Source: Streptomyces sp. SCUT-3
Lineage (GTDB): Bacteria > Actinomycetota > Actinomycetes > Streptomycetales > Streptomycetaceae
Assembly: GCF_014083985.1 (NCBI RefSeq)
Contig: NZ_CP046907.1
Coordinates: 1,124,501-1,188,500, forward strand
Length of the DNA stretch: 64,000 nucleotides
Direction of reading: 5' to 3'
Shown: one piece after another, positions 1 through 64,000 of the stretch
Numbering within the stretch: position 1 is the first letter of the stretch
Layout: the number at the start of each line of letters is the position of its first letter
Notes under the pieces: model-generated
What the model was told of the DNA's origin: nothing
The model's database searches: none
The model's input: the letters and a program-made list of their open reading frames with translations, nothing else
Position numbers and translations under genes: made by a program

Positions 1-1050
1 GGCCCCCAGCGAGTGCCCGACCATCGACTTGATGGAGCTGACCGGAACGGCGTAGGCGTGCTCCTTGAGACTGCGCTTGAACGCGGCCGTCTCGTGCCGG
101 TCGTTCTGGCGGGTACCGGAGCCGTGGGCGTTGACGTAGTCGACTGTCTCCGGGGCGATCCGTGAGGCGTCCAGGGCGCTGCGAATGGCCTCGGCCATCT
201 CCCTGCCGTCCTTCTTCAGGCCGGTCATGTGGTACGCGTTGCAGCGGGTGGCGTACCCGGTCACCTCGGCGTACACCTGTGCGCCGCGGGCCCGGGCGGC
301 GGCGTACTCCTCCAGGACGAACATGGCCGCTCCCTCGGCGAGCACGAAGCCGTCGCGGGTGGCGTCGAAGGGGCGGGAGGCGTGTTCGGGGTCGTCGTTC
401 CGCTTGGTCGTCGCCTTGATGGCGTCGAAGCAGGCCACCACGATGGGGGTGACGGGGGTGTCCGCAGCGCCCGCGACCACCACCTCCGCCCCGCCATCCT
501 GGATGAGCTGCACGGCGTGGCCGACGGCGTCGATGCCGGAGGTGCAGCCGTCGGAGACCAGCGTCACCGGTCCTTCGGCCCCCGCGGCCCAGGCGACCTC
601 GGCGGACATCGCACCGGGAGTGAGGTAGTCGAACATGTACGGCGACAGGTGCTCGGGGTCCACGAGCCACTCGCGGCCCCTGTCCGACATCACCAGGTAC
701 TCGTTCTCCAGGCTGGTGGCGGCCGCGACCGCGCTGCCCAGGACCACGCCGATCCGGTGCGGGTCGACGTCGCCGAAGGCCAGTCCGCTGTCCGCGACCG
801 CCTCCTGGGTGCAGGCCACCGCGAACTGGGTCGCACGGTCCATCCTGCGCACCTGTCGCGGCGTCAGCCCTTCGTCCTCCGGGCGGAAGTCGACTTCGCC
901 GGCCACTCGGGACCGGAAGCCCGACGCGTCGAAGAACGACACCTCGCGGGTGGCGGTCCGGCCGTCGGTGAGCAGGCTCCAGAACTCCTTCGTGCCCTTC
1001 CCCCCGGGGGCGCGTACGCCGATTCCCGTTATCACCACTCGTCTGGTCAT
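1..1050 (-). CDS. Type II PKS ketosynthase alpha (KS-alpha), 3' end outside window
   Basis: This gene encodes the chain-elongating beta-ketoacyl synthase of an aromatic polyketide synthase. It would form a heterodimer with a KS-beta/CLF that is presumably beyond position 1. Only the first 350 residues are present, against about 420 for the family. The catalytic Cys is residue 169 in SDGCTSGIDA, which separates it from KS-beta, where Gln replaces Cys. His309 lies in NAHGSGT, and SSIKSMVGHSLGA at the cut end holds the conserved Lys and His346. The ATG at 1050 follows AAGGAG. The 59-base gap to the upstream ketoreductase contains a small GCGGCCGC/GCGGCCGC hairpin (1077-1096). The gene is last in the visible operon, far from its ACP, which is unusual for type II PKS clusters. 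Confidence 0.95.
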   Translation of the reverse strand, partial: MTRRVVITGIGVRAPGGKGTKEFWSLLTDGRTATREVSFFDASGFRSRVAGEVDFRPEDEGLTPRQVRRMDRATQFAVACTQEAVADSGLAFGDVDPHRIGVVLGSAVAAATSLENEYLVMSDRGREWLVDPEHLSPYMFDYLTPGAMSAEVAWAAGAEGPVTLVSDGCTSGIDAVGHAVQLIQDGGAEVVVAGAADTPVTPIVVACFDAIKATTKRNDDPEHASRPFDATRDGFVLAEGAAMFVLEEYAAARARGAQVYAEVTGYATRCNAYHMTGLKKDGREMAEAIRSALDASRIAPETVDYVNAHGSGTRQNDRHETAAFKRSLKEHAYAVPVSSIKSMVGHSLGA

Positions 1051-1109
1051 CGCTGGCTCCTTAAACCGTGGGTCACGCGGCCGCGTCCGCGGCCGCCGGT
1101 GTCGTGGGA

Positions 1110-1895
1110 TCAGTAATTGCCCAGTCCTCCGCACACGTTGAGCGCCTGGGCCGTCACGGAGGCCGCGGCGTCGCCGGCCAGGTAGCCGACCATCGCCGTC
1201 ACCTCGTCGACCTCGACATAGCGGCCGATCGGCACCCGGGCGGTGACCCGCTCCGCGGCCTCCTGCTCGGTGATGCCGTACGACTGCGCGTAGTGCGTGC
1301 GCACCCGCTCGGCCATCGGCGTCTCGACGAACCCGGGGCAGACGGCGTTGACCGTGATGCCGGTTTTGGCGAGGTCCAGCCCCAGGGCCTTGGTGAAGCC
1401 GACGACACCGTGCTTGGAGGCGGAGTACGGGGCGGCGGTGACCGCCCCCTGCTTGCCGGCCGTGGACGCGATGTTGATGATCCGGCCCCACTGCTTGTCC
1501 CGCATGCCGCCGACGGCGAGCGCGGCCCGGGTCACCAGGAACACGCTGTTGAGGTTGGTGTTGATCACGTCGTACCAGAGCTCGTCGGACATCTCGGCGA
1601 CCACGCCGCCTCCGCTGCGGCCCGCGTTGTTCACCAGGATGTCGAGGGGGCCGAAGCGCTCCACCGCCGCGCCGACCAACGCCTCGACGTCCGCCCGGTC
1701 GGTCACGTCGCAGGTCCTGCCGTCCACGTCCAGGCCCTGCTCCTGCAAGCTCTTGACGGTCTCGGCGAGCCGGTCGGCCGAGCGTCCGCACACGTACACC
1801 CGGGCTCCCTCGCGGGCCAGGTGGGTGGCGATCCCCAGACCGATACCGCTGGTGGCTCCGGTGACCAGGGCCACTCGTCCGCGGTGGGAAGACAT
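1110..1895 (-). CDS. ActIII-type polyketide ketoreductase (SDR)
   Basis: This is an NADPH-dependent ketoreductase expected to reduce a specific keto group (C-9 in the actinorhodin system) of the nascent ACP-bound polyketide. It has 261 residues. The cofactor motif GATSGIG lies near residue 13, followed by NNAG, the catalytic Ser in INIAST and YSASK with the catalytic Tyr and Lys. The ActIII-like C-terminus (NVCGGLGNY) and the PGFVETPMAERVR segment identify the polyketide KR subgroup rather than generic SDRs. The open frame extends to 1979, but the ATG at 1895 is preceded by TTGGAGG and aligns with family starts. It lies between the sugar 3-ketoreductase and KS-alpha on the same strand. Confidence 0.93.
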   Translation of the reverse strand: MSSHRGRVALVTGATSGIGLGIATHLAREGARVYVCGRSADRLAETVKSLQEQGLDVDGRTCDVTDRADVEALVGAAVERFGPLDILVNNAGRSGGGVVAEMSDELWYDVINTNLNSVFLVTRAALAVGGMRDKQWGRIINIASTAGKQGAVTAAPYSASKHGVVGFTKALGLDLAKTGITVNAVCPGFVETPMAERVRTHYAQSYGITEQEAAERVTARVPIGRYVEVDEVTAMVGYLAGDAAASVTAQALNVCGGLGNY

Positions 1896-2019
1896 GGTTC
1901 CTCCAAGGAGAAGAGAAGCAAGGGACGGGCCGGGCAGGGCGGTGGACCGGCCTGCCCGCCCGTGGGAGTCTCGCGCCACGGGTTCGACTCCGGTTCGAAG
2001 CGGAGTGGAAGGCCCCTCG

Positions 2020-2988
2020 TCACGCGCCGCGGCGTGCCCGGGTGTTCACCTCGTGCAGGAGTTCCGCCTGGCGTACGACCGGCCCCGGGTCCGCGTGTCC
2101 GTGCCGTACTCCCCGCGCGAACGCCGCGAGCGTCGCTTCCACCTGGTCGTGGGCGTCCAGGGTGATCTCGCGGCGGCCGTCCGGGGTCTCCAGCCGCACC
2201 ACCGGGCGGTGGTCGGCCGCCGGGGTGAACGCGTGGTCGAGCACGACACGGCCCCGGCTGCCGCACAGTTCGTAGACGGAGCGGTAGCCGTGGTCGAGGC
2301 CGAAGGCGAGCTGGGCCGTGCGTCCCCCGGCGTCGCGCAGCAGAGCGGCCCCGCCGGTGTCCACGGCGTCGCCGGGTCCCCGGGACAGCCATGCGCCGAC
2401 GACCTCCAGGTGCGGTCCGAGGAAGTGCAGGGCGGCCCGTACCGGGTACACGCCGGTGTCCCACAGGCATCCCCCGCCCAGGTCGGGACGCAGGCGGATG
2501 TCGCCGGCAGGCCGCCGTGGCACGGTGAACTCGGCCCGCAGCGACCGCAGGTCGCCGATGGCTCCGTCCCGGACCAGCGCCCGCACGGCCTCGTGCTGCG
2601 GATGGTGGACGAACATGACGTTCTCCCACAGCACCAGCCGGCGGCGCCGGGCCAGTGCGTACAGGGCTGCGGTGCGCTCCGGTGCGGTGGTCACCGGCTT
2701 CTCGGCGAGGACGTGCTTCCCCGCTGCCAGGGCCGCCTCGTTCCACCGCTCGTGCAGCGCCGCGGGGAGCGGTACGTACACCGCCTCCACGTCCGGGTCC
2801 GCCAGCAGCTCCGGGTACCCGTGGTACGCCCGGCAGCCGTGTGCGCGGGCCGTCTCGTCGGCCCGGGCGGGGTCCCGGCCGGCCACCGCGACCACCTCGA
2901 CGTCCGGGCTGCGCACGGCAGCCGGCAGCATGCGGCGGCGGGCGATGTCCGCGCAGCCGAGCACCCCCAGGCGCACGGGCGCCGTCAC
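2020..2988 (-). CDS. NDP-hexose 3-ketoreductase (Gfo/Idh/MocA family)
   Basis: The protein (322 residues) has the Gfo/Idh/MocA fold: N-terminal Rossmann motif LGVLGCADIA, the EKPV motif near residue 95 and GGGCLWDTGVYPV in the C-terminal domain. In deoxysugar pathways this family (UrdT/LanT/SpnN type) reduces the C-3 keto group of the unstable 3,4-diketo-2,6-dideoxy intermediate released by the 2,3-dehydratase. The gene starts with GTG at 2988, overlapping the stop of the 2,3-dehydratase (GTGA), so the two partners are translationally coupled, as expected for enzymes that must hand over a labile intermediate. Function is inferred from family and neighbour. Stereochemistry at C-3 cannot be read from sequence, and would be lost if C-3 is later deoxygenated. 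Confidence 0.88.
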   Translation of the reverse strand: MTAPVRLGVLGCADIARRRMLPAAVRSPDVEVVAVAGRDPARADETARAHGCRAYHGYPELLADPDVEAVYVPLPAALHERWNEAALAAGKHVLAEKPVTTAPERTAALYALARRRRLVLWENVMFVHHPQHEAVRALVRDGAIGDLRSLRAEFTVPRRPAGDIRLRPDLGGGCLWDTGVYPVRAALHFLGPHLEVVGAWLSRGPGDAVDTGGAALLRDAGGRTAQLAFGLDHGYRSVYELCGSRGRVVLDHAFTPAADHRPVVRLETPDGRREITLDAHDQVEATLAAFARGVRHGHADPGPVVRQAELLHEVNTRARRGA

Positions 2989-4355
2989 AGCAGGTCCGGG
3001 CAGGCGTTGAGCACCGACAGCAGGGTGCGGGCCTGCACGTTCACGTAGTGTCCGTGCTGGGCCATGGAGGACAGCTGGCCGGGGGTGACCCACTGGTAGC
3101 CGGGCGGGGTCCGGGTGAGACCGGTCTCCACCACCAGGTAGCGGCTGACGGCGTCACGGAACCGGCCGCCCTCCTCGGAGTGGAGCGCCCGGTAGCGGAT
3201 GCGTTCCGGACCGGCGCCGAGGACCTCGTCCAGGAAGGCGGGACGATCGGCGGGCGGGAGGTGGGACCAGTTGGCCGGGTCGCACTGGACGGTGGGGCCC
3301 AGTTCCACGGTGTCCAGGAAACCGCCCTCCACCCGGGCGTGCACCAGGAGGTGGGGCACACCGTCGAAGCGCCGGTACAGGAAGGCGACCACGCCCTCGC
3401 CGACCGGTGCGAACAGCGGCTGTGTCCATTGGGAGACCTCGCGGTTGCCCGCCTCGACCCGGACGGCGACCACCTCGAAGTAGCGCCCGTCGGGCCGGCG
3501 GACGGCGTCGTCGTCCCGCACCCAGCCCTCGAGGCCGTCGAGCGCGGTCCGGGTCGCCCGGAGCTCGTGCCGCGCGCGCTCGGTGGTGAACCAGGACCGC
3601 ACCCCGGTGTCGCTCGTCCGGGCGCGGTCCTCGGCCCTGCCGAGGGGGGCGCAGGCCAGGACGGTGCGCGCGTCCATGTTCACCACGTTGTCACGGCACA
3701 GCAGTTCGCCCAGCTGGCCGAGGGTCAGCCAGCAGAAGTCGGGATCCGGCTCCACCTCGCCGTCCGTCTGGACGATCACGTTGCGGTTGGCCTTGTGGTG
3801 GAACCACGATCCGTGTTCGGACTGGAGCACGTCGGTCAGCACCCGTCCGCGCCCCGGCTCGGTGAAGTACTCCAGGTACTTCACGGCAGCGCCCCGGTGG
3901 ACCTTGGTGTAGTTGCTGCGGGTGGCCTGCACGGTCGGGGACAGCTGCAGCAGGTTGGGGTTGCCCGGTTCCATCTTGGCCTGCATGAGGAAGTGCAGGA
4001 CCCCGTCGAACTCCTTGGCCAGCAGGCCCAGGATGCCGACCTCCGGCTGCTTGATGATCGGTTGCTGCCAGGCGCGGAACGGGCCGGAGCCGACCTGCAC
4101 GCTCAGCCCCTCGACGGTGAAGAACCGGCCGCTCTCGTGGACGATGTTGCCGGTGCCCTCCTGGAACGACCAGCCTGCCAGCTCCCGGAAGGGAATCCGC
4201 TCGACGTGGAAGGCGTGGGCCAGCCGCCGGCCCTCCATCCAGCGGGAGAAGTCCGCGGTCCGCATCCCGGCGCCCTCGGCACGGACGGCGGCGGACCGGG
4301 CGAACGCAGCGGGCAGGGCGGCGTCCACGCGGGGCAGGAGCCCGGCCGCAGTCAC
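2985..4355 (-). CDS. NDP-4-keto-6-deoxyglucose 2,3-dehydratase
   Basis: This enzyme removes the C-2 hydroxyl of dTDP-4-keto-6-deoxyglucose to give a 3,4-diketo-2,6-dideoxysugar (UrdS/LanS/SpnO/TylX3 family). The 456-residue protein shows the family's internal duplication. The first half has GWSF, IIKQPEVGILGLL and SPTVQATRSNY. The second half repeats the plan with GWV, WTQPLF and GPTVQCDPANW. The GTG start at 4355 overlaps the stop of the C-3 dehydratase (GTGA), giving a normal family length. The open frame continues to 4907 but only through upstream coding sequence. Its presence commits the sugar pathway to 2-deoxyhexoses. Confidence 0.93.
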   Translation of the reverse strand: MTAAGLLPRVDAALPAAFARSAAVRAEGAGMRTADFSRWMEGRRLAHAFHVERIPFRELAGWSFQEGTGNIVHESGRFFTVEGLSVQVGSGPFRAWQQPIIKQPEVGILGLLAKEFDGVLHFLMQAKMEPGNPNLLQLSPTVQATRSNYTKVHRGAAVKYLEYFTEPGRGRVLTDVLQSEHGSWFHHKANRNVIVQTDGEVEPDPDFCWLTLGQLGELLCRDNVVNMDARTVLACAPLGRAEDRARTSDTGVRSWFTTERARHELRATRTALDGLEGWVRDDDAVRRPDGRYFEVVAVRVEAGNREVSQWTQPLFAPVGEGVVAFLYRRFDGVPHLLVHARVEGGFLDTVELGPTVQCDPANWSHLPPADRPAFLDEVLGAGPERIRYRALHSEEGGRFRDAVSRYLVVETGLTRTPPGYQWVTPGQLSSMAQHGHYVNVQARTLLSVLNACPDLL

Positions 4356-5659
4356 CGGGCACCCGCCACGAACGTGCGGACGGAGTCGACGACGTAGTCG
4401 ATCATCTCGTCGGTGAGCGCGGGATAGACCCCGGTCCAGAAGGTGTTCTCCGTGATCACGTCGCTGTTCTCCAGACTCCCGGCGACGCGGTGCGGGACGT
4501 CGGCGTAGGCCGGGTGGCGGGTGAGGTTGCCTGCGAAGAGACGGCGGGTGCCGATCTTGCGGCCCTCCAGGAACTCCACCAGCTCGGCCCGGGTGAACGG
4601 GGCCTCCGGCCGCACCGTCAGCGCGAAGCCGAACCAGCTCGGGTCGCTGTGCGGTGTCGCCTCCGGCAGCAGCAGGTGCGGGACGTCCGCCAGGCCCTCG
4701 CGCAGCCGCCGCCAGTTGCGGCGGCGGGCCTCGACGAACCGGTCCAGTTTGTCGAGCTGGCTCAGCCCCAGCGCGGCCTGGAGGTCGGTGGCCTTCAGGT
4801 TGTACCCCACGTGGGAGAAGATGTACTTGTGGTCGTAGCCGGCGGGCAGGTCGCCCATCTGGTACTGGAACCGCTTCAGGCAGCGGTTGCTCTCCCCGGG
4901 CTCGCACCAGCAGTCCCGTCCCCAGTCCCGCAGCGACTCCACGATCCGGGCGAGGGCCAGGTTCGAGGTCAGCACGCAGCCGCCCTCTCCCATCGCCAGG
5001 TGGTGGGCGGGGTAGAAGCTGACCGTCGCGATGTCGCCGAAGGTGCCGGTCGGCCTGCCGCCGTAGGTGGAGCCCACCGCGTCGCAGTTGTCCTCGACGA
5101 GAAAGAGGGCGTGCTGCTCCGCGAGTTCGGCGATCTCCTTCACGGGGAAGGGGTTGCCCAGCGCATGGGCGATCATGACGGCCCGGGTACGGGGGCCGAT
5201 CGCCTGGGCGACTCGGTCCACCGTGGTGTTGTAGGTTCCCAGCTCCACGTCGACGAACACGGGGACGAGCCCGTTCTGGATGATGGGGTTGACGGTGGTC
5301 GGGAAGCCGGCCGCCACGGTGATCACCTCGTCGCCGGGCCGCAGCCGCCGGTCCTCCAGCATGTGGGAGGTGAACGCGGTCAGGGCCAGCAGGTTGGCCG
5401 AGGAGCCGGAGTTGGTCAGATGGGCCTTGCGCAGCCCCATCCGCCTGGCGAACCTGCTCTCGAACCGCCGGCTGCTGGGTCCCGCGGCGATCCGCATCTC
5501 CAGCGCCGCTTCCACCAGTGCCGCCCGGTCCTCCGCGTCCAGCGTCGCGCCGGCCGGCCAGATCTCCGTGACGCCGGGCACGAAGCCTCCTTGGTCCTCC
5601 CGTTCCTGGTGGTACTTGCGGACCTCGTCGAGAACGAGCGCCTTGTGCTCGCTGGTCAT
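4352..5659 (-). CDS. NDP-hexose C-3 dehydratase (SpnQ/E1/ColD-like, PLP/PMP)
   Basis: The protein (435 residues) is aminotransferase-fold. The usual PLP-binding Lys is replaced by His in SFYPAHHLAMGEGG (residues about 222-235), the mark of C-3 deoxygenating dehydratases such as SpnQ, UrdQ and E1. A cysteine cluster, RDCWCEPG followed by another Cys in SNRC (about residues 252-262), matches the [2Fe-2S] ligand region of E1/SpnQ. The enzyme should remove the C-3 hydroxyl through a PMP-sugar radical, with electrons from a reductase. Together with the 2,3-dehydratase it predicts a 2,3,6-trideoxyhexose (rhodinose/amicetose type). The ATG at 5659 lies 4 bases after the 4,6-dehydratase stop, with GAGAGG as ribosome site. 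Confidence 0.93.
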   Translation of the reverse strand: MTSEHKALVLDEVRKYHQEREDQGGFVPGVTEIWPAGATLDAEDRAALVEAALEMRIAAGPSSRRFESRFARRMGLRKAHLTNSGSSANLLALTAFTSHMLEDRRLRPGDEVITVAAGFPTTVNPIIQNGLVPVFVDVELGTYNTTVDRVAQAIGPRTRAVMIAHALGNPFPVKEIAELAEQHALFLVEDNCDAVGSTYGGRPTGTFGDIATVSFYPAHHLAMGEGGCVLTSNLALARIVESLRDWGRDCWCEPGESNRCLKRFQYQMGDLPAGYDHKYIFSHVGYNLKATDLQAALGLSQLDKLDRFVEARRRNWRRLREGLADVPHLLLPEATPHSDPSWFGFALTVRPEAPFTRAELVEFLEGRKIGTRRLFAGNLTRHPAYADVPHRVAGSLENSDVITENTFWTGVYPALTDEMIDYVVDSVRTFVAGAR

Positions 5660-5663
5660 CGGT

Positions 5664-6650
5664 TCACCTCTCGTCGTCCGCGGAGGAGTACTTCGCGGCT
5701 TTCCACCACTGCGGGTTGTCGCGGTACCAGGCGACGGTGTCCGCCAGTCCCCGGTCGAAGGGGACGACCGGGGCGTAGCCCAGCTCCTCGCGCAGCTTGG
5801 TGTCGTCCAGGGCGTAGCGGGCGTCGTGGCCCTTGCGGTCGGCCACGGGGCGTATCGCCGCCCGATCCGCCCCGCAGAGGGCCAGCAGCCGTTCGGTGAG
5901 GGCGAGGTTGGTGCGGGCGTTGCCGCTGCCGATGTTGTAGATCTCGCCCGGTCGTCCCTTGGCGAGGACCAGGTGAACGGCGCGGCAGTGGTCCTCCACG
6001 TGCAGCCACTCGCGGACGTTGCTGCCGTCACCGTAGAGGGGTACCTGCTGCCCCTGGAGCAGGCGGGTGACGAACCGGGGTATCAGCTTCTCGGGGTGCT
6101 GAAAGGGACCGTAGTTGTTGGAGCAGCGAGTGATCAGCACATCGAGCCCATGGGTACGCCGGTACGCGCGGGCCATCAGGTCGGAGGCCGCCTTGGAGGC
6201 GGCGTAGGGCGAGTTCGGCAGGAGCGGCTGCTGCTCGTCCCAGGAACCGTGCGTGATCGACCCGTACACCTCGTCGGTGGAGACGTGCACCACTCTTCCG
6301 ACGCCCGAGGCCAGGCACGCCTCCAGCAGGGCCTGCGTGCCGGCCACGTTGGTGCGGACGAAGGCGGTGCCTGAGGCCACCGACCGGTCCACGTGCGACT
6401 CGGCGGCGAAGTGCACCACCGCGTCGTGTCCGGGCAGGACCTCCCGCAGCAGGTCCGCGTCGCAGATGTCGCCGCGGACGAATGTCATGCGCGGGTGGTG
6501 GACGGGGAGGTTCGCGCGGTTGCCCGCGTAGCTGAGGATGTCCAGCACCGTGACTTCCGCCTGCCCGTACTCCGCGTAGCCGCCGGAGAGGAGGGTGCGC
6601 ACGTACGTCGAGCCGATGAATCCGGCACCGCCGGTGACGAGGAGCTTCAT
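5664..6650 (-). CDS. rmlB: dTDP-glucose 4,6-dehydratase
   Basis: This gene converts dTDP-glucose to dTDP-4-keto-6-deoxyglucose, the branch point for deoxysugars. The 328-residue extended SDR has the NAD motif GGAGFIGS at the N-terminus, HFAAESHVDRS, the STDEVYGS segment with the catalytic Thr-Asp-Glu, and YAASK with the catalytic Tyr and Lys. Its ATG at 6650 overlaps the stop of the thymidylyltransferase (ATGA). It is the second enzyme of the sugar block and is tightly packed with its neighbours. A housekeeping copy may exist elsewhere in the genome. This one is clearly dedicated to the polyketide sugar. Confidence 0.96.
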   Translation of the reverse strand: MKLLVTGGAGFIGSTYVRTLLSGGYAEYGQAEVTVLDILSYAGNRANLPVHHPRMTFVRGDICDADLLREVLPGHDAVVHFAAESHVDRSVASGTAFVRTNVAGTQALLEACLASGVGRVVHVSTDEVYGSITHGSWDEQQPLLPNSPYAASKAASDLMARAYRRTHGLDVLITRCSNNYGPFQHPEKLIPRFVTRLLQGQQVPLYGDGSNVREWLHVEDHCRAVHLVLAKGRPGEIYNIGSGNARTNLALTERLLALCGADRAAIRPVADRKGHDARYALDDTKLREELGYAPVVPFDRGLADTVAWYRDNPQWWKAAKYSSADDER

Positions 6651-7714
6651 GCCGCCATCTCGATCCGTGTGTCGTCGCCCACCATCAGGCGGTGCCGTGC
6701 GGCGCCGCGGTGCGCGGCGCCGACCCGCGCCCCCCGGCCTATGAGCGAGCCGTGCAGCCCCGTCACGTCGGTGATGGAGGCGCGGTCGAGCACGATCGAG
6801 TCGCTGATGCCGCACGCCCGCAGGACGCAGTCGTTGCCGATCGAGGTGCCGGCGCCGATGCGGCTGTCCTCGACCACCGTCCCCGCGCCGATGATCGCCG
6901 GGCCCTCGATGCGGGAGCGCACCACCCGGGCACCGGCCTCGATCACGACCCGGCCGGTGACCGTGCTTCCCGCGTCCACCTCACCGTCGATCGCCCGTGG
7001 CAGGTCCTGGAGCAGGGTGCGGTTGCAGTCCAGCACGTCCTCCGCGCTCCCGGTGTCCTTCCAGTAGCCCGCGTACTCCGTGGCGCGGACGTCGGCGTTC
7101 CGTTCGACCATGTACTGGATCGCGTCGGTGATCTCCAGCTCGCCCCGGGCGCTGGGCCTGATGGCGGCCACCGCGTCGTGGATCGCCGGAGTGAACAGGT
7201 ACACGCCGATCAGCGCCAGATTGCTCGGCGGCTCCCGCGGCTTCTCCACGAGGCGGACGACACTGTCGCCGGCTCCCATCTGGGCGACGCCGAAGGCCCG
7301 CGGATCGGCCACCTTGTGCACCACGACGTGTGCGTCCGGGCGGTGGCGGTGGAAGTCGGCGGCCACGTCGCCGATCCCGTCGGGCAGCATGTTGTCGCCC
7401 AGGTACATCAGGAAGTCGTCGTCCGCCAGGAAGGACCGGGCCACCGTGACGCAGTGCGCCAGTCCGAGCGGCCGGTCCTGCCGGAGGTAGGTCAGCCGCA
7501 CGCCCATCCGCGAACCGTCCCCCAGGACCTCCGCGATGGCCGGCCCCCGGTCCCCGACGATGATCCCGATGTCGGTGATCCCGACAGCGCGGATGTTGTC
7601 CAGGACGTGTTCCAGCACGGGTTTGTTGGCGATGGGGATGAGCTGCTTGGGCATGGAGTGGCTGAACGGCCGCAGACGGGTACCGGTCCCGCCCGACAGC
7701 ACCAGAGCTTTCAT
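6647..7714 (-). CDS. rmlA: Glucose-1-phosphate thymidylyltransferase (long form)
   Basis: This enzyme makes dTDP-glucose from glucose-1-phosphate and dTTP. The 355-residue protein has the nucleotidyltransferase signature LSGGTGTRLRPFSHSMPKQ at residues about 6-24 and the EKPREPPSN segment. It belongs to the antibiotic-cluster long form, with a C-terminal left-handed beta-helix (hexapeptide-like repeats VTGRVVIEAGARVV, IIGAGTVVEDS, IGAGTSIGND). Translation is coupled to the 4,6-dehydratase by ATGA. There is a 24-base gap to the upstream FMN reductase stop. Confidence 0.96.
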   Translation of the reverse strand: MKALVLSGGTGTRLRPFSHSMPKQLIPIANKPVLEHVLDNIRAVGITDIGIIVGDRGPAIAEVLGDGSRMGVRLTYLRQDRPLGLAHCVTVARSFLADDDFLMYLGDNMLPDGIGDVAADFHRHRPDAHVVVHKVADPRAFGVAQMGAGDSVVRLVEKPREPPSNLALIGVYLFTPAIHDAVAAIRPSARGELEITDAIQYMVERNADVRATEYAGYWKDTGSAEDVLDCNRTLLQDLPRAIDGEVDAGSTVTGRVVIEAGARVVRSRIEGPAIIGAGTVVEDSRIGAGTSIGNDCVLRACGISDSIVLDRASITDVTGLHGSLIGRGARVGAAHRGAARHRLMVGDDTRIEMAA

Positions 7715-7738
7715 GAGTTCGCCTTCCGGGGAATGGGG

Positions 7739-8335
7739 TCAGGTTCCGAAGGGGTGCTTCCCGCGCGCTTCGCGCAGGGCGGTCCCCCACCACACGAGCT
7801 GGTCGAGCAGGACCTTGGCAGGCGCCTCGGAGCCGTCCGGGCAACCCCCGTCCGCGAAGCCGTCCCAGTCGTTGTGGAAGCTCAGGGTGTCCCGCAGGGG
7901 CACCAGGTGCAGCTCGGCCAGCACCTGGCGCAGGTGCTCGGTGGCCCGCAGACCGCCGGACCGGCCCCCGTACGAGACGAGCCCGGCCGGCTTGGCCCGC
8001 CATTCGTCCGTGCACCAGTTGAGGACGTTGGCCAGCGCCGGGGAGAAGGTGTGGTTGTACTCGGGTGTCACCAGGGCGTACGCGTCCGCGTCCGCCAGGC
8101 GGCTGCTCAGGGAGCGCCGCAGCGTCTCCACCGCCGGGTCGGTTTCCCCGGCGTAGCGGGACATGTCCAGCGGCAGAGGGAAGTCGATCAGGTCGATGAC
8201 GTCGACGTCGAATGAGCCGTGCTGCCGGGCCCGGCCGGCGAACCACGCGGCGACCCGGGGGCCGAACCTGCCCTTGCGGACGGACGCGACGACCACGGCG
8301 AGCTTGATGGGCGGAGACACCTGTTCCCCAATCAC
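7739..8335 (-). CDS. NAD(P)H-dependent FMN reductase family protein
   Basis: This is a flavodoxin-fold NADPH-FMN reductase (about 194-198 residues) with the phosphate-loop region VVVASVRKGRFGPRVAAW, TPEYNHTFSPALANVLNW and YGGRSGG, as in chromate/quinone reductases. It may supply reduced flavin to an oxygenase, or electrons to the Fe-S C-3 dehydratase encoded four genes downstream; both are inference from position. Two starts are possible. GTG at 8335 overlaps the stop of the epsilon-subunit gene (GTGA), the coupling used throughout this operon, and is chosen here. GTG at 8320 has GGGGAACAG directly upstream and removes five residues. Confidence 0.85.
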   Translation of the reverse strand: MIGEQVSPPIKLAVVVASVRKGRFGPRVAAWFAGRARQHGSFDVDVIDLIDFPLPLDMSRYAGETDPAVETLRRSLSSRLADADAYALVTPEYNHTFSPALANVLNWCTDEWRAKPAGLVSYGGRSGGLRATEHLRQVLAELHLVPLRDTLSFHNDWDGFADGGCPDGSEAPAKVLLDQLVWWGTALREARGKHPFGT

Positions 8336-8571
8336 GATGGCAGGAGGGCGGACACGCCCAAAGGGCCGTTCCGCCAGGAGCAGTGGACGACGGACCGCTG
8401 CCGCTCCGGTCGGCGCCAGCCCGCCGGCCGGGGAGGCGGCTCCGGGGTGCTGTCCGCGGCGCGGCGGGCGGCCAGCAGTACGGCGGTGACCGCGGCGAGT
8501 TCCTCGGGGGTGGGGTCGCCGCGGTGCACCCGGACGACGGGCGGCGCCGCGGCTTCCCGGTCCGCCGTCAC
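8332..8571 (-). CDS. accE: Acyl-CoA carboxylase epsilon subunit
   Basis: This small protein (79 residues) has the actinobacterial epsilon-subunit motif VVRVHRGDPTPEELAAVTA near its N-terminus, an Ala/Arg/Pro-rich middle and a Trp-containing tail (SVVHCSWRNG). Epsilon subunits bind and stimulate the carboxyltransferase beta subunit of acetyl/propionyl-CoA carboxylases. The GTG at 8571 overlaps the beta-subunit stop (GTGA), so the pair is co-translated. Its place inside a type II PKS operon implies a dedicated malonyl-CoA supply. The biotinylated alpha subunit is not in this window and may be shared with primary metabolism. Confidence 0.85.
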   Translation of the reverse strand: MTADREAAAPPVVRVHRGDPTPEELAAVTAVLLAARRAADSTPEPPPRPAGWRRPERQRSVVHCSWRNGPLGVSALLPS

Positions 8572-10142
8572 TGCGGCGGGTTGCCGTGCTTGCGCAGCGG
8601 CAGGTCGGCGTGTTTGGCGCGCAGCATCGCCAGGGCCCGGACGAGGACCGAGCGGGTCTCGCGCGGGTCGATGACGTCGTCGACCAGGCCGCGCTCGGCG
8701 GCGTAGTAAGGGTGCATGAGTTCGCTCCTGTACTCCTTGATGCGCTGGGCCCGTACGGCCTCCTGGTCGTCCGCGGCGCTGATCTCCCGGCGGAAGATGA
8801 CGTTGGCGGCCCCCTCCGCGCCCATGACCGCGATCTCGTTGCCGGGCCAGGCCAGTGCGAGATCGGCACCGACGGAGCGGGAGTCCATGACGATGTAGGC
8901 ACCTCCGTACGCCTTGCGCATGACGAGGGAGACGCGGGGGACGGTGGCGTTGCAGTACGCGTAGAGGAGCTTGGCGCCGTGCCGGATGATGCCGTGGTGC
9001 TCCTGGTCGACGCCCGGGAGGAAGCCCGGCACGTCGACCAGCGTGACGAGCGGGATGTTGAAGGCGTCGCAGAGCTGGATGAAGCGGGCCGCCTTCTCCG
9101 ACGACTTGATGTCCAGGACACCTGCCAGGGCAGCGGGCTGGTTGGCGACGACGCCGACCACATGGCCGTCCAGCCGCGCCAGCGAGCACACGATGTTGGG
9201 CGCCCAGCCCGCGTGGACCTCCAGGTGCTCTCCGTCGTCGACGATCTCCTCGATGACCGCGCGGACGTCGTAGGACCGGCCCGGTTCCGCGGGGACGATG
9301 TCCAGCAGCGCGTCGGTGCGCCGGTCCACGGGGTCGTCGCAGGACCGGGCGGGGGCGAGCTCGCGGTTGTTCGACGGCAGCAGGGAGAGCAGGAAGCGGA
9401 CCTCCTCCAGGCAGTTCTCCTCGTCCTCGTGGAGGAAGTGGGCGACGCCGGAGGACCGTGCGTGCACCTCGGCTCCGCCCAGACCGTTGTGGGTGATCTC
9501 TTCTCCCGTGACGGCACGGACCACCTCCGGTCCGGTGATGAACATCTGGGAGGTGTCGCGCACCATGAACACGAAGTCGGTCAGGGCGGGAGAGTAGGCG
9601 GCGCCGCCGGCGCAGGGCCCCAGCATGACGCTGATCTGCGGGACGACTCCCGACGCCCTGGTGTTGCGCTGGAAGATGCCCCCGTACCCGGCGAGCGCGG
9701 TGACCCCCTCCTGGATCCTGGCCCCGGCCCCGTCGTTGAGGCTCACGAGCGGCGCCCCAGCTGCCAGTGCCATGTCCATGACCTTGTGGATCTTCTGCGC
9801 GTGGGCCTCCCCCAGCGCGCCGCCGAAGACCCGGAAGTCGTGGGCGTAGACGAAGACGGTCCGTCCGTGCACCGTTCCCCAGCCGGCGACCACGCCGTCT
9901 CCGTAGGGCTTCTTGCCCTCCATCCCAAAACCGGTGGCCCGGTGCCGTCGCAGCGGTTCCACTTCGGTGAACGAGCCCTCGTCCAGCAGCAGCCCGATAC
10001 GCTCGTGCGCCGTCAGCTTGTTGCGTTCGTGCTGGCGCCGGGTGGCCTCCGGGTCGGGTCCTTCGTGGGCCGACGCCTTCAGCGCGGCCAGTTCGTCCAG
10101 CGGATCCGGCAGCTCCGCCTGTCGGGCGTCGGCGATCGGCAC
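8568..10142 (-). CDS. accB: Acetyl/propionyl-CoA carboxylase beta (carboxyltransferase) subunit
   Basis: The protein (524 residues, normal for the family) transfers CO2 from carboxybiotin to acetyl- or propionyl-CoA. It has the two crotonase-like halves of biotin-dependent carboxyltransferases. Oxyanion-hole segments are visible as MLGPCAGGAAYSPAL in the N-half and MRKAYGGAYIVM in the C-half. The residue that sets acetyl versus propionyl preference lies in VDVPGFLPGVDQEHHG. The GTG at 10142 follows GGGGG at a 7-base spacing. Context (type II PKS, adjacent epsilon subunit) favours malonyl-CoA production for the polyketide. Confidence 0.93.
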   Translation of the reverse strand: MPIADARQAELPDPLDELAALKASAHEGPDPEATRRQHERNKLTAHERIGLLLDEGSFTEVEPLRRHRATGFGMEGKKPYGDGVVAGWGTVHGRTVFVYAHDFRVFGGALGEAHAQKIHKVMDMALAAGAPLVSLNDGAGARIQEGVTALAGYGGIFQRNTRASGVVPQISVMLGPCAGGAAYSPALTDFVFMVRDTSQMFITGPEVVRAVTGEEITHNGLGGAEVHARSSGVAHFLHEDEENCLEEVRFLLSLLPSNNRELAPARSCDDPVDRRTDALLDIVPAEPGRSYDVRAVIEEIVDDGEHLEVHAGWAPNIVCSLARLDGHVVGVVANQPAALAGVLDIKSSEKAARFIQLCDAFNIPLVTLVDVPGFLPGVDQEHHGIIRHGAKLLYAYCNATVPRVSLVMRKAYGGAYIVMDSRSVGADLALAWPGNEIAVMGAEGAANVIFRREISAADDQEAVRAQRIKEYRSELMHPYYAAERGLVDDVIDPRETRSVLVRALAMLRAKHADLPLRKHGNPPQ

Positions 10143-10206
10143 GGCCGGGTCCCCCTTTCTGTGCGTGAAGCCTCGTGGCGCGGGCGGCTCGGGCGGTGTC
10201 CGGGTG

Positions 10207-11142
10207 TCAGAGGGCGGCTTCGGCGTGTCGTCCCGCGTGTTCCAGGGTCGCGAGGCTGTTCCCGCCCAGCGCGCTCCGCAGGTACGAGCGGGCCTCGGCG
10301 ATGCCGGCGCCCGCGCCCAGCACGGCGGTGACGTTCGCGGGGTCGACGACCGCGGTGTGCCGAGAGGTGGCGGTGGTGACCCCGTCCCCGTCCTCCGCCA
10401 GTTCCCAGCTGCCGATGTGCAGCGACATCAGAGCCGGCAGGTGTGTCTGCTTGTAGACGATCCGGTGGGGTGGCAGGCACACGCGGACGGACTCCGTGGT
10501 GTGGGTGGAGCCGTCCTTGGTGCGGGTGTGCATCCGGAGTCTCTGGATGCCGGGGGTGGTCTCGTCCAGTTCGACCTCGGCGACGTGCGGCAGCCGCGCG
10601 GACCAGTGCTGTGCCTCGTTGAGGAAGGCGTAGACCGCCTCCGCCGGGGCATCGACACGGAGCGTGTCCTCGAAGGTGACGGTCCGCGCGGCCAGGTCGT
10701 TCGCCTGCTCGGCGCCGTCCTTCAGAGCGGCCAGCTCCGCCCGGCTGTTGCGGTCCACGACCTCGTCGAGCCAGGTGAGGCTGTCGGGGGCGTCCTCCAC
10801 AGCCCGGTAGCCGTGGAGGAGGCGCACCCGGGAAGTGCCGGGGCCGGCGGGCTCGACGATCCACGAACCGCTCATGGCCGCCGCCGGGGGGAAGGGCTCC
10901 TCCTGACGGAAGTCGATCCGCAACGCGTCCGGGTCCGAACGACGGTGCGAAGTCCAGGACTTCACCCCGTCGCCCACAGTGGCCCAGATCCGCAGCCGCT
11001 CCTCGCCGTCACCGCGCCAAAGGTGGTCCACGAACACCGTCGGCGGGAACAGCCTGGGCCAGTTCGCGACATCCTCCACCAGCCGGTAGACCGTCCGGGG
11101 GGCGGCACGGACCAGGATCTCGTGCTCGACCTCGCGCTGCAT
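10207..11142 (-). CDS. Didomain polyketide aromatase/cyclase (ActVII-like)
   Basis: The 311-residue protein has two START/SRPBCC-like domains. The first covers residues about 1-145 and begins HEILVRAAPRTVYRLVEDVANWPRLFPP. The second covers about 155-305 and begins DTLRVDAPAEAVYAFLNEAQHWSARLPHV. Didomain enzymes of this kind catalyse first-ring cyclisation and aromatisation of KR-reduced chains. That agrees with the ActIII-type KR in the same operon. The ATG at 11142 follows GAGGAGAGGAG. It is second in the operon, 36 bases after the ACP stop. Confidence 0.94.
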   Translation of the reverse strand: MQREVEHEILVRAAPRTVYRLVEDVANWPRLFPPTVFVDHLWRGDGEERLRIWATVGDGVKSWTSHRRSDPDALRIDFRQEEPFPPAAAMSGSWIVEPAGPGTSRVRLLHGYRAVEDAPDSLTWLDEVVDRNSRAELAALKDGAEQANDLAARTVTFEDTLRVDAPAEAVYAFLNEAQHWSARLPHVAEVELDETTPGIQRLRMHTRTKDGSTHTTESVRVCLPPHRIVYKQTHLPALMSLHIGSWELAEDGDGVTTATSRHTAVVDPANVTAVLGAGAGIAEARSYLRSALGGNSLATLEHAGRHAEAAL

Positions 11143-11178
11143 GATGCGACTCCTCTCCTCCGCGTGCGGTACCGCACG

Positions 11179-11448
11179 TCAGGCGGACTTGGCCCCGTTG
11201 AGCTCGGCCTCGACCAGGGCCAGCAGGGCGCGGGGGGTGGTGGCGTGGGCGAACTCGGCCTCGTCGAACGTGATGCCGCACTCGCGCTCGATCAGGCTGC
11301 TGGTCTCCAGGAGGGCGAGCGAGTCGTAGCCGAGGTCCGTGAACTCGGTGTCGAGGGTGCCGCGGTCCAGGTCGGTGCCGTCGTCCGCACCGGCTCCTTC
11401 GCGGAGGAGGCGCTTCAGGTCGTCAAAAGTGAACTGCTCAGCAGGCAT
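11179..11448 (-). CDS. Acyl carrier protein of the type II PKS
   Basis: This 89-residue carrier protein has the phosphopantetheine attachment Ser in LGYDSLALLE (residue about 42) and the polyketide-ACP style second half (TPRALLALVEAEL). It carries the growing polyketide between KS-alpha/beta, KR and cyclases. It is first in the operon, preceded by about 180 bases of leader and a recognisable promoter. In most type II clusters the ACP directly follows KS-alpha and KS-beta. Here KS-alpha is about 10 kb away at the operon's other end. Confidence 0.93.
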   Translation of the reverse strand: MPAEQFTFDDLKRLLREGAGADDGTDLDRGTLDTEFTDLGYDSLALLETSSLIERECGITFDEAEFAHATTPRALLALVEAELNGAKSA

Positions 11449-11635
11449 GGCCGGCCTTTCGAAGGTTCGGTGAAATGGTGAAATTCGGGAGCCCGACGCA
11501 GAAGCGCGCTGCCGCGCCCGGCGCAGTCAGAACAAGGTGCACGCAAAGAGGCGCGTCAGCACCCGAGAAATTCGGCGTCCGCGAGCGAGTGCCGCCCCGC
11601 AGTGCCCGTCCGACCCGCGGTGGAGCGCCGAATCG

Positions 11636-11665
11636 ATTATGTTCGGCCGACTTCCGGAAAGTCAA
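11636..11665 (-). promoter_or_regulatory. Predicted promoter of the ACP-led PKS/sugar operon
   Basis: On the minus strand a -35 hexamer TTGACT (11665-11660) and a -10 hexamer CATAAT (11641-11636) are separated by 18 bases. The start of transcription would be near 11629, giving a leader of about 180 bases before the ACP. The leader holds a close direct repeat TTTCACC-A-TTTCACC (about 11470-11485) near the ACP ribosome site. The 401-base gap 11449-11849 contains no gene. It holds this promoter and the hairpin at 11732-11769. I could not see clear 11-base-spaced heptamer repeats for SARP binding, though a SARP gene is adjacent. Confidence 0.55.
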
Positions 11666-11731
11666 GGACACCGCAGAATAATTCCGGGGCCTTCCGCCGC
11701 CGGACCATTCATTTTCACGGAAACACCTGCG

Positions 11732-11769
11732 GCCGGCATTCACGCACCACGAAATGCGTGAATGCCGGC
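11732..11769 (-). terminator. 15-bp hairpin downstream of the SARP gene
   Basis: A perfect 15-bp stem (11732-11746 with 11755-11769; arm GCCGGCATTCACGCA) has an 8-base loop. It lies 80 bases after the SARP stop and upstream of the ACP promoter. It has no T run, which is common for Streptomyces terminators. It may instead or also be an operator, since it lies within about 70 bases upstream of the -35 at 11665. Confidence 0.55.
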
Positions 11770-11849
11770 TGCGACGGCTCCGGTCGCCCCTCCCCGGGGC
11801 GGGACCGCCGGCCCCCGGCGGACGGACGGCCTCAGGCGGACGGACGGCC

Positions 11850-12656
11850 TCAGGCCGTCGTGTAGAGGTCCCAGTCGAACGTCCCGACGGAGGGCTCGGA
11901 CGGGCTGGCGGCGAGAACCTCCAGCTGGAGGCGCTGAAGCACCGAGGAGGGCTCCAGGCCGAGTTCCTCGCTGAGGATGCGGCGCAGCCCCTGGTACGCC
12001 TGCAACGCCTCGGCCCGACGCCCCGAACGGTGCAGCGCATCGATGAGCTGCCCGTGGAACCACTCGTTGAACGGGTAGGTCGCCACCAGTTCCCGCAGTT
12101 CGGGGATGGATTCGCGGTAGCGCCCCAGGCGCCGGCCGGTCTCGATGCGCAGTTCCAGGGCCCGGATGCGCAATTCCTCCAGGCGCACGATGCGCCCCTT
12201 GAGCACCCGGCCGGTCGGCACGTCGGACAGGGCCGGGCCGCGCCACAGCACGAACGCCTGCTGCAACAGCTCCCCGGCCTGTTCGGCGTCACCGCGGTTG
12301 AGCGCCGACTGGCTCTTGGTCACGAGCCGTTCGAATTCGGTGACGTCCACCCGGTGGCCGGACACGTCGGCCATGTACCCCTGCGACTGGGTCACCAGCA
12401 GGGACCGGCCCGCACCCACGGCCCCCTCCTCCTCCAATAATTTCCGGGCGTGGTAGACGTACGTCTGGAGGGTGGTCGTCGCACTCCGCGGCGGCTCGTC
12501 CCCCCACAGTTCCTGGATGAGGGAATCGGTACTGGCAATCTCGCCGGGCCGGGTCAGCAGGACACTCAGCGTCTGCCGCACCTTCGGCATGCCCGGAGAA
12601 ATTCTGCCTCCATTGTCGTTGACGATTTCAAATGGTCCGATGAGATTGAATTGCAC
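11850..12656 (-). CDS. SARP-family pathway activator
   Basis: This is a 268-residue Streptomyces antibiotic regulatory protein of the ActII-ORF4/RedD size class. The N-terminal OmpR-like winged helix (residues about 1-100, ending TLQTYVYHARKLL) is followed by a bacterial transcriptional activation domain (about 100-260). SARPs bind direct repeats near the -35 region and recruit RNA polymerase to biosynthetic operons. The obvious target is the ACP-led operon that begins downstream on the same strand. The GTG at 12656 follows GGGGAGG. Several rare-looking A/T-rich codons near the start (for example in QFNLIGPFEIVNDNGG) contrast with neighbouring genes. Confidence 0.93.
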   Translation of the reverse strand: MQFNLIGPFEIVNDNGGRISPGMPKVRQTLSVLLTRPGEIASTDSLIQELWGDEPPRSATTTLQTYVYHARKLLEEEGAVGAGRSLLVTQSQGYMADVSGHRVDVTEFERLVTKSQSALNRGDAEQAGELLQQAFVLWRGPALSDVPTGRVLKGRIVRLEELRIRALELRIETGRRLGRYRESIPELRELVATYPFNEWFHGQLIDALHRSGRRAEALQAYQGLRRILSEELGLEPSSVLQRLQLEVLAASPSEPSVGTFDWDLYTTA

Positions 12657-12691
12657 GTGCTTGCCTCCCCGTTTCTTGGAGTTTTGCGCCG

Positions 12692-12721
12692 ATCATAAGC
12701 ACAAGCATTCACGGACCCCAA
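12692..12721 (-). promoter_or_regulatory. Predicted promoter of the SARP gene
   Basis: On the minus strand TTGGGG (12721-12716) and TATGAT (12697-12692) are separated by 18 bases, about 36 bases before the GTG start. The 137-base gap from the upstream metallo-beta-lactamase-fold gene is AT-richer than its surroundings. The SARP therefore probably has its own promoter rather than depending only on read-through. Confidence 0.45.
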
Positions 12722-12793
12722 CCGATTGGCACCGGAACTGTCAGGTCTCGCAGCGGGGCCGTCGCGGCGGTGCGGACCCCACTGCGCCGGCCC

Positions 12794-13711
12794 TCATGCT
12801 CGGCACTCGGGCAAGCTGCCGTGGTACTCCACCATGTCCGCGAACATGGCCGGTACGTCCAGCACCGCACCGGGTTCCGCCCCCCGGGCCTCGGCGCAGG
12901 CACGGTGCAGGTTGGGGACCAGCCGCTCGGCGTCGAGCAGCTCGGCCCATTCCCCCAGGTCGGCGGCGCGGGCGGCCTCCAGCGGTGAGAGGCCGGCCGC
13001 CACCGCGTCCGCGGCGAGGTCCCGCACCCACCCGAGGTACCGCTCCGCGGTGTCCAGCAGTTCAGGTCCCGCCACGGGACCGTGACCGGCCACGACGGTG
13101 CGCGGTCCGAGCGACCGCAGCCGCGCCACCGCGTCCAGGGAACCGCTGACCGAGCCCATCAGGCAGAACGGGGTCGCCCCCGACATCAGCAGGTCTCCCG
13201 CGAACAGCACACGCTGCTCCGGCAGCCACACCACCGTGTCGACCGCCGTGTGGGCCGGCCCCAGCGCGATCAGCTCGACGGCGGCGCCGGCCACGTGCAG
13301 CGTCATGCGGTCGCGGTACGTGAGGGTGGGCAGCTCCACGGAGACGTCGCCCCACTCGACGTCCGGCCAGAGAGTCGTCAGGTGAAGGCCCACCGCCGCC
13401 ATCTCGGCCCGCGTCCGTTCATGGGAGATGATCACCGCCCGGTCGGCGAAGACGGAGTTGCCGAAGGTGTGGTCGCCGTGGGAGTGGGTGTTGACGACGA
13501 AGGCGGGGGGCCGGGGGGTGACCGAGGCGACGGCGGTCCGCAGTGCCCGGGCCCGAGCCTCGGTCGCCGCGGTGTCGACCAGCAGTGACCGCCCTTCCGC
13601 GACGACCAGGCCCGCGTTGTTCAGGCACCAGCCGCCGTCCGGCTGGACGTAGGCGAACACCCCGTCCGCCACCTCCTCCAGGCGCGGCGTCCCGGTGTCG
13701 GGGTTCACCAT
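12794..13711 (-). CDS. Metallo-beta-lactamase-fold hydrolase, ActIV-like cyclase/thioesterase
   Basis: The 305-residue protein carries the metal motif THSHGDH (residues about 79-85), a second His in LGPAHTAVD, the Asp in FAGDLLM and a final His in VAGHGPV. MBL-fold enzymes of this length in aromatic PKS clusters include ActIV, which closes the second ring and releases the chain from the ACP. That role fits the KR and didomain aromatase found here. A resistance or unrelated hydrolase role cannot be excluded. The ATG at 13711 overlaps the stop of the F420-type oxidoreductase by 7 bases. Confidence 0.8.
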   Translation of the reverse strand: MVNPDTGTPRLEEVADGVFAYVQPDGGWCLNNAGLVVAEGRSLLVDTAATEARARALRTAVASVTPRPPAFVVNTHSHGDHTFGNSVFADRAVIISHERTRAEMAAVGLHLTTLWPDVEWGDVSVELPTLTYRDRMTLHVAGAAVELIALGPAHTAVDTVVWLPEQRVLFAGDLLMSGATPFCLMGSVSGSLDAVARLRSLGPRTVVAGHGPVAGPELLDTAERYLGWVRDLAADAVAAGLSPLEAARAADLGEWAELLDAERLVPNLHRACAEARGAEPGAVLDVPAMFADMVEYHGSLPECRA

Positions 13712-14727
13712 GACCGGACCGCCTCGGCACAGGCCTTCAGAATGCCCAGGCGCCCCTCGGGCGTGGTGGTCGCGGCCGAGACCATGATGCCCAGGGTCGT
13801 CACCCCCGCCTCCGCGTACTCCCGCATCCGGCCGGCGATCCGCTCGGTGGGGCCGATGAGCGCCGTGCGGTCGATGAGTTCCAGCGGGACGTGGGCCTCG
13901 GCCGCGCGGCGGTCACCGTCGCCCAGGCACCGGACCACTCGCTCGATCTCCGCGCCGAATCCCAGCCGTCGGGCCAGGGAGCAGTAGAAGTTGGTCGCCG
14001 GGTCGCCGATCCCCATCAGGTAGCAGTACTGGGGCCGGAGTTGGTCCGCCGCGCGTTCCAGGTCGTCGGCCACGGCGGTCGGCAGCGAGGGCAGAACCTC
14101 GAAGCCCTCCATCGACAGGCCCCGGACGGCCCGGCCCTCCGCGATCCTGCCGACCGCCTCGCGCACCATCCCGGGCGAGGTGAACACACCGAGCCACCCG
14201 TCGGCGATCTCTCCCGCCAACCGCAGGTTGGCCGGGCCGACGGCCGCCAGGTAGACGGGCAGGTCGGGGCGGTGCCCCTCGGTGAACAGGTGCAGGGGAG
14301 CCGCGGCCCGGCCGGCGCTCGGAAGGACGAAGTGATCGCCCCGGTAGGTGACCGGCCCTCCCCGCAGGGCCTCCCGGACGATCTCCACGTACTCGCGCGT
14401 CCGCGCCAGCGGCCGCTCGAACGGCACCCCGTACCACCCTTCGGAGACGTCCGGGTTCGACACCCCCAGACCGAGCCGGAAGCGCCCCTGCGACAGCATG
14501 TCCAAGGTGGCGGCGGTCAGCGCCGTGGTGGCCGGCGGCCGGGCGGGGATCTGCATCACGGCCGACCCCAGGGCGATGCGCCGGGTGCGGGCCGCCACCG
14601 CTCCCAGGACGCCGGGCGCATCGCTGCGGTAGCCCTCCGGAGCCAGGGCCAGGTCGAACCCGAGCTCCTCGGCGGCCTCGGCCAGCACCACGGCGTCCTT
14701 CGCCGACAGGTTCACTGCGAGCTTCAT
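13705..14727 (-). CDS. LLM-class (F420-dependent type) oxidoreductase
   Basis: This 340-residue TIM-barrel protein of the luciferase-like family contains the typical segments ALGSAVMQIPARPPATTA (residues about 52-69), QGRFRLGLGVSNPDVSEGWYG and PVYLAAVGPANLRLAGEIADGW. Actinobacterial members of this subgroup usually use coenzyme F420 to reduce C=C or C=O bonds or for hydride transfer. A tailoring reduction on the polyketide or the sugar is plausible. It sits 13 bases downstream of an SDR and overlaps the MBL-fold gene, so the three are probably co-transcribed. Confidence 0.88.
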   Translation of the reverse strand: MKLAVNLSAKDAVVLAEAAEELGFDLALAPEGYRSDAPGVLGAVAARTRRIALGSAVMQIPARPPATTALTAATLDMLSQGRFRLGLGVSNPDVSEGWYGVPFERPLARTREYVEIVREALRGGPVTYRGDHFVLPSAGRAAAPLHLFTEGHRPDLPVYLAAVGPANLRLAGEIADGWLGVFTSPGMVREAVGRIAEGRAVRGLSMEGFEVLPSLPTAVADDLERAADQLRPQYCYLMGIGDPATNFYCSLARRLGFGAEIERVVRCLGDGDRRAAEAHVPLELIDRTALIGPTERIAGRMREYAEAGVTTLGIMVSAATTTPEGRLGILKACAEAVRSW

Positions 14728-14740
14728 GCGTACGTGCCTC

Positions 14741-15499
14741 TCAGATCAGCCGGGCGCCGCCGTCGACGGGCAGCACCGCTCCGGTCATGTGGCTCATGCG
14801 CAGCACCGCCCAGACGGCCTCGGCCACGTCGGTGTCGGCCCCCACCCTCCGCAGCGGGGTGTCGCTTCGGACCTTCTCCGCCACCTTCTCGAAGAACGGA
14901 TCCCCCTCGGTCCACGGGGTCCGGGTCAGGGCCGGTGCCACCGCGTTCACCCGGACGTCCGGGCCGAGCGCCGCGGCCAGCAGCCGCGTCATGTGGTTGA
15001 GGGCCGCCTTGCTGACCGCGTACGGGATCGAACTGCCCACCGGCCGGTCGCCGGCGACCGAGGAGATGTTGACGACGTTTCCGGGGCCTGCCTCGGCGAG
15101 GTGGGGGGCCGCGGCCGAGGTCACCTGCCAGGTGCCGACGACGTTGACCCCGAGGATCTCCCGCCAGACCTCCGGCGTCGCCGCGGCGATGTCGGAGTGC
15201 GCGATCACCCGGGTGGTGCCGGCGCAGTTGACGAGGACGTCCAGCCGGCCGTGGCGCTCCACCACGGTGTCGACCAGCCGGGCCGCCTGCGCCTCGTCCG
15301 AGACGTCGGCCCGGACGTAGGACGCGTCGGGCAGCGACGCGGCGAACGCGGCGCCTTGTTCGGCGGAGCGCGAAGAGTTGACGACCACGCACATTCCCTC
15401 GGCGCTGAGCCGGGCGGCGATGGCGGCGCCGATCCCGGACGACGATCCGGTCACGAGGGCTACCTGCTGTCGGGGCACGGGAAGCGCAACCTCCTTCAT
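14741..15499 (-). CDS. SDR-family oxidoreductase
   Basis: This classical short-chain dehydrogenase (252 residues) has TGSSSGIG (about residues 17-24), NCAG, NISSVAGD with the catalytic Ser and YAVSK with the catalytic Tyr/Lys. It resembles 3-oxoacyl-ACP reductase/FabG-type tailoring enzymes rather than the ActIII group. It could reduce a side-chain keto group of the polyketide. It is the first gene of a minus-strand unit (SDR, LLM oxidoreductase, MBL-fold) and diverges from the exporter gene. A later in-frame GTG (residue 4) is an alternative start. Confidence 0.88.
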   Translation of the reverse strand: MKEVALPVPRQQVALVTGSSSGIGAAIAARLSAEGMCVVVNSSRSAEQGAAFAASLPDASYVRADVSDEAQAARLVDTVVERHGRLDVLVNCAGTTRVIAHSDIAAATPEVWREILGVNVVGTWQVTSAAAPHLAEAGPGNVVNISSVAGDRPVGSSIPYAVSKAALNHMTRLLAAALGPDVRVNAVAPALTRTPWTEGDPFFEKVAEKVRSDTPLRRVGADTDVAEAVWAVLRMSHMTGAVLPVDGGARLI

Positions 15500-15646
15500 G
15501 GGTCACCCGCGGTCCCCGAGGGGCACGCGGTCGCCGGGGCCTACGGGAACCGCAGTCCGGCGGGGCTGCCCCAGACTGTCCGGCACCCTGCTCGAAAGGA
15601 GATCCAGGACGCGTCCCGGAGCGCTCGACGCCGGAGTGGAGCGCCC

Positions 15647-15677
15647 TTGACCTCAACCGCTGTTCATGTTCCAGGAT
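15647..15677 (+). promoter_or_regulatory. MerR/SoxR-type promoter-operator, copy 1 (exporter)
   Basis: TTGACC (15647-15652) and CAGGAT (15672-15677) are separated by 19 bases. The spacer holds TCAAC-N4-GTTCA, so the left half reads CCTCAA as in SoxR boxes. The same architecture occurs at 18306-18336 and 20124-20094. It faces the MFS exporter gene, with about 120 bases to its TTG start. The 302-base divergent gap 15500-15801 otherwise shows no gene. Confidence 0.7.
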
Positions 15678-15801
15678 CTGCGACGGAGAACGCGGACGCC
15701 GTGACGGCCAGGAGGGACACCGGGCGCGCCGCGTGACCGGGCCGGGGGCCTGCGCCCTCCGCCCGAACTTCCGTCCTTCCCCGCCGAACCTGGAGGCCCC
15801 G

Positions 15802-17013
15802 TTGGACACGCCCGTGTCCTTTCCCACCGCCGCCCGCCGCCGTACGACGCTGGCGGTGCTCCTGCTCGCCTCGACCCTGACGGTGATGGCGGGCACCGTC
15901 CTGACGCCCGTGGTGCCCGCCATCCGCAACGACCTGGGGGTCAGTGGCACCGCCGCGGGTCTGGTCCTGACCGCGCACGGCCTCTCCCTGGCCGTGGCCA
16001 GTCCCCTGGCCGGCTGGACGATCGACCGCTGGGGACTGCGGACACCCATGGTCGCCGGACTGCTGCTGTACGGTCTCGCCGGCGGCTCCGGACTGATCAC
16101 GGACTCCTACCCGGCCCTCATCGCCGGCCGCGTGGTCTTCGGCATCGGGGCCGCGGCCGTGTTCGCGAGTACGACGGTGGCGCTGATGGCGCTCTTCCAG
16201 GGTGCGGAACGCGACCGGGTCGCGGGCTGGCGTTCCACCGCGATCGGGCTGGGCGGCGTCCTGTGGCCGCTGATCGCCGGCGGTCTGGCGGACCTGTCCT
16301 GGCACGGCCCGTTCGCCGTCTACCTGATCGGCGTGCCCATCGGCATCGCGACACTGCTCGCCATGCCGCACGTCCCGCCGACGGGGCGCCGCGGCGGCGG
16401 CACCCTCACCCTGCTGCGCACCGCTCCCCGGTTGCTGAACCTGTACGCCCTCTCCATGATCTCCTCCTTCCTGCTGTACGTCCTGATCGTGTTCGTCCCG
16501 CAGCGGTTGGCCGAACTGGAGGTCGGCGACCCCTTCACCATCTCGGTGGTCACCGCCGCCGTCTCGCTGGCCGGCAGCGTCTCCGGCTACTTCTACGGCC
16601 GGCTGCGCGCGCACACGGGGTACCGGGGCCTGCTGGGCACGGCCCTGGCCCTGTGGGGGCTGGCGTTCGTCAACGGCGCGCTGGTCTCGCATCCTCTCGC
16701 CCTCGCCCTGTCAGCCGTCCTCTTCGGTGCGGGCAGCGGGATCTCCGTACCGGCACTGGCGATCATGACCGGCGAGACGGCACCGCCGGCCATGCGCGGC
16801 CAGGCCATGGCCCTGTCCGGGACGGCCAACTTCTCCGGGCAGTTCGCCGCTCCCGTCGTCATCGGACCGTTGATCGGGGCCACCTCCATAACCACCGGAT
16901 TCCTGGTGGCGGCCGGTCTCAGCGCCGTGGTGCTGCTGGTCCTGGCCGTGCTGCGGCCCGCGGTGCCGCCACGCGCGGAGCCGGCCCCCGAACCGGCGGC
17001 CAGGAAGGGCTGA
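15802..17013 (+). CDS. MFS drug/metabolite exporter
   Basis: This is a 403-residue major facilitator superfamily permease with about 12 hydrophobic segments, beginning LAVLLLASTLTVMAGTVLTPVVPAI. The loop motif GWTIDRWGLRTPM after TM2 and the antiporter-type motif region in TM5 (GLGGVLWPLIAGGLADLSW) fit drug:H+ antiporters of the DHA1-like group. It probably exports the finished polyketide and gives self-protection. The open frame reaches GTG 15733, but TTG at 15802 has GGAGG 6 bases upstream and directly precedes the first plausible cytoplasmic N-terminus, so it is chosen. It is probably co-transcribed with the glycosyltransferase. Confidence 0.9.
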   Translation: MDTPVSFPTAARRRTTLAVLLLASTLTVMAGTVLTPVVPAIRNDLGVSGTAAGLVLTAHGLSLAVASPLAGWTIDRWGLRTPMVAGLLLYGLAGGSGLITDSYPALIAGRVVFGIGAAAVFASTTVALMALFQGAERDRVAGWRSTAIGLGGVLWPLIAGGLADLSWHGPFAVYLIGVPIGIATLLAMPHVPPTGRRGGGTLTLLRTAPRLLNLYALSMISSFLLYVLIVFVPQRLAELEVGDPFTISVVTAAVSLAGSVSGYFYGRLRAHTGYRGLLGTALALWGLAFVNGALVSHPLALALSAVLFGAGSGISVPALAIMTGETAPPAMRGQAMALSGTANFSGQFAAPVVIGPLIGATSITTGFLVAAGLSAVVLLVLAVLRPAVPPRAEPAPEPAARKG

Positions 17014-17104
17014 CGCAGGAACGGGCCGGGGCGGGGCGGACGAACGGCCGCGCGTCGACCCGTCCTGGACCTGGTCTCGACGAACGGGTCCGAGGATGGC
17101 CGGC

Positions 17105-18268
17105 ATGAGAATACTCTTCGTATCCGGAGGAACCTCGGGAGTGATCTTCTCGATCGTTCCGCTGGCCCAGGCGGCACGAGCAGCCGGCCACGAGGTGTTC
17201 ATGGCCGGCCCCGAGGACGTGATGCCGATCATCACCCGCGCCGGCCTGCCCGGAGTCCCGGTGACGTCCACGTCGATGATGGACACCCTCCGGGACAAGG
17301 ACGGCAACCGCATCCCGATCCCCACCGACCTGCACGAGCGGTTCCTGTTCAACGGCCGCTGCTTCGGGCGCTTCGCCGCCGCCTGCCTGGAGGGACTGAT
17401 CCCCCTCGCCGACCGCTGGCGGCCCGACCTCGTCGTCGGCGGGGCCCTGGCCTTCGCCGCTCCTCTGATCGCGGCGTACGCCGGCGTACCGTACGTCAAG
17501 CACGCCGTGGACATGGGAGAGCCGCGCACCATCGACCTGGCGGCCGCGTCCGAACTCGGCTTCAGCCTGGAGCGGCTCGGCCTCTACGACATGCCGCGCT
17601 TCGACCTCTTCGTGGACACCTGCCCGCCGAGCCTGCGGGTCTGGGACGCGCCCCCCGCACAGCCCATGCGGTACGTCCCCTACACCACCCCGAAGGCGGT
17701 CGAGCCCTGGATGTACACCAAGGGCGAGCGTCCCCGTGTCATGGTCACCGCCGGCAGCCGGATCACGCCCGACTACTACTTCGACGTCCTGGCCGCGCTG
17801 GTGCAGAAGGTGCAGGACCTGGACGTCGAGCTGCTGGTGGGCGCGCCGGACGACATGGCCGCCGAGCTGGGCCCCCTGCCGGAGAACGTACGGGCCGGCT
17901 GGCTGCCGCTGGACGTCATCGCGCCGACCTGCGACGTGGTGGTCAACCACGCCGGGGGCAACACCGTCCTGGGCAGCATGGCCCACGGCGTTCCCCAGGT
18001 GCTCATCCCCTACCTTCCCTACGTCGTCGACTACAGCGAGCGCCTCACCGAGTACGGTGCGGCCACGCTGATCCGGCCCGGTGAGGACTCCGCCGAGGCG
18101 ATCGCCGCCGCCGTGGACAAGGTGCTGGGCAACCCGTCGTACCGGGAGCGGGCGCACGACATCGCCGAGGAGATGCGGCGGATGCCGGCGCCGACGGACG
18201 TGGTGCGCGCCCTGGAGGAGCTGCGGGAGCAGGGCCGCCGGGAGCCGGCGGCACCGCCCCGGACTTGA
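17105..18268 (+). CDS. Antibiotic-type glycosyltransferase (GT1 family)
   Basis: The 387-residue GT-B enzyme has the N-terminal acceptor domain (MRILFVSGGTSGVIFSIVPL, with the usual position of the catalytic His occupied differently) and the C-terminal nucleotide-sugar motif region VVNHAGGNTVLGSMAHGVPQVLIP (residues about 282-305). It should transfer the NDP-trideoxysugar made by the region's sugar genes to the aromatic aglycone, and is the only glycosyltransferase in view. ATG at 17105 has GAGG at a 9-base spacing. An in-frame ATG at 17096 sits on top of that ribosome site and is less likely. Confidence 0.9.
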   Translation: MRILFVSGGTSGVIFSIVPLAQAARAAGHEVFMAGPEDVMPIITRAGLPGVPVTSTSMMDTLRDKDGNRIPIPTDLHERFLFNGRCFGRFAAACLEGLIPLADRWRPDLVVGGALAFAAPLIAAYAGVPYVKHAVDMGEPRTIDLAAASELGFSLERLGLYDMPRFDLFVDTCPPSLRVWDAPPAQPMRYVPYTTPKAVEPWMYTKGERPRVMVTAGSRITPDYYFDVLAALVQKVQDLDVELLVGAPDDMAAELGPLPENVRAGWLPLDVIAPTCDVVVNHAGGNTVLGSMAHGVPQVLIPYLPYVVDYSERLTEYGAATLIRPGEDSAEAIAAAVDKVLGNPSYRERAHDIAEEMRRMPAPTDVVRALEELREQGRREPAAPPRT

Positions 18269-18305
18269 TCCCCGCTCGGATCCGGCTCGAGGAAGCCGAT
18301 GCCGG

Positions 18306-18336
18306 TTGACCTCAACTGCGGTTGAACCATGAGCAT
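18306..18336 (+). promoter_or_regulatory. MerR/SoxR-type promoter-operator, copy 2 (quinone oxidoreductase)
   Basis: TTGACC (18306-18311), a 19-base spacer and GAGCAT (18331-18336) form the promoter. The spacer contains the perfect inverted repeat TCAAC-N4-GTTGA, and CCTCAA-N6-TTGA matches the SoxR box core CCTCAA-N6-TTGAGG except for the last two bases. It is the most symmetric of the three copies. It lies 95 bases before the GTG of the quinone-oxidoreductase-like gene. Confidence 0.7.
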
Positions 18337-18431
18337 GGGAGCACCGCACCGCTGGAAGCGGTGCTCCCACCCCACGTGGACGTCCGGCCGCTGCGTCGGA
18401 GCCGGCCCCGTGCACCCAGGAGAGGTATGTC

Positions 18432-19343
18432 GTGAAGGCAGCAGCGATCAATTCCTTCGGCGGGCCCGAGGTCGTCGAACTGCTCGACGTGGAGACGCCG
18501 ACGGCCGGGCCGGGGCAGGTCCGCGTGCGGGTGAAGGCCGCCGGGATCCAGGCCGCCGACTGTGCGGTGCGCGGCGGCTGGGCTCCCCCCGGCCAGAGCC
18601 TGGCCTTTCCGCAGAAGATCGGCAACGAGTTCGCCGGCGTCGTCGACCAGGTCGGTGAGGGGGCCGAGGGGTTCCCGGTGGGCAGCGAGGTCCTGGGCTG
18701 GGCCCTCCTGGCGGGCCACGCCGAGTACCTGGTCGTCCCCACCGACCAGATCGTGACGAAGCCCGCGTCGATGCCCTGGCCGGTCGCCGGGGTGTTCTCC
18801 GCTTCCGGCCAGACCGCGCACACCGCGCTGGAGCGGCTGAAGGTGGGGGCCGGCGACACGCTGCTGGTCCACGCGGCGGCCGGGGGCGTGGGAACCGTCG
18901 CCGTCCAGCTCGCGAAGGCCTACGGTGCCACAGTCATCGGTACGGCCGGGCCGCACAACCACGACTACCTGCGGTCCCTCGGGGCGGTCCCGGTGGCCTA
19001 CGGCGAGGGCCTGTCGGACCGGGTGCGGGAACTGGCTCCGCAAGGGGTCACCGCCGCGCTGGACGGCGCCGGCGGCGACGCCGTCGACGTCTCGGTCGAG
19101 CTGGTGGAGGACCGCGACCGGATCGGCACGCTCGTGGCGTTCGACCGGGTCGAGGAGCTGGGCATACTCGGACTGTTCTCGCAGCGTTCCACCACGCGGC
19201 TGCAGCAGCTCGTCGACCTCTACGCGGACGGCAGGCTGCGCATCGAGGTCTCCCGCACGTTCCCGCTCGCGCAGGCCGCGGACGCCCACCGCGCGGTCGA
19301 GACCCGGCACGTCCGGGGAAAGATCGCCATCGTGGTCGACTGA
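18432..19343 (+). CDS. Zinc-independent MDR, quinone oxidoreductase-like
   Basis: The 303-residue medium-chain reductase has a GroES-like N-domain and the NADPH motif HAAAGGVGTVAVQLAKAYGA (residues about 146-165). It lacks the Cys-rich structural zinc loop of alcohol dehydrogenases. Relatives reduce quinones or enoyl groups; in BIQ pathways such MDRs act as enoyl reductases. Being under a SoxR-like promoter supports a quinone-handling role, either tailoring or detoxification. The GTG at 18432 has AGGAGAGG upstream. The ATG 5 bases earlier opens only a two-codon frame. Confidence 0.88.
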   Translation: MKAAAINSFGGPEVVELLDVETPTAGPGQVRVRVKAAGIQAADCAVRGGWAPPGQSLAFPQKIGNEFAGVVDQVGEGAEGFPVGSEVLGWALLAGHAEYLVVPTDQIVTKPASMPWPVAGVFSASGQTAHTALERLKVGAGDTLLVHAAAGGVGTVAVQLAKAYGATVIGTAGPHNHDYLRSLGAVPVAYGEGLSDRVRELAPQGVTAALDGAGGDAVDVSVELVEDRDRIGTLVAFDRVEELGILGLFSQRSTTRLQQLVDLYADGRLRIEVSRTFPLAQAADAHRAVETRHVRGKIAIVVD

Positions 19344-19350
19344 CGCCGGA

Positions 19351-19391
19351 CGGTGGTACCGCACCGCCCGGCGGGCGGTGCGGTACCACCG
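19351..19391. terminator. 20-bp near-perfect palindrome between convergent genes
   Basis: Arms 19351-19370 and 19372-19391 are exact reverse complements around a single central base. It fills the 51-base gap between the convergent quinone-oxidoreductase-like and FrnE/DsbA-like genes. A hairpin with a loop of a few bases would terminate transcription from both sides. Confidence 0.8.
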
Positions 19392-19394
19392 CGG

Positions 19395-20048
19395 TCAGCT
19401 TCCGGCCGCCGCGGTGTGCCGCGCCCAGACCTGCTCCAACATCGCGGACAGCGCGTCCGTCTCCAGGACTCCGTGGACGGCCTCCCGGCCGTCCACCACG
19501 AAGGAGGGGACCGACGTCACCCCGATGCGGGCCGCCACGGCCTCGTCCGCCCGCACCTCGTCGGCGTGGGCGTCCTCCGCCAGCAGGGCGGCCACCTCGT
19601 CGGCGGGCACTCCCGCGTCCTTGGCCAACGCCCGCAGCACCCCGTGGTCGGCGATGTTCCGCAGTTCCTCGTGATAGGCCCGCAGGATGCGCTCCGTCAT
19701 CGTGTCGGCCAGTCCGTGCGACGCGGCGAGCTTCACGAGGCGGTGCGCGTCGAAGGAGTTGACCGGCCGGTAGTGCTGGGGCTGGAGCACGATGCCCTGC
19801 TGCTCGCCCAGCTCTCCGATCCACCGGAAGATGCCGTCCAGTTCGCTCTTGGTGTGCCCGTCCCGGCGCATGGTCTCCTCGAGGGTGTCCCCGGGAACCG
19901 TCGGCTGATGGGGGCGGAGCTCGAAGGCCCGCCACTCGGTACGGATGTCGTCCGCGTGCGGGAAGCGCGCCAACGCGGACTCCCACCGGCGCTTTCCGAG
20001 ATAGCACCAGGGACACACCACATCGGACCAGATCTCTATCGTCAGCAC
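19395..20048 (-). CDS. FrnE/DsbA-like thiol oxidoreductase
   Basis: The 217-residue protein has a thioredoxin-fold N-terminus with the CPWC active site in DVVCPWCYLGK (residues about 8-18), an alpha-helical insertion and the cis-Pro segment VTSVPSFVVDG. It matches the FrnE/2-hydroxychromene-2-carboxylate isomerase group, named after a gene in the frenolicin (aromatic polyketide) cluster. There is no signal peptide, so it is probably cytoplasmic. The frame is open to 20102, but the promoter at 20124-20094 lies inside that extension. The GTG at 20048, with GGGGAAAG upstream, is therefore the supported start. Confidence 0.87.
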   Translation of the reverse strand: MLTIEIWSDVVCPWCYLGKRRWESALARFPHADDIRTEWRAFELRPHQPTVPGDTLEETMRRDGHTKSELDGIFRWIGELGEQQGIVLQPQHYRPVNSFDAHRLVKLAASHGLADTMTERILRAYHEELRNIADHGVLRALAKDAGVPADEVAALLAEDAHADEVRADEAVAARIGVTSVPSFVVDGREAVHGVLETDALSAMLEQVWARHTAAAGS

Positions 20049-20093
20049 AGGACTTTCCCCTCTCGCATCGGCACGACCGTGCGCCTCCGCCGG

Positions 20094-20124
20094 ATTCTGC
20101 AACGTGAACTCCGGTTGAGGTCAA
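20094..20124 (-). promoter_or_regulatory. MerR/SoxR-type promoter-operator, copy 3 (FrnE-like)
   Basis: On the minus strand TTGACC (20124-20119), a 19-base spacer and CAGAAT (20099-20094) repeat the architecture of copies 1 and 2. The spacer begins TCAACCGGAGTTCA. It stands 46 bases before the GTG of the FrnE/DsbA-like gene. This site also decides that start, because the longer open frame would begin within the promoter. Confidence 0.7.
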
Positions 20125-20148
20125 CGCCGGGCGGCGATCCTCGACGTG

Positions 20149-20169
20149 CTCTCGACCGGACTTCGAGAG
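20149..20169. promoter_or_regulatory. Inverted repeat CTCTCGA-N7-TCGAGAG
   Basis: A perfect 7-bp inverted repeat with a 7-base centre lies in the divergent gap between the FrnE-like gene and the secreted-protein gene (20294). Size and place suit a repressor operator. No matching regulator is identified. Confidence 0.35.
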
Positions 20170-20293
20170 AGGTGGCCGAAAGTAAGGCCATGGGGGAAAG
20201 ACCGTGCCGGTCGTTCACGGCCACCGGCCTCCGTTCCCGCCCGCCTTCCGCTCGGGAGGCCGTCTCCGTTCCAGTCATGTGAAAGAGGAACCC

Positions 20294-20920
20294 GTGAACT
20301 CACGACACGTCATCCGCCGGGCCGTCATGGCCTCCCTGCTCGCCGCGACCGGCGCCCTCGCGCTGCCGGGCAGCGCCTCGGCCGCCCCGCTGACGGTGCC
20401 GCTGCTGTGCCCGGTGGACTACAACGGCGAGACCTACGTCCTGAACTACAGCCGCGGCTACGAGGTGACCGCGCCCAGTAACGTCAAGCCGAACCAGATG
20501 TTCACCGTTTCCTACGACCCCGAGCCCATCAACCCGAGGACCGAGTTCAACACCAAGGCCTGGGACGTGACCTTCACGTACAACCTCCCGGCCGGCACCA
20601 AGGTCATCGGCTACGCCCTCACCGGCGGCTACAACCTCAAAGACTCCAAGCAGACCGTGAGCTTCTCCCCCGGCCGGGTGGCCCTCACGGCGACCGGTCC
20701 GTTCACAGCCGGCGAGGACGCGGACGTCCCCACGCTGAACGTCCTGCTCAAGGCCCCGGCCACCGAGGGCGTCGTGACCACCTCGGTGGCCGGCACCAGC
20801 AAGACCGACACCGGTTTCATCTGGACCGCGGAGGACCCGACCACCTTTGAGGTCGGGCAGCTGCCCTGCTACCCGGACCCGGCCAACCCGGTCGTGCTGT
20901 CCCGGACCACGGTCGGCTGA
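20294..20920 (+). CDS. Secreted protein of unknown function with two cysteines
   Basis: This 208-residue protein is of no family I recognise. The first 30 residues form a Sec signal peptide (n-region VNSRHVIRR, hydrophobic MASLLAATGALALPG, cleavage after ASA). The mature part begins APLTVPLLCPVDYNG, is beta-rich in composition (many T/V/Y/G), and has just two Cys, one near each end (LLCPVD and LPCYPD), which could form a disulfide. GTG at 20294 has AGAGGAA upstream; the upstream in-frame extension to 20204 lacks such a site. It lies between redox-type genes and the cluster-edge LuxR gene and ends at a strong terminator. Confidence 0.75.
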   Translation: MNSRHVIRRAVMASLLAATGALALPGSASAAPLTVPLLCPVDYNGETYVLNYSRGYEVTAPSNVKPNQMFTVSYDPEPINPRTEFNTKAWDVTFTYNLPAGTKVIGYALTGGYNLKDSKQTVSFSPGRVALTATGPFTAGEDADVPTLNVLLKAPATEGVVTTSVAGTSKTDTGFIWTAEDPTTFEVGQLPCYPDPANPVVLSRTTVG

Positions 20921-20929
20921 CCTCGCTCG

Positions 20930-20980
20930 GCGGGGATGCGGCCGGGCGCCTCCGCGGGGGGCGCCCGGCCGCATCCCCGC
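20930..20980. terminator. 21-bp perfect hairpin between convergent genes
   Basis: Arms 20930-20950 and 20960-20980 pair over 21 bases around a 9-base loop. It lies 10 bases after the secreted-protein stop and before the end of the opposing LuxR gene. It is a clear bidirectional terminator. Confidence 0.85.
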
Positions 20981-21055
20981 GCACTGCGGGTACGGGGATC
21001 CCCCACCGCGCCGCGCGCGGGGAGGGCCGAACACGTCGGGAGCGGACCGCGTCCG

Positions 21056-21760
21056 TCACCCGGGAAGCCGCACAGGGGAAACCGGTGGCCCGTCGGGCGG
21101 AGGAGGGATCAGCCGGTCGACGGTGGCCTTGGTGACGGCGTCGAGCCGGGAGACGGCGCCCAGCTTGCGGAACGCCCGGTGCAGATGGGACTTCACGGTC
21201 CCCGTGGTGATGTTCAGCGTGCGGGCTATCTGCTGGTTGGTCATGGCGAGCGCCACGTACCGCAGCACCTCGAGTTCCCGGGGCGACAGCGCGCGGTCGG
21301 CCTTGCGGGCCCCGTCCCGGGGGGCGGGGCGCTCGACGCGGACGGCGGCCGGCGGTCTCAGCGAGGGGGCGGGCGACGGGCTCGCGACCCCGAGGGATCC
21401 GACCTCCGCCGTACAGGCACCATCAGGAGGCAGCAGAAGGAGGGCGGCACGCGGCGCCACGCGGCGCAGCGCCCGCACCGTCTCCACGCGGGCCGCCCGG
21501 GACGGCGGGGCTTCCATGGCGACGACGTCGGGCTGCCCCACGGCGACCAGTCGCAGGAGGTCCGCCTCGTGGGGAACTTCCCGAAGGACTTGGACATCGC
21601 CGTGGGCCCGCAGTAATTCCACCACGGCCCGGTGTCGCAGAGTGGGGCGTCCGACAATCACCGCCCGGCATCGGCAGGGATTCCGTTCCTGCTCACGAGG
21701 CGAAGCGGAATTCTTCCCTCCCTCCGATTCCGCCACTGCACTGTCCCAGTGCACGACCAC
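21056..21760 (-). CDS. LuxR/NarL-family regulator with degenerate receiver
   Basis: The C-terminal helix-turn-helix (LSPRELEVLRYVALAMTNQQ and then TGTVKSHLHRAFRKLGAVSR, last about 75 residues) is a standard NarL/LuxR DNA-binding domain. The N-terminal part (from CRAVIVGRPTLRHRAVV) looks like a response-regulator receiver. However, the acidic pocket is absent (VIVGRP in place of the usual Asp pair) and the phospho-Asp position reads VVAMEAP. It is therefore an atypical, probably phosphorylation-independent regulator. GTG at 21760 has AAGGGG upstream; ATG 21796 is an alternative, but a possible -10 (GATAGT, 21819-21814) leaves almost no leader for it. It may regulate the polyketide cluster whose edge it marks. 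Confidence 0.8.
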   Translation of the reverse strand: MVVHWDSAVAESEGGKNSASPREQERNPCRCRAVIVGRPTLRHRAVVELLRAHGDVQVLREVPHEADLLRLVAVGQPDVVAMEAPPSRAARVETVRALRRVAPRAALLLLPPDGACTAEVGSLGVASPSPAPSLRPPAAVRVERPAPRDGARKADRALSPRELEVLRYVALAMTNQQIARTLNITTGTVKSHLHRAFRKLGAVSRLDAVTKATVDRLIPPPPDGPPVSPVRLPG

Positions 21761-22587
21761 CTTGCCCCTTCCCCCGGCCACCCGGTGGCACAGCATCGGA
21801 CAGCGCCGGCCACACTATCGTTCTGCTTTCTTTTCTGATCACTCCGGAAACAATGATGGCCGAAACATGATCCCCGCCGCCAGAGCTTTGCCTACGGCCC
21901 CCTTCCGTCGAGGCGTCAGGAGGGTGGCGCTCAGCGGTTCCGTCCGGCTCGGCGACGGCTCGGCCCGCTGACGTCCGGCCTCCGCACCCGGTGAACGCCC
22001 CAGGTCCGCCGGGCCGCCCCGCGGCGGCCCCCACCGTGCTCGCGGGCCGCCCCCCACGTCGTGGACGGCTCCGGGCAGGGCCGTCCGGCGGCGATGCGGT
22101 CGACCGGGCCGCTCGGTCCAAAGCGCCAGGGAGAAACTTCCACGAACCCGGCCCTCCGGAGGACCCGGGAGCCGGGTCGAAAACCGCGGAGAAGGTCCAG
22201 GGATTCCCGGGGGAGGTCGGCGGGTTTCCCCCGGGCAAAGAATCCCCCCGCGACCGCCCCCGGGAGGAGCGGACGGGCGCAGACAATTCTTTCCCGGGCA
22301 CTCTCCGCGCCGGGGCCGCCCTGACGGACTTCTTGTTCCTCGTCACGGCCAAGAGCTGGTGCGACTTCAGCCCGGTGGAGTATACGGAGTACATCGCCGC
22401 GCTTCTTTCGGGGACCGCCCTGGCGGCTGCCGTCCCCGAAACGCAGGTTTGCCGGTGGGCGCCCGAGGAACGCAGGACAGGTTTCCCGGCCGCACCGGGG
22501 CGGGGGCATCAGCCCCTGACGCCCCGGACGAACCCTGCGCGTCGCACGGCCCGGGAGTCCGGCCCCGCTCCTCCGGTGCTCGGCGGA
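21761..22587. other. 827-base gap with no convincing gene
   Basis: This lies between the LuxR-type gene and the frameshifted PPTase. Several open frames cross it, but none has a good ribosome site plus normal codon bias. It contains the putative LuxR promoter (21814-21819), a hairpin at 22206-22235 and an AT-richer patch near 22290-22400. It appears to be the boundary between the polyketide and siderophore clusters. Confidence 0.5.
22206..22235. terminator. Possible hairpin terminator at the cluster boundary
   Basis: A 9-bp perfect stem (CCCGGGGGA at 22206-22214 with 22227-22235) has a 12-base loop. GGATT before it and AATCC after it can extend the stem with a small bulge. It lies about 350 bases downstream of the siderophore operon's last gene. 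The role is inferred from position only. Confidence 0.35.
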
Positions 22588-23420
22588 TCAGCCGGTGCGC
22601 AGGGCCCAGGCGGCGGCGTGGCCGGTGGGGACGGGGACGTCGGCCAGGAGCCAGCCGGGAACGGGTTCCGGGCGGGGGCCGGCGCCGACCGGGGTGCGGG
22701 ACGGGTCCTCGCCCAGACCGGTCCCGGTGCCCTTGAGGTAGGCCTCCTTGCGGGTCCAGCAGCGGGCGAACGCGGCCGGGCGGTCGGCCGGGCGAGGGCG
22801 GCGAGCTGCTGCTGCTCCAGCGGGTGCAGCTGTGACTCCAGGTTGTCGACGACGTTCGGGCGCGGGACCTCCTCCAGGTCGGCGCCGACCGGGGCCGCGG
22901 CGAGGGCGACCAGGGCGAAACCCCCGCTGTGGGAGAGGGAGAAGTGCAGGCCGCCGGCCTCCTCGGCCTGTCCCGCCACCGCGGGGCGGCCGTGCGGCGC
23001 CGCGCACAGCGGGCACGGCTCGCGGACGAACGCGACGGCCGCCGGGGCTGCGCCCAGGTACGCGCCCAGCAGGCGGCGCAGGCCGATGTGGGAGGCGACG
23101 TAGCGGGTGCGGTCCTCCTCACGGCGGAAGCGGGCGGCGCGTTCGCGTTCGCCGTCGTCCAGGAGGTCGGCGCGCAGGGCCGCGGTGGGGGTGATGCGCA
23201 GCAGCCAGGTGTCCACGGCTCCGGCCCCGGGACGGGGAAGGCGGTCCGGGAGGGGCGGGTCGCCGAGGACGCGGGGCGGCGGGGCGACGGCTGCCGCGGC
23301 GCCCTCCCCGGCCGGGGAGGGCGCCGGCGGCCCCTCTTCCCCGTCGGCCGCCGGGACGGGGCCGGGCAGGTGGGCGGGCGTGCCGGGCGGCCGGGTGAAC
23401 GCGCTGTCCTGGGTGGTCAC
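22588..23420 (-). CDS. Sfp-type 4'-phosphopantetheinyl transferase (apparent frameshift)
   Basis: This enzyme attaches phosphopantetheine to the carrier domains of EntB and EntF. The N-terminal part starts at GTG 23420 (overlapping the mbtH stop, GTGA) with a Pro/Ala-rich leader of about 70 residues. The PPTase core follows: RYVASHIGLRRLL, HFSLSHSGG and VGADLEEV with the Mg-binding Asp/Glu. The essential end, FARCWTRKEAYLKGTGTGL, continues in a different frame. One base appears lost near 22791-22795, between LAAL and PADRPAAF. Restored, the protein has about 277 residues. As written it would be a misfolded 303-residue product. A sequence error is likelier than a true pseudogene, because other genes nearby show the same type of loss. 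Confidence 0.8.
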
Positions 23421-23610
23421 AATTCGTCATTGTGCTCGATGTGCGCCTCGCACGCCGCGTGCGGGGCGGGGCCGAACACGGCCGTCCAGCCCGCCGGGAC
23501 GGCGGCGAAGGCCGGCCACAGCGACGCCTCGCCGCGGTCGTTGCGCAGCACAAGGTGGGTGGCGGCGCCGGCGGGGGCGTCCGGGTCCGCGTCGAAGGGG
23601 CTGCGGGTGC

Positions 23611-23614
<4 letters not shown>
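23417..23614 (-). CDS. mbtH: MbtH-like protein
   Basis: This small NRPS adenylation partner (65 residues) has [24 protein letters not shown] followed by a conserved Cys, as in the MbtH family. The family's usual end, with a Trp-Thr-Asp and Arg-Pro, is missing. The protein stops at [11 protein letters not shown], so it is shorter by roughly 6-8 residues. The ATG overlaps the entF stop (ATGA) and its own stop overlaps the PPTase start (GTGA). This supports the reading frame to the end. Its job is to stabilise or activate the EntF adenylation domain. Confidence 0.88.
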
Positions 23615-27839
<4,225 letters not shown>

Positions 27840-27843
<4 letters not shown>

Positions 27844-28706
27844 ACCCGCTCCTTCAGCAGCGCCCACCAGTTCTCCACCGACGGCTCCTCGGCCAGCTCG
27901 ACGAAGGCGATCGTCGCGCCCTCGCGGCGCCAGCGCTCCACGAGGGTCATGATGCGCACCGAGTCCAGGCCGAGGTCGGCCAGGTTCTCGTCGTCGGAGA
28001 TGTCCTCGGGTTCCTCGCCCAGCACGTCGGCGACGTCCTGGCGGATGCGGTCCCGGGTGAGTGCCATCGGTTGTCGGCTCCCTGCGAAGATGCGGTCGGC
28101 GGTGGTGACTGCGGCGCACTTGGCGGCGGCCCAGGCCAGGGCGTCGCGGTGGTCGTCGGCGGAGAAGTCGGCGAGGGCGTCGGCGGCCAGGAACGCCTGG
28201 ATGTCGCGCATCCAGGCGTCGCAGGCGGTCACCTTGACGCCGATGTGGGCGTAGACGCCGGCGATCACCAGCTGGTCGCGGCCCGCGGCCCGCATCCGCT
28301 CCTCCAGGTCGGTGCGGACGAAGGCGCTGTACTTCCACTTGGTCAGCACGGTGTCGCCCTCGACGGGGGCCACGGCGTCCGGGATCGCCCGCATGCGGGC
28401 GTCGTCGGGCAGGCCCGGCCCCCAGAAGTCCTGCTGCAGCCCGCGCTCGGCGGGGCTCTGGCCGCCGGGCTGGGCGGAGTAGACCACCGGCACGCCCAGG
28501 GCTCGGGCGCGCCCCAGGAGGGCGGCGGTGTTGGCGAGCAGCTCGGTCAGCGGGGACGCGCCGGGGGTGAAGGCGCGCAGGAAGTAGTTCTGCAGGTCGT
28601 GGACGAGCAGCACGGCGCGGCCGGGGTCGGCGGTCCAGTCCACGCGGTTGGGCGGCAGGTCGGCCGCGGTGGGCATCGGGTAGGGGGCTATGGCGGGGAG
28701 CGCCAC
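27840..28706 (-). CDS. entB: Isochorismatase with aryl carrier domain (EntB/DhbB)
   Basis: This bifunctional 288-residue protein has two parts. The N-terminal domain (residues about 1-205; [12 protein letters not shown] with the catalytic Asp, [22 protein letters not shown] with the Lys, [12 protein letters not shown]) hydrolyses isochorismate to 2,3-dihydro-2,3-dihydroxybenzoate. The C-terminal aryl carrier protein (about 215-285, [13 protein letters not shown]) takes up activated 2,3-dihydroxybenzoate from EntE and presents it to the EntF condensation domain. It overlaps entF by GTGA. It is fourth in a dhbACEBF-like order. Confidence 0.95.
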
Positions 28707-28849
28707 GGTGGTGCCTTTCGCAGAGCGGGGCAGGGGTGGGGCGGGGACGGGTCATCGGGTCCGGGGCAGTCGGGGTCCGGCCCCCCCGGGTGCCGGGCCC
28801 GGGGCAGTCGGGTCCGGCACGGTCGGACCCGGGGGTCAGGCCCGGGGGG
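28707..28849. repeat. G-rich spacer with short repeats between entE and entB
   Basis: This 143-base non-coding spacer within the siderophore operon is strongly G-biased on the + strand. It repeats GGGGCAGTCGGG-like units (near 28761, 28801) and GGGGGTCAGGCCCGG twice near 28830-28860. It is long for an operon whose other junctions mostly overlap. Hairpins or an internal promoter are possible, but no clear promoter was seen. Confidence 0.45.
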
Positions 28850-30649
28850 TCAGGCCCGGGGGGCTTCGCGCAGTTGCGCGGCGATGGCCGCGCGCAGGTC
28901 CTTCTTGCTGACCTTGCCGATGCCGGTGCTGGGGAAGGCGTCGACGAACTCGACCCGGTCGGGGACCTTGAAGGCGGCCAGGCCGCGGCCGCGCACGAAC
29001 CTCACGATCTCGGAGCGCTTCACCGGCCCGGCGCCGGAGCGCAGGATCACCCAGGCGCAGGTGCGTTCGCCCAGGTAGGGGTCGGGCATGGAGACCACGG
29101 CGGCGTCGTGGACGGCCGGGTGGGCGAGGATGTGGTTCTCGACCTCCTCGGCGGCGACCTTCTCCCCGCCCCGGTTGATCTGGTCCTTGGCGCGCCCCTC
29201 GACGACGAGGTGCCCGGTCTCCGTCATCCGCACCACGTCGCCGGTGCGGTAGAAGCCGTCGGCTGTGAAGGACGCGGCGTTGTGCCCGGGGGCGCGGTAG
29301 TAGCCGCGGACGGTGTAGGGGCCGCGGGTGAGCAGGTGGCCGGTGGCGCCGACGGGCAGGTCGTTGTCGGCGTCGTCGACGATGCGGATCTCGTCGTCCG
29401 GGGAGATCGGGCGGCCCTGGGTGGTGACGACCACCTCCTCCGGGTCGTCCAGCCGGGTGTAGTTGACCAGTCCCTCGGCCATGCCGAAGACCTGCTGGAG
29501 GGTGCAGCCGAGGGCGGGGCGCACCCGGCGGGCGGCCTCCTCGCTGAACTTGGCGCCGCCGACCAGCAGCACCTCCAGGCTGGACAGGTCGTGCCCGGTG
29601 CCGGCCGCGGCGGACTCGGTCCACACCAGGGCGAGCGGGGGGACGAGGCCGGTGACGGTCACGCCCTCGCGCTCGATCAGCGGGAACGCGGTTTCGGGGC
29701 TTGGGTCGGGGCACATGACGACCCGTCCGCCGGCGTGGAGGGTGCCGAGCGTGCCCGGGGAGCTGAGGGGGAAGTTGTGGGCGGCCGGCAGGACGCACAG
29801 GTAGACGCTGTCCCCGTCCAGTCCGCAGATCTCGGCCGAGCCGCGCAGGCTGTAGAGGTAGTCGTCGTGGGTGCGCGGGATCAGCTTGGGCACGCCGGTG
29901 GTGCCGCCGGACAGCTGGAGAAAGGCCATCTCGTGCGGGGCGGGCGCGGGGGCGCCGTCGAGTGCGGCCGGGTCGCCGGTGACGGCGGACAGCGGGGTGT
30001 GGGCGCCGGGATCGCCGTCGGCGACGACGACGTGCCGCAGGCCGGGCACCCTGGCCCTCACCTCGTCGGCCAGCACCCGGTAGTCGAAGCCGCCGTGCAC
30101 GCCGGGAACGATGTAGGCGACGGCCTCGGCGAACTCGCAGAAGTGCGCGATCTCGGTGACGCGGTGCGCGGGCAGCGCGAAGACCGGCAGGGCGCCGATG
30201 CGGAAGAGAGCGAAGACCACCTGGAGGAACTCGGCGGTGTTGGGCAGCTGGAGGACGACCCGGTCGCCCTTGGCCACGCCCAGGGCGAGCAGTCCGGCGG
30301 CCGTCCGGTCGGCGCGCTCGTCGAGTTCGGCGTAGGTCCAGCGGCGGCCGTCGCCCGCCGGGTCGACGACGGCGACGCGGTCGCCGTGGGCGGCGGCCCT
30401 CTCACGCAGCATCCGCCCGAAGGTCTCGCCCCGCCAGTGGCCGGCCGCGCGGTAGCGCTCGGCGAACTCCGCCGGCCAGGTGGGGGTCCCGGGATGCCCG
30501 GGGTACTCGGCGGCGGCGGGGTGTCCGGCGTGCCCGGCGTCCTTGGCGTGCCCGGTGGCGGCGGGGTCCCCGGTGTGCCCGGTGACGGTGGGGTCCCCGG
30601 TGTGCCCGGTGACGGTGGGGTGCTCGGCGTACTCGGTGTGCTCGGTCAT
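28850..30649 (-). CDS. entE: 2,3-dihydroxybenzoate-AMP ligase (EntE/DhbE)
   Basis: This stand-alone adenylation enzyme (599 residues) activates 2,3-dihydroxybenzoate and loads it on EntB. Family motifs are [32 protein letters not shown] (with the Asn typical of aryl-acid specificity), [20 protein letters not shown] and [13 protein letters not shown]. It is about 50-60 residues longer than DhbE. The extra N-terminus holds three 9-residue repeats ([18 protein letters not shown] and a variant) and more His/Gly/Pro-rich sequence. The ATG at 30649 overlaps the entC stop (ATGA), so the extended start is well supported. Confidence 0.94.
30548..30628. repeat. 27-bp tandem repeat encoding the EntE N-terminal extension
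   Basis: Three 27-base copies start at 30548, 30575 and 30602. The last two are nearly identical and the first has three or four substitutions. Each keeps the frame and gives nine residues. It is probably a slippage-prone minisatellite in a tolerant linker. Confidence 0.8.
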
Positions 30650-31869
30650 GCCCGGTGTCCCGTCCCGTCGGCTCCGACAGCGTGCAGAAACGTTTCGAAC
30701 TTGGCGCTGGTCTCGGCCAGTTCCGCCTCGGGCCGGGATCCGGCGACCACGCCGGCCCCGGCGAAGAGCCGCAGCGAGCCGGCGTCCGCCTCGGCGCAGC
30801 GGATGGTCACGACCCACTCGCCGTCGCCGGATGCGTCGCCCCAGCCGACGACGCCGGTGTACAGGCCGCGGTCGAAGGGCTCGACCTGCCGGATGAACGC
30901 GCGGGCGGCGTCCGTGGGCGTGCCGCACACGGCAGGGGTGGGGTGCAGGGCGGTGGCCAGGTCCAGCGCGGTCACCGACGGGCCGGCCGGTTCGCCGGTG
31001 ACCGTGGTGGACAGGTGCCACATCGCGGCGGTGCGCACCAGAGTGGGGCGCTCGGGGACGTGCAGGTTCCGGCAGAGGGGCGCCAGCGCCTCGCGGACGG
31101 CGTCGACGACCACCGCGTGCTCGTGCAGGTCCTTGGGCGACTCCAGGAGGGCGGCCGCGCGGCGCACGTCCTCGGCGAGGTCGGCGCTGCGGGGGGCGGA
31201 GCCGGCCAGCGGGTTCGCGGTGACGAGGCCGCCGCGGCGGGAGACCAGCAGTTCGGGGCTGGCCCCGATCAGGGTGCGGCCCTCCCCCGCCGGGGTGGCG
31301 AAGGTGTAGCCGTGCGGGTCGCGGCGGGCGAGCCGGTGGAGCATGCCGGGGACGTCCACGGAGCCCGGTTCCGCGGTGAGTTCGAGGGTGCGGGCGAGCA
31401 CGGCCTTGCCGAGGCCGCCGGCCTGCATGCGGGCCACGGCCGCGGCGACGGCGGCCTCGTACTCCCCGGGCGCGGGCACCGGGCGCACCCGCCAGGCGAC
31501 GGGGGCCGGTTCGGGGGCGGGGAAGGCCAGCAGCGGGTCCTCGCGCAGCGGGCCGGCCCAGCGGACCCGGGAGGGCACGAAGAGCTGCGCGGGCGCGTGG
31601 TGGTCGAAGGGCACAGCGCCGACGACGACCGGATTGGCCGCTCCGGCGCCCTCCCCGGACCCCCTGGCGGCCCGCAGGGTCTCGGCGACGCGGCCGGCGA
31701 GCGGGGCGGGCCCGTGCGGGACCCGGGCGCGCACGCCCTCGGCGAGGAGGGTGCGGTGGGGCCCGGCGAAGAAGCTCGCCGAGCCGCCGGGACGGTAGTC
31801 GGCGAGCAGGGCGGTTCCCCCGGGCTGCGGCGCGCACCGTCCGGGGGCCGCCTCGTGGGCCGTGGTCAC
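30646..31869 (-). CDS. entC: Isochorismate synthase (EntC/DhbC)
   Basis: This enzyme converts chorismate to isochorismate, the first step to 2,3-dihydroxybenzoate. The 407-residue protein has chorismate-binding family landmarks: [61 protein letters not shown] and [11 protein letters not shown]. The GTG at 31869 has GGAG 7 bases upstream. It follows entA after 174 bases and overlaps entE by ATGA. Confidence 0.95.
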
Positions 31870-32043
31870 CTGGGACTCCGTTTCTGTGGATCGGGGAGGG
31901 GCGGGGGCGGGGCCGTGGGCGGGAGGGGCGGGGTCGTGGGCGCTCGTGCGCCGCCGGGCCGCCGGGCCGCCGAGGCCGGTAGCCGGGGAGGGGTGCGGGA
32001 GGCGCGGGGCCCGCCACGGTCCGGGACCGGACCTCGGCGGTCG

Positions 32044-32838
32044 TCAGGCCCGCAGCGTCGCGCCGCCGTCGACGTACAGGTCGTGCATGGTGATGTGCCG
32101 GGCGCGGTCGGAGACGAGGAAGGCCACTGCCTCGGCGATGTCCTCGGGACGGGCGATGCGCCCCAGCGGGACGCCGACCCGGTAGGAGGCGAGGTCGCCC
32201 TCCACGACGGCGCGGGCGTGGGAGTCGTCGGCCGGGTCGGCCCACATGCCGCGCTGCATGGGAGTGTCGGTGGAGCCGGGCGAGACGGTGTTGCAGCGGA
32301 CGCCGGAGCGTCCGAGCTCCAGGCCGAGGCACTTGGTGAACATCACGGCGGCGGCCTTGGAGGCGGCGTAGGCTGCCATGCGGGTGCGGGGCACGCCGGC
32401 GGCGTTGGAGGCGACGGTGACGATGCATCCGCTGCCGCGCGGGGCCATCACCCGGGCGGCCGCGCGGGAGGTGTGGAAGACGCCGGTGGTGTTCACGGCG
32501 AAGGTGTCGGCCCAGTCCCGGTCGGTGAGTTCGACCACGGGAGCGATGCGCAGGATCCCCGCGACGTTGACCAGGACGTCCAGCGGCCCGGTCCCGTGCT
32601 CGACCTCGGCGACGAGCGCGTCGACGGCGGCCGGGTCGGTGACGTCCAGGGGACGGGCGGTCACCGTGCCGGACCCGCCCGCGAGTTCGGCGCCGAGTGC
32701 CTCGAGGGCCTCGGCGTTGCGGTCGGTGGCCACGACCCGGGCGTCGCGCTCGGCCAGCGCCCGGACCACGGCCCGGCCTATGCCCTGGGCCGCGCCGGTG
32801 ACCAGCGCCACCTTTCCGGAGAGCTCCGGGTCGTGCAT
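32044..32838 (-). CDS. entA: 2,3-dihydro-2,3-dihydroxybenzoate dehydrogenase (EntA/DhbA)
   Basis: This NAD-dependent SDR (264 residues) oxidises the EntB product to 2,3-dihydroxybenzoate. It has [15 protein letters not shown], and the EntA-specific stretch [20 protein letters not shown] with the catalytic Ser, Tyr and Lys. It is the first gene of the siderophore operon, 25 bases from the iron box at 32864-32882. The order A-C-E-B-F is the same as the bacillibactin dhb operon of Bacillus subtilis. Confidence 0.95.
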
Positions 32839-32863
32839 CGCGTTCCCTCACCTTCAGTGAAAC

Positions 32864-32882
32864 TTAGGCAAGGCTAACCTAA
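32864..32882. promoter_or_regulatory. Iron box of the ent operon
   Basis: The sequence TTAGGCAAGGCTAACCTAA matches the DmdR/IdeR operator consensus TTAGGTTAGGCTMACCTAA at 17 of 19 positions. It lies just upstream of entA and should repress the whole siderophore operon when iron is sufficient. Confidence 0.9.
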
Positions 32883-33002
32883 CACAAGCGGCGGATGGCC
32901 TCCAGGCCACCCGCCGCACTCCAACCCGCCTTCGAGAAGGGCCCGTTGCCCCTGAGGCCCCGGAGCTCTGAGGCCCCGGAGCCCCGTGGACCCGCGGGCC
33001 TG

Positions 33003-33082
33003 CGGGCCTGCGGGGCTGCGGGCCTGCGGGGCTGCGGGCCTGCGGGGCTGCGGGCCTGCGGGGCTGCGGGCCTGCGGGGCTG
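33003..33082. repeat. Five exact 16-bp tandem repeats
   Basis: The unit CGGGCCTGCGGGGCTG occurs five times head to tail, with partial units on both sides. It is just after the stop of the siderophore-binding lipoprotein gene and before the entA iron box. The 254-base gap (32839-33092) has no gene. A second small duplication, TGAGGCCCCGGAGC twice, is near 32953-32980. Confidence 0.9.
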
Positions 33083-33092
33083 CGGGGTTCCG

Positions 33093-34079
33093 TCAGCCGA
33101 CCATGACTTTCTCGATGTCGTCCAGCACTGACAGCGCCGCCGCAGGGCCGCCCAGGCTGGTCCACTTGGAGCCGTCCACCTTGGTCACGCGCCCCTTCTC
33201 CACCGCGTCGAGGGCGGCGAACTCCTTCTTCTCCAGGGCCGCGTCCAGGCTCTTGGTGTTGGCCTCGTCCAGCGAGCCGACGAACAGCCAGTCGCCGTCG
33301 ATCCGGTCCAGGGCCTCCATGCTGATCGGCGTGGAGTGGCCCTCGCCCTGCTCCGCCTGCTCGGCCGGGCGCTTCACGCCCAGGTCCTTCAGCACGTCGC
33401 TGACGAACACGCCCTGCTGCATGACGGCGGCCGAGTTGCCCGCCCAGCGCACCACGCTGACGGTGTCGTCCGCCCGGTCGCCGAGCGCGGCCCGCAGCTC
33501 CTCGACCCGCTCGTCGTAGCCGGCCAGGACCTTGTCCGCCTCGGCCTTCTTGTTCAGCGCCTCCCCGACCCCGGCGAAGGACTCCTTCCAGGAGTCCTTG
33601 TGCCGGAAGGTCACCACGGTCGGCGCGATCTTCCGCAACTGGGCGACGACCTGTTCGTCCTTCAGCTGGCCGGCCAGGATCAGGTCGGGCTTCGCCCCGA
33701 TCACCTTGTCCATGACGGGGCCTGTCACCGCGCCCACCACCTCGATCCCCTCCGCCTCGTCGGCGAGGTAGGCCGGGGCTCCCTGCTGGCCGCGCCCGGC
33801 CGACAGGCCCACCGGCTCCACACCGAGCGTGAGCGCCGCGTCCAGGTCCAACTCGCTGAGGACGACCACGCGTTCGGCCTTCTCGGGCACCTCGACCTCG
33901 GTGCCGGCGGCGTCGGTGACCGACACCGTGCCCGCGGCACCCCCCTTGCCCGGGCCCTCCGCCGAGCCGCCCTTCCCCGACTCCTGGCCGGTGCCGCACG
34001 CGGTGAGCGCGAGGGCCGCGGCCACGACGACGACGGCGGACGCCGCCGCGCGGGAACGGAGTGAACTGGTGCGGGTCAT
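33093..34079 (-). CDS. Iron-siderophore ABC transporter binding lipoprotein
   Basis: This FecB/FhuD-type periplasmic-binding-fold protein has 328 residues. The signal peptide ends in the lipobox LTAC (MTRTSSLRSR, hydrophobic core, then CGTGQ). It is followed by the two-lobed domain typical for siderophore receptors (VVVLSELDLDAALTLGVEPVGL, KPDLILAGQ, WLFVGSL). It should capture the ferric siderophore for the divergently encoded permeases. The ATG at 34079 has GGAG 7 bases upstream; in-frame starts further up (34091, 34178) are less likely. It shares the iron-box region with the permease operon. Confidence 0.92.
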   Translation of the reverse strand: MTRTSSLRSRAAASAVVVVAAALALTACGTGQESGKGGSAEGPGKGGAAGTVSVTDAAGTEVEVPEKAERVVVLSELDLDAALTLGVEPVGLSAGRGQQGAPAYLADEAEGIEVVGAVTGPVMDKVIGAKPDLILAGQLKDEQVVAQLRKIAPTVVTFRHKDSWKESFAGVGEALNKKAEADKVLAGYDERVEELRAALGDRADDTVSVVRWAGNSAAVMQQGVFVSDVLKDLGVKRPAEQAEQGEGHSTPISMEALDRIDGDWLFVGSLDEANTKSLDAALEKKEFAALDAVEKGRVTKVDGSKWTSLGGPAAALSVLDDIEKVMVG

Positions 34080-34178
34080 CGGAGTCTCCATGGATCTCGG
34101 GCCTTGCGGAGGGCGGCCCCGGAGGCCGCCCGGACAGCGGCGGGGACAGCACGGGCCTGCCCCGAGGCAACATTGCAC

Positions 34179-34197
34179 TTAGGTTAGGCTAACCATA
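34179..34197. promoter_or_regulatory. Iron box between binding protein and permease genes
   Basis: TTAGGTTAGGCTAACCATA matches the iron-box consensus except near the right end. Its last base is the first base of the permease ATG at 34197. Repressor binding here would cover the start codon of that operon and could also act on the divergent lipoprotein gene. Confidence 0.85.
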
Positions 34198-35386
34198 TGT
34201 CCATCACGCAAGACCCGGCGGGGGATTCCCCGCCGAGCGGCCCGGCCACGCCCCGCGCCACCGGTACCGGCACCGGCCGGGACGGCCGCGGCACCGGCCG
34301 GGACGGTGACAGGACCGGCGGGGCCGGTGCCTCGGTGGAGCCCGCCCAACGCCGCCGGGACCTCGCCGTGCCCCTGGCCGCGGCCGTCCTCCTACTGGCC
34401 CTGGCGGCCCTGATGGTGCTGTCGCTGCTGGTCGGGGCCGGCACCGTGTCCGTGCCGCGCTCCTGGGACTTCCTGCTCGGCGACCCCGCCGCCCGCGCCG
34501 ACGAGCGCGTCCGGCTCGCCGTGGCCGAACTCCGGTTGCCCCGAACCGCCGTGGGCGTCCTGGTCGGCGCCTGCCTGGGCGCGGCCGGCGCGCTGCTGCA
34601 GGCCGTCACCCGCAACCCGCTCGCCGAGACCGGCCTGCTCGGCGTCAACTCCGGTGCCGCGCTGGGCGTGGTGACCGGCCTCACCTGGTTCGGCGCCGCC
34701 ACCGGCCACGAGTACCTGCTGTGGTCGTTCCTCGGCGCCCTGGCCGCCAGCGCCGTGGTGCTGCTGCTCGCCGCGTCCGGCCGCTCGGGCGCCGGCCCGC
34801 TGCGGCTGGTGCTCGCCGGTTCCGCCCTCGGCGCCACCTTCCACGGCCTGACCTCCTTCGTCCTGCTGGGCCGCCAGGCCAGCTTCGACGAGTACCGCTA
34901 CTGGGTGGTCGGCTCGCTCGCCCTGGCCGACGCGGACAAGGCGTGGACCGTGCTGCCCGCCGTGGCGGCCGGCCTGCTGATCGCCCTCGGCTGCGCCAGG
35001 CCGCTGTCCGCCCTCGCCCTGGGCGACGACGCGGCCCGCGCCCTCGGCCACCGCCCCGGCGCGGTGCGCGTCACCGCCTCGGTCTCGGTCACCCTGCTCA
35101 CCGGTGCCGCCGTCGCCCTGGCCGGCCCCGTCGCCTTCCTCGGCCTGCTCGCCCCCTACCTCGCCCGCACCGTCGCCGGACCGCGCACCGGGGCGCAGAT
35201 CGCCCTGTCCGCGGTCGTCGGGCCGGTCGTGCTGCTGGGCGCCGACATCCTGGCCCGCCTGTACGACCAGCCCTACGAGACGCCGGTCGGCGTCCTGCTG
35301 GCCCTGGCCGGCGGCCGGTGCTGGTGTGGATCGCCCGCTCCCGGCGCATGCTCGCCCTGTCCACCCCCGGCGGGGGCCCCCGGTGA
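34197..35386 (+). CDS. FecCD-type siderophore permease, first subunit (apparent frameshift)
   Basis: This is an inner-membrane permease of the BtuC/FecCD family, about 396 residues once repaired, with nine or ten hydrophobic segments. Family motifs are LRLPRTAVGVLVGACLGAAG, NPLAETGLLGVNSGA and GPVAFLGLLAPYLAR. The first 60 residues are a Gly/Thr/Arg/Asp-rich extension (GTGTGRDGRGTGRDGD). Near 35311-35318 one base seems to be missing. The frame breaks inside LLALAGG and the proper end PVLVWIARSRRMLAL continues in the next frame to a stop at 35386 that overlaps the second permease start (GTGA). The start codon coincides with the iron box, so the transcript may be leaderless, or a later start is used. 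Confidence 0.85.
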
Positions 35387-36554
35387 CCGGCACGAACCCG
35401 ACGGACGCGCCGTCCCCCTCCCCCGCCGCGGCCCCCTCCCCGGCCACGGCACCTTCCCCTCCCTTGTCGTCCTCGCCTCCCGCGCCGTCCTCCCCCGCCG
35501 CGCCGCCGGTCGTCCCGAGGACAGCGTCGTGGTGCGCGCCGGCACGCTGTCGGTGCTGCTGCCGCGCCGCTCCGCGCTCGCCGGGACGGCCCTGGGCCTG
35601 GTGGTGTTCCTCCTGGTCTCCGCCTCCGTCCTCGTCGGCTCCTCGGACATGTCCCCGCCGGCCGCCGCGCAGGCGCTCCTCGGCATCGGCGACCCGCTGG
35701 ACGTGCTGCTGGTGCAGGAGTTCCGGCTGCCGCGGATCGTCGCCGGCCTGCTGTGCGGGGCGGCGCTCGGCACGGCCGGCTGCCTGACCCAGACCCTGTC
35801 CGGCAACCGGCTCGCCACCCCCGACCTGCTCGGTGTCAACGGCGGCGCCACCGCCGCGGTGCTCCTCAGCGTCACCGGCACCGGCGCCGCGACCCTGGGC
35901 CAGTGGTGGCTGGGCCCGGTCGGCGCCGCCGCGGCGGCGGCCCTCGTCGTGCTGGCCGCGGGCGGCACGGGCACCCGCGGCCACCGCATCCTGGTCGTCG
36001 GCCTGGGCCTGTCCACGGTGACGAACGCCCTGGTCCAGCTGGCGATGGCGCGCGAGAACCTGCAGAGCGCCGGTGGGCTGTTCGTGTGGTCCCTGGGCAG
36101 TCTCAACGGGCGCGACTACGCCGTCGCCGGCCCGGTGGGCCTGTGCCTGGCCGTGCTGCTGCCCCTGGCCGTGCTCGCCGGGCGGCAACTGGCCGTGCTG
36201 CGCTTCGACGACGAAGTGGCCCTCTCGCTGGGCGTGCGCCTGCGCCGGGTGCGGCTGCTGGTGCTGCTGCTGGCCGTCGCCCTGGCCGGGCTGTCCGTCG
36301 GCATCGCGGGGCCGGTCGGGTTCCTCGCCATGGCCGCCCCGATCCTGGCCGCGCGGCTGACCGGCCCGGCCCGGGTGCCCGTCGTCGGCTCGGCGCTGCT
36401 GGGCGCCGGGCTGGTCGTGGCCGCCGACACCCTGGGCCGCGTCGTCGCCCCCGCCGAGATCCCGGTGGGCGTCGTCACCGGGGTGCTGGGCGGACCGTTC
36501 CTGCTGTGGGTCCTGTTCGGCGACACCCGCACCGCACCGTCGAGGAAGGCGTGA
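35383..36554 (+). CDS. FecCD-type siderophore permease, second subunit (apparent frameshift)
   Basis: The partner of the first permease has about 390 residues with the same family motifs (FRLPRIVAGLLCGAALGTAG, NRLATPDLLGVNGGA, GPVGFLAMAAPILAARL). GTG at 35383 overlaps the previous stop and opens a Pro/Ser-rich N-terminus of about 45 residues. This is out of frame with the membrane domain by one base near 35514-35518. An internal GTG at 35529 with GAGG upstream could start the protein without any frameshift. Its stop overlaps the ATPase GTG (GTGA). Confidence 0.85.
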
Positions 36555-37398
36555 CCGACGTGGAACTGCATGTGAAGGGCCTGACCGCCGGCTACCCCGG
36601 CCGCCCGGTGGTCGACGGCGTCGACCTGGCCGTCCCCGCCGGGCGGGTGGTGGCGGTCGTCGGCCCCAACGGCTGCGGCAAGTCCACCCTGCTGCGCGCG
36701 GTCGCCCGGCTGCACAGGCCCGACGCGGGCACGGTGACGGTCGGCGGCGAGGACGTGTGGAAGCTTCCGCCGCGCCGGGCCGCGCACCGCCTCGCCCTGC
36801 TGCCCCAGGCCCCGCAGGCCCCGAGGCGATCACCGTCGCCGGGCTGGTCCGCTACGGGCGCCACCCGCACCAGGGCCTGTTCCGGCAGTGGTCGCGCGAG
36901 GACGAGCGGGCGGTGCGCGAGGCCCTGGCCGCGACCGGCGTCGAGGCCCTGGCCGGACGCCGCCTGGACGAGCTGTCGGGCGGTCAGCGGCAGCGCTGCT
37001 GGCTGGCGATGGTCCTGGCCCAGCACACCCCCGTCGTCCTGCTCGACGAACCCACCAGCGCACTCGACCTCGGCCACGCGGTGGAGGTGCTGGAGCTGGT
37101 GCGCGGCGTCGCCCGCAGCGGGCGGACCGTGGTGATGGTCCTGCACGACCTGGTCAGCGCGGCCCGGTACGCCGACGAGCTGGTCGCCATGCGCGACGGG
37201 CGGATCGTCGCCGCCGGGCCGCCGCGCGAGATCGTCGACGCCGCACTGGTGCGCGAACTGTACGACGTGGAGGCGGACGTGCTGCGGGCACCGGGCGACG
37301 GAGCACCGGTGGTCGTCCCCGCCGCCCGGACGGGGACGGACGTGAGGGCGGGGGCGGGGGCGGGGGCGAACACGGACGCGGGGGCGGACGCGGCCTGA
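36551..37398 (+). CDS. Siderophore ABC transporter ATPase (apparent frameshift)
   Basis: This FecE/FepC-type ATPase has about 282 residues after repair. Walker A is GPNGCGKST, the signature is LSGGQRQR, Walker B is VVLLDEPTSALD and the switch His is in VLHDL. The first 92 residues and the rest lie in different frames. One base is missing near 36819-36824, within LPQAPQAP-EAITVAGLV. The C-terminus is an Ala/Gly/Asp-rich tail. It energises the two permeases encoded just upstream. Confidence 0.87.
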
Positions 37399-37446
37399 CG
37401 GGCCGCCGCGGAGCGGCGCCGGAGGCCGCCGTCCGGCGGCGGTCAG

Positions 37447-37524
37447 CCGGAGTCGTGGTGCCGAAGGTCAGTTTCTCAGGGCCTTTTCACGGCGTGTCGT
37501 GCTTCTTTGCCACCACGACTCCGG
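37447..37524. repeat. 14-bp inverted repeat with 50-base loop
   Basis: CCGGAGTCGTGGTG (37447-37460) pairs exactly with 37511-37524. The enclosed loop is AT-richer than its surroundings and includes GGGCCTTTTCACGG. It lies in the 418-base non-coding gap 37399-37816 after the ATPase gene, together with a small GCCGCC/GGCGGC hairpin near 37425-37440 and the iron box at 37636. It may be a terminator or a structured RNA, or the remnant of an element; only the pairing is seen. Confidence 0.6.
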
Positions 37525-37635
37525 CGGGCCGCCGTCCGGTCGCCGTGGGTGCGGGGGAGGCGGCAGGAGGCGGCAGGAGGCGGCTCCTCGGGGAGCTGTG
37601 ACGTGTACGTCACCGGGCCGGAGCACCGCCCGAGA

Positions 37636-37654
37636 GTTGGTTAGGCTAACCTAA
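37636..37654. promoter_or_regulatory. Iron box upstream of the surface-protein genes
   Basis: GTTGGTTAGGCTAACCTAA contains the core GGTTAGGCTAACCTAA, matching the iron-box consensus at nearly all positions. It lies about 160 bases before the first of two LAxTG surface proteins and indicates that they belong to the iron regulon. Confidence 0.88.
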
Positions 37655-37816
37655 GTTCGTTCGTTCTCGATGCGAACACGAGCCCCCAGGCTCTGCCCGA
37701 GCTCTGCCCACGTTCACGACACGCATCTCCCCGCGGGTGCCGTCCGCGCCACCGCCCGTGCGCCGTGGGCCCGCCAAGCCGTCGGCAACGCCGCGTGCAC
37801 CCGTAGGAGTTGCAGC

Positions 37817-39485
37817 ATGCCCGCACGTCCCCGCAGAAACCCGCACCGGTCCCGCCCCTGCACCGCGCAGCCGCCGCGGCCGCCGGCCTGGTCCTCGGCA
37901 CCGCGGGCCTCGCCACCGGTGCCGCCCACGCCGCGGGCACCGCCCCGACGGCCGCCGCCGCGACCGTGGCCGCGCCCGTCGAGGAGGCGGCCGCACAGCC
38001 GCAGGTGCAGCTCGGCAGCGACCGGATCGCGGCGGGCGGCACCGTCTCCTTCGCGGTCACCGGATACCCGGCCGACGCCCGACTCACCGTCAAGCTGGAC
38101 AAGGGAAAGGTGCTGGGCACCTTCACCGTCAACTCCGTCGGAACCGCGGCCGGGAGGCTCACCCTGCCCGCCGACACCGCCGAAGGCGCCCACCAGTTCA
38201 ACTTCCTGGCCCCCAACACCGCGGTCCACCCCGGGTTCACCGTGTCCGCGGACCCGGCCCCCGAGACCGCGAAGGTGCTCACCGCCGCCCCCTCCACGGC
38301 CGCCGGCGGGCGGCTCCCGTTCGCCGTCACCGGCTACCCGGCCGGCGCCGGCCTGACCGTCAAACTCAAGGCCGCCGACGGCAGCAGCGTCCAGCCGGCC
38401 CCGGCCTTCACCGTCGGCGAGGACGGCACCTTCGCCGGCTCGGTCACCGTCCCCGTGACGACCGCCGCAGCCGACTACCGCCTGTACTTCCTCGCCCCGG
38501 CACCAATCCCTTTGCGCCCCTCACCGTCACCGCCCCCTCGGACGGCAGCGAGGACGGCGGCGAGGACGGTTCCGGCGGCTCGGACGGTTCCGGTGACGAA
38601 GCGGAGACCGCGGCCCCGACCGCCGTCCTCGCCGCCGCCGAGGCCCCCGCGGGCGGGAAGCTCGGCTTCACCGTGGCGAACTTCCCCGCCGGCGGCACCC
38701 TCACCGTCAAGATGGGCACCGGCACGGGCGACGACGCCAAGGCCGACGCCGCGGTCCTCCAGCAGTTCGAGGGGGCGATCGGCGAGGACGGCACCCACAG
38801 CGGCGAGCTGACCCTCCCCGCGGACGCCACCGCGGGCGAGCACACCCTCTTCTTCCTGGCGCCCGGCGGTCACAGCGCCCGCGCCGCCCTCACCGTCACC
38901 GCCGCAGCCCCGGGCAACGGCGGCAGCACGGACGGGGAAACTCCGGGCGGCGGCACCCCGTCCGGCGAGCCGGCCGTCGCGGTCACCGCGAGCGAGGTCG
39001 CCGCGGGCGGGAAGCTCGGCTTCACCGTCGCGAACTTCCCCGCCGGCGGCACCCTCACCGTCAAGCTCGACGACGGCGAGATCCTCGACACCTTCACCGT
39101 CGGCGAGGACGGCGCTGTCTCCGACGAGGTCACCGTCCCCGCCGACACCGCGGCCGGCGCCCACTGGCTGCGCTTCCTCGCCAAGCCCGGATACACCTAC
39201 AAGGCCGACTTCACCGTCACCGCCGACTCCGCCGCGGGCGGCCCGGACACTGCCGGAACCGGCTCGGCCACCGGCGGCACGGGCACCGCAGCCTCCACCG
39301 GTTCCACCGGGACCCCGGTGACCGGCGGAAGCCTCACCACCACCGCCACCACCGGCGGCGCACTCGCCTCGACCGGCGCCTCGGACGTCACACTGCCGCT
39401 GGCCGGCGCTGGAGCCCTCGTCGTCCTCGGCGGTGCCGCCGTGGCCGTCGCCCGCCGCCGCACCGGCGACGCCCCGGACGCCTGA
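37817..39485 (+). CDS. Iron-regulated LAxTG surface protein with four Ig-like repeats (frameshifts)
   Basis: This secreted, sortase-anchored protein has about 556 residues after repair. ATG at 37817 has GGAG 7 bases upstream and gives a basic n-region (MPARPRRNPHRSR). The signal-peptide core (AAAAAAGLVLGTAGLATGAAHA) is one frame away, implying a lost base around 37830-37860. A second loss near 38495-38501 breaks YFLAP-GTNPFAPLTV. Four repeats of about 75 residues follow the pattern AGGxLxFxVxxFPAGxxLTVKL, then VTVPADTxAGxHxLxFLAP. The end has LASTGA, a membrane span and RRR, a class E sortase signal. It may present or shuttle iron or haem across the wall; this is inference. Confidence 0.8.
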
Positions 39486-39552
39486 CCCGCCGGCCGGTCC
39501 CGGCTCCCCTCCCCCGTCCCTCCCCGTTCCTCTCCTCCGATTGGACGCCACC

Positions 39553-40971
39553 GTGCACGACCGTCCCGGCCTCCGCCGCGCCGCCGCCCTCGCCTCCGGC
39601 ACCGCCCTCGCCCTGGGCGCCCTCTCCATGACGGCCTCCCCCGCGCACGCCGCCGACGACGCGGCCGCGCACCCCGCCCCGGCCGAGGTCACCTCCGGCA
39701 CCCTGCGGTGGGTACTGCCCGTCGGCGGCGCCCACGCCGTTTCCGTCGACGGCGGTGCGGCCGTCGACGGTGACGGCCGCACCGTCACCCTCGGCCGCGC
39801 GAACGGGCAGGTCGACGCCTCCGGCGCCACCGGCGAGGTGGCCTTCGACGGCCGGATCCACCTCACCGCGACCGACGGCAGCGGCGTGCGCACCACCGTC
39901 AGCGACGTGCACGTCGAACTCGCCGCCGACGGCACCGCCGCCATCGTCGCCGACTACACCGTCGCCGCCCCCGGTACAAAGGAGGCCGACGAGCGGCGGG
40001 ACGTGCGGATCGCCGACCTGCCGGCCGTCGAGGTCGACGCCGAGGACTCCTCGGTGACGGTCACCGCCCCCGAGGCCGCCCTCACCGAGGACGCACCCGG
40101 CATCCTCACCGCCGAGCCCCCCGCCGACGGCTCCACCGGCGGTACGACCGACAGCACGGACGGCGGTACGGACGGCGGTACGGACGGCGGGGCCGCGGAG
40201 GGTGCGGACGGTACCGGCGGCGGCAGCGGAACCGACGGGGGCCCGGCCGTCCCCGCCGTCCCCGCTCCCTCCCTCGCCGCGGGCGGGGACGGCGCCGTCC
40301 TGGCCGCCGGTGCCGGACAGGTCAGGCTCGCCTCCCTCCCCGGCACCTCCGCCGTGGCTCTCGACCTCACCACCAGGGCCGCCCCGGCCGCGGTCGCCAC
40401 CGGTGACGCCTCGGCCACCACCAACGCCAAGAGCGTCGAGGCCGGCGGCACCCTGGGCTTCAGCGTCAAGGGCTTCCCCGCCGGGGAGACCCTGACCGTC
40501 AAGCTCGACGACGGCGAGATCCTGCAGCAGTTCACCGTCAAGTCCGACGGCACCCACGCCGGCTCGGTCACCGTTCCGGCCGCCACCGAGGCGGGGTCGC
40601 ACTGGCTGCGCTTCCTCGCCCCCAACCCGCCCACCTCCGTCAAGGGCGACGCCTTCACCGTCACCGAGCCGTCCTCCGGCTCCGGCGGCTCCACGTCCGG
40701 TGGCTCCGGTGACTCCGGTGACTCCGGCAGCACCGGCGGCACCGGATCCGGCACCCCTGGCTCCTCGACCGGTCCGGACTCCGGCAGCACCGGCAGCACT
40801 TCCTCGACCGGCGGCACCCCCTCCGCCAAGGACTCCGGAACCGGTAGCGGTGGCAGGCTCGCCGACACCGGCACCGACGCCACCGCGCCGCTCGCCGCCG
40901 CGGGCTTCCTCGTCGCGGCAGGCGGCGCCGCCGTCGCGGCCGCCCGACGCCGCCTTGCAGACGCCTCCTGA
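39553..40971 (+). CDS. LAxTG surface protein with HtaA-like haem-binding domain
   Basis: The 472-residue protein starts with GTG 39553 and a Sec signal peptide ending SPAHA. Residues about 42-160 resemble the HtaA haem-binding domain (SGTLRWVLPVGGAHAV, VAFDGRIHLTATDG, TAAIVADYTV). A Gly/Thr/Asp linker follows, then one Ig-like repeat of the neighbour's type (AGGTLGFSVKGFPAGETLTV, SHWLRFLAP), a Ser/Gly-rich stalk, LADTG, a membrane span and RRR. HtaA proteins bind haem at the cell surface of actinobacteria. It is the second gene after the iron box at 37636. No clear ribosome site precedes the GTG; TTG 39541 is an alternative. Confidence 0.83.
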   Translation: MHDRPGLRRAAALASGTALALGALSMTASPAHAADDAAAHPAPAEVTSGTLRWVLPVGGAHAVSVDGGAAVDGDGRTVTLGRANGQVDASGATGEVAFDGRIHLTATDGSGVRTTVSDVHVELAADGTAAIVADYTVAAPGTKEADERRDVRIADLPAVEVDAEDSSVTVTAPEAALTEDAPGILTAEPPADGSTGGTTDSTDGGTDGGTDGGAAEGADGTGGGSGTDGGPAVPAVPAPSLAAGGDGAVLAAGAGQVRLASLPGTSAVALDLTTRAAPAAVATGDASATTNAKSVEAGGTLGFSVKGFPAGETLTVKLDDGEILQQFTVKSDGTHAGSVTVPAATEAGSHWLRFLAPNPPTSVKGDAFTVTEPSSGSGGSTSGGSGDSGDSGSTGGTGSGTPGSSTGPDSGSTGSTSSTGGTPSAKDSGTGSGGRLADTGTDATAPLAAAGFLVAAGGAAVAAARRRLADAS

Positions 40972-41040
40972 CACCGGCCCACGACGGCCGCCCGCGACGG
41001 CCGCCCGGGCAGGTGCCCTGGCGGCCGTCGCCGACGTCAC

Positions 41041-41097
41041 GGCGTCACGGCGTCACGGAGGGCACGGCGGGACGGAGGGCACGGCGGGACGGAGGGC
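41041..41097. repeat. Short direct repeats in a 270-base gap
   Basis: GGCGTCAC occurs twice (41041, 41049), then GGAGGGCACGGCGGGAC twice (41057-41073, 41074-41090) and a partial third copy. It lies between the HtaA-like gene and the next gene. No promoter is obvious. Confidence 0.75.
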
Positions 41098-41241
41098 GCG
41101 ACCGGGGCGCCCCGTGCGCAGGAGCGGCGACCCCGGCCCTCCCGCCTCCGCCGTCCGCCGCATCCGCCTTTCCCCGAAAAGGAGTTCGCCGACCCCGGGT
41201 CGCGGACACGATCCGTCCTCGTCGTCCGGCACGGTGTCCCC

Positions 41242-42011
41242 ATGGACGCCAAGCACTACCTCGACCTGATCCGTGCCGACAGCGACCGTCTGCTCGCCGC
41301 AGCCGCGTCGGACCTCGACTCCCCCGTGCCCTCCTGTCCCGACTGGACCGCAGCCGACCTCGTACGGCACGTCGGCGGGGTGTACGAGCACAAGATCCTG
41401 TGCATGCGGCTGGGCCGGATGCCCGAGGACGGCGAGCGGACGACGCCTCCCGCCGCGGCGGCCGACCTGCCCGCCTGGTTCACCCGCGTGCGCGACGCAC
41501 TCCTCGACGAGCTCGCCTCCCGGGACCCTCGGCAGCCCTCCCCCACCTGGTTCCCCCCGGACCAGACGGTGGGCTTCTGGTACCGGCGCATGGCGCACGA
41601 GACGGCCGTCCACCGCGTGGACGCCGAACAGGCCGCCGGCCCCGGCCGGGAGACCCCGGTCGACCCGGAACTCGCCGCCGACGGCGTCGACGAGTTCCTC
41701 GGCTTCCTCACCCACGACTTCGGCGGCTGGGCCGTCCGTCCGGACGACGCCGGGCGGACGGTGTCCCTGCGCTGCGCCGGACGTCGCTGGGACCTCGTCC
41801 TGACAGCGGAACGCGTCGTGCCGGCCGCCGAGGCTACGGATCCGGCGCCCTCGGCGGACACCGCCCCCGACCTGCTGATCGAGGGCGACCCCTCCGATCT
41901 CCTCCTCCGGCTGTGGGACGGCACCCCCTGGGCGACGCGTCCGTCGCCTGCACCGGCGACCCCGCCGCCCTCGACGCCCTGCGCTTCCGCACTCGGGAGG
42001 CCACCCGGTAA
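41242..42011 (+). CDS. Mycothiol-dependent maleylpyruvate isomerase family protein (apparent frameshift)
   Basis: This DinB-like four-helix metalloprotein of the actinobacterial MDMPI group has about 256 residues. The N-terminal segment VPSCPDWTAADLVRHVGGVYEHK and the WYRRMAHETAVHRVDAEQ helix hold the conserved His/Glu/His metal ligands. A C-terminal domain ends [15 protein letters not shown]. The last 36 residues are in another frame. One G appears lost in the run at 41914-41917, within LRLWG-RHPLGD. Substrate is unknown; many members detoxify electrophiles with mycothiol. As written, the frame would run on to 43242, which is not credible. Confidence 0.82.
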
Positions 42012-42255
42012 CCGGCCCCGGCCGGCGGCCTCGTCCGCACGGCACGGTGCGCACGGCCCCGTCCGCCCGGCACGGTGCGCACGGAGTCCGTGGGAAGAGC
42101 CCGTGGGGAGGAGTGACGGGCTCCCCCACGGACCTCGCGATGCGGCCGTCCGCCGCCGACGGCTCCACGACACCCCCTGCGGCGGTTCGTCGCCCGGGTC
42201 GCGGTCCGCGCCGCTGCCGCGGGCGCCGCGCGGGCCGCCCGGGAACGGCGGCCGT

Positions 42256-42275
42256 CCCCGGGCGTGTGCCCGGGG
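42256..42275 (-). terminator. 8-bp hairpin after the membrane-protein gene
   Basis: CCCCGGGC-GTGT-GCCCGGGG is a perfect stem with a tetraloop directly beside the minus-strand stop at 42277. It lies between convergent genes. The 265-base gap 42012-42276 also holds GCACGGTGCGCACGG twice. Confidence 0.65.
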
Positions 42276-42276
42276 C

Positions 42277-43107
42277 CTACGGGTGGAGGAACCCCCGCAA
42301 CAGCCGCATCAGGACGGTGACCACGAGAGCCAGGACGAGCCAGACCACGGCCGTCACGACGGGGCCCGCAACGGGGTCCCCGGCGGAGCCGGCCGCCGCG
42401 TTCCCTGCGAGCACTGCGGGTATCGCCCCCAGCGAGGTCCCCACCCCTCCGAGGGAGAGGTCCTTGTAGAACGGAGGCGGCCCGTGCTCGGCGACGTCGC
42501 GGGCGCGGACGACCAAGTGGCCTCCGAGGTACAGCAGGCAGCCGCCCGCGGTGAGCAGCACCAGGCCGACACCGGTGGAGATCTCCGGCATGCCCTCGGG
42601 GTCGTCGATTCCGTCCTGGGTGAGCCCGCCGTGGGTGATCGCCACGGCACGGTCCCGCCACATGGTCACCCCGATCCGGTCACCGGACCCCAGGCGTTTC
42701 AGCACCGGCCCGTCCCCGAGGAGGGAGAGTTCCTCCGGCACGCCGTCCGGGCCGCTCAGGAACAGTCTGTAGTCACGCGGATTGGACTTCTTGTTGATGG
42801 TGACCGACCGCACCGTCGCATTGACGGACCGCAGGCAGTCCCGCCCCTCCCGGGCTTCCCGTGGCTCCCCCTCCGCCGGACCGTCGCACTCGGCGGCCGC
42901 CCGGAAGGCCCGGGCCTCCTCGACGGCGCCCGGCACCGTGGAGAAGACCACCACCGACACCAGGAGCACGCTCAGGCCGAGGACGAGTGTCACGAAGCCG
43001 CCCAGGCGCCGCCACCGGACGCGGCGCCGCGCACCGGGGAGTTCACGGAACGGACGGGCGTTCCCCCGCCGCGCGGGCTCCCGGCCGTTCCCGTTCCTGC
43101 GGGTCAT
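42277..43107 (-). CDS. Membrane protein of unknown function
   Basis: This 276-residue protein has a basic N-terminus (MTRRNGNGREPARRGNARP). One membrane span near residues 36-58 (FVTLVLGLSVLLVSVVVF) is followed by an extracytoplasmic region of about 120 residues with two Cys. Three further spans come near residues 175-195, 215-235 and 245-268. The loop between span 1 and 2 (SVNATVRSVTINKKSNPRDY, VLKRLGSGDRIGVTMW) looks like a small beta domain. I do not recognise the family. It stands alone between convergent and tandem neighbours. Confidence 0.75.
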   Translation of the reverse strand: MTRRNGNGREPARRGNARPFRELPGARRRVRWRRLGGFVTLVLGLSVLLVSVVVFSTVPGAVEEARAFRAAAECDGPAEGEPREAREGRDCLRSVNATVRSVTINKKSNPRDYRLFLSGPDGVPEELSLLGDGPVLKRLGSGDRIGVTMWRDRAVAITHGGLTQDGIDDPEGMPEISTGVGLVLLTAGGCLLYLGGHLVVRARDVAEHGPPPFYKDLSLGGVGTSLGAIPAVLAGNAAAGSAGDPVAGPVVTAVVWLVLALVVTVLMRLLRGFLHP

Positions 43108-43382
43108 CCGGTCACCTCTGCCGCGGTTCGTCGACGCGCCCCCGCCCGCGTTCTCCGGGCCCGGTCGTGCGGTGCCGCGGCACCCCTCCCGGCAGGGCCC
43201 CCACAGTATGCGGGGGCGCCTCCGTCCGGGTCAGGCCGGTGACCGGCAGCTACCGAGTACCGGTCGTTTCCGCGTCCGGGCAACGGCGGCACGGCGGACC
43301 GTGGCCGCGGACACCGCCCTCGGCCCGCCCGGAGCGGCGGAGCACGCGGGGCCCGGCCGGGCCCCGCCCTGCGGGCACCCCG

Positions 43383-44114
43383 TCACCGGGAAGCGGTCAG
43401 GCGGGCGCGGAAGGCCTCGATGTCCTCCCGGGGCAGGCCGCCGGCCGAGCACAGGCGGTCGGCCATGTCGAAGCCGGCGGCCAGGGACACGACGGCCTCC
43501 CGGAAAGTGGTGCCTTCCTTGTCCATGAGGGCCTGGATCTCCTCGCGGTCGTCGGGGCGGCCCAGGGCCGCGAGGCGGGCGGGCACCCGGTCGAGGCTCA
43601 GCTCGTAGTCGGCGGCGACCACTTCGGGAGCGACGCCGGCGAGGGTGAGCAGCAGGATCGCGACCAGGCCGGTGCGGTCGCGGCCGACCGCGCAGTGGAA
43701 GAGGACGCCGCCGGGTTCGGCCCGTGCCACGGCCGAGACGACGCGGGCCGCGCGCTGCGGGAAGCGGTCGAGGAAGGGACGGTAGTACAGCGGGGTGCCG
43801 TCGGGGCCGTCGCTCCAGCGGGACCAGAACTCGGTGTCCTCGATGCCGTCCAGCGGCAGGTGGAGGGTGGTCAGCCCGGCGGGGCGGGGCGCGGCGTCGG
43901 GCCCGAGCTCGTCGTCGTTGCGCAGGTCGACGACGGTGCGGACGCCGTGCTCCCACAGCGCCTCCCAGCCGGACGCGGTGAGGCTGTCGACCGCGTCGGC
44001 GCGCACCAGGGCGCCCCTGCGGACCGCGCCGCCGTCGGCGGTGGGCATCCCGCCGAGGTCGCGCACGTTGAAGCAGCCGTCCCAGTCCAGGTGCCGGTCC
44101 GCATGCAGGTCCAC
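43383..44114 (-). CDS. Tyrosine-protein phosphatase (Tyr_phosphatase3/SidP-like)
   Basis: This 243-residue protein has the phosphatase loop HCAVGRDRTG (residues about 140-149), with the nucleophilic Cys and the Arg of the CX5R motif, plus the family lead-in FNVRDLGGMPTADGG at the N-terminus and VVDLRNDDE in the middle. It probably dephosphorylates phosphotyrosine proteins or phosphoinositide-like substrates. Substrate cannot be inferred. The GTG at 44114 follows GGGGAGG. The frame is open further upstream without a better ribosome site. It diverges from the next gene across 239 bases. Confidence 0.88.
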   Translation of the reverse strand: MDLHADRHLDWDGCFNVRDLGGMPTADGGAVRRGALVRADAVDSLTASGWEALWEHGVRTVVDLRNDDELGPDAAPRPAGLTTLHLPLDGIEDTEFWSRWSDGPDGTPLYYRPFLDRFPQRAARVVSAVARAEPGGVLFHCAVGRDRTGLVAILLLTLAGVAPEVVAADYELSLDRVPARLAALGRPDDREEIQALMDKEGTTFREAVVSLAAGFDMADRLCSAGGLPREDIEAFRARLTASR

Positions 44115-44353
44115 GGTCGCCTCCCCCTCGCGCCGGGCGGACCGTCCCGCCCTTCGACTGCCGGGGACGCTCCGGCGGCGGGGCGCGGTTCCCGCCGTCC
44201 CTTCCTCCGTCCTCGCCCGGCCCGGCCGCACCCGGCCGCCCCGCCCGCCCCCGGCCGCGGTCCGTAAGGGTCGCCTGGGTGCGGGCGGCTCCGGGGCGTC
44301 TGGTGAAGTGGAGGCCGACTGATTCGTTCGGCAGTACCAGGGAGGGATCGCAG

Positions 44354-44779
44354 GTGACGACACCTGAAAGGGTCAGCCCGGAGGAACAGAGGGAGCTCAG
44401 TCGCATCGCGTCGGCGGTCGAGGCGGACCTGTGCCTGGCCGGGCTGCCGGTGATCCACGGCGGGTGCGGCCGGCGGGGACGCACGGACGGCGCCCCGGGG
44501 GCCCTGGTCTCCTACGACCCCGGCCGGGACGGGTCCCCGGGCGTCCACGTGCGGTGGTGCCCCAGCGCGGAGCTGACGAGGATGACCCTCGCGGCGGACG
44601 GCCCGGGCCACCGCATCGCCGAGTTCGGCGGCTCGGTCCTGGACACCATGACGAACGCCCTGGGGGAGGTCCTCCGGGCCGCCGGATGGCACGTGGACGC
44701 GACCGGCGCCGACGTCCACGGGGCGTCGTCGGTCAGGGTGCTCGAGGGGACACGGACGGCCGGGGAGCCGGCGCCGTAG
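44354..44779 (+). CDS. Small protein of unknown function
   Basis: This 141-residue soluble protein has no recognised domain. Codon bias, a good ribosome site (GGAGGGA) before GTG 44354 and a natural stop support it as a real gene. It has a predicted helix (SPEEQRELSRIASAVEADL), a Gly/Arg loop with Cys (HGGCGRRGRTDG) and a C-terminal alpha/beta part. The gene ends next to a tandem repeat shared with the 3' flank of the LysR gene. Confidence 0.7.
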   Translation: MTTPERVSPEEQRELSRIASAVEADLCLAGLPVIHGGCGRRGRTDGAPGALVSYDPGRDGSPGVHVRWCPSAELTRMTLAADGPGHRIAEFGGSVLDTMTNALGEVLRAAGWHVDATGADVHGASSVRVLEGTRTAGEPAP

Positions 44780-44815
44780 GCCGCGTACCGGAGCCGTGAC
44801 GTGTACCGGGGCCGG

Positions 44816-44887
44816 TTCCGGTACGCGTCGCGACTCCGGTACGCGTCACGGCTCCGGTACGCGTCACGGCTCCGGCGCGCGTCACGG
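44816..44887. repeat. 18-bp tandem repeats at the end of the LysR gene
   Basis: Four copies of about 18 bases occur at 44816, 44834, 44852 and 44870. The central two are identical (CTCCGGTACGCGTCACGG) and the outer ones carry one to three changes. The last copy overlaps the LysR stop codon at 44882. It lies between convergent genes. The repeat may act in termination or may be a slippage product. Confidence 0.8.
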
Positions 44888-45781
44888 GTCCGGCGGGGTG
44901 GGGAGGGCCTGTTCCGCGGCGGCGAGGACGGCGCGGAGGGCGGCCGAGGGGTTGTCGCTGCGCCAGGCCAGGGCCATGGACAGGGTCTGCGGGGGCACGC
45001 CCGCCACGGGCCGGAAGACGCCGTCGAAGGCGGTGTGCCGCACCGAGGAGACCGTCATGGTCACCCCCACACCGGCTCCCACGAGGGCGAGGATGGTGTG
45101 GGTGTCGGGCGCCTCCTGGGCGATGCGCGGGGTGAAGCCGGCCGAGAGGCAGGAGTGGACCAGTGCGTCGCGCACCGCGGAGCCGCGGGTGCCGGGGAGG
45201 GTGACGAACGGCTCGTCCGCCATGTCGCGCAGGTCCACCGCCCCGCTCCCGGCGAGCCGGTGGTCGGCGGGCAGGGCGAGGAGCAGCTGCTCGTGGGCGA
45301 CCACCCGCACCGACACCCCCTCCCGGCGCACCGGCAGCCGGACGAAGCCGAGGTCGATCTCCCCGTTCGCGACCTTCGCCAGCGCCTCGCCGGAGTACAG
45401 CTGGCCGTGCAGGTGGAGCTCGATGCCCGGGTGGGCGGCCCGTACCGCGCGGGTGAGGCGGGGCAGCGCCTCGTGGGTGCTGGCCCCGGCGAAGGCGATG
45501 CCGACCCGGCCCACCTCGCCGCGTCCGCCGGCCTGGGCGGCCAGGCGGGCGACCTCGACGTCGGCGAGCACCCTGCGGGCCGGTTCGAGGAACGCCTCGC
45601 CGGCCGGGGTGAGCCGCACCGTGCGGGTGCTGCGTTCGAACAGCTGCTGCCCGAGCTCCCGTTCCAGTTGCCGGATCTGCTGGCTCAGCGGCGGCTGTGC
45701 CATGTTCAGCCGGGCCGCGGCGCGGCCGAAGTGCAGTTCCTCGGCCACCGCGACGAACCCGGCGATGTGACGCAGTTCCAC
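44882..45781 (-). CDS. LysR-family transcriptional regulator
   Basis: The 299-residue regulator has an N-terminal winged HTH (VELRHIAGFVAVAEELHFGRAAARLN, residues 1-60) and a LysR substrate-binding domain (GRVGIAFAGAS onwards). GTG at 45781 has GAGGAGGAG upstream and starts exactly at the family N-terminus. The open frame to 46189 is antisense to the next gene. It diverges from the acyl-CoA dehydrogenase gene across 211 bases, the classic arrangement for a LysR and its target. The ligand is unknown. Confidence 0.92.
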   Translation of the reverse strand: MELRHIAGFVAVAEELHFGRAAARLNMAQPPLSQQIRQLERELGQQLFERSTRTVRLTPAGEAFLEPARRVLADVEVARLAAQAGGRGEVGRVGIAFAGASTHEALPRLTRAVRAAHPGIELHLHGQLYSGEALAKVANGEIDLGFVRLPVRREGVSVRVVAHEQLLLALPADHRLAGSGAVDLRDMADEPFVTLPGTRGSAVRDALVHSCLSAGFTPRIAQEAPDTHTILALVGAGVGVTMTVSSVRHTAFDGVFRPVAGVPPQTLSMALAWRSDNPSAALRAVLAAAEQALPTPPDP

Positions 45782-45992
45782 CGGCTCCTCCTCTCCGCCC
45801 CGCGCCCCGCCGTCCGTCCCCCGCGCGCCACCCCGTGTCCGTTCGGGGCTTTCTTCGGTCCGATTGAGACCGGATCCGTCCGACTGATGTCCGGATTCGG
45901 TATTGGACGCTATAGGAGCCGCGCTGAAAAGGTGAGTCGTCGGACGGCACGACACGACGCCCCCTCCGCCCGAAGGACGTGACAGGCACGCC

Positions 45993-47156
45993 ATGAGCTT
46001 CGAACTGGACGAGACGCAGGCCGAGTTCCGCGCCGTGGCCGCGGCCTTCGCCGACGCCGAACTCGCGCCCAGAGCCCGGGAGTGGGACCGCCGCGAAGAG
46101 GTGGACCGGTCGATCATGCTGCGCCTGGGCGAGCTGGGCTTCCTCGGCCTGACCCTGCCGGAGGAGTACGGCGGCGTGGAGGCCGACACCGTCTCCTACG
46201 CGGCCGTGACCGAGGAACTGGGGCGGGGCGACTCCGCCGTGCGCGGCCTGGTCTCGGTCTCCCTGGGGCTGGCCGCCAAGACCGTCAACGCCCACGGCAC
46301 GAAGGAGCAGAAGGAGCAGTGGCTGCCCCGGCTGGCGAGCGGGCAGGCGGTCGGCTGCTTCGGACTGACCGAACCGGGCAGCGGGTCGGACGCAGGCAGC
46401 CTGCGCACCCGCGCGGTCCGCGACGGCGACGACTGGGTGATCACCGGCCGGAAGATGTTCATCACCAACGGCACCTGGGCCGACCTGTGCGTGCTGTTCG
46501 CCCGCACCGGTGAGGACGCCGCCCGCGGGATCACCGCCTTCCTGGTGCCCACCGACTCCCCCGGCTTCACCGCCAACCTCATCCACGGCAAGCTCGGCCT
46601 GCGCGGCCAGCCCACCGCCGAACTGGTCCTGGACGGCGTGCGGGTGCCGGACTCCGCCCGCCTGGGCGAGGTCGGCCGGGGCTTCGGCATCGCACTCGGC
46701 ACCCTCACCAAGGGCCGCATATCGGTGGCGGCCGGCGCCGTGGGCCTGGCCCGGGCCGCCCTGGACGCGGCGGTGAAGTACGCCGGTGAACGCACCCAGT
46801 TCGGCCGTACCATCGCCCACCACCAGTTGGTGCAGGAGCTGCTGGCCGACTCGGCCGTCGACATCGAGGCCGCCCGGCTGCTCACCCTGAAGGCCGCCTC
46901 CCTCGTCGACGCGAACGCCCCCCGCGAGAAGCTGGCGAAGGCCGCCTCGATGGCCAAGTACTTCGCGAGCGAGACCGCGGTCCGGGTCTCCAACAACGCC
47001 CTGCAGGTCTTCGGCGGCTACGGCTTCATCGACGAGTACCCGGTGGGCAAGTACGTGCGCGACGCCCGCGTACTGACCCTGTACGAGGGCACCAGCCAGG
47101 TGCAGAAGCTGCTCATCGGCCGCGCCCTGACCGGGGTGGACGCCCTGACCCCGTGA
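45993..47156 (+). CDS. Acyl-CoA dehydrogenase
   Basis: This FAD-dependent enzyme (387 residues) introduces an alpha-beta double bond in an acyl-CoA and passes electrons to electron-transfer flavoprotein. The N-terminal helical domain (FELDETQAEFRAVAAAFA), CFGLTEPGSGSDAGS in the beta domain and the C-terminal LYEGTSQVQKLLIGR with the catalytic Glu are standard. Length and motifs are complete. It is probably controlled by the divergent LysR gene. The preferred substrate (short or branched chain) cannot be told. Confidence 0.94.
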   Translation: MSFELDETQAEFRAVAAAFADAELAPRAREWDRREEVDRSIMLRLGELGFLGLTLPEEYGGVEADTVSYAAVTEELGRGDSAVRGLVSVSLGLAAKTVNAHGTKEQKEQWLPRLASGQAVGCFGLTEPGSGSDAGSLRTRAVRDGDDWVITGRKMFITNGTWADLCVLFARTGEDAARGITAFLVPTDSPGFTANLIHGKLGLRGQPTAELVLDGVRVPDSARLGEVGRGFGIALGTLTKGRISVAAGAVGLARAALDAAVKYAGERTQFGRTIAHHQLVQELLADSAVDIEAARLLTLKAASLVDANAPREKLAKAASMAKYFASETAVRVSNNALQVFGGYGFIDEYPVGKYVRDARVLTLYEGTSQVQKLLIGRALTGVDALTP

Positions 47157-47249
47157 CCGCCCCGGCGGCCCGGAAGGCCCGGCGCCCACCGGCCCGTACA
47201 GCACCGTGTCGAGGGCCGGGACGCGAATGCCCTGAGCGAACCGGGGTGC

Positions 47250-47297
47250 CAAACCGTAGAAATTCCGTCCGTTTTGTCGCTTTCCCTCTACGGTTTG
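47250..47297. terminator. Inverted repeat between convergent genes
   Basis: CAAACCGTAGA (47250-47260) pairs exactly with 47287-47297 around a 26-base, T-richer loop. It lies between the ends of the acyl-CoA dehydrogenase and an opposing SDR gene. It is best read as a bidirectional terminator, although the low GC and long loop are unusual here. Confidence 0.6.
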
Positions 47298-47340
47298 CCG
47301 CCGCGATTCACCCGCCCCGGCGGCCGCGCCCGGTGCCGCG

Positions 47341-48084
47341 TCACATGACGCCGCCGTCGGCCCGCAGGCACCTGCCGGTGATCCAGCGGGCGTCCGGCCC
47401 GCACAGGAAGCCGACGACGTCGGCGATGTCGGCCGGCCGGCCCAGCCGCCCCAACGGCGTCATGCTGACGACCATCGCCAGGTTCTCGGTGGTGTTGGCC
47501 TCGCGCAGCAGCTCGGTGTCCACCGCCCCGGGCAGGACCGCGTTGACGGTGATGCCGCGCGGCCCCAGCTCCTTGGCCGCGACCGCGGTGAACTGCTCCA
47601 GCGCCCCCTTCGACCCCGCGTACACCGACACCCCGGGGGCGGGCAGCAGGGTGTTGAGCGAGGAGACGTTGACGATGCGCCCGCCGGAGGGCATGCGGCG
47701 GGCGGCGTACTGCATGGCGAAGAAGGGGGCCTTGGCGTTGACCGCCATGATCCGGTCGTAGTCCTCCTCGGTCACCTCGTCCAGGGGTGCCGAGACGGCC
47801 CACCCGGCGTTGTTGACGAGGATGTCCAGGCCTCCCCCGAGGGTCTCCTCCGCCTCGGTCACCAGGGTGCGCACCGCCGCGACCGAGGACAGGTCCGCGC
47901 GCACCGCGACGGCCCGGCCGCCCCGGGACCCGACCTCCGCGACCACGTCCTCCGCGTCGCCCCTGCGCTCGCGGTAGCTCAGCACCACGTGGGCGCCGTC
48001 GCGCGCCAGCCGCTCCACGACCGCTCGCCCGATCCCGCGCGACCCGCCCGTCACCAGGGCCCTGCGGCCCTCCAGAACACCCAT
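47341..48084 (-). CDS. SDR-family oxidoreductase
   Basis: This 247-residue classical SDR resembles 3-oxoacyl-ACP reductase (FabG-like). It has TGGSRGIG, NNAGWAVSA, VNVSSLNTLL with the catalytic Ser and YAGSKGAL with the Tyr and Lys, and ends in the usual SDR C-terminus (ITGRCLRADGGVM). The substrate is not predictable. It is a single gene, convergent with the acyl-CoA dehydrogenase. The ATG at 48084 has AGGGGAG upstream. Confidence 0.9.
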   Translation of the reverse strand: MGVLEGRRALVTGGSRGIGRAVVERLARDGAHVVLSYRERRGDAEDVVAEVGSRGGRAVAVRADLSSVAAVRTLVTEAEETLGGGLDILVNNAGWAVSAPLDEVTEEDYDRIMAVNAKAPFFAMQYAARRMPSGGRIVNVSSLNTLLPAPGVSVYAGSKGALEQFTAVAAKELGPRGITVNAVLPGAVDTELLREANTTENLAMVVSMTPLGRLGRPADIADVVGFLCGPDARWITGRCLRADGGVM

Positions 48085-48222
48085 GACCGCCGCTCCCCTT
48101 TCCGTGCCTCACCGCGTCGGACGGGACACGTTTACCCCGTCGCAGCCTGCCCGTCCCGCCCCGAACCGACCCGTACCGTCCCGCCCCGGGCCGGGCCGGG
48201 GCATGCAGGAGTGCGGCCCGGC

Positions 48223-49260
48223 TCAGGCCAGGGCGGGGAGTTCGCAGGTCAAGGTTCCGGCGTCGGCGTCCAGGACTGCCGGGACGCCCAGGGGGACGGT
48301 GATGTGGCTCCCGCAGTGGCCGAAGCCGAGGTTCCACAGGACGGGTACGCCCAGCGGGCCGAGGCGGTCGAGCATCAGCTCCGCCAGCGGCTCGTCCGGG
48401 CCGCAGTCCTGCCAGGAGCCCAGGGCGACGCCGGCCACGCCGTCGAGCAGGCCGGAGCGCAGCAACTGGGTCAGGTAGCGGTCGAGCCGGTAGCGCTCCT
48501 CGCCGACGTCCTCCAGCAGCAGGAGCGCGCCGCGGAGCGAGGTGCGGACGCCGGGGGTCCCCAGGCCTGCGGCGAGCAGGCTCAGGCAGCCGCCCGCGGT
48601 GACCCCGCGGGCCCGCCCGGGCACCAGGGCCCTGCTGTGCCCCGGGCCCGCGGGCGCGGCGAGGGTCCGGACCTCCTCCGGTGCAAAGAGGGTGCGGCGC
48701 AGGTGCTCCTGGGTGGGCTGGTCCTTGAGGAAGGAGAGGGCCGCGGTCATCGGGCCGTGCAGGGTGGCCAGGCCCAGGCGGGCGGCGAACGCCTCGTGCA
48801 GGGCGGTGATGTCGCTGAAGCCCACGAACGCCTTCGGCCCGGCGGCGCGCATCGCGTCCCAGTCCAGCAGGTCGGCCATGCGCTGGGCGCCGTAGCCGCC
48901 GCGGGCGCACAGCACGGCGGAGACCGACGGGTCGAGCCACGCCTCCTGCAGGTCGCGGGCGCGGGCCTCGTCCTGCCCGGCCAGGTACTCGAACCCGGGG
49001 TGCCGGTCGAGGACGTGCGGGGCCACGACCACGTCCAGGTCCCAGCCGCGCAGGACGTCCACTCCCGCGTCCAGCCGCTCGCGCGGCACCGGCCCGCTGG
49101 GGGCGACGACGGCGACCCGGTCGCCGGGGACGAGGCGGCGCGGCCGGACGAGCCCGGCGGCGGGCACGCCGTCCGGGATCCCGCCCGGGGAGAGGGCCCC
49201 GCCCGGCAGGAGGGGCTCGGGCGGCGGGGCGGAGGAGGACGCGGTACCGGCAGTAGGCAT
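48223..49260 (-). CDS. LD-carboxypeptidase (peptidase family S66)
   Basis: This 345-residue protein cleaves the terminal D-amino acid of murein tetrapeptides, or acts as a microcin-C-immunity-like peptidase. Catalytic elements of LdcA are visible: Ser in VGFSDITALHEA, Glu in LLLLEDVGEERY and His in NLGFGHCGSH. RGGYGAQRMADLLDW is the family signature. ATG at 49260 is taken as start; the frame is open to 49293. There is no signal peptide, in line with a cytoplasmic recycling role. Three further peptidase genes follow upstream on the same strand. Confidence 0.9.
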   Translation of the reverse strand: MPTAGTASSSAPPPEPLLPGGALSPGGIPDGVPAAGLVRPRRLVPGDRVAVVAPSGPVPRERLDAGVDVLRGWDLDVVVAPHVLDRHPGFEYLAGQDEARARDLQEAWLDPSVSAVLCARGGYGAQRMADLLDWDAMRAAGPKAFVGFSDITALHEAFAARLGLATLHGPMTAALSFLKDQPTQEHLRRTLFAPEEVRTLAAPAGPGHSRALVPGRARGVTAGGCLSLLAAGLGTPGVRTSLRGALLLLEDVGEERYRLDRYLTQLLRSGLLDGVAGVALGSWQDCGPDEPLAELMLDRLGPLGVPVLWNLGFGHCGSHITVPLGVPAVLDADAGTLTCELPALA

Positions 49261-49379
49261 GCCGCCGATTCTGGCAGAGCGCCGGGGCGCCACCGGTGTC
49301 CCGCCGGGGCGTCACCCGGCCCCCGCCGGGGCGTCCCGGGTGCGCCGGGGGATGCGGCGTGGAACGGGGTTCGGCGGGC

Positions 49380-49883
49380 TCAGCCTCCGGCTCCGGGGGC
49401 GGGCCGGTCCCTGGCGCTGTGGGCGGTGACGAGGGCGACGGAGAGCAGTGTCAGCGCGATGCCGGTGCAGGTGCAGACCCCGACCGCCGCCCGCGAGGCC
49501 CCGAGCAGTCGGGGAACGGTGTTGACCAGGAGCACGGCGTACAGGGCGAGGCCGGCCGCCGTGAGCAGCCGGGACGGGGCGTGGCAGGTGCGCGGCGGGG
49601 TGGACGTCCGGCCCGCGGCCAGGGCGAGGGCCGCGGGGAACCGGAGGAGGGCGGCGGCTCGGGAGGAGTCCTTGGACGGGCCCCGGCCCGCGTCACGGTC
49701 CGCGGTGCCGTCGGGCCCTGCGCCTCGCGACGGCGGCGGGCCGGGAAGGGGCGGCCCCGGCAGCGGCAGGCCCGCCGGCCCCGGCCCCGCCGGCGCCGGT
49801 CCCGGCAACCTCGGTCCCGGCAACCTCGGTCCCGGCAGCCCGTACTTCCCGGCGCACCCGTCCGGGTGTGCTTCTCTTCCCAT
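49380..49883 (-). CDS. Pro/Gly-rich small membrane protein, unknown function
   Basis: This 167-residue protein begins with about 50 residues of LPGPR/PGPAPAG-type repeats. The C-terminal half holds two likely membrane spans (LLTAAGLALYAVLLVNTV and TGIALTLLSVALVTAH). The ATG at 49883 has GGGGGAC upstream. The repeats are also visible at DNA level (GGTCCCGGCAACCTC twice near 49798-49830). I do not recognise a family, and the start could be further in. It lies between the S66 and S9 peptidase genes. Confidence 0.6.
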   Translation of the reverse strand: MGREAHPDGCAGKYGLPGPRLPGPRLPGPAPAGPGPAGLPLPGPPLPGPPPSRGAGPDGTADRDAGRGPSKDSSRAAALLRFPAALALAAGRTSTPPRTCHAPSRLLTAAGLALYAVLLVNTVPRLLGASRAAVGVCTCTGIALTLLSVALVTAHSARDRPAPGAGG

Positions 49884-49974
49884 GCCGTCCCCCGTGGGTT
49901 TCCCCCGTGCGGTCCGGGGTCCGGTCCCGGCCGCTTCTCCCCGGTCCCGGCCGACCCCGGCCGTCCCCGCCCCA

Positions 49975-52209
49975 TCATGGCCGCTGCGGGGCGGGGGCGT
50001 ACCGGGCCGCGTCGGCAGGAGACGCGGGGCGGGCGTTGCCGGGAACCGGCAAGGAGTTCCAGGAAGTCCCGGGGCGCGCCCCGGCGCTCCCGGGGGCGTG
50101 TCGCACGGTCGGGTCCAGGGGTGGGACGCCGGGGGTGGTGAAGCCCATGACCTGCGCGTACAGGCCGAGTTCGGCCTCCAGTGCGGCCTGCAGGGTCTCC
50201 GCGCGGCGGAAGCCGTGGCCCTCGCCGGCGAAGGACAGGTAGGCGTGGGGCACGCCCCGTCCGGCGACCGCCTCGAGGAGGTGCTCGCACTGGGCGGGCG
50301 GGCAGATGGCGTCGTCCAGGCCCTGCAGCAGCAGGAAGGGGCGCACCAGGCGGTCCGCGCGGTTGGCCGGGGAGCGGTCGTGGTAGCGGTCCGCGGCTCC
50401 GGGGAGGGGCCCGACGAGGGAGTCCAGGTACCGGGACTCGAAGTCGTGGGTTCCTCCGTTCGCCCATCCGTGCAGGTCCAGGACGGGGTAGCGGGCGGCG
50501 CCGCAGGCGTACAGGCCGGCGGTGGAGGGGCCGGTGAGGGACGCCATCACCGTCCAGCCGCCGGCGCTGCCGCCGCGGATCGCCAGCCGGGCGGGGTCGG
50601 CGGTGCCGTCGTCGGCCAGGGCGCGGGCCACCGCGGCGCAGTCCTCGACGTCGACCACCCCCCAGTTCTCCCGCAGCCGCTCGCGGTATTCGCGGCCGTA
50701 GCCGGTGGAGCCGCCGTAGTTGACCTCCACGACGCCGATGCCCCGGCCGGTGAAGTAGGCGATCTCCAGGTCCAGGACCACGGGGGCCCGGTCGGTCGGC
50801 CCTCCGTGCGCCCACACCACGTACGGGGGCAGTTCGCCGGGGGGCGCGGTGAAACCGGGGTTGCGCGGCGGGTAGAGCTGGGCGTGGACCTCGCGACCGC
50901 CGGGACCGGTGAAGGTCCGGACGACCGGCTCGGGCAGGTGGGCGGGATCGACGGCGTCGCGGTGCGGGCTGCCCACCACCCGGGTGCGGCCGGTGTCCGC
51001 GCACACCTCGACGACCTCGTGGGAGCGGCGGGCCGACGCGGCCGCGCCGAACACCCGGCCGCCGCGGACGGCGAGGGTGGGGGACCACTCGGTCCACGGT
51101 CCGGCGACCGCGGTCAGCTCCCCGGTCCCCGGGTCCAGCAGGGAGAGCCGCATGCCGCCGCGGCCGTGCAGCACGGCGGCCCTGCCGTCGGGCAGGACCG
51201 TGAACCACCGCAGCCCGATGCGCCACAGCGCACCGCCGAACTCCTCCCGGCGGGGGCACAGTTCCTCGACCCGGCCGGTGGCGGGGTCGACGCGGTGCAG
51301 GTTCCACCAGCCGGTGCGGTCGGTGACGGCCAGCAGGGAGCCGTCGGGGGCCCACTCGACCTGTACGACCGACTCCCCCGGCGCCCCTTGCGACCGCGAC
51401 TCCCCCGGCGCCCCTTGCGCCCCCGGCTCCTCTTCCCCGGCCGTCTCCGGGGCGGTGCCGTCCAGGACGGTGCGGACGGCGGTGAAGGTGCCGTCCTCGG
51501 CGAGGTCGGCGAGTTTCAGTGCGGTCGCCTCCCACGGCATCCGGGGGTGGTCCCAGGCGATCCAGGCGACCCGCCGCCCGTCGGGCGAGATCCGGGGGCC
51601 GGTGACGAACCGGTGGCCGTCGTCGCCGAGTTCGCGCACCGCGGTGCGGTCGTCTGCGGCCGAGCCGTCCAGGGGGACGGCTGCGATCAGGCGGCGCACG
51701 TCGGTGGGCGCGTCGCCGGTGAACTCCTCGAGCACGCACCAGACCTCGTCCCGTTCCGGCACGATCACCGGGTCGGCCCAGCGCAGTCCGCCGCCGGCCG
51801 GCGAGAGCGGGGTCAGCGGGCGCGGTCCGGCCTCCGAGTCCGGGTCGAAGCGGTGGAGCCGCTGGTCGGCGAAGTCGGTGAACACCACGAGCGGGCCGCC
51901 ACCGTCCCCGTCCCGGCTCCCGCCCCGGCCCGCGGCTCGGCTCCCGCTCCCGGGGACGCCCGCCCACGGTGTTCCGCCGTACTCGATCACCCGGCTGCGC
52001 ACGTTCCACGGTGCAGGGAGCGCGGAGGCGGTGGTGCCGTCGGCCCGTCGGCGCACCAGGGTGCGCCGGCCGCCCTCGTCGGGACGGGGCTCGGTCCACC
52101 ACACCTCGTCGCCGACCGTGCCGATGAACTCGGGTGCGCCGGCGTGCCCGGCAGCGAGCCGGGCGTCGACCGGGGAGGTCCATGTCCCGTAGGGGGCCTC
52201 GACGGTCAC
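49975..52209 (-). CDS. Prolyl oligopeptidase-like serine peptidase (S9)
   Basis: The protein has 744 residues. It has a seven-bladed beta-propeller N-terminal region (residues about 20-440) and a C-terminal alpha/beta hydrolase (about 455-705). The nucleophile is in GGSAGG, the acid in LLQGLDDAICPP and the His in FAGEGHGFR. Such cytoplasmic peptidases (acyl-aminoacyl-peptidase/DPP-like) degrade short peptides. A duplicated stretch (GAPGES twice) disrupts one propeller loop. The GTG at 52209 is 4 bases after the M20 peptidase stop, so the two are co-transcribed. The extra C-terminal tail of about 40 residues is unusual. Confidence 0.9.
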   Translation of the reverse strand: MTVEAPYGTWTSPVDARLAAGHAGAPEFIGTVGDEVWWTEPRPDEGGRRTLVRRRADGTTASALPAPWNVRSRVIEYGGTPWAGVPGSGSRAAGRGGSRDGDGGGPLVVFTDFADQRLHRFDPDSEAGPRPLTPLSPAGGGLRWADPVIVPERDEVWCVLEEFTGDAPTDVRRLIAAVPLDGSAADDRTAVRELGDDGHRFVTGPRISPDGRRVAWIAWDHPRMPWEATALKLADLAEDGTFTAVRTVLDGTAPETAGEEEPGAQGAPGESRSQGAPGESVVQVEWAPDGSLLAVTDRTGWWNLHRVDPATGRVEELCPRREEFGGALWRIGLRWFTVLPDGRAAVLHGRGGMRLSLLDPGTGELTAVAGPWTEWSPTLAVRGGRVFGAAASARRSHEVVEVCADTGRTRVVGSPHRDAVDPAHLPEPVVRTFTGPGGREVHAQLYPPRNPGFTAPPGELPPYVVWAHGGPTDRAPVVLDLEIAYFTGRGIGVVEVNYGGSTGYGREYRERLRENWGVVDVEDCAAVARALADDGTADPARLAIRGGSAGGWTVMASLTGPSTAGLYACGAARYPVLDLHGWANGGTHDFESRYLDSLVGPLPGAADRYHDRSPANRADRLVRPFLLLQGLDDAICPPAQCEHLLEAVAGRGVPHAYLSFAGEGHGFRRAETLQAALEAELGLYAQVMGFTTPGVPPLDPTVRHAPGSAGARPGTSWNSLPVPGNARPASPADAARYAPAPQRP

Positions 52210-52213
52210 GGGG

Positions 52214-53626
52214 TCAGCCGACCCGGCTCAGGAAGCGGTCCAGCACGCGGGCGCCGAAGTGCAGTGCCTCGACCGGGACCCGTTCGTCCACGCCGTGGAA
52301 GAGCGCCTGGTAGTCGAAGCCCTCCGGGAGTTTCAGCGGCGAGAAGCCGTAGCCGGTGATGCCGAGTTTGGAGAACTGCTTGGCGTCGGTGCCGCCCGAC
52401 ATGCAGTAGGGGACGACGTGCCCGCCCGGGTCGTGGTGCTCCAGCGCCTCGCGCATCGCCGCGTAGGTCGGCGAGTCCACCGGGGCCTGCAGCGGCACCT
52501 CGTTGTGGTGGAAGTGCCAGTCCACGTAGGGGCCGGTGAGCCGGTCCATGGTCTCGGCGAACTCCGCGGCCCCGTCGGGGAGGATCCGCCCGTCGACGTA
52601 GGCGGTGGCCGTGCCCGGGATGACGTTGACCTTGTAGCCGGCCTCGAGCATCGTCGGGTTGGAGCTGTTGCGCACCACGGGTTCGATCAGTTTGGCGGCC
52701 GGGCCGAGTTTGGCGATCAGTCCGTCGATGTCGAACCCGGGGTCGTCCAGGTTGGCCTCCAGGCCCTCCAGGGCGGCGATCTCGGTGAGTGCGGCGCGCA
52801 CCGTGGGGATCAGCCGCACCGGCCAGCGGTACTCGCCGATGCGGGTGACGGCCGCGGCGATCCGGGTGACCGCGTTGGTGCGGTTGACCTTCGAGCCGTG
52901 GCCGGCCCGGCCCTGCGCGGTGAGCTTGAGCCATGCGGTGCCGCGTTCGCCCGCGCCCACCGGGTAGAGCCTGCGCCCCTGCCCGGCGTGGAAGGTGAAC
53001 GCCCCGGACTCGCCGATGCCCTCGGTGCAGCCCTCGAACAGGTCGGGGTGCTTCCTGACGAGGAACTCCGCACCGTGGGCGGCGGTGTCCTCCTCGTCGG
53101 CGGTGAAGGCCAGGACCACGTCGCGGCGGGGGCGGCGGCCCTCGCGCGCCCAGGCGCGCACCACGGCCAGGACCATGGCGTCGGTGCCCTTCATGTCGAC
53201 CGCGCCGCGGCCCCACACCACGCCGTCGCGGACCTCCCCGGAGAACGGGTGGACGGTCCAGTCGACGGGCTGCGCGGGGACGACGTCCAGGTGGCCGTGG
53301 ACGAGCAGGGCGTCCAGATCCGGTTCGGACCCGGGGATCCGTGCGACCACGTTGGTCCGGCCCGGGACCGACTCCAGGATCGTCGGCACGATCCCGGCGG
53401 CGTCCAGCTTCTCGGCCACGTACTCGGCGGCCGGGCGCTCGTTGCCGTCGCCGCCGCCGTGGTTGGTGGTGTCGATGCGGATCAGGTCGGAGGCGAAGCG
53501 GACCGCCTCGTCCTCCATGACGCGCACCTGCGCGGCCCGCCCGGGGTCCTGGGCCGGGTCGTGGGCGGGGTCCGGGGCCGGGTCGTGGGCGGAGGTGCGG
53601 ACACGGTCGGGGAACTGCTCAGCCAT
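52214..53626 (-). CDS. M20-family metallopeptidase
   Basis: This zinc dipeptidase/deacylase-like enzyme has 470 residues. Metal ligands are in LLVHGHLDVVPA, GRGAVDMKG, TADEEDTAAHG and the late FHGVDERVP. A lid domain lies between residues about 215 and 340. The N-terminal 30 residues contain the repeat HDPAPDPAHDPAQDP. ATG at 53626 has GGAGGAG upstream and overlaps the M55 stop by 8 bases. With S66, S9 and M55 neighbours it suggests uptake and breakdown of peptides, perhaps including D-amino-acid peptides. Confidence 0.92.
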   Translation of the reverse strand: MAEQFPDRVRTSAHDPAPDPAHDPAQDPGRAAQVRVMEDEAVRFASDLIRIDTTNHGGGDGNERPAAEYVAEKLDAAGIVPTILESVPGRTNVVARIPGSEPDLDALLVHGHLDVVPAQPVDWTVHPFSGEVRDGVVWGRGAVDMKGTDAMVLAVVRAWAREGRRPRRDVVLAFTADEEDTAAHGAEFLVRKHPDLFEGCTEGIGESGAFTFHAGQGRRLYPVGAGERGTAWLKLTAQGRAGHGSKVNRTNAVTRIAAAVTRIGEYRWPVRLIPTVRAALTEIAALEGLEANLDDPGFDIDGLIAKLGPAAKLIEPVVRNSSNPTMLEAGYKVNVIPGTATAYVDGRILPDGAAEFAETMDRLTGPYVDWHFHHNEVPLQAPVDSPTYAAMREALEHHDPGGHVVPYCMSGGTDAKQFSKLGITGYGFSPLKLPEGFDYQALFHGVDERVPVEALHFGARVLDRFLSRVG

Positions 53627-54452
53627 ACGTCTCCTCCACTGCTGCCGAGACGATCGTGGTGACCGCCTTGAAGCAGCGGATTCCCTCGTACATGGTGTCC
53701 GATGTGTAGCGGACCCGCCGTTCGCCGCACCGTTCGACCGTGGGCACCACGGTCGCGGCGCCGGCCAGGTGCACCGCGTCGAACTCCAGCTCCACGGTGA
53801 ACGGCCCGCCCCGCACCGGGTCGGTGCGCCCGGCCAGGGCCGCGGCCGCCTTCGCCCCGGCCCGGATGTCGGCCGCGGTGCGGGCCGGCGGGCGGCACAC
53901 GGCGGCGTACCGGGAGACGTAGTCCTTGACCGCGACACCGACCGCGCGCGGGGCCCACGTCCGCGCGTCGGCGCAGGTGCGGTCGTCGCCGGTGACGAGC
54001 ACCACCGGCACCCCGTACTCGGCGGCCACCAGGGAGTTCAGCCGTCCCTCGCTCGCCGGTTCGCCGTCGACCCACACTCCGGTGATCGAGTTGGCCAGGT
54101 AGGTGTGGGCGAGCACCCCCTCGGTGCCGGCCCCGGTGTGGTAGCCGACGAACGCCACGCCGTCGACGTCCCCGTGCTGGATGCCCTCGACCATCGACAG
54201 GTCCTTGTGCCGCCCGGTGAGCATCCGCGCCCGCTCGTCGAGCTGCTCCAGCAGCAGGTTGCGCATGGTCCAGTGGGCCTCGTTGACCAGGACCTCGTCG
54301 GCGCCGCCGTCGAGGAGGCCGGCGATCGCCGCGTTCACGTCGGAGGTGAAGAACGCGCGGCAGCGCTGCCACTGCTCGGTGCCGGGCAGCACGTCGGCGG
54401 GCCAGGTGACGCCCGTCGCGCCCTCCATGTCGGCGGAGAGGAGGATCTTCAT
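53619..54452 (-). CDS. D-aminopeptidase DppA-like (peptidase family M55)
   Basis: The 277-residue protein matches DppA. It has the SADMEGATGV motif at the N-terminus with Asp and Glu metal ligands, NEAHWTMRNLL, FVGYHTGAGTEG with His, and VTGDDRTCADA. DppA-type enzymes form a zinc-dependent decamer that cleaves D-Ala-D-Ala and D-amino-acid peptides. This fits the S66 LD-carboxypeptidase nearby and suggests peptidoglycan peptide recycling. The ATG at 54452 is close to the family start. It is the first gene of the minus-strand M55-M20-S9 unit. Confidence 0.92.
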   Translation of the reverse strand: MKILLSADMEGATGVTWPADVLPGTEQWQRCRAFFTSDVNAAIAGLLDGGADEVLVNEAHWTMRNLLLEQLDERARMLTGRHKDLSMVEGIQHGDVDGVAFVGYHTGAGTEGVLAHTYLANSITGVWVDGEPASEGRLNSLVAAEYGVPVVLVTGDDRTCADARTWAPRAVGVAVKDYVSRYAAVCRPPARTAADIRAGAKAAAALAGRTDPVRGGPFTVELEFDAVHLAGAATVVPTVERCGERRVRYTSDTMYEGIRCFKAVTTIVSAAVEETYG

Positions 54453-54660
54453 GGTGCGCCACCGTACGCAGCCGCGGCCCCCGCGGGGCAGGCGGCGCAC
54501 CGGCGGGCGGAGCCCGGACGGACAGCGGTGTCGGACATCGTCGAACGCGCCTCCCCGGTCGGCGGCGGCCGGGCGCCGTACGGCCGGGCCGCCGGACACC
54601 GTGGTACCGCGCGGCGGTCGCCGCCCGCAAGAGGGCCTCGCCCCGCGGCGACGGCCGCGG

Positions 54661-54978
54661 TCAGACGGCCGTCAGGCGCAGCAGGACGGCGCCGCCGATG
54701 ATGGAGGCGAAGGAGACCAGGCGGGCGGGGGTGATGCGCTCCTTGAAGACCAGGGCACCGCAGATCACGGTGCCGACGCCGCCGAGGCCGGTCCAGATCG
54801 TGTAGCCGACCGAGACGTCCAGCTCGCGCAGGGCCAGGGACAGGGTGTAGATGCCGCCCGCGGCGGCGAGGAGCGTGAGCACGGACGGCCACAGGCGGGT
54901 GAAGCCCCTGGTGGCGTTGGTGCCGAGGGCGAAGACGATCTCGAAGACGACGGCGATGCCGAGGAAGACCCAGGTCAT
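54661..54978 (-). CDS. SMR transporter subunit, Gdx/SugE-like (second of pair)
   Basis: This 105-residue small multidrug resistance protein has four membrane spans, the essential Glu in span 1 (VVFEIVFALG), GFTRL after it, and GYTIWTGLGGVGTV in span 3, closer to the guanidinium exporter (Gdx/SugE) branch than to EmrE. It is 37 bases downstream of a second SMR gene. Paired genes of this kind (as YkkC/YkkD) form obligate heterodimers. The pair is divergent to a MarR gene. Confidence 0.9.
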   Translation of the reverse strand: MTWVFLGIAVVFEIVFALGTNATRGFTRLWPSVLTLLAAAGGIYTLSLALRELDVSVGYTIWTGLGGVGTVICGALVFKERITPARLVSFASIIGGAVLLRLTAV

Positions 54979-55015
54979 GGTGGTGGGATCCGTTTCGTGA
55001 TGCGGGCGGGCGGGT

Positions 55016-55435
55016 TCAGGCGGCGGGCTGCGCGGTGCGGGCCGGTCCGGCCCCGGCGGCGGCCTTCTTCTTCGCGGCGACGGTGTCGGAGATGCGGAGG
55101 CCGAGGGCGCCGCCGATGATCAGGACGAACGCGAGGACCTTCCAGACGGTCATCGGCTCGTCGTAGACGACCGTGCCGAGGACGACCGTGCCGACGCCGC
55201 CGATGCCGGCCCACACGGTGTAGCCGACGCCGACGTCCACGCTCTTCAGCGCCTGGGAGAGCGTGAAGATGCCGCAGGACGCGGCGGCCACGGTGAGCAG
55301 GGACGGGCCGAGCCGGGTGAAGCCGTCCGTCGCCTCGGTGGAGAGCGCGAAGGTGATCTCGAACAGCGAGGAGAACAGGAGCCAGGCCCAGCCGGTGTTG
55401 GTGCTCCTGGACCCGGCCTGCTGCGGGGCGGACAT
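55016..55435 (-). CDS. SMR transporter subunit, Gdx/SugE-like (first of pair)
   Basis: This 139-residue SMR protein has four spans, the membrane Glu in SSLFEITFALS, then GFTRL and GYTVWAGIGGVGTV. It is longer than its partner at both ends: about 12 extra N-terminal residues and a 20-residue Ala/Lys-rich tail after the last span. It heads the two-gene exporter unit and is separated from the divergent MarR gene by 132 bases with two similar operators. Export of guanidinium-like or other small cations is inferred from family only. Confidence 0.9.
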   Translation of the reverse strand: MSAPQQAGSRSTNTGWAWLLFSSLFEITFALSTEATDGFTRLGPSLLTVAAASCGIFTLSQALKSVDVGVGYTVWAGIGGVGTVVLGTVVYDEPMTVWKVLAFVLIIGGALGLRISDTVAAKKKAAAGAGPARTAQPAA

Positions 55436-55448
55436 ACGACCTCCAGAA

Positions 55449-55468
55449 AGTTGCTTGCGCGTGCAAAT
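55449..55468. promoter_or_regulatory. Probable MarR operator 1 (exporter side)
   Basis: The imperfect dyad AGTTGCTTG-CG-CGTGCAAAT (9+2+9) resembles the better dyad at 55517-55536. It lies 13 bases upstream of the SMR start, where binding would block transcription or translation initiation. Confidence 0.6.
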
Positions 55469-55516
55469 GAATTACGACCGCGAACCGCCCGTGCGGGGAG
55501 TGCGACGGGTCCATAT

Positions 55517-55536
55517 AGTTGCATGCACATGTAACT
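55517..55536. promoter_or_regulatory. Probable MarR operator 2 (regulator side)
   Basis: AGTTGCATG-CA-CATGTAACT pairs at 8 of 9 positions per arm and overlaps a TATAGT hexamer (55513-55518). It lies 31 bases before the MarR ATG, as expected for autoregulation. Confidence 0.7.
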
Positions 55537-55567
55537 TGTTGTCAAACGGTTCCGGAAAGGTTGCCGC

Positions 55568-56020
55568 ATGGCCGCTCCCCACCACCCCGCGCCGAACGCC
55601 GTGTCCGACCAGGAGGCCTGGGAGCGCGCCCTGGTCCTCCACGCCCGCGCGGAGAAGGAACTCGCGCACGCGCTCCGGCGGCGCCACGGCATCGGCCTGT
55701 CGGAACACCGGGCCCTGGAACTCCTGGCGCACTCGGACGACGGCGAGCTGCGCATGCAGGAACCGGCCGACCGGATCGGGCTCGGGCAGTCGTCCGTGAC
55801 CCGCCCGGTCGCACGCCTGGAGGCCGCGGGATTCGCCTTCAAGGACCTCTGCCCCTCCGACGGGCGGGGGGTGTACGCGGTGCTCACGGAGGAGGGGCGC
55901 AGCCGCTGCGAGGCCGCCCGCGCCACGTACGCCGAGGCGCTGTCCTCGGCCCTCGACTCCTTCGCCGCGAACCCCGCCCACGCCCCCACCGTGCAGGCAC
56001 TGAGAGCCGCCGGCGGCTGA
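55568..56020 (+). CDS. MarR-family regulator of the SMR exporter
   Basis: This 150-residue winged-helix protein has the MarR core: GLSEHRALELLAHSDDGELRMQ, IGLGQSSVTRPVARLEAAGF (recognition helix) and the wing DGRGVYAVLTEEG. It diverges from the SMR pair. Two similar dyads lie in the gap, so ligand-released repression of the exporter and of its own gene is likely. The ATG at 55568 has AAAGG upstream. Confidence 0.9.
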   Translation: MAAPHHPAPNAVSDQEAWERALVLHARAEKELAHALRRRHGIGLSEHRALELLAHSDDGELRMQEPADRIGLGQSSVTRPVARLEAAGFAFKDLCPSDGRGVYAVLTEEGRSRCEAARATYAEALSSALDSFAANPAHAPTVQALRAAGG

Positions 56021-56092
56021 CCCTCCCCCGCCGGCCCGACGGCCCCCGCGAGCCCGCGAGCCCGCGCAGGCCCGCGAACCCGCGCGGCTCGG

Positions 56093-56536
56093 TCAGCCGC
56101 CGACCTCGGCCGCCAGCTTCTCCAGGACGCCGTCGTGGATGCGGTTGAGCCCCTTGGGGGCGAAGGCCCGCTCGAAGAAGCCGCCGACGCCGCCGGCACC
56201 GTTCCACACCGCCTCCACGACGACCCGGGAGCGGCCCTCGCCGGCCGGGGTGACGGTCCAGGTGGTGACCATCGAGGAGTTGGTGTCGCGCTCGACCAGT
56301 TGGCCGGGAGTCGGCTCGGTCACCTCGACCAGGCAGTCGCGGACCCGCTTGGAGGTGGCCTGCAGCCTCCAGTGCACGACGGTGCCCGCGCCCGTGCCGC
56401 CCTCGCGCACCTCGTAGTCGCCGAAATGCCCGGTGAGCAGCCTCGGCCTCACGTCCCGGTAGTCGGCCAGCGCGCCGAACACGGTCTCGGGGTGGGCCCG
56501 GATCACCCGCTGGGTGGTGGCCTCGACCTGCGCCAT
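56093..56536 (-). CDS. SRPBCC-family protein (polyketide cyclase/START-like)
   Basis: This 147-residue single-domain START-like protein begins TQRVIRAHPETVFGALADYRDVRP. The hydrophobic ligand cavity is implied by the fold. Length and sequence resemble the large group of SRPBCC proteins of unknown ligand rather than PKS cyclases. The ATG at 56536 follows CGAGGAGAG. The gene lies alone, 72 bases from the MarR stop in convergent orientation. That gap has GCCCGCGA repeats. Confidence 0.82.
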   Translation of the reverse strand: MAQVEATTQRVIRAHPETVFGALADYRDVRPRLLTGHFGDYEVREGGTGAGTVVHWRLQATSKRVRDCLVEVTEPTPGQLVERDTNSSMVTTWTVTPAGEGRSRVVVEAVWNGAGGVGGFFERAFAPKGLNRIHDGVLEKLAAEVGG

Positions 56537-56691
56537 CGTCTCTCCTCGGCTCGGGGGGTGTCGTCCGCGGTCCGCCGCGGCCGTGCGGACCGGGACAAGC
56601 CAACCACCGCGGGGACGGACGGGGGAAATCGGACACCGACGGGATTCGACAATGTGTTCTATTCTTGGGCGGCGCGAACTGAGGAGGCACG

Positions 56692-57774
56692 ATGCACCCG
56701 CACGACCTCGGCGACGACCGCCCCGCAGCGCCCCCGGCCACCGCCACGGCGTCCGCCCCGGTTTCCGTCCCCGCGTCCGTCCCCGCGTCCGTACCCGTGT
56801 CCGCCCCCGCGTCCGGTGCACCTGACGCACCGTCGGACACCGCCGCGGTGACCCGCACCTTCGACGCCCCCGGGCTGCACGGTGTCACCTTCCACGAGGT
56901 GAGGGCCGGTTCGATCCTGGAGCGGCTCCCCGGGGCGCGGCGGGCGCCGCTCGAACGGGTCGTCAACCCGTACTTGGGCTGCAGTCACGCCTGCGGGTAC
57001 TGCTTCGCCCGCACGACCCGCCACCGGCCCGGGCGCGGCGCCGCCCCGGACTTCGACTCGCAGATCGTGGTGAAGGTCAACGCGGCCGAGCTGCTGCGCC
57101 GCGAACTGGCCGGCCCCGTCCCCGCCGGCGGGCACGTGGCCCTGGGCACCCGCACGGACTGCTACCAGCAGGCCGAGGCCCACTACCGGCTGATGCCCGG
57201 CATCCTGGCCGCGCTGGGCGAGCGGGCCGTCCCGTTCTCCGTCCTCACCAAGGGCACGCTGATCCTGCGCGACCTGGGCCTGCTGCGGCGGGCCGCGGAC
57301 GCGGCCCGGGTCGGCGTGTGCGTCTCGGTCGGCTCGCTCGACACCGGCCTGTGGCGCGCCCTGGAACCGGGGACTCCCCCGCCGGCGGAACGGCTGGAGG
57401 CCTGCGCGGCCCTCACCGCGGCCGGTGTCCCCTGCGGGGTGCTGATGGCACCGGTGATCCCCTTCCTCGGCGACTCCCCGGTCGTGCTGCGCGAAACCGT
57501 GCGCGCCGCGGCCGAGGCGGGCGCCGTCTCCGTCACCCCGCTCGTGCTGCACCTGCGGCCCGGGGTGCGGGAGCGGTTCACCGCCTGGCTGTCCGAGCAC
57601 CACCCGCGCCTGGTGCCGCGCTACGAGGCGCTGTACGCGGGCGGCTCCTACGCCCCCACCTGGTATCAGCGCCGGATCACGGGGAAGGTGCACGAACTGG
57701 CCGACGAGTACGGCTGCGGGCCCCGCAGGCGCGAGGCCGGCCGCCCGGCCCGGGGCAGGGCCACAGTGGCCTAG
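56692..57774 (+). CDS. Radical SAM protein (Rv2578c-like)
   Basis: This 360-residue radical SAM enzyme has the [4Fe-4S] motif CSHACGYC (CX3CX2C, residues about 99-106), preceded by VVNPYLGC. ALGTRTDCYQQAE follows, and a TIM-barrel part runs to about residue 330. It is related to the spore photoproduct lyase-like/Rv2578c group, whose reaction is not established. The N-terminal 55 residues are a low-complexity Val-Pro-Ala-Ser stretch made by a 12-base DNA repeat near 56760-56815. The ATG at 56692 has GAGGAGG upstream. It ends 51 bases before rsbR and may be co-expressed with it. Confidence 0.88.
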   Translation: MHPHDLGDDRPAAPPATATASAPVSVPASVPASVPVSAPASGAPDAPSDTAAVTRTFDAPGLHGVTFHEVRAGSILERLPGARRAPLERVVNPYLGCSHACGYCFARTTRHRPGRGAAPDFDSQIVVKVNAAELLRRELAGPVPAGGHVALGTRTDCYQQAEAHYRLMPGILAALGERAVPFSVLTKGTLILRDLGLLRRAADAARVGVCVSVGSLDTGLWRALEPGTPPPAERLEACAALTAAGVPCGVLMAPVIPFLGDSPVVLRETVRAAAEAGAVSVTPLVLHLRPGVRERFTAWLSEHHPRLVPRYEALYAGGSYAPTWYQRRITGKVHELADEYGCGPRRREAGRPARGRATVA

Positions 57775-57825
57775 GCTCCTGGGGGCCACGACATCCCGCG
57801 AACCCGGAACCGCAAGGAGGTTTTC

Positions 57826-58692
57826 GTGCCGGACGGCGACGTGAACGGAGCTCGGCTCGTCGAGCTGCTGACCGCCAGGAGGGAACAGCTCGTCACCGAG
57901 TGGGTGGAGAAGGCGGTCCCGACCGTCCGGGGCCGCCTCGGCGAGCTCGAACTGCGCCAGGAGCTCGGCGAGTTGTACGAGGCGCTGCTGGGCGGCGTGC
58001 GCGACGCGCGCAACCCCTCCGACCTGCACGACGACGCGTTCGGCGAGGCCCGCGCCCTGCTGGCGGAGATCTCCCGGTCCCGCGCCCGGCACGGCTTCAC
58101 CCCCTGGGAGACGGCCGTCGGCCTGTTCGCCCTCAAGGACGTCGTGCTCACCGCGGTCGACCCGGGCGGCAGGAACGCGGAGTACCTGGCCTTCCTGGAC
58201 TTCTCCCGACTGCTGGACGCCGTGGGCCTGTTCACCTTCGAGACCTACACCCGGGCCCGCGAGCAGGTGATCAACGACCAGGCCGAGCAGCTGCTCGAAC
58301 TGGCCACCCCCGTGGTCAAGCTGTGGGAGGGGGTCGTGGCGGTGCCGCTGGTGGGCACCCTGGACTCCGCCCGCACCCAGGTGGTGATGGAGAAGCTGCT
58401 CCAGGCACTGGTGGACACCGGGTCCGAGCACGCCATCATCGACATCACCGGCGTGCCGGCCGTCGACACCCAGGTCGCGCAGCACCTGCTCAAGACCGTG
58501 GTGGCGGCCCGGCTGATGGGCGCGGAGTGCATCGTCTCCGGCATCCGGCCGCAGATCGCGCAGACCATCGTGGCACTGGGCATCGAGTTCGGCGACATCG
58601 TGACCAAGGCCAGCCTGGCCGACGCGCTGCGGCACGCGCTGCGCAGCACCGGCGTGCAGGTCGACGCCCCGGCACCCTCCCTGGAGGCCTGA
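57826..58692 (+). CDS. rsbR: Stressosome protein RsbR (RsbRD-type N-domain plus STAS)
   Basis: The 288-residue protein has an all-helical N-terminal domain (residues about 10-150) and a C-terminal STAS domain (about 160-275). In the STAS domain PLVGTLDSARTQVVM and ITGVPAVDTQVAQHLLK keep the two Thr positions phosphorylated by RsbT in Bacillus RsbR proteins. It would form a stressosome core with RsbS and sequester RsbT. GTG at 57826 has a perfect AAGGAGG. The stop overlaps the rsbS ATG (TGATG). Confidence 0.92.
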   Translation: MPDGDVNGARLVELLTARREQLVTEWVEKAVPTVRGRLGELELRQELGELYEALLGGVRDARNPSDLHDDAFGEARALLAEISRSRARHGFTPWETAVGLFALKDVVLTAVDPGGRNAEYLAFLDFSRLLDAVGLFTFETYTRAREQVINDQAEQLLELATPVVKLWEGVVAVPLVGTLDSARTQVVMEKLLQALVDTGSEHAIIDITGVPAVDTQVAQHLLKTVVAARLMGAECIVSGIRPQIAQTIVALGIEFGDIVTKASLADALRHALRSTGVQVDAPAPSLEA

Positions 58693-59132
58693 TGGACCGG
58701 GTGCCGGTACTGCAGATCGGCCGCATCCTCCTGGTGTCCATCCAGTTCGACCTGGAGGACGAGAGCGTGCTGAACCTCCAGGAGGACCTCGCCGACCGCA
58801 TCGTCTCCTCCGGGGCGCACGGGGTGGTGATCGACATCACCGCGGTGGAGATCGTGGACTCCTTCATCGGCCGGATGCTGGCGACGATCGCCTCGATCTC
58901 GCGGATGCTGGGCGCGGAGACCGTCGTGGTGGGGATGCGGCCCGCAGTGGCCATCACCCTGGTGGAGCTCGGGCTCTCCCTCGGCGGGGTGCGGACCGCG
59001 CTCGACCTGGAGAAGGGCATGCGGATCCTGCAGGGCAGCCGTGCGGGCCGGGAGGGCCGGTCGGGTGACGCGGCCGCGGACGCGGCCGCCGACCGGATCC
59101 TGTCCCCGGGCCGGGATACGGACCTGCGGTGA
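58692..59132 (+). CDS. rsbS: Stressosome scaffold RsbS (STAS domain)
   Basis: The 146-residue protein is a single STAS domain (residues 1-118) with the phosphorylatable Ser in EIVDSFIGRML. It is longer than the usual 120 residues by a charged tail (GREGRSGDAAADAAADR). It forms the stressosome scaffold with RsbR and is dephosphorylated when the module resets. Its stop overlaps the rsbT start (GTGA). The three genes form one translational unit. Confidence 0.92.
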   Translation: MDRVPVLQIGRILLVSIQFDLEDESVLNLQEDLADRIVSSGAHGVVIDITAVEIVDSFIGRMLATIASISRMLGAETVVVGMRPAVAITLVELGLSLGGVRTALDLEKGMRILQGSRAGREGRSGDAAADAAADRILSPGRDTDLR

Positions 59133-59539
59133 CCGCGGGGGAGGAGGAGCAGCAGCTCCCGATCGCCTCCAACGACGACGTGGTGCGGGCGCGAAGACTG
59201 GTCCGCTCCCTGGCCCAGGAGTGCGGCCTGTCCCTGGTCGACCAGACGAAGCTGGTGACGGCGGTCAGCGAGCTGGCCCGCAACACCCTGGTGCACGGCG
59301 GAGGCGGTTCGATGCGCGTGTGCTGCCCGCAGGAGCGGGGCCGCAGAGGGGTGCGCGCGGTCTTCGAGGACTCCGGTCCCGGCATGGCCGACCCCGAGCA
59401 GGCGCTGACCGACGGCTGGACCACCGGTGACGGCCTGGGCCTGGGCCTGGGCGGGGCGCGCCGGCTGGCGGACCACTTCGAGCTGGAGACCGCGCCCGGC
59501 TCCGGCACCCGGGTGACGGTCACCAAGTGGGTGCGATGA
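59129..59539 (+). CDS. rsbT: Switch kinase RsbT
   Basis: This 136-residue GHKL-type serine/threonine kinase has the N-box SELARNTLVHGGG, the G1 box FEDSGPGMAD and the G2 region GLGLGLGGARRL. It phosphorylates RsbS and RsbR and, once released, activates a downstream phosphatase. GTG at 59129 overlaps the rsbS stop. Its stop overlaps the ATG of the following ATPase-phosphatase gene (ATGA). Confidence 0.92.
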   Translation: MTAGEEEQQLPIASNDDVVRARRLVRSLAQECGLSLVDQTKLVTAVSELARNTLVHGGGGSMRVCCPQERGRRGVRAVFEDSGPGMADPEQALTDGWTTGDGLGLGLGGARRLADHFELETAPGSGTRVTVTKWVR

Positions 59540-60567
59540 GCGGCTGCCCGCTGTCGGTGGAGGACGTCGCCTGGTTCCGCGAGGGCGGGGCCACCATGCC
59601 CGGGGCGGTGCGCAGGGCCGCCAGGGACCTGGCCGAGCGGTTGGGCCTGGGGGCCTCCCGGGCCTCGGAGATCGCCCTGGCGGTGACCGAGGCGGCCGAG
59701 AACGTCCACCGCCACTCGGTGGACGGGGCGGTGCTGCTGCGGGCGCTGCGCACCGGCGGCAGGGCCGGGGTGGAGCTGGTGACCGTCGACCACGGCCCGG
59801 GCATGGCGAACGTGGCGGCCTCACGCCGGGACGGCGTCTCCTCGACGGGCACCCTCGGCATCGGCCTGGGCGTCATCGAACGGGTCTCCGACGCCTTCGA
59901 CCTGCACTCGGTGCCGGACCGGGGCACGGTGCTGACCGCCCGGTTCTGGGCGGGCGGCCCGCCGGAGGGCGCCCCGGGACGCGTGCTGGATCGGGTCGGG
60001 GGCGTGACCAGGCCGATCACCGGCGAGCAGGTGTGCGGGGACGCCTGGGCGGCCCGGGAGACCGGCGGGGTGCTGATGGTCATGGTGTGCGACGGGCTCG
60101 GCCACGGGCCGCTCGCCGCCGACGCCTCCGCGGCCGCGGTGGAGGCGTTCTGCACCTCGGACCGGACCGAGCCCGAGCTGGTGATGGACGTCCTGCACCG
60201 GGCGTTGCGCCGCACCCGCGGCGGGGCGGCCGCCGTGGTGCGCGTCGACCCGCAGCGGCGGACGGCGTCGTTCTGCGGCGTGGGCAACATCGCCGGCGCC
60301 CTGGTCCGGGAGGACGGGCGGTCGGGGATGACGTGCGTCCCGGGCATCGTGGGCCACCAGATGCGCCGCCTGCGGTCGTTCGACTACCCGCTGGACGGGG
60401 TGGGCGCCCTGGTGCTGCACAGCGACGGGCTGACCGAGCGCTGGCAGCCCTCGGCGCTGCCCGGGATGCTGGACCGCAGCCCGCTGGTGGTCGCCGGCCA
60501 GCTGCTGCGCGAGGCGGGGGTGCGGCGCGACGACGCCGCGGTGGTGGCGGTCTCCGGCGCCTGGTGA
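59536..60567 (+). CDS. RsbT-like ATPase fused to PP2C phosphatase (SpoIIE/RsbX-like)
   Basis: The 343-residue protein has two parts. An N-terminal GHKL ATPase domain (residues about 1-140; LAVTEAAENVHRHS, VDHGPGMAN, TLGIGLGVIERVS) is followed by a PP2C/SpoIIE-type phosphatase domain (about 155-340; VCDGLGHGPLAAD, FCGVGNIAGAL, LHSDGLTERW). It occupies the rsbX position, so it probably dephosphorylates RsbR/RsbS, and the attached ATPase domain may couple this to an anti-sigma-like kinase activity. ATG at 59536 is chosen for its ATGA overlap; an in-frame start at 59527 adds three residues. Confidence 0.9.
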   Translation: MSGCPLSVEDVAWFREGGATMPGAVRRAARDLAERLGLGASRASEIALAVTEAAENVHRHSVDGAVLLRALRTGGRAGVELVTVDHGPGMANVAASRRDGVSSTGTLGIGLGVIERVSDAFDLHSVPDRGTVLTARFWAGGPPEGAPGRVLDRVGGVTRPITGEQVCGDAWAARETGGVLMVMVCDGLGHGPLAADASAAAVEAFCTSDRTEPELVMDVLHRALRRTRGGAAAVVRVDPQRRTASFCGVGNIAGALVREDGRSGMTCVPGIVGHQMRRLRSFDYPLDGVGALVLHSDGLTERWQPSALPGMLDRSPLVVAGQLLREAGVRRDDAAVVAVSGAW

Positions 60568-60707
60568 CGCCGGACGGCGACAGCGGGCCGGGGACAGCCG
60601 GCCGGGGACGGCGGGCGGACCCGGCCGGAACGGGGCGGACCCGGCCGGAACGGGATGGATCGGTCCGGGCCGGGAAGACACCGGGGACAGGACCGGAGAA
60701 ACAAGGT

Positions 60708-60720
60708 GGCACTGAGTGCC
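60708..60720. promoter_or_regulatory. Perfect palindrome GGCACTGAGTGCC, copy 1
   Basis: This is a 13-bp palindrome with a one-base centre. The same 13 bases recur at 60843-60855. The 465-base gap 60568-61032 before the hydroxyacyl-CoA dehydrogenase holds no gene. It contains these two sites and a short GGCGGACCCGGCCGGAAC repeat near 60613-60648. They are candidate operators for the TetR protein encoded after the dehydrogenase. Confidence 0.65.
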
Positions 60721-60842
60721 TTCTGCCTCTGGCGTTCGCGGTTACCCCCGGGTTATCGTCAGAGGACAGACAGATCCCGTCCCGCCACAGCGAGGACGAT
60801 CCGTCGTTCTCCACCCGTTCCGCCGCTTGGTGACGCAGCGGC

Positions 60843-60855
60843 GGCACTGAGTGCC
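60843..60855. promoter_or_regulatory. Perfect palindrome GGCACTGAGTGCC, copy 2
   Basis: It is identical to copy 1, 135 bases further downstream. Here the symmetry extends to 17 bp (60841-60857). It lies 177 bases before the dehydrogenase ATG. The pair flanks the likely promoter region. Confidence 0.65.
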
Positions 60856-61032
60856 GCTCACGGCACACCACGGCACGGCCCCGGGACAGGGCCGTGCCAC
60901 CGCACGGGGCGCTCGCGCGCCCGTGGTTCCCGCACGGCACGTGCGCGGCAGCGCCGCGCCACCGGCACCCCCGCTCCCCGGGAAGGCCCCCGCGGCCTTC
61001 CCCCCAGCCGTCACCCTTCCTCTGGAGTCCCG

Positions 61033-62832
61033 ATGGACCGTACGTCCTCACCGACCCGCCCCCTCTCCGTCGTCGCCGTCGTGGGCCTGGGCACCATGGG
61101 CACCGGCATCGCCGAGGTCGTCGCCCGCAGCGGCCGCGAGGTCATCGGCATCGACACCGACGCCGAGGCCGCCCGCCGGGCCGCGGCCGCACTGGAGAAG
61201 TCCACCGCACGCGCCGTCGAGCGCGGCCGGCTCACGGAGAGCGAGCGCGCCGACGTCCTCGCCCGGTTCCGCGTCTTCCCCGACCTGCAGGCCGCGGCCG
61301 ACGCCGACCTGGTGATCGAGGTCGTCCCCGAGCAGTTCGACCTCAAGCAGGAGATCTTCGTCGAGCTGGACCGCGTCTGCCGCCCCGGGGCGATCCTGGC
61401 CACCGGCACCAACGCCCTGTCGGTCACCCGTCTGGCCTCCGCCGTCACCCGCCCCGAGCGGGTCGTGGGCCTGCACTTCTTCACCCCGGTGCCGGTCATG
61501 AAGCTGGTCGAGGTGGCCTCCACGGTGCTGACCTCCCCGGAGACGACCGAGGCCGTCACCGTCCTCGCCCGCGAGCTGGGCAAGGAGCCGGTCGCGGTCG
61601 GCGACCGCCCCGGCCTCGTCGCCGACGGCCTGCTGTTCGGCTACCTCAACCAGGCCGCGGCGATGTACGAGGCCAAGTACGCCACCCGCGAGGACATCGA
61701 CGCCGCGATGCGGCTGGGCTGCGGCCTGCCGATGGGCCCGCTGGCGGTGCTGGACCTGATCGGCATCGACACCGCGCAGACCGTCCTGGAGGCGATGTAC
61801 GCCGAGTCCAAGGACCGGCTGCACGCCCCCGCGCCCGTCCTCAAGCAGCTGGCCGCCGCCGGGCTGACCGGCCGCAAGGCCGGCCGCGGCTTCTACACCT
61901 ACGCCGAGCCCGGCTCGTCCGAGGTGGTCGCCGACGACCTCACCCCGGCCGCGGCCGGCGGCGGGGAGGGCGGCCGCGAGGTGCGCACCGTCGGCGTGGC
62001 CGGCTCGGGCACCATGGCCACCGGCATAGCCGAGGTCTTCGCCAAGGCCGGCTACGACGTGGTCCTGGTGGCGCGCAGCCAGGAGAAGGCGGACAAGGCC
62101 CTGGCCTCGCTGGGCAAGTCCCTGGACCGCTCGGTGAAGAAGGGCCGGATGTCCCAGGAGGACCGGGACGCCGTGCTCGCCCGGGTCGCCCCCAGCGGCA
62201 CCCTGGACTCCTTCGCCGGCGTCGACCTGGCGGTCGAGGCGATCGCCGAGAACCTCGAGGTCAAGAAGGAGCTGTTCGCCACCTTCGACAAGGTCTGCAG
62301 GCCCGGCGCGGTGCTGGCCACCACCACCTCCTCGCTGCCGGTGGTCGCCCTGGCGAGCGTCACCTCGCGCCCGCAGGACGTGATCGGCATGCACTTCTTC
62401 AACCCGGCCCCGGCCATGAAGCTGGTCGAGGTCGTGCGCACCGTGCTCACCGCCGACGACGTGCACGCCACCGTCACCGACGTGTGCCGGAAGATCCGCA
62501 AGCACCCGGTGGACTGCGGCGACCGGGCGGGCTTCATCGTCAACGCCCTGCTGTTCCCGTACCTGAACAACGCGGTCAGGATGGTGCAGGAGCACTACGC
62601 CACGGTCGACGACGTCGACACCGCGATCAAGCTGGGCGCCGGCTACCCGATGGGCCCGTTCGAGCTGCTGGACGTGGTCGGCCTGGACGTCTCCCTGGCC
62701 ATCGAGCAGGTCCTGCACGGCGAGTTCCGCGAGCCGGGCCTGGCGCCCGCGCCGCTGCTGGAGCACCTGGTGGCCGCCGGCTGCCTGGGCCGCAAGACCG
62801 GCCGCGGTTTCCGCGAGTATGCCCGGCGCTGA
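61033..62832 (+). CDS. Tandem-duplicated 3-hydroxyacyl-CoA (hydroxybutyryl-CoA) dehydrogenase
   Basis: The 599-residue protein is two complete 3-hydroxyacyl-CoA dehydrogenase modules in tandem. Module 1 (residues about 10-295) has GLGTMGTGIAEVVA and GLHFFTPVPVMKLVEV. Module 2 (about 318-599) has GSGTMATGIAEVFA and GMHFFNPAPAMKLVEV. Each ends with the helical C-domain (GRKAGRGFYTY, GRKTGRGFREY). Both seem catalytically complete (His in HFFxP, Glu in the LVEV region, Asn in the helical domain), although module 1 has Asp-Gly where module 2 has VNALL. It oxidises 3-hydroxyacyl-CoA in fatty-acid degradation. No enoyl-CoA hydratase domain is present. ATG 61033 has GGAG upstream. Confidence 0.9.
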   Translation: MDRTSSPTRPLSVVAVVGLGTMGTGIAEVVARSGREVIGIDTDAEAARRAAAALEKSTARAVERGRLTESERADVLARFRVFPDLQAAADADLVIEVVPEQFDLKQEIFVELDRVCRPGAILATGTNALSVTRLASAVTRPERVVGLHFFTPVPVMKLVEVASTVLTSPETTEAVTVLARELGKEPVAVGDRPGLVADGLLFGYLNQAAAMYEAKYATREDIDAAMRLGCGLPMGPLAVLDLIGIDTAQTVLEAMYAESKDRLHAPAPVLKQLAAAGLTGRKAGRGFYTYAEPGSSEVVADDLTPAAAGGGEGGREVRTVGVAGSGTMATGIAEVFAKAGYDVVLVARSQEKADKALASLGKSLDRSVKKGRMSQEDRDAVLARVAPSGTLDSFAGVDLAVEAIAENLEVKKELFATFDKVCRPGAVLATTTSSLPVVALASVTSRPQDVIGMHFFNPAPAMKLVEVVRTVLTADDVHATVTDVCRKIRKHPVDCGDRAGFIVNALLFPYLNNAVRMVQEHYATVDDVDTAIKLGAGYPMGPFELLDVVGLDVSLAIEQVLHGEFREPGLAPAPLLEHLVAAGCLGRKTGRGFREYARR

Positions 62833-62944
62833 GGCCGAGGGGACCGGCTGGGGCGGGCTCCTGGAGCCCAGGAGCCCGTCCCGGCCGCCCGCCCCGCCCC
62901 GGACGCGTCCCCGCACCTCGGGCACCGCGTGTAACGTGCCTCGC

Positions 62945-63772
62945 ATGTCCCAGCCGCTGAAGCCCACCCGCACCGCCGCCCCCGAAGGCCACGACACCAC
63001 CGGGAGCAGGCGCGCCTCCGCGCAGCGCCACCGGGTGCGCCGGGACCTGGCCGCGGCCGCGATGGAGCTCTTCGGCACCCAGGGGTACGAGGAGACGACG
63101 GTCGACGAGATCGCCGCCAAGGCCGGGGTCGCCCGCCGCACCTTCTTCCGGCACTTCCGGTCCAAGGAGGAGGCGATCTTCCCGGACCACGACGACACCC
63201 TGGTGAGGGTCTCCCAGGTCCTGGAGTCCGCGGACCCGGAGGAGCACCCCCTGGACACCGTGTGCCGCGGCATCAAGGAGGTGCTGCGGATGTACGCCGA
63301 GTCCCCGGCCGTCTCCGTCGAGCGGTACCGGCTGACCCGCAAGGTCCCCACCCTGCGGGAGCGGGAGATCGCCTCGGTGGCCCGCTACGAGCGGCTGTTC
63401 ACCAGTTACCTTCTGGGCCACTTCGACGAGGCGGCCCACCGCGACGCCGACGACGACGACCCGCTGCTGGCCTACGTCGCCGCGTCCGCGGTGGTCGCGG
63501 CCCACAACCACGTCCTGCGCCGCTGGCTGCGCGCCGGCGGCACCGGCGACGTGGAGGCGCAGCTGGACCACGCCTTCGGCGTCATCCGGGCCGCCTTCGG
63601 CACCGGCATAGGGATCCGCCGCCAGGCCCCCTCCGGGACGGACGCCGCCGGCGGAACCCCGGCCGCCACGGCCGCACGGCGCGGCGAGGTCCTCGTCACC
63701 GTCGCCCGCACCGACGCCCCCCTGGACGAGGTCATGCGCACCATCGAGGAAGCCCTGAAGTCCCGCGCCTGA
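62945..63772 (+). CDS. TetR-family regulator
   Basis: The 275-residue protein has the TetR HTH at residues about 30-80 (RDLAAAAMELFGTQGYEETT, IAAKAGVARRTFFRHFRSKEE) and a helical ligand domain, with an extra C-terminal tail. The ATG at 62945 is 18 bases after a possible -10 (TAACGT) with no ribosome site, so the mRNA may be leaderless. It follows the tandem dehydrogenase on the same strand and is the natural candidate for binding the GGCACTGAGTGCC palindromes. Acyl-CoA as ligand is inference from context. Confidence 0.9.
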   Translation: MSQPLKPTRTAAPEGHDTTGSRRASAQRHRVRRDLAAAAMELFGTQGYEETTVDEIAAKAGVARRTFFRHFRSKEEAIFPDHDDTLVRVSQVLESADPEEHPLDTVCRGIKEVLRMYAESPAVSVERYRLTRKVPTLREREIASVARYERLFTSYLLGHFDEAAHRDADDDDPLLAYVAASAVVAAHNHVLRRWLRAGGTGDVEAQLDHAFGVIRAAFGTGIGIRRQAPSGTDAAGGTPAATAARRGEVLVTVARTDAPLDEVMRTIEEALKSRA

Positions 63773-63795
63773 ACCCGCTGCGGCTCTGATCCCTC

Positions 63796-63841
63796 CCCCG
63801 GCGTCCCGCCGTGCCCCGAGCGGCACGGCGGGACGCCGGGG
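63796..63841. terminator. 20-bp perfect hairpin after the TetR gene
   Basis: Arms 63796-63815 and 63822-63841 pair over 20 bases around a six-base loop, 24 bases after the stop. The rest (63842-64000) holds no gene start; a partial match to the dehydrogenase palindrome (GGCACGCAGTGTC) ends the window. Confidence 0.85.
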
Positions 63842-64000
63842 CCGTTCACGGGGGTCCTCCGGCCGTCCGGGCGGGGCCGGAGCACGGGTGCGCGGTGTCA
63901 CACCCGGTCAACCGCACGGAAAGCCTGCGTTACGTCCGGGTTTCGGGGGTACGTCCTGCTTGGTGGGCGGGGCTGTCCGAAAGTGTTGGCACGCAGTGTC

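Follow-up and report, generated by a model that had tools for sequence, protein, structure and literature searches.

Putative SoxR-type promoters in a Streptomyces type II polyketide cluster may tie export and redox handling to the cluster's own product

The soxS promoter of Escherichia coli combines a 19-bp spacer with an 18-bp dyad whose left arm reads CCTCAA. In Streptomyces coelicolor, a quinone of the organism's own aromatic polyketide metabolism induces a six-gene SoxR regulon, which includes an ABC exporter as well as a quinone oxidoreductase and lacks a DsbA gene; Streptomyces SoxR sites are known for quinone oxidoreductase, monooxygenase and transketolase genes (PMC4146615). A soxR-like gene has also been published for the granaticin cluster, where disruption of gra-orf20 in S. 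vietnamensis led to three-fold more granaticin (PMC8733708). The DsbA-like proteins FrnE and GreD are encoded in aromatic polyketide clusters (PMC4943663), and no description of SoxR-box control of DsbA genes of this type was found in the literature searched.

The 64-kb stretch of DNA analysed here, referred to as the window, lies at a type II polyketide cluster comprising KS-alpha, KS-beta, ACP and aromatase/cyclase genes, with profile matches to ketoacyl-synt (G000:C1 1124798 and 1123557), ACP and Polyketide_cyc. A first-pass annotation had pointed to three promoters of one architecture in this cluster, at 15647, 18306 and 20124 (minus strand), and its hexamers and spacers proved exact as written. 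The promoters and the genes around them are as follows.

15647..15677, plus strand: SoxR-type promoter 1, TTGACC-TCAACCGCTGTTCATGTTC-CAGGAT, with the imperfect 18-bp dyad CCTCAAC-CGCT-GTTCATG, upstream of the MFS exporter gene
15802..17013, plus strand: MFS exporter, PF07690 (MFS_1), E=2e-49; TTG start after GGAGG, reading frame open from GTG 15733
17105..18268, plus strand: EryCIII-like glycosyltransferase, PF06722/PF21036, directly downstream of the MFS gene
18306..18336, plus strand: SoxR-type promoter 2, TTGACC-TCAACTGCGGTTGAACCAT-GAGCAT, with the dyad CCTCAAC-TGCG-GTTGAAC, upstream of the MDR gene
18336..18371, plus strand: strong hairpin directly 3' of the promoter 2 -10 hexamer (-31.4 kcal/mol, z -4.4)
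18432..19343, plus strand: MDR/quinone-oxidoreductase-like gene, PF08240 and PF13602 (ADH_N/ADH_zinc_N_2); GTG start 18432 after AGGAGAGG
19395..20048, minus strand: DsbA/FrnE-like oxidoreductase, PF01323 (DSBA), E=2e-38; GTG start 20048
20094..20124, minus strand: SoxR-type promoter 3, TTGACC-TCAACCGGAGTTCACGTTG-CAGAAT, with the dyad CCTCAAC-CGGA-GTTCACG, upstream of the DsbA-like gene

All three promoters are intergenic and have a -35/-10 spacer of 19 bp, as is typical of the MerR family. Each spacer starts with TCAAC, followed after four further bases by GTTSA, just as had been noted at first reading, and the dyad (CCTCAAC-N4-arm) invariably spans 18 bp; the left arm agrees with CCTCAA at 6/6 positions and the right arm with TTGAGG at 4/6 in each case. 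Profile matches bear out the exporter, MDR and DsbA-like products assigned earlier. The TTG start of the exporter gene was chosen by comparison with an annotated orthologue (L047:23000), and the best NCBIfam match of the MDR protein is the PIG3 quinone-oxidoreductase subfamily (TIGR02824), whose 143 bits lie under the cut-off of that model. The glycosyltransferase gene is probably co-transcribed with the MFS gene, and the hairpin is a possible terminator of this transcript.

Within the window, exactly three matches to the motif TTGACCTCAAC-N4-GTTSA were found (15647+, 18306+, 20124-). When up to three mismatches were allowed, the 20-bp pattern likewise gave three matches in 64 kb as compared to a mean of 0.13 in shuffled sequence, and none of 100 shuffles of the window reached three. 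The first-pass annotation had proposed a matrix scan of the whole genome as a check; a scan with the exact 18-mer core TTGACCTCAACNNNNGTT returned four copies in 6.08 Mb, three of them within the same 4.5 kb. The wider pattern TTGACYTSAASNNNNSTTSA is also present four times in the genome, with three copies in the window, and the reversed control yielded none.

Two of the three sites recur in the orthologous cluster of NBC_00158, which is located on the Streptomyces plasmid NZ_CP108163. The counterpart of promoter 1 before the MFS gene reads TTGACC-TCAAGTGCGCTTCAGCCTG-AAGCAT and that of promoter 3 before the DsbA gene TTGACG-TCAACTGCGGTTGAGGTTG-CAGAAT, and both are conserved while the surrounding intergenic DNA has diverged. 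In the exporter site the innermost arm bases have shifted jointly from C..G to G..C, so that the dyad is preserved. The gene order MFS-glycosyltransferase-MDR is the same as in the window, with short gaps; promoter 2 is absent from the NBC_00158 cluster, where these three genes have a single box. No SoxR protein above the cut-off was found on the plasmid and the boxes are nevertheless kept, which points to a SoxR supplied from elsewhere in the genome.

The same promoter type was found in related clusters and genomes. Across 38 sequences (window, flank and related cluster loci; 791 kb) there are 29 generalised sites as compared to 0 for the reversed motif, most of them directly upstream, and in the correct orientation, of a DsbA, MDR, MFS or FMN reductase gene. 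Five related clusters (L101-L105) carry soxR after DsbA with a box upstream of the pair. Four of them (L101, L103-L105) have a second box divergent from a glycosyltransferase gene, the gene behind it being, as shown in L103, a DHA2-type exporter; in L102 another DHA2-type exporter lies 3' of the other box. An equivalent box precedes DsbA in L247, and MDR homologues in other clusters have a box, unlike the MDR gene of NBC_00158. The box/soxR arrangement is shared by Streptomyces sp. LBL (DsbA-soxR) and Actinoplanes cyaneus (MDR-soxR), and a divergent box with a 19-bp spacer lies ~20-70 bp from the coding start of some 25 soxR genes in the family. Perfect boxes are present in 237 of 370 SoxR-positive versus 3 of 26 SoxR-negative family genomes (reversed motif: 0), a correlation that is strong overall but confounded by kinship, with p=0.06 inside one genus. 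The DsbA query against genome contigs did not retrieve relatives; the LLM gene retrieved the named ones. The naphthocyclinone gene ncnR, listed as MerR (AlnR6/Gra-orf10), was set aside, its best match being a response regulator.

A soxR gene with Fe-S cysteines had been suggested as a further check, and two proteins of this genome exceed the SoxR equivalog model TIGR01950 (195 and 223 bits, cut-off 116.9); the [2Fe-2S] motif CX2CXCX5C is present in the SoxR proteins. The housekeeping SoxR (G000:C1 5110117-5110590) matches the fold of E. coli SoxR (structure 2zhg, E=5.5e-49). Its paralogue is encoded at the left flank of the cluster (G000:C1 1116672-1117118), at a distance of 23 kb from promoter 1. 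It is divergently oriented to an FMN reductase gene that has its own box, TTGACT-N19-GAGAGT; relatives of this soxR carry a different half-site. The earlier statement that the window holds no MerR gene stands for the 64 kb themselves, as judged by profile search, but missed this soxR 7.4 kb left of the edge. No soxR was found in an operon with DsbA inside the cluster, where the DsbA gene stands alone. Elsewhere in this genome, boxes stand upstream of genes for two quinone reductases of the MDR type, for a transketolase and for an ABM protein, in keeping with the kinds of genes found in Streptomyces SoxR regulons.

Taken together, promoters 1-3 are very likely SoxR-dependent and would probably be switched on by a redox-active product of the cluster, leading to its export and redox handling. 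SoxR is the best-supported regulator because of the conserved sites, the promoters and soxR linkage of related clusters, the SoxR-regulon-like genes behind the other boxes and the two SoxR proteins; site conservation, linkage and own-genome boxes also support the MerR/SoxR-type control proposed at first reading. SoxR binding, redox activation and the nature of the inducer are what we infer from this. The over-long 19-bp spacer would keep the promoters nearly silent in the resting state. A SoxR dimer would sit on the CCTCAAC dyad within this spacer and, upon oxidation of its [2Fe-2S] clusters, untwist the DNA. The oxidant would most likely be a redox-active (quinone) aromatic polyketide of this cluster, or an intermediate. 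Oxidised SoxR would then activate the genes for the MFS exporter (and probably for the glycosyltransferase next to it), for the MDR protein resembling quinone reductases and for the DsbA-like protein, so that export and redox handling begin as the product accumulates. The natural interpretation would be that a redox-active product induces its own export, and the cell probably starts both activities when its own product appears. Points against control by SoxR are the right arms with 4/6 matches, the lack of an orthologous counterpart for promoter 2, the kinship effect in the SoxR/box correlation, the deviating half-site among relatives of the most closely linked soxR and the absence of DsbA from the S. 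coelicolor regulon.

As to which SoxR acts here, the housekeeping protein is the likelier one. Its paralogue could instead be the cluster's own sensor, controlling the divergent FMN reductase as well, which we regard as a less probable but substantial alternative. Its proximity and boxed neighbour would fit, and its clade recurs in clusters for glycosylated aromatic polyketides (L109/NBC_01471, where it adjoins DsbA; G061; G353). One box of this clade, in L321 (CCTCAAC-CAAG-GTTCAAC), resembles promoter 2, and the right arms of promoters 1 and 3, read back as CATGAAC and CGTGAAC, come near the clade's CTTGAAC. However, all left arms read CCTCAAC without admixture, the boxes of the orthologous cluster on the plasmid are kept although it lacks SoxR, and small half-site matrices score the three sites at 14.7/15.0/12.8 (housekeeping type) and 14.4/14.4/10.9 (paralogue type), values too close to separate the two. 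The right arms combine half-sites of both types, and it is conceivable, if rather unlikely, that these mixed operators (CCTCAAC left, TGAAC/TTCAAC-like right) serve both paralogues and integrate general redox stress with product sensing; the housekeeping and the cluster-flanking SoxR, the latter of the other DNA-binding type, would then perhaps compete or form a mixed dimer.

Use of the sites by a MerR-family protein other than SoxR, with direct sensing of the product as in TipA or BmrR, is still less probable. The genome does contain 18 MerR-domain matches above the cut-off, and promoters of the entire family share the 19-bp spacer, but the neighbour of the box in relatives is repeatedly soxR, no MerR gene besides soxR was found in or near the cluster, and the other boxes of the genome precede SoxR-regulon-like genes. 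Imperfect right arms and weak -10 hexamers might suggest three alike sequences of no regulatory role, arisen by chance or as a repeat; this is hardly credible, since a chance origin is rejected by the shuffles and by reversed-motif controls that gave 0 in the genome, the family genomes and the related clusters, and the sites of the orthologous cluster outlasted the divergence around them.

We thus favour control by SoxR. SoxR-type boxes would then lie within an aromatic polyketide cluster and serve its genes for exporter, quinone reductase and DsbA. With E. coli SoxR/soxS the locus shares the 19-bp spacer, an 18-bp dyad (imperfect here) with the CCTCAA left arm, and the SoxR fold; it differs in that no soxS step is needed, the right arms are degenerate and arm position 7 is C rather than G. 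The S. coelicolor regulon (ecaA-D, SCO2478, SCO0320ext) has the same kind of box promoter and exporter, quinone reductase and redox targets, so the parallel drawn in the first-pass annotation holds for quinone oxidoreductase and (ABC) exporter, but not for DsbA. There, six separate target loci are controlled, including an ABC exporter, whereas here three boxes within the polyketide cluster precede MFS, MDR and DsbA genes; the scheme would thereby extend to promoters within the producing cluster itself, and the same logic recurs in related clusters with non-orthologous exporters. The motif could be used to predict silent clusters with redox-active products and their self-protection genes. As in FrnE and GreD, a DsbA-family oxidoreductase is encoded within a type II PKS cluster. 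The granaticin cluster likewise ties SoxR to an aromatic polyketide, and its soxR-like gene now has concrete candidate targets. Clusters L101-L105, one of them from S. lateritius, resemble the granaticin type, with a boxed DsbA-soxR operon and a boxed exporter, whereas the DsbA gene of the window has no adjoining soxR, the nearest one lying 23 kb from promoter 1 and belonging to another clade.

The three promoter-like sequences with 19-bp spacers that the first-pass annotation had reported inside the polyketide cluster are present in the window exactly as it gave them, each spacer carrying TCAAC-N4-GTTSA:

15647, plus strand: promoter 1, TTGACC-N19-CAGGAT, upstream of the MFS exporter gene (start codon TTG, 15802)
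18306, plus strand: promoter 2, TTGACC-N19-GAGCAT, upstream of the quinone-oxidoreductase-like MDR gene (GTG, 18432)
20124, minus strand: promoter 3, TTGACC-N19-CAGAAT, upstream of the DsbA-like gene (GTG, 20048)

All three are intergenic and oriented toward genes with sensible starts; their left dyad arm, CCTCAAC, is perfect and the right arms are of mixed type. When up to three mismatches were allowed, a 20-bp pattern matched these sites and no others in the 64 kb (mean in shuffled sequence 0.13; 0/100 shuffles reached three). Across the complete genome, the exact core occurs four times in 6,075,149 bases, three of them within these 4.5 kb of the window. A wider SoxR-type pattern also gave four matches in the genome, the same three included, and its reversed control none.

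The gene families named in the annotation were borne out as MFS exporter, MDR with quinone-reductase affinity and DsbA-like protein, accompanied by an EryCIII-like glycosyltransferase (GT). The cluster is of type II: its ketosynthase pair spans the left window edge (chromosome positions 1124798 and 1123557), and ketoreductase, ACP, aromatase/cyclase, SARP and sugar genes are also present. Adjoining the DsbA gene is a putative secreted protein without a Pfam match (20204-20920, plus strand), whose homologues (32-73% identity) adjoin DsbA homologues in L047, L101, L103-L105 and L241. A near-perfect 12-bp stem (18336-18371; -31.4 kcal/mol, z -4.4) begins at the end of the promoter 2 -10 element, so that transcription is expected to start inside its left arm; as a possible terminator it could stop MFS-GT transcripts and leave those from promoter 2 unaffected.

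The block recurs, with unchanged gene order and 78% DNA identity, on a linear plasmid of Streptomyces sp. NBC_00158, where the exporter site reads TTGACC-TCAAGTGCGCTTCAGCCTG-AAGCAT and the DsbA site TTGACG-TCAACTGCGGTTGAGGTTG-CAGAAT. In the exporter site, the innermost base of both arms has changed in concert (C..G to G..C), and the dyad is thus kept. The orthologous MDR gene, closely behind MFS and GT, has no site of its own; another MDR gene in the plasmid cluster is preceded by a box.

Related clusters were collected via GT homologues, fetched and scanned for boxes. In five of them (L101-L105) soxR follows the DsbA homologue, which has a TTGACC-N19 box ~70-100 bp upstream; in four (L101, L103-L105) another box lies divergently to GT. 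The gene behind a box of this second kind was identified in L102 and L103 only: in L103 the GT-divergent box leads into a DHA2-type exporter with 14 helices, of a subfamily unlike that of the window's exporter, and in L102 a further box stands upstream of another DHA2-type exporter. Boxes also accompany a DsbA-soxR pair in Streptomyces sp. LBL and an MDR-soxR pair in Actinoplanes cyaneus. A generalised motif gave 29 sites in 791 kb versus none for the equally permissive reversed motif, a count biased toward the motif, as it was built in part from sites counted here; most lie directly upstream of DsbA, MDR, MFS or FMN reductase genes.

In the taxonomic family, which includes Streptomyces-like genera, SoxR is present in 370/396 genomes, and ~25 soxR genes have a divergent box about 20-70 bp from the coding start. 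Perfect boxes occur in 237/370 SoxR-positive versus 3/26 SoxR-negative genomes, a comparison subject to kinship. Across SoxR clades (L213-L240) the half-sites CCTCAAG/C, CTTCAAG and CTTGAAC vary along with recognition-helix residues, which makes these genes a natural set for studies of SoxR specificity. Second soxR copies in six genomes (L225-L230, from G001, G004, G013, G040, G048 and G078), reported with a stop codon within the profile match, probably have a shortened C-terminus; their perfect divergent boxes are retained.

Other boxes of this genome precede the following genes:

803692: transketolase
3130156: ABM-domain protein
5486548: MDR quinone reductase
5545189: MDR quinone reductase

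Published Streptomyces SoxR sites include those of quinone oxidoreductase and monooxygenase genes and, in S. avermitilis, transketolase (PMC4146615); this likeness independently supports reading the motif as a SoxR box here. Elsewhere in the genome (L122:4074-4566), the gene for a small MarR-like protein with no Pfam match has a weaker box, TTGACC-TCAACTGCGCTTCGAGTTT-TACGGT, upstream.

A soxR gene with Fe-S cysteines, which the annotation had proposed to look for, was found twice, both proteins passing the SoxR equivalog model and containing CX2CXCX5C:

Chromosome 5110117-5110590: housekeeping SoxR, grouping with the common Streptomyces SoxR
Chromosome 1116672-1117118: second SoxR, 7.4 kb beyond the left window edge, paired with a divergent FMN reductase gene

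The FMN reductase gene has its own box with a 19-bp spacer, TTGACT-TGAACCAAGGTGCAAGGTG-GAGAGT. The pair (chromosome 1115794-1117118; L027:11294-12618) sits where ordinary chromosomal genes give way to the polyketide cluster, and a DDE_5 transposase-like gene (L027:13225-14418; window about -6776 to -5583) separates the second soxR from the polyketide genes. In the clade of the second SoxR, the recognition-helix stretch SAL(H/R)FYE carries R rather than H, and half-sites are mostly of the CTTGAAC type. On the window sites, half-site matrices give the two regulators similar scores. That the cluster-flanking paralogue controls the window promoters is a less likely possibility, since the orthologous plasmid keeps the boxes and no SoxR was found on it; the same observation favours the housekeeping SoxR, toward which we lean, judging from sequence, as the regulator.

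In MerR-family promoters, the 19-bp spacer puts the -35 and -10 elements out of alignment, and the activated regulator untwists it. By analogy with S. coelicolor, whose SoxR is activated by actinorhodin as well as further redox-active compounds, quinones among them (PMC4146615; PMC5288332), the cluster product or a redox-active intermediate would be the inducer: it would oxidise SoxR, which would in turn induce the exporter, the reductase and the DsbA of the same cluster. That SoxR can sense an endogenous polyketide is already known, and the granaticin cluster contains an internal soxR-like gene, gra-orf20, that affects yield (PMC8733708). New are the boxes on exporter, MDR and DsbA genes within a polyketide cluster, the recurrence of the same gene set with varying exporters and SoxR clades, and the presence of a second, cluster-flanking SoxR.
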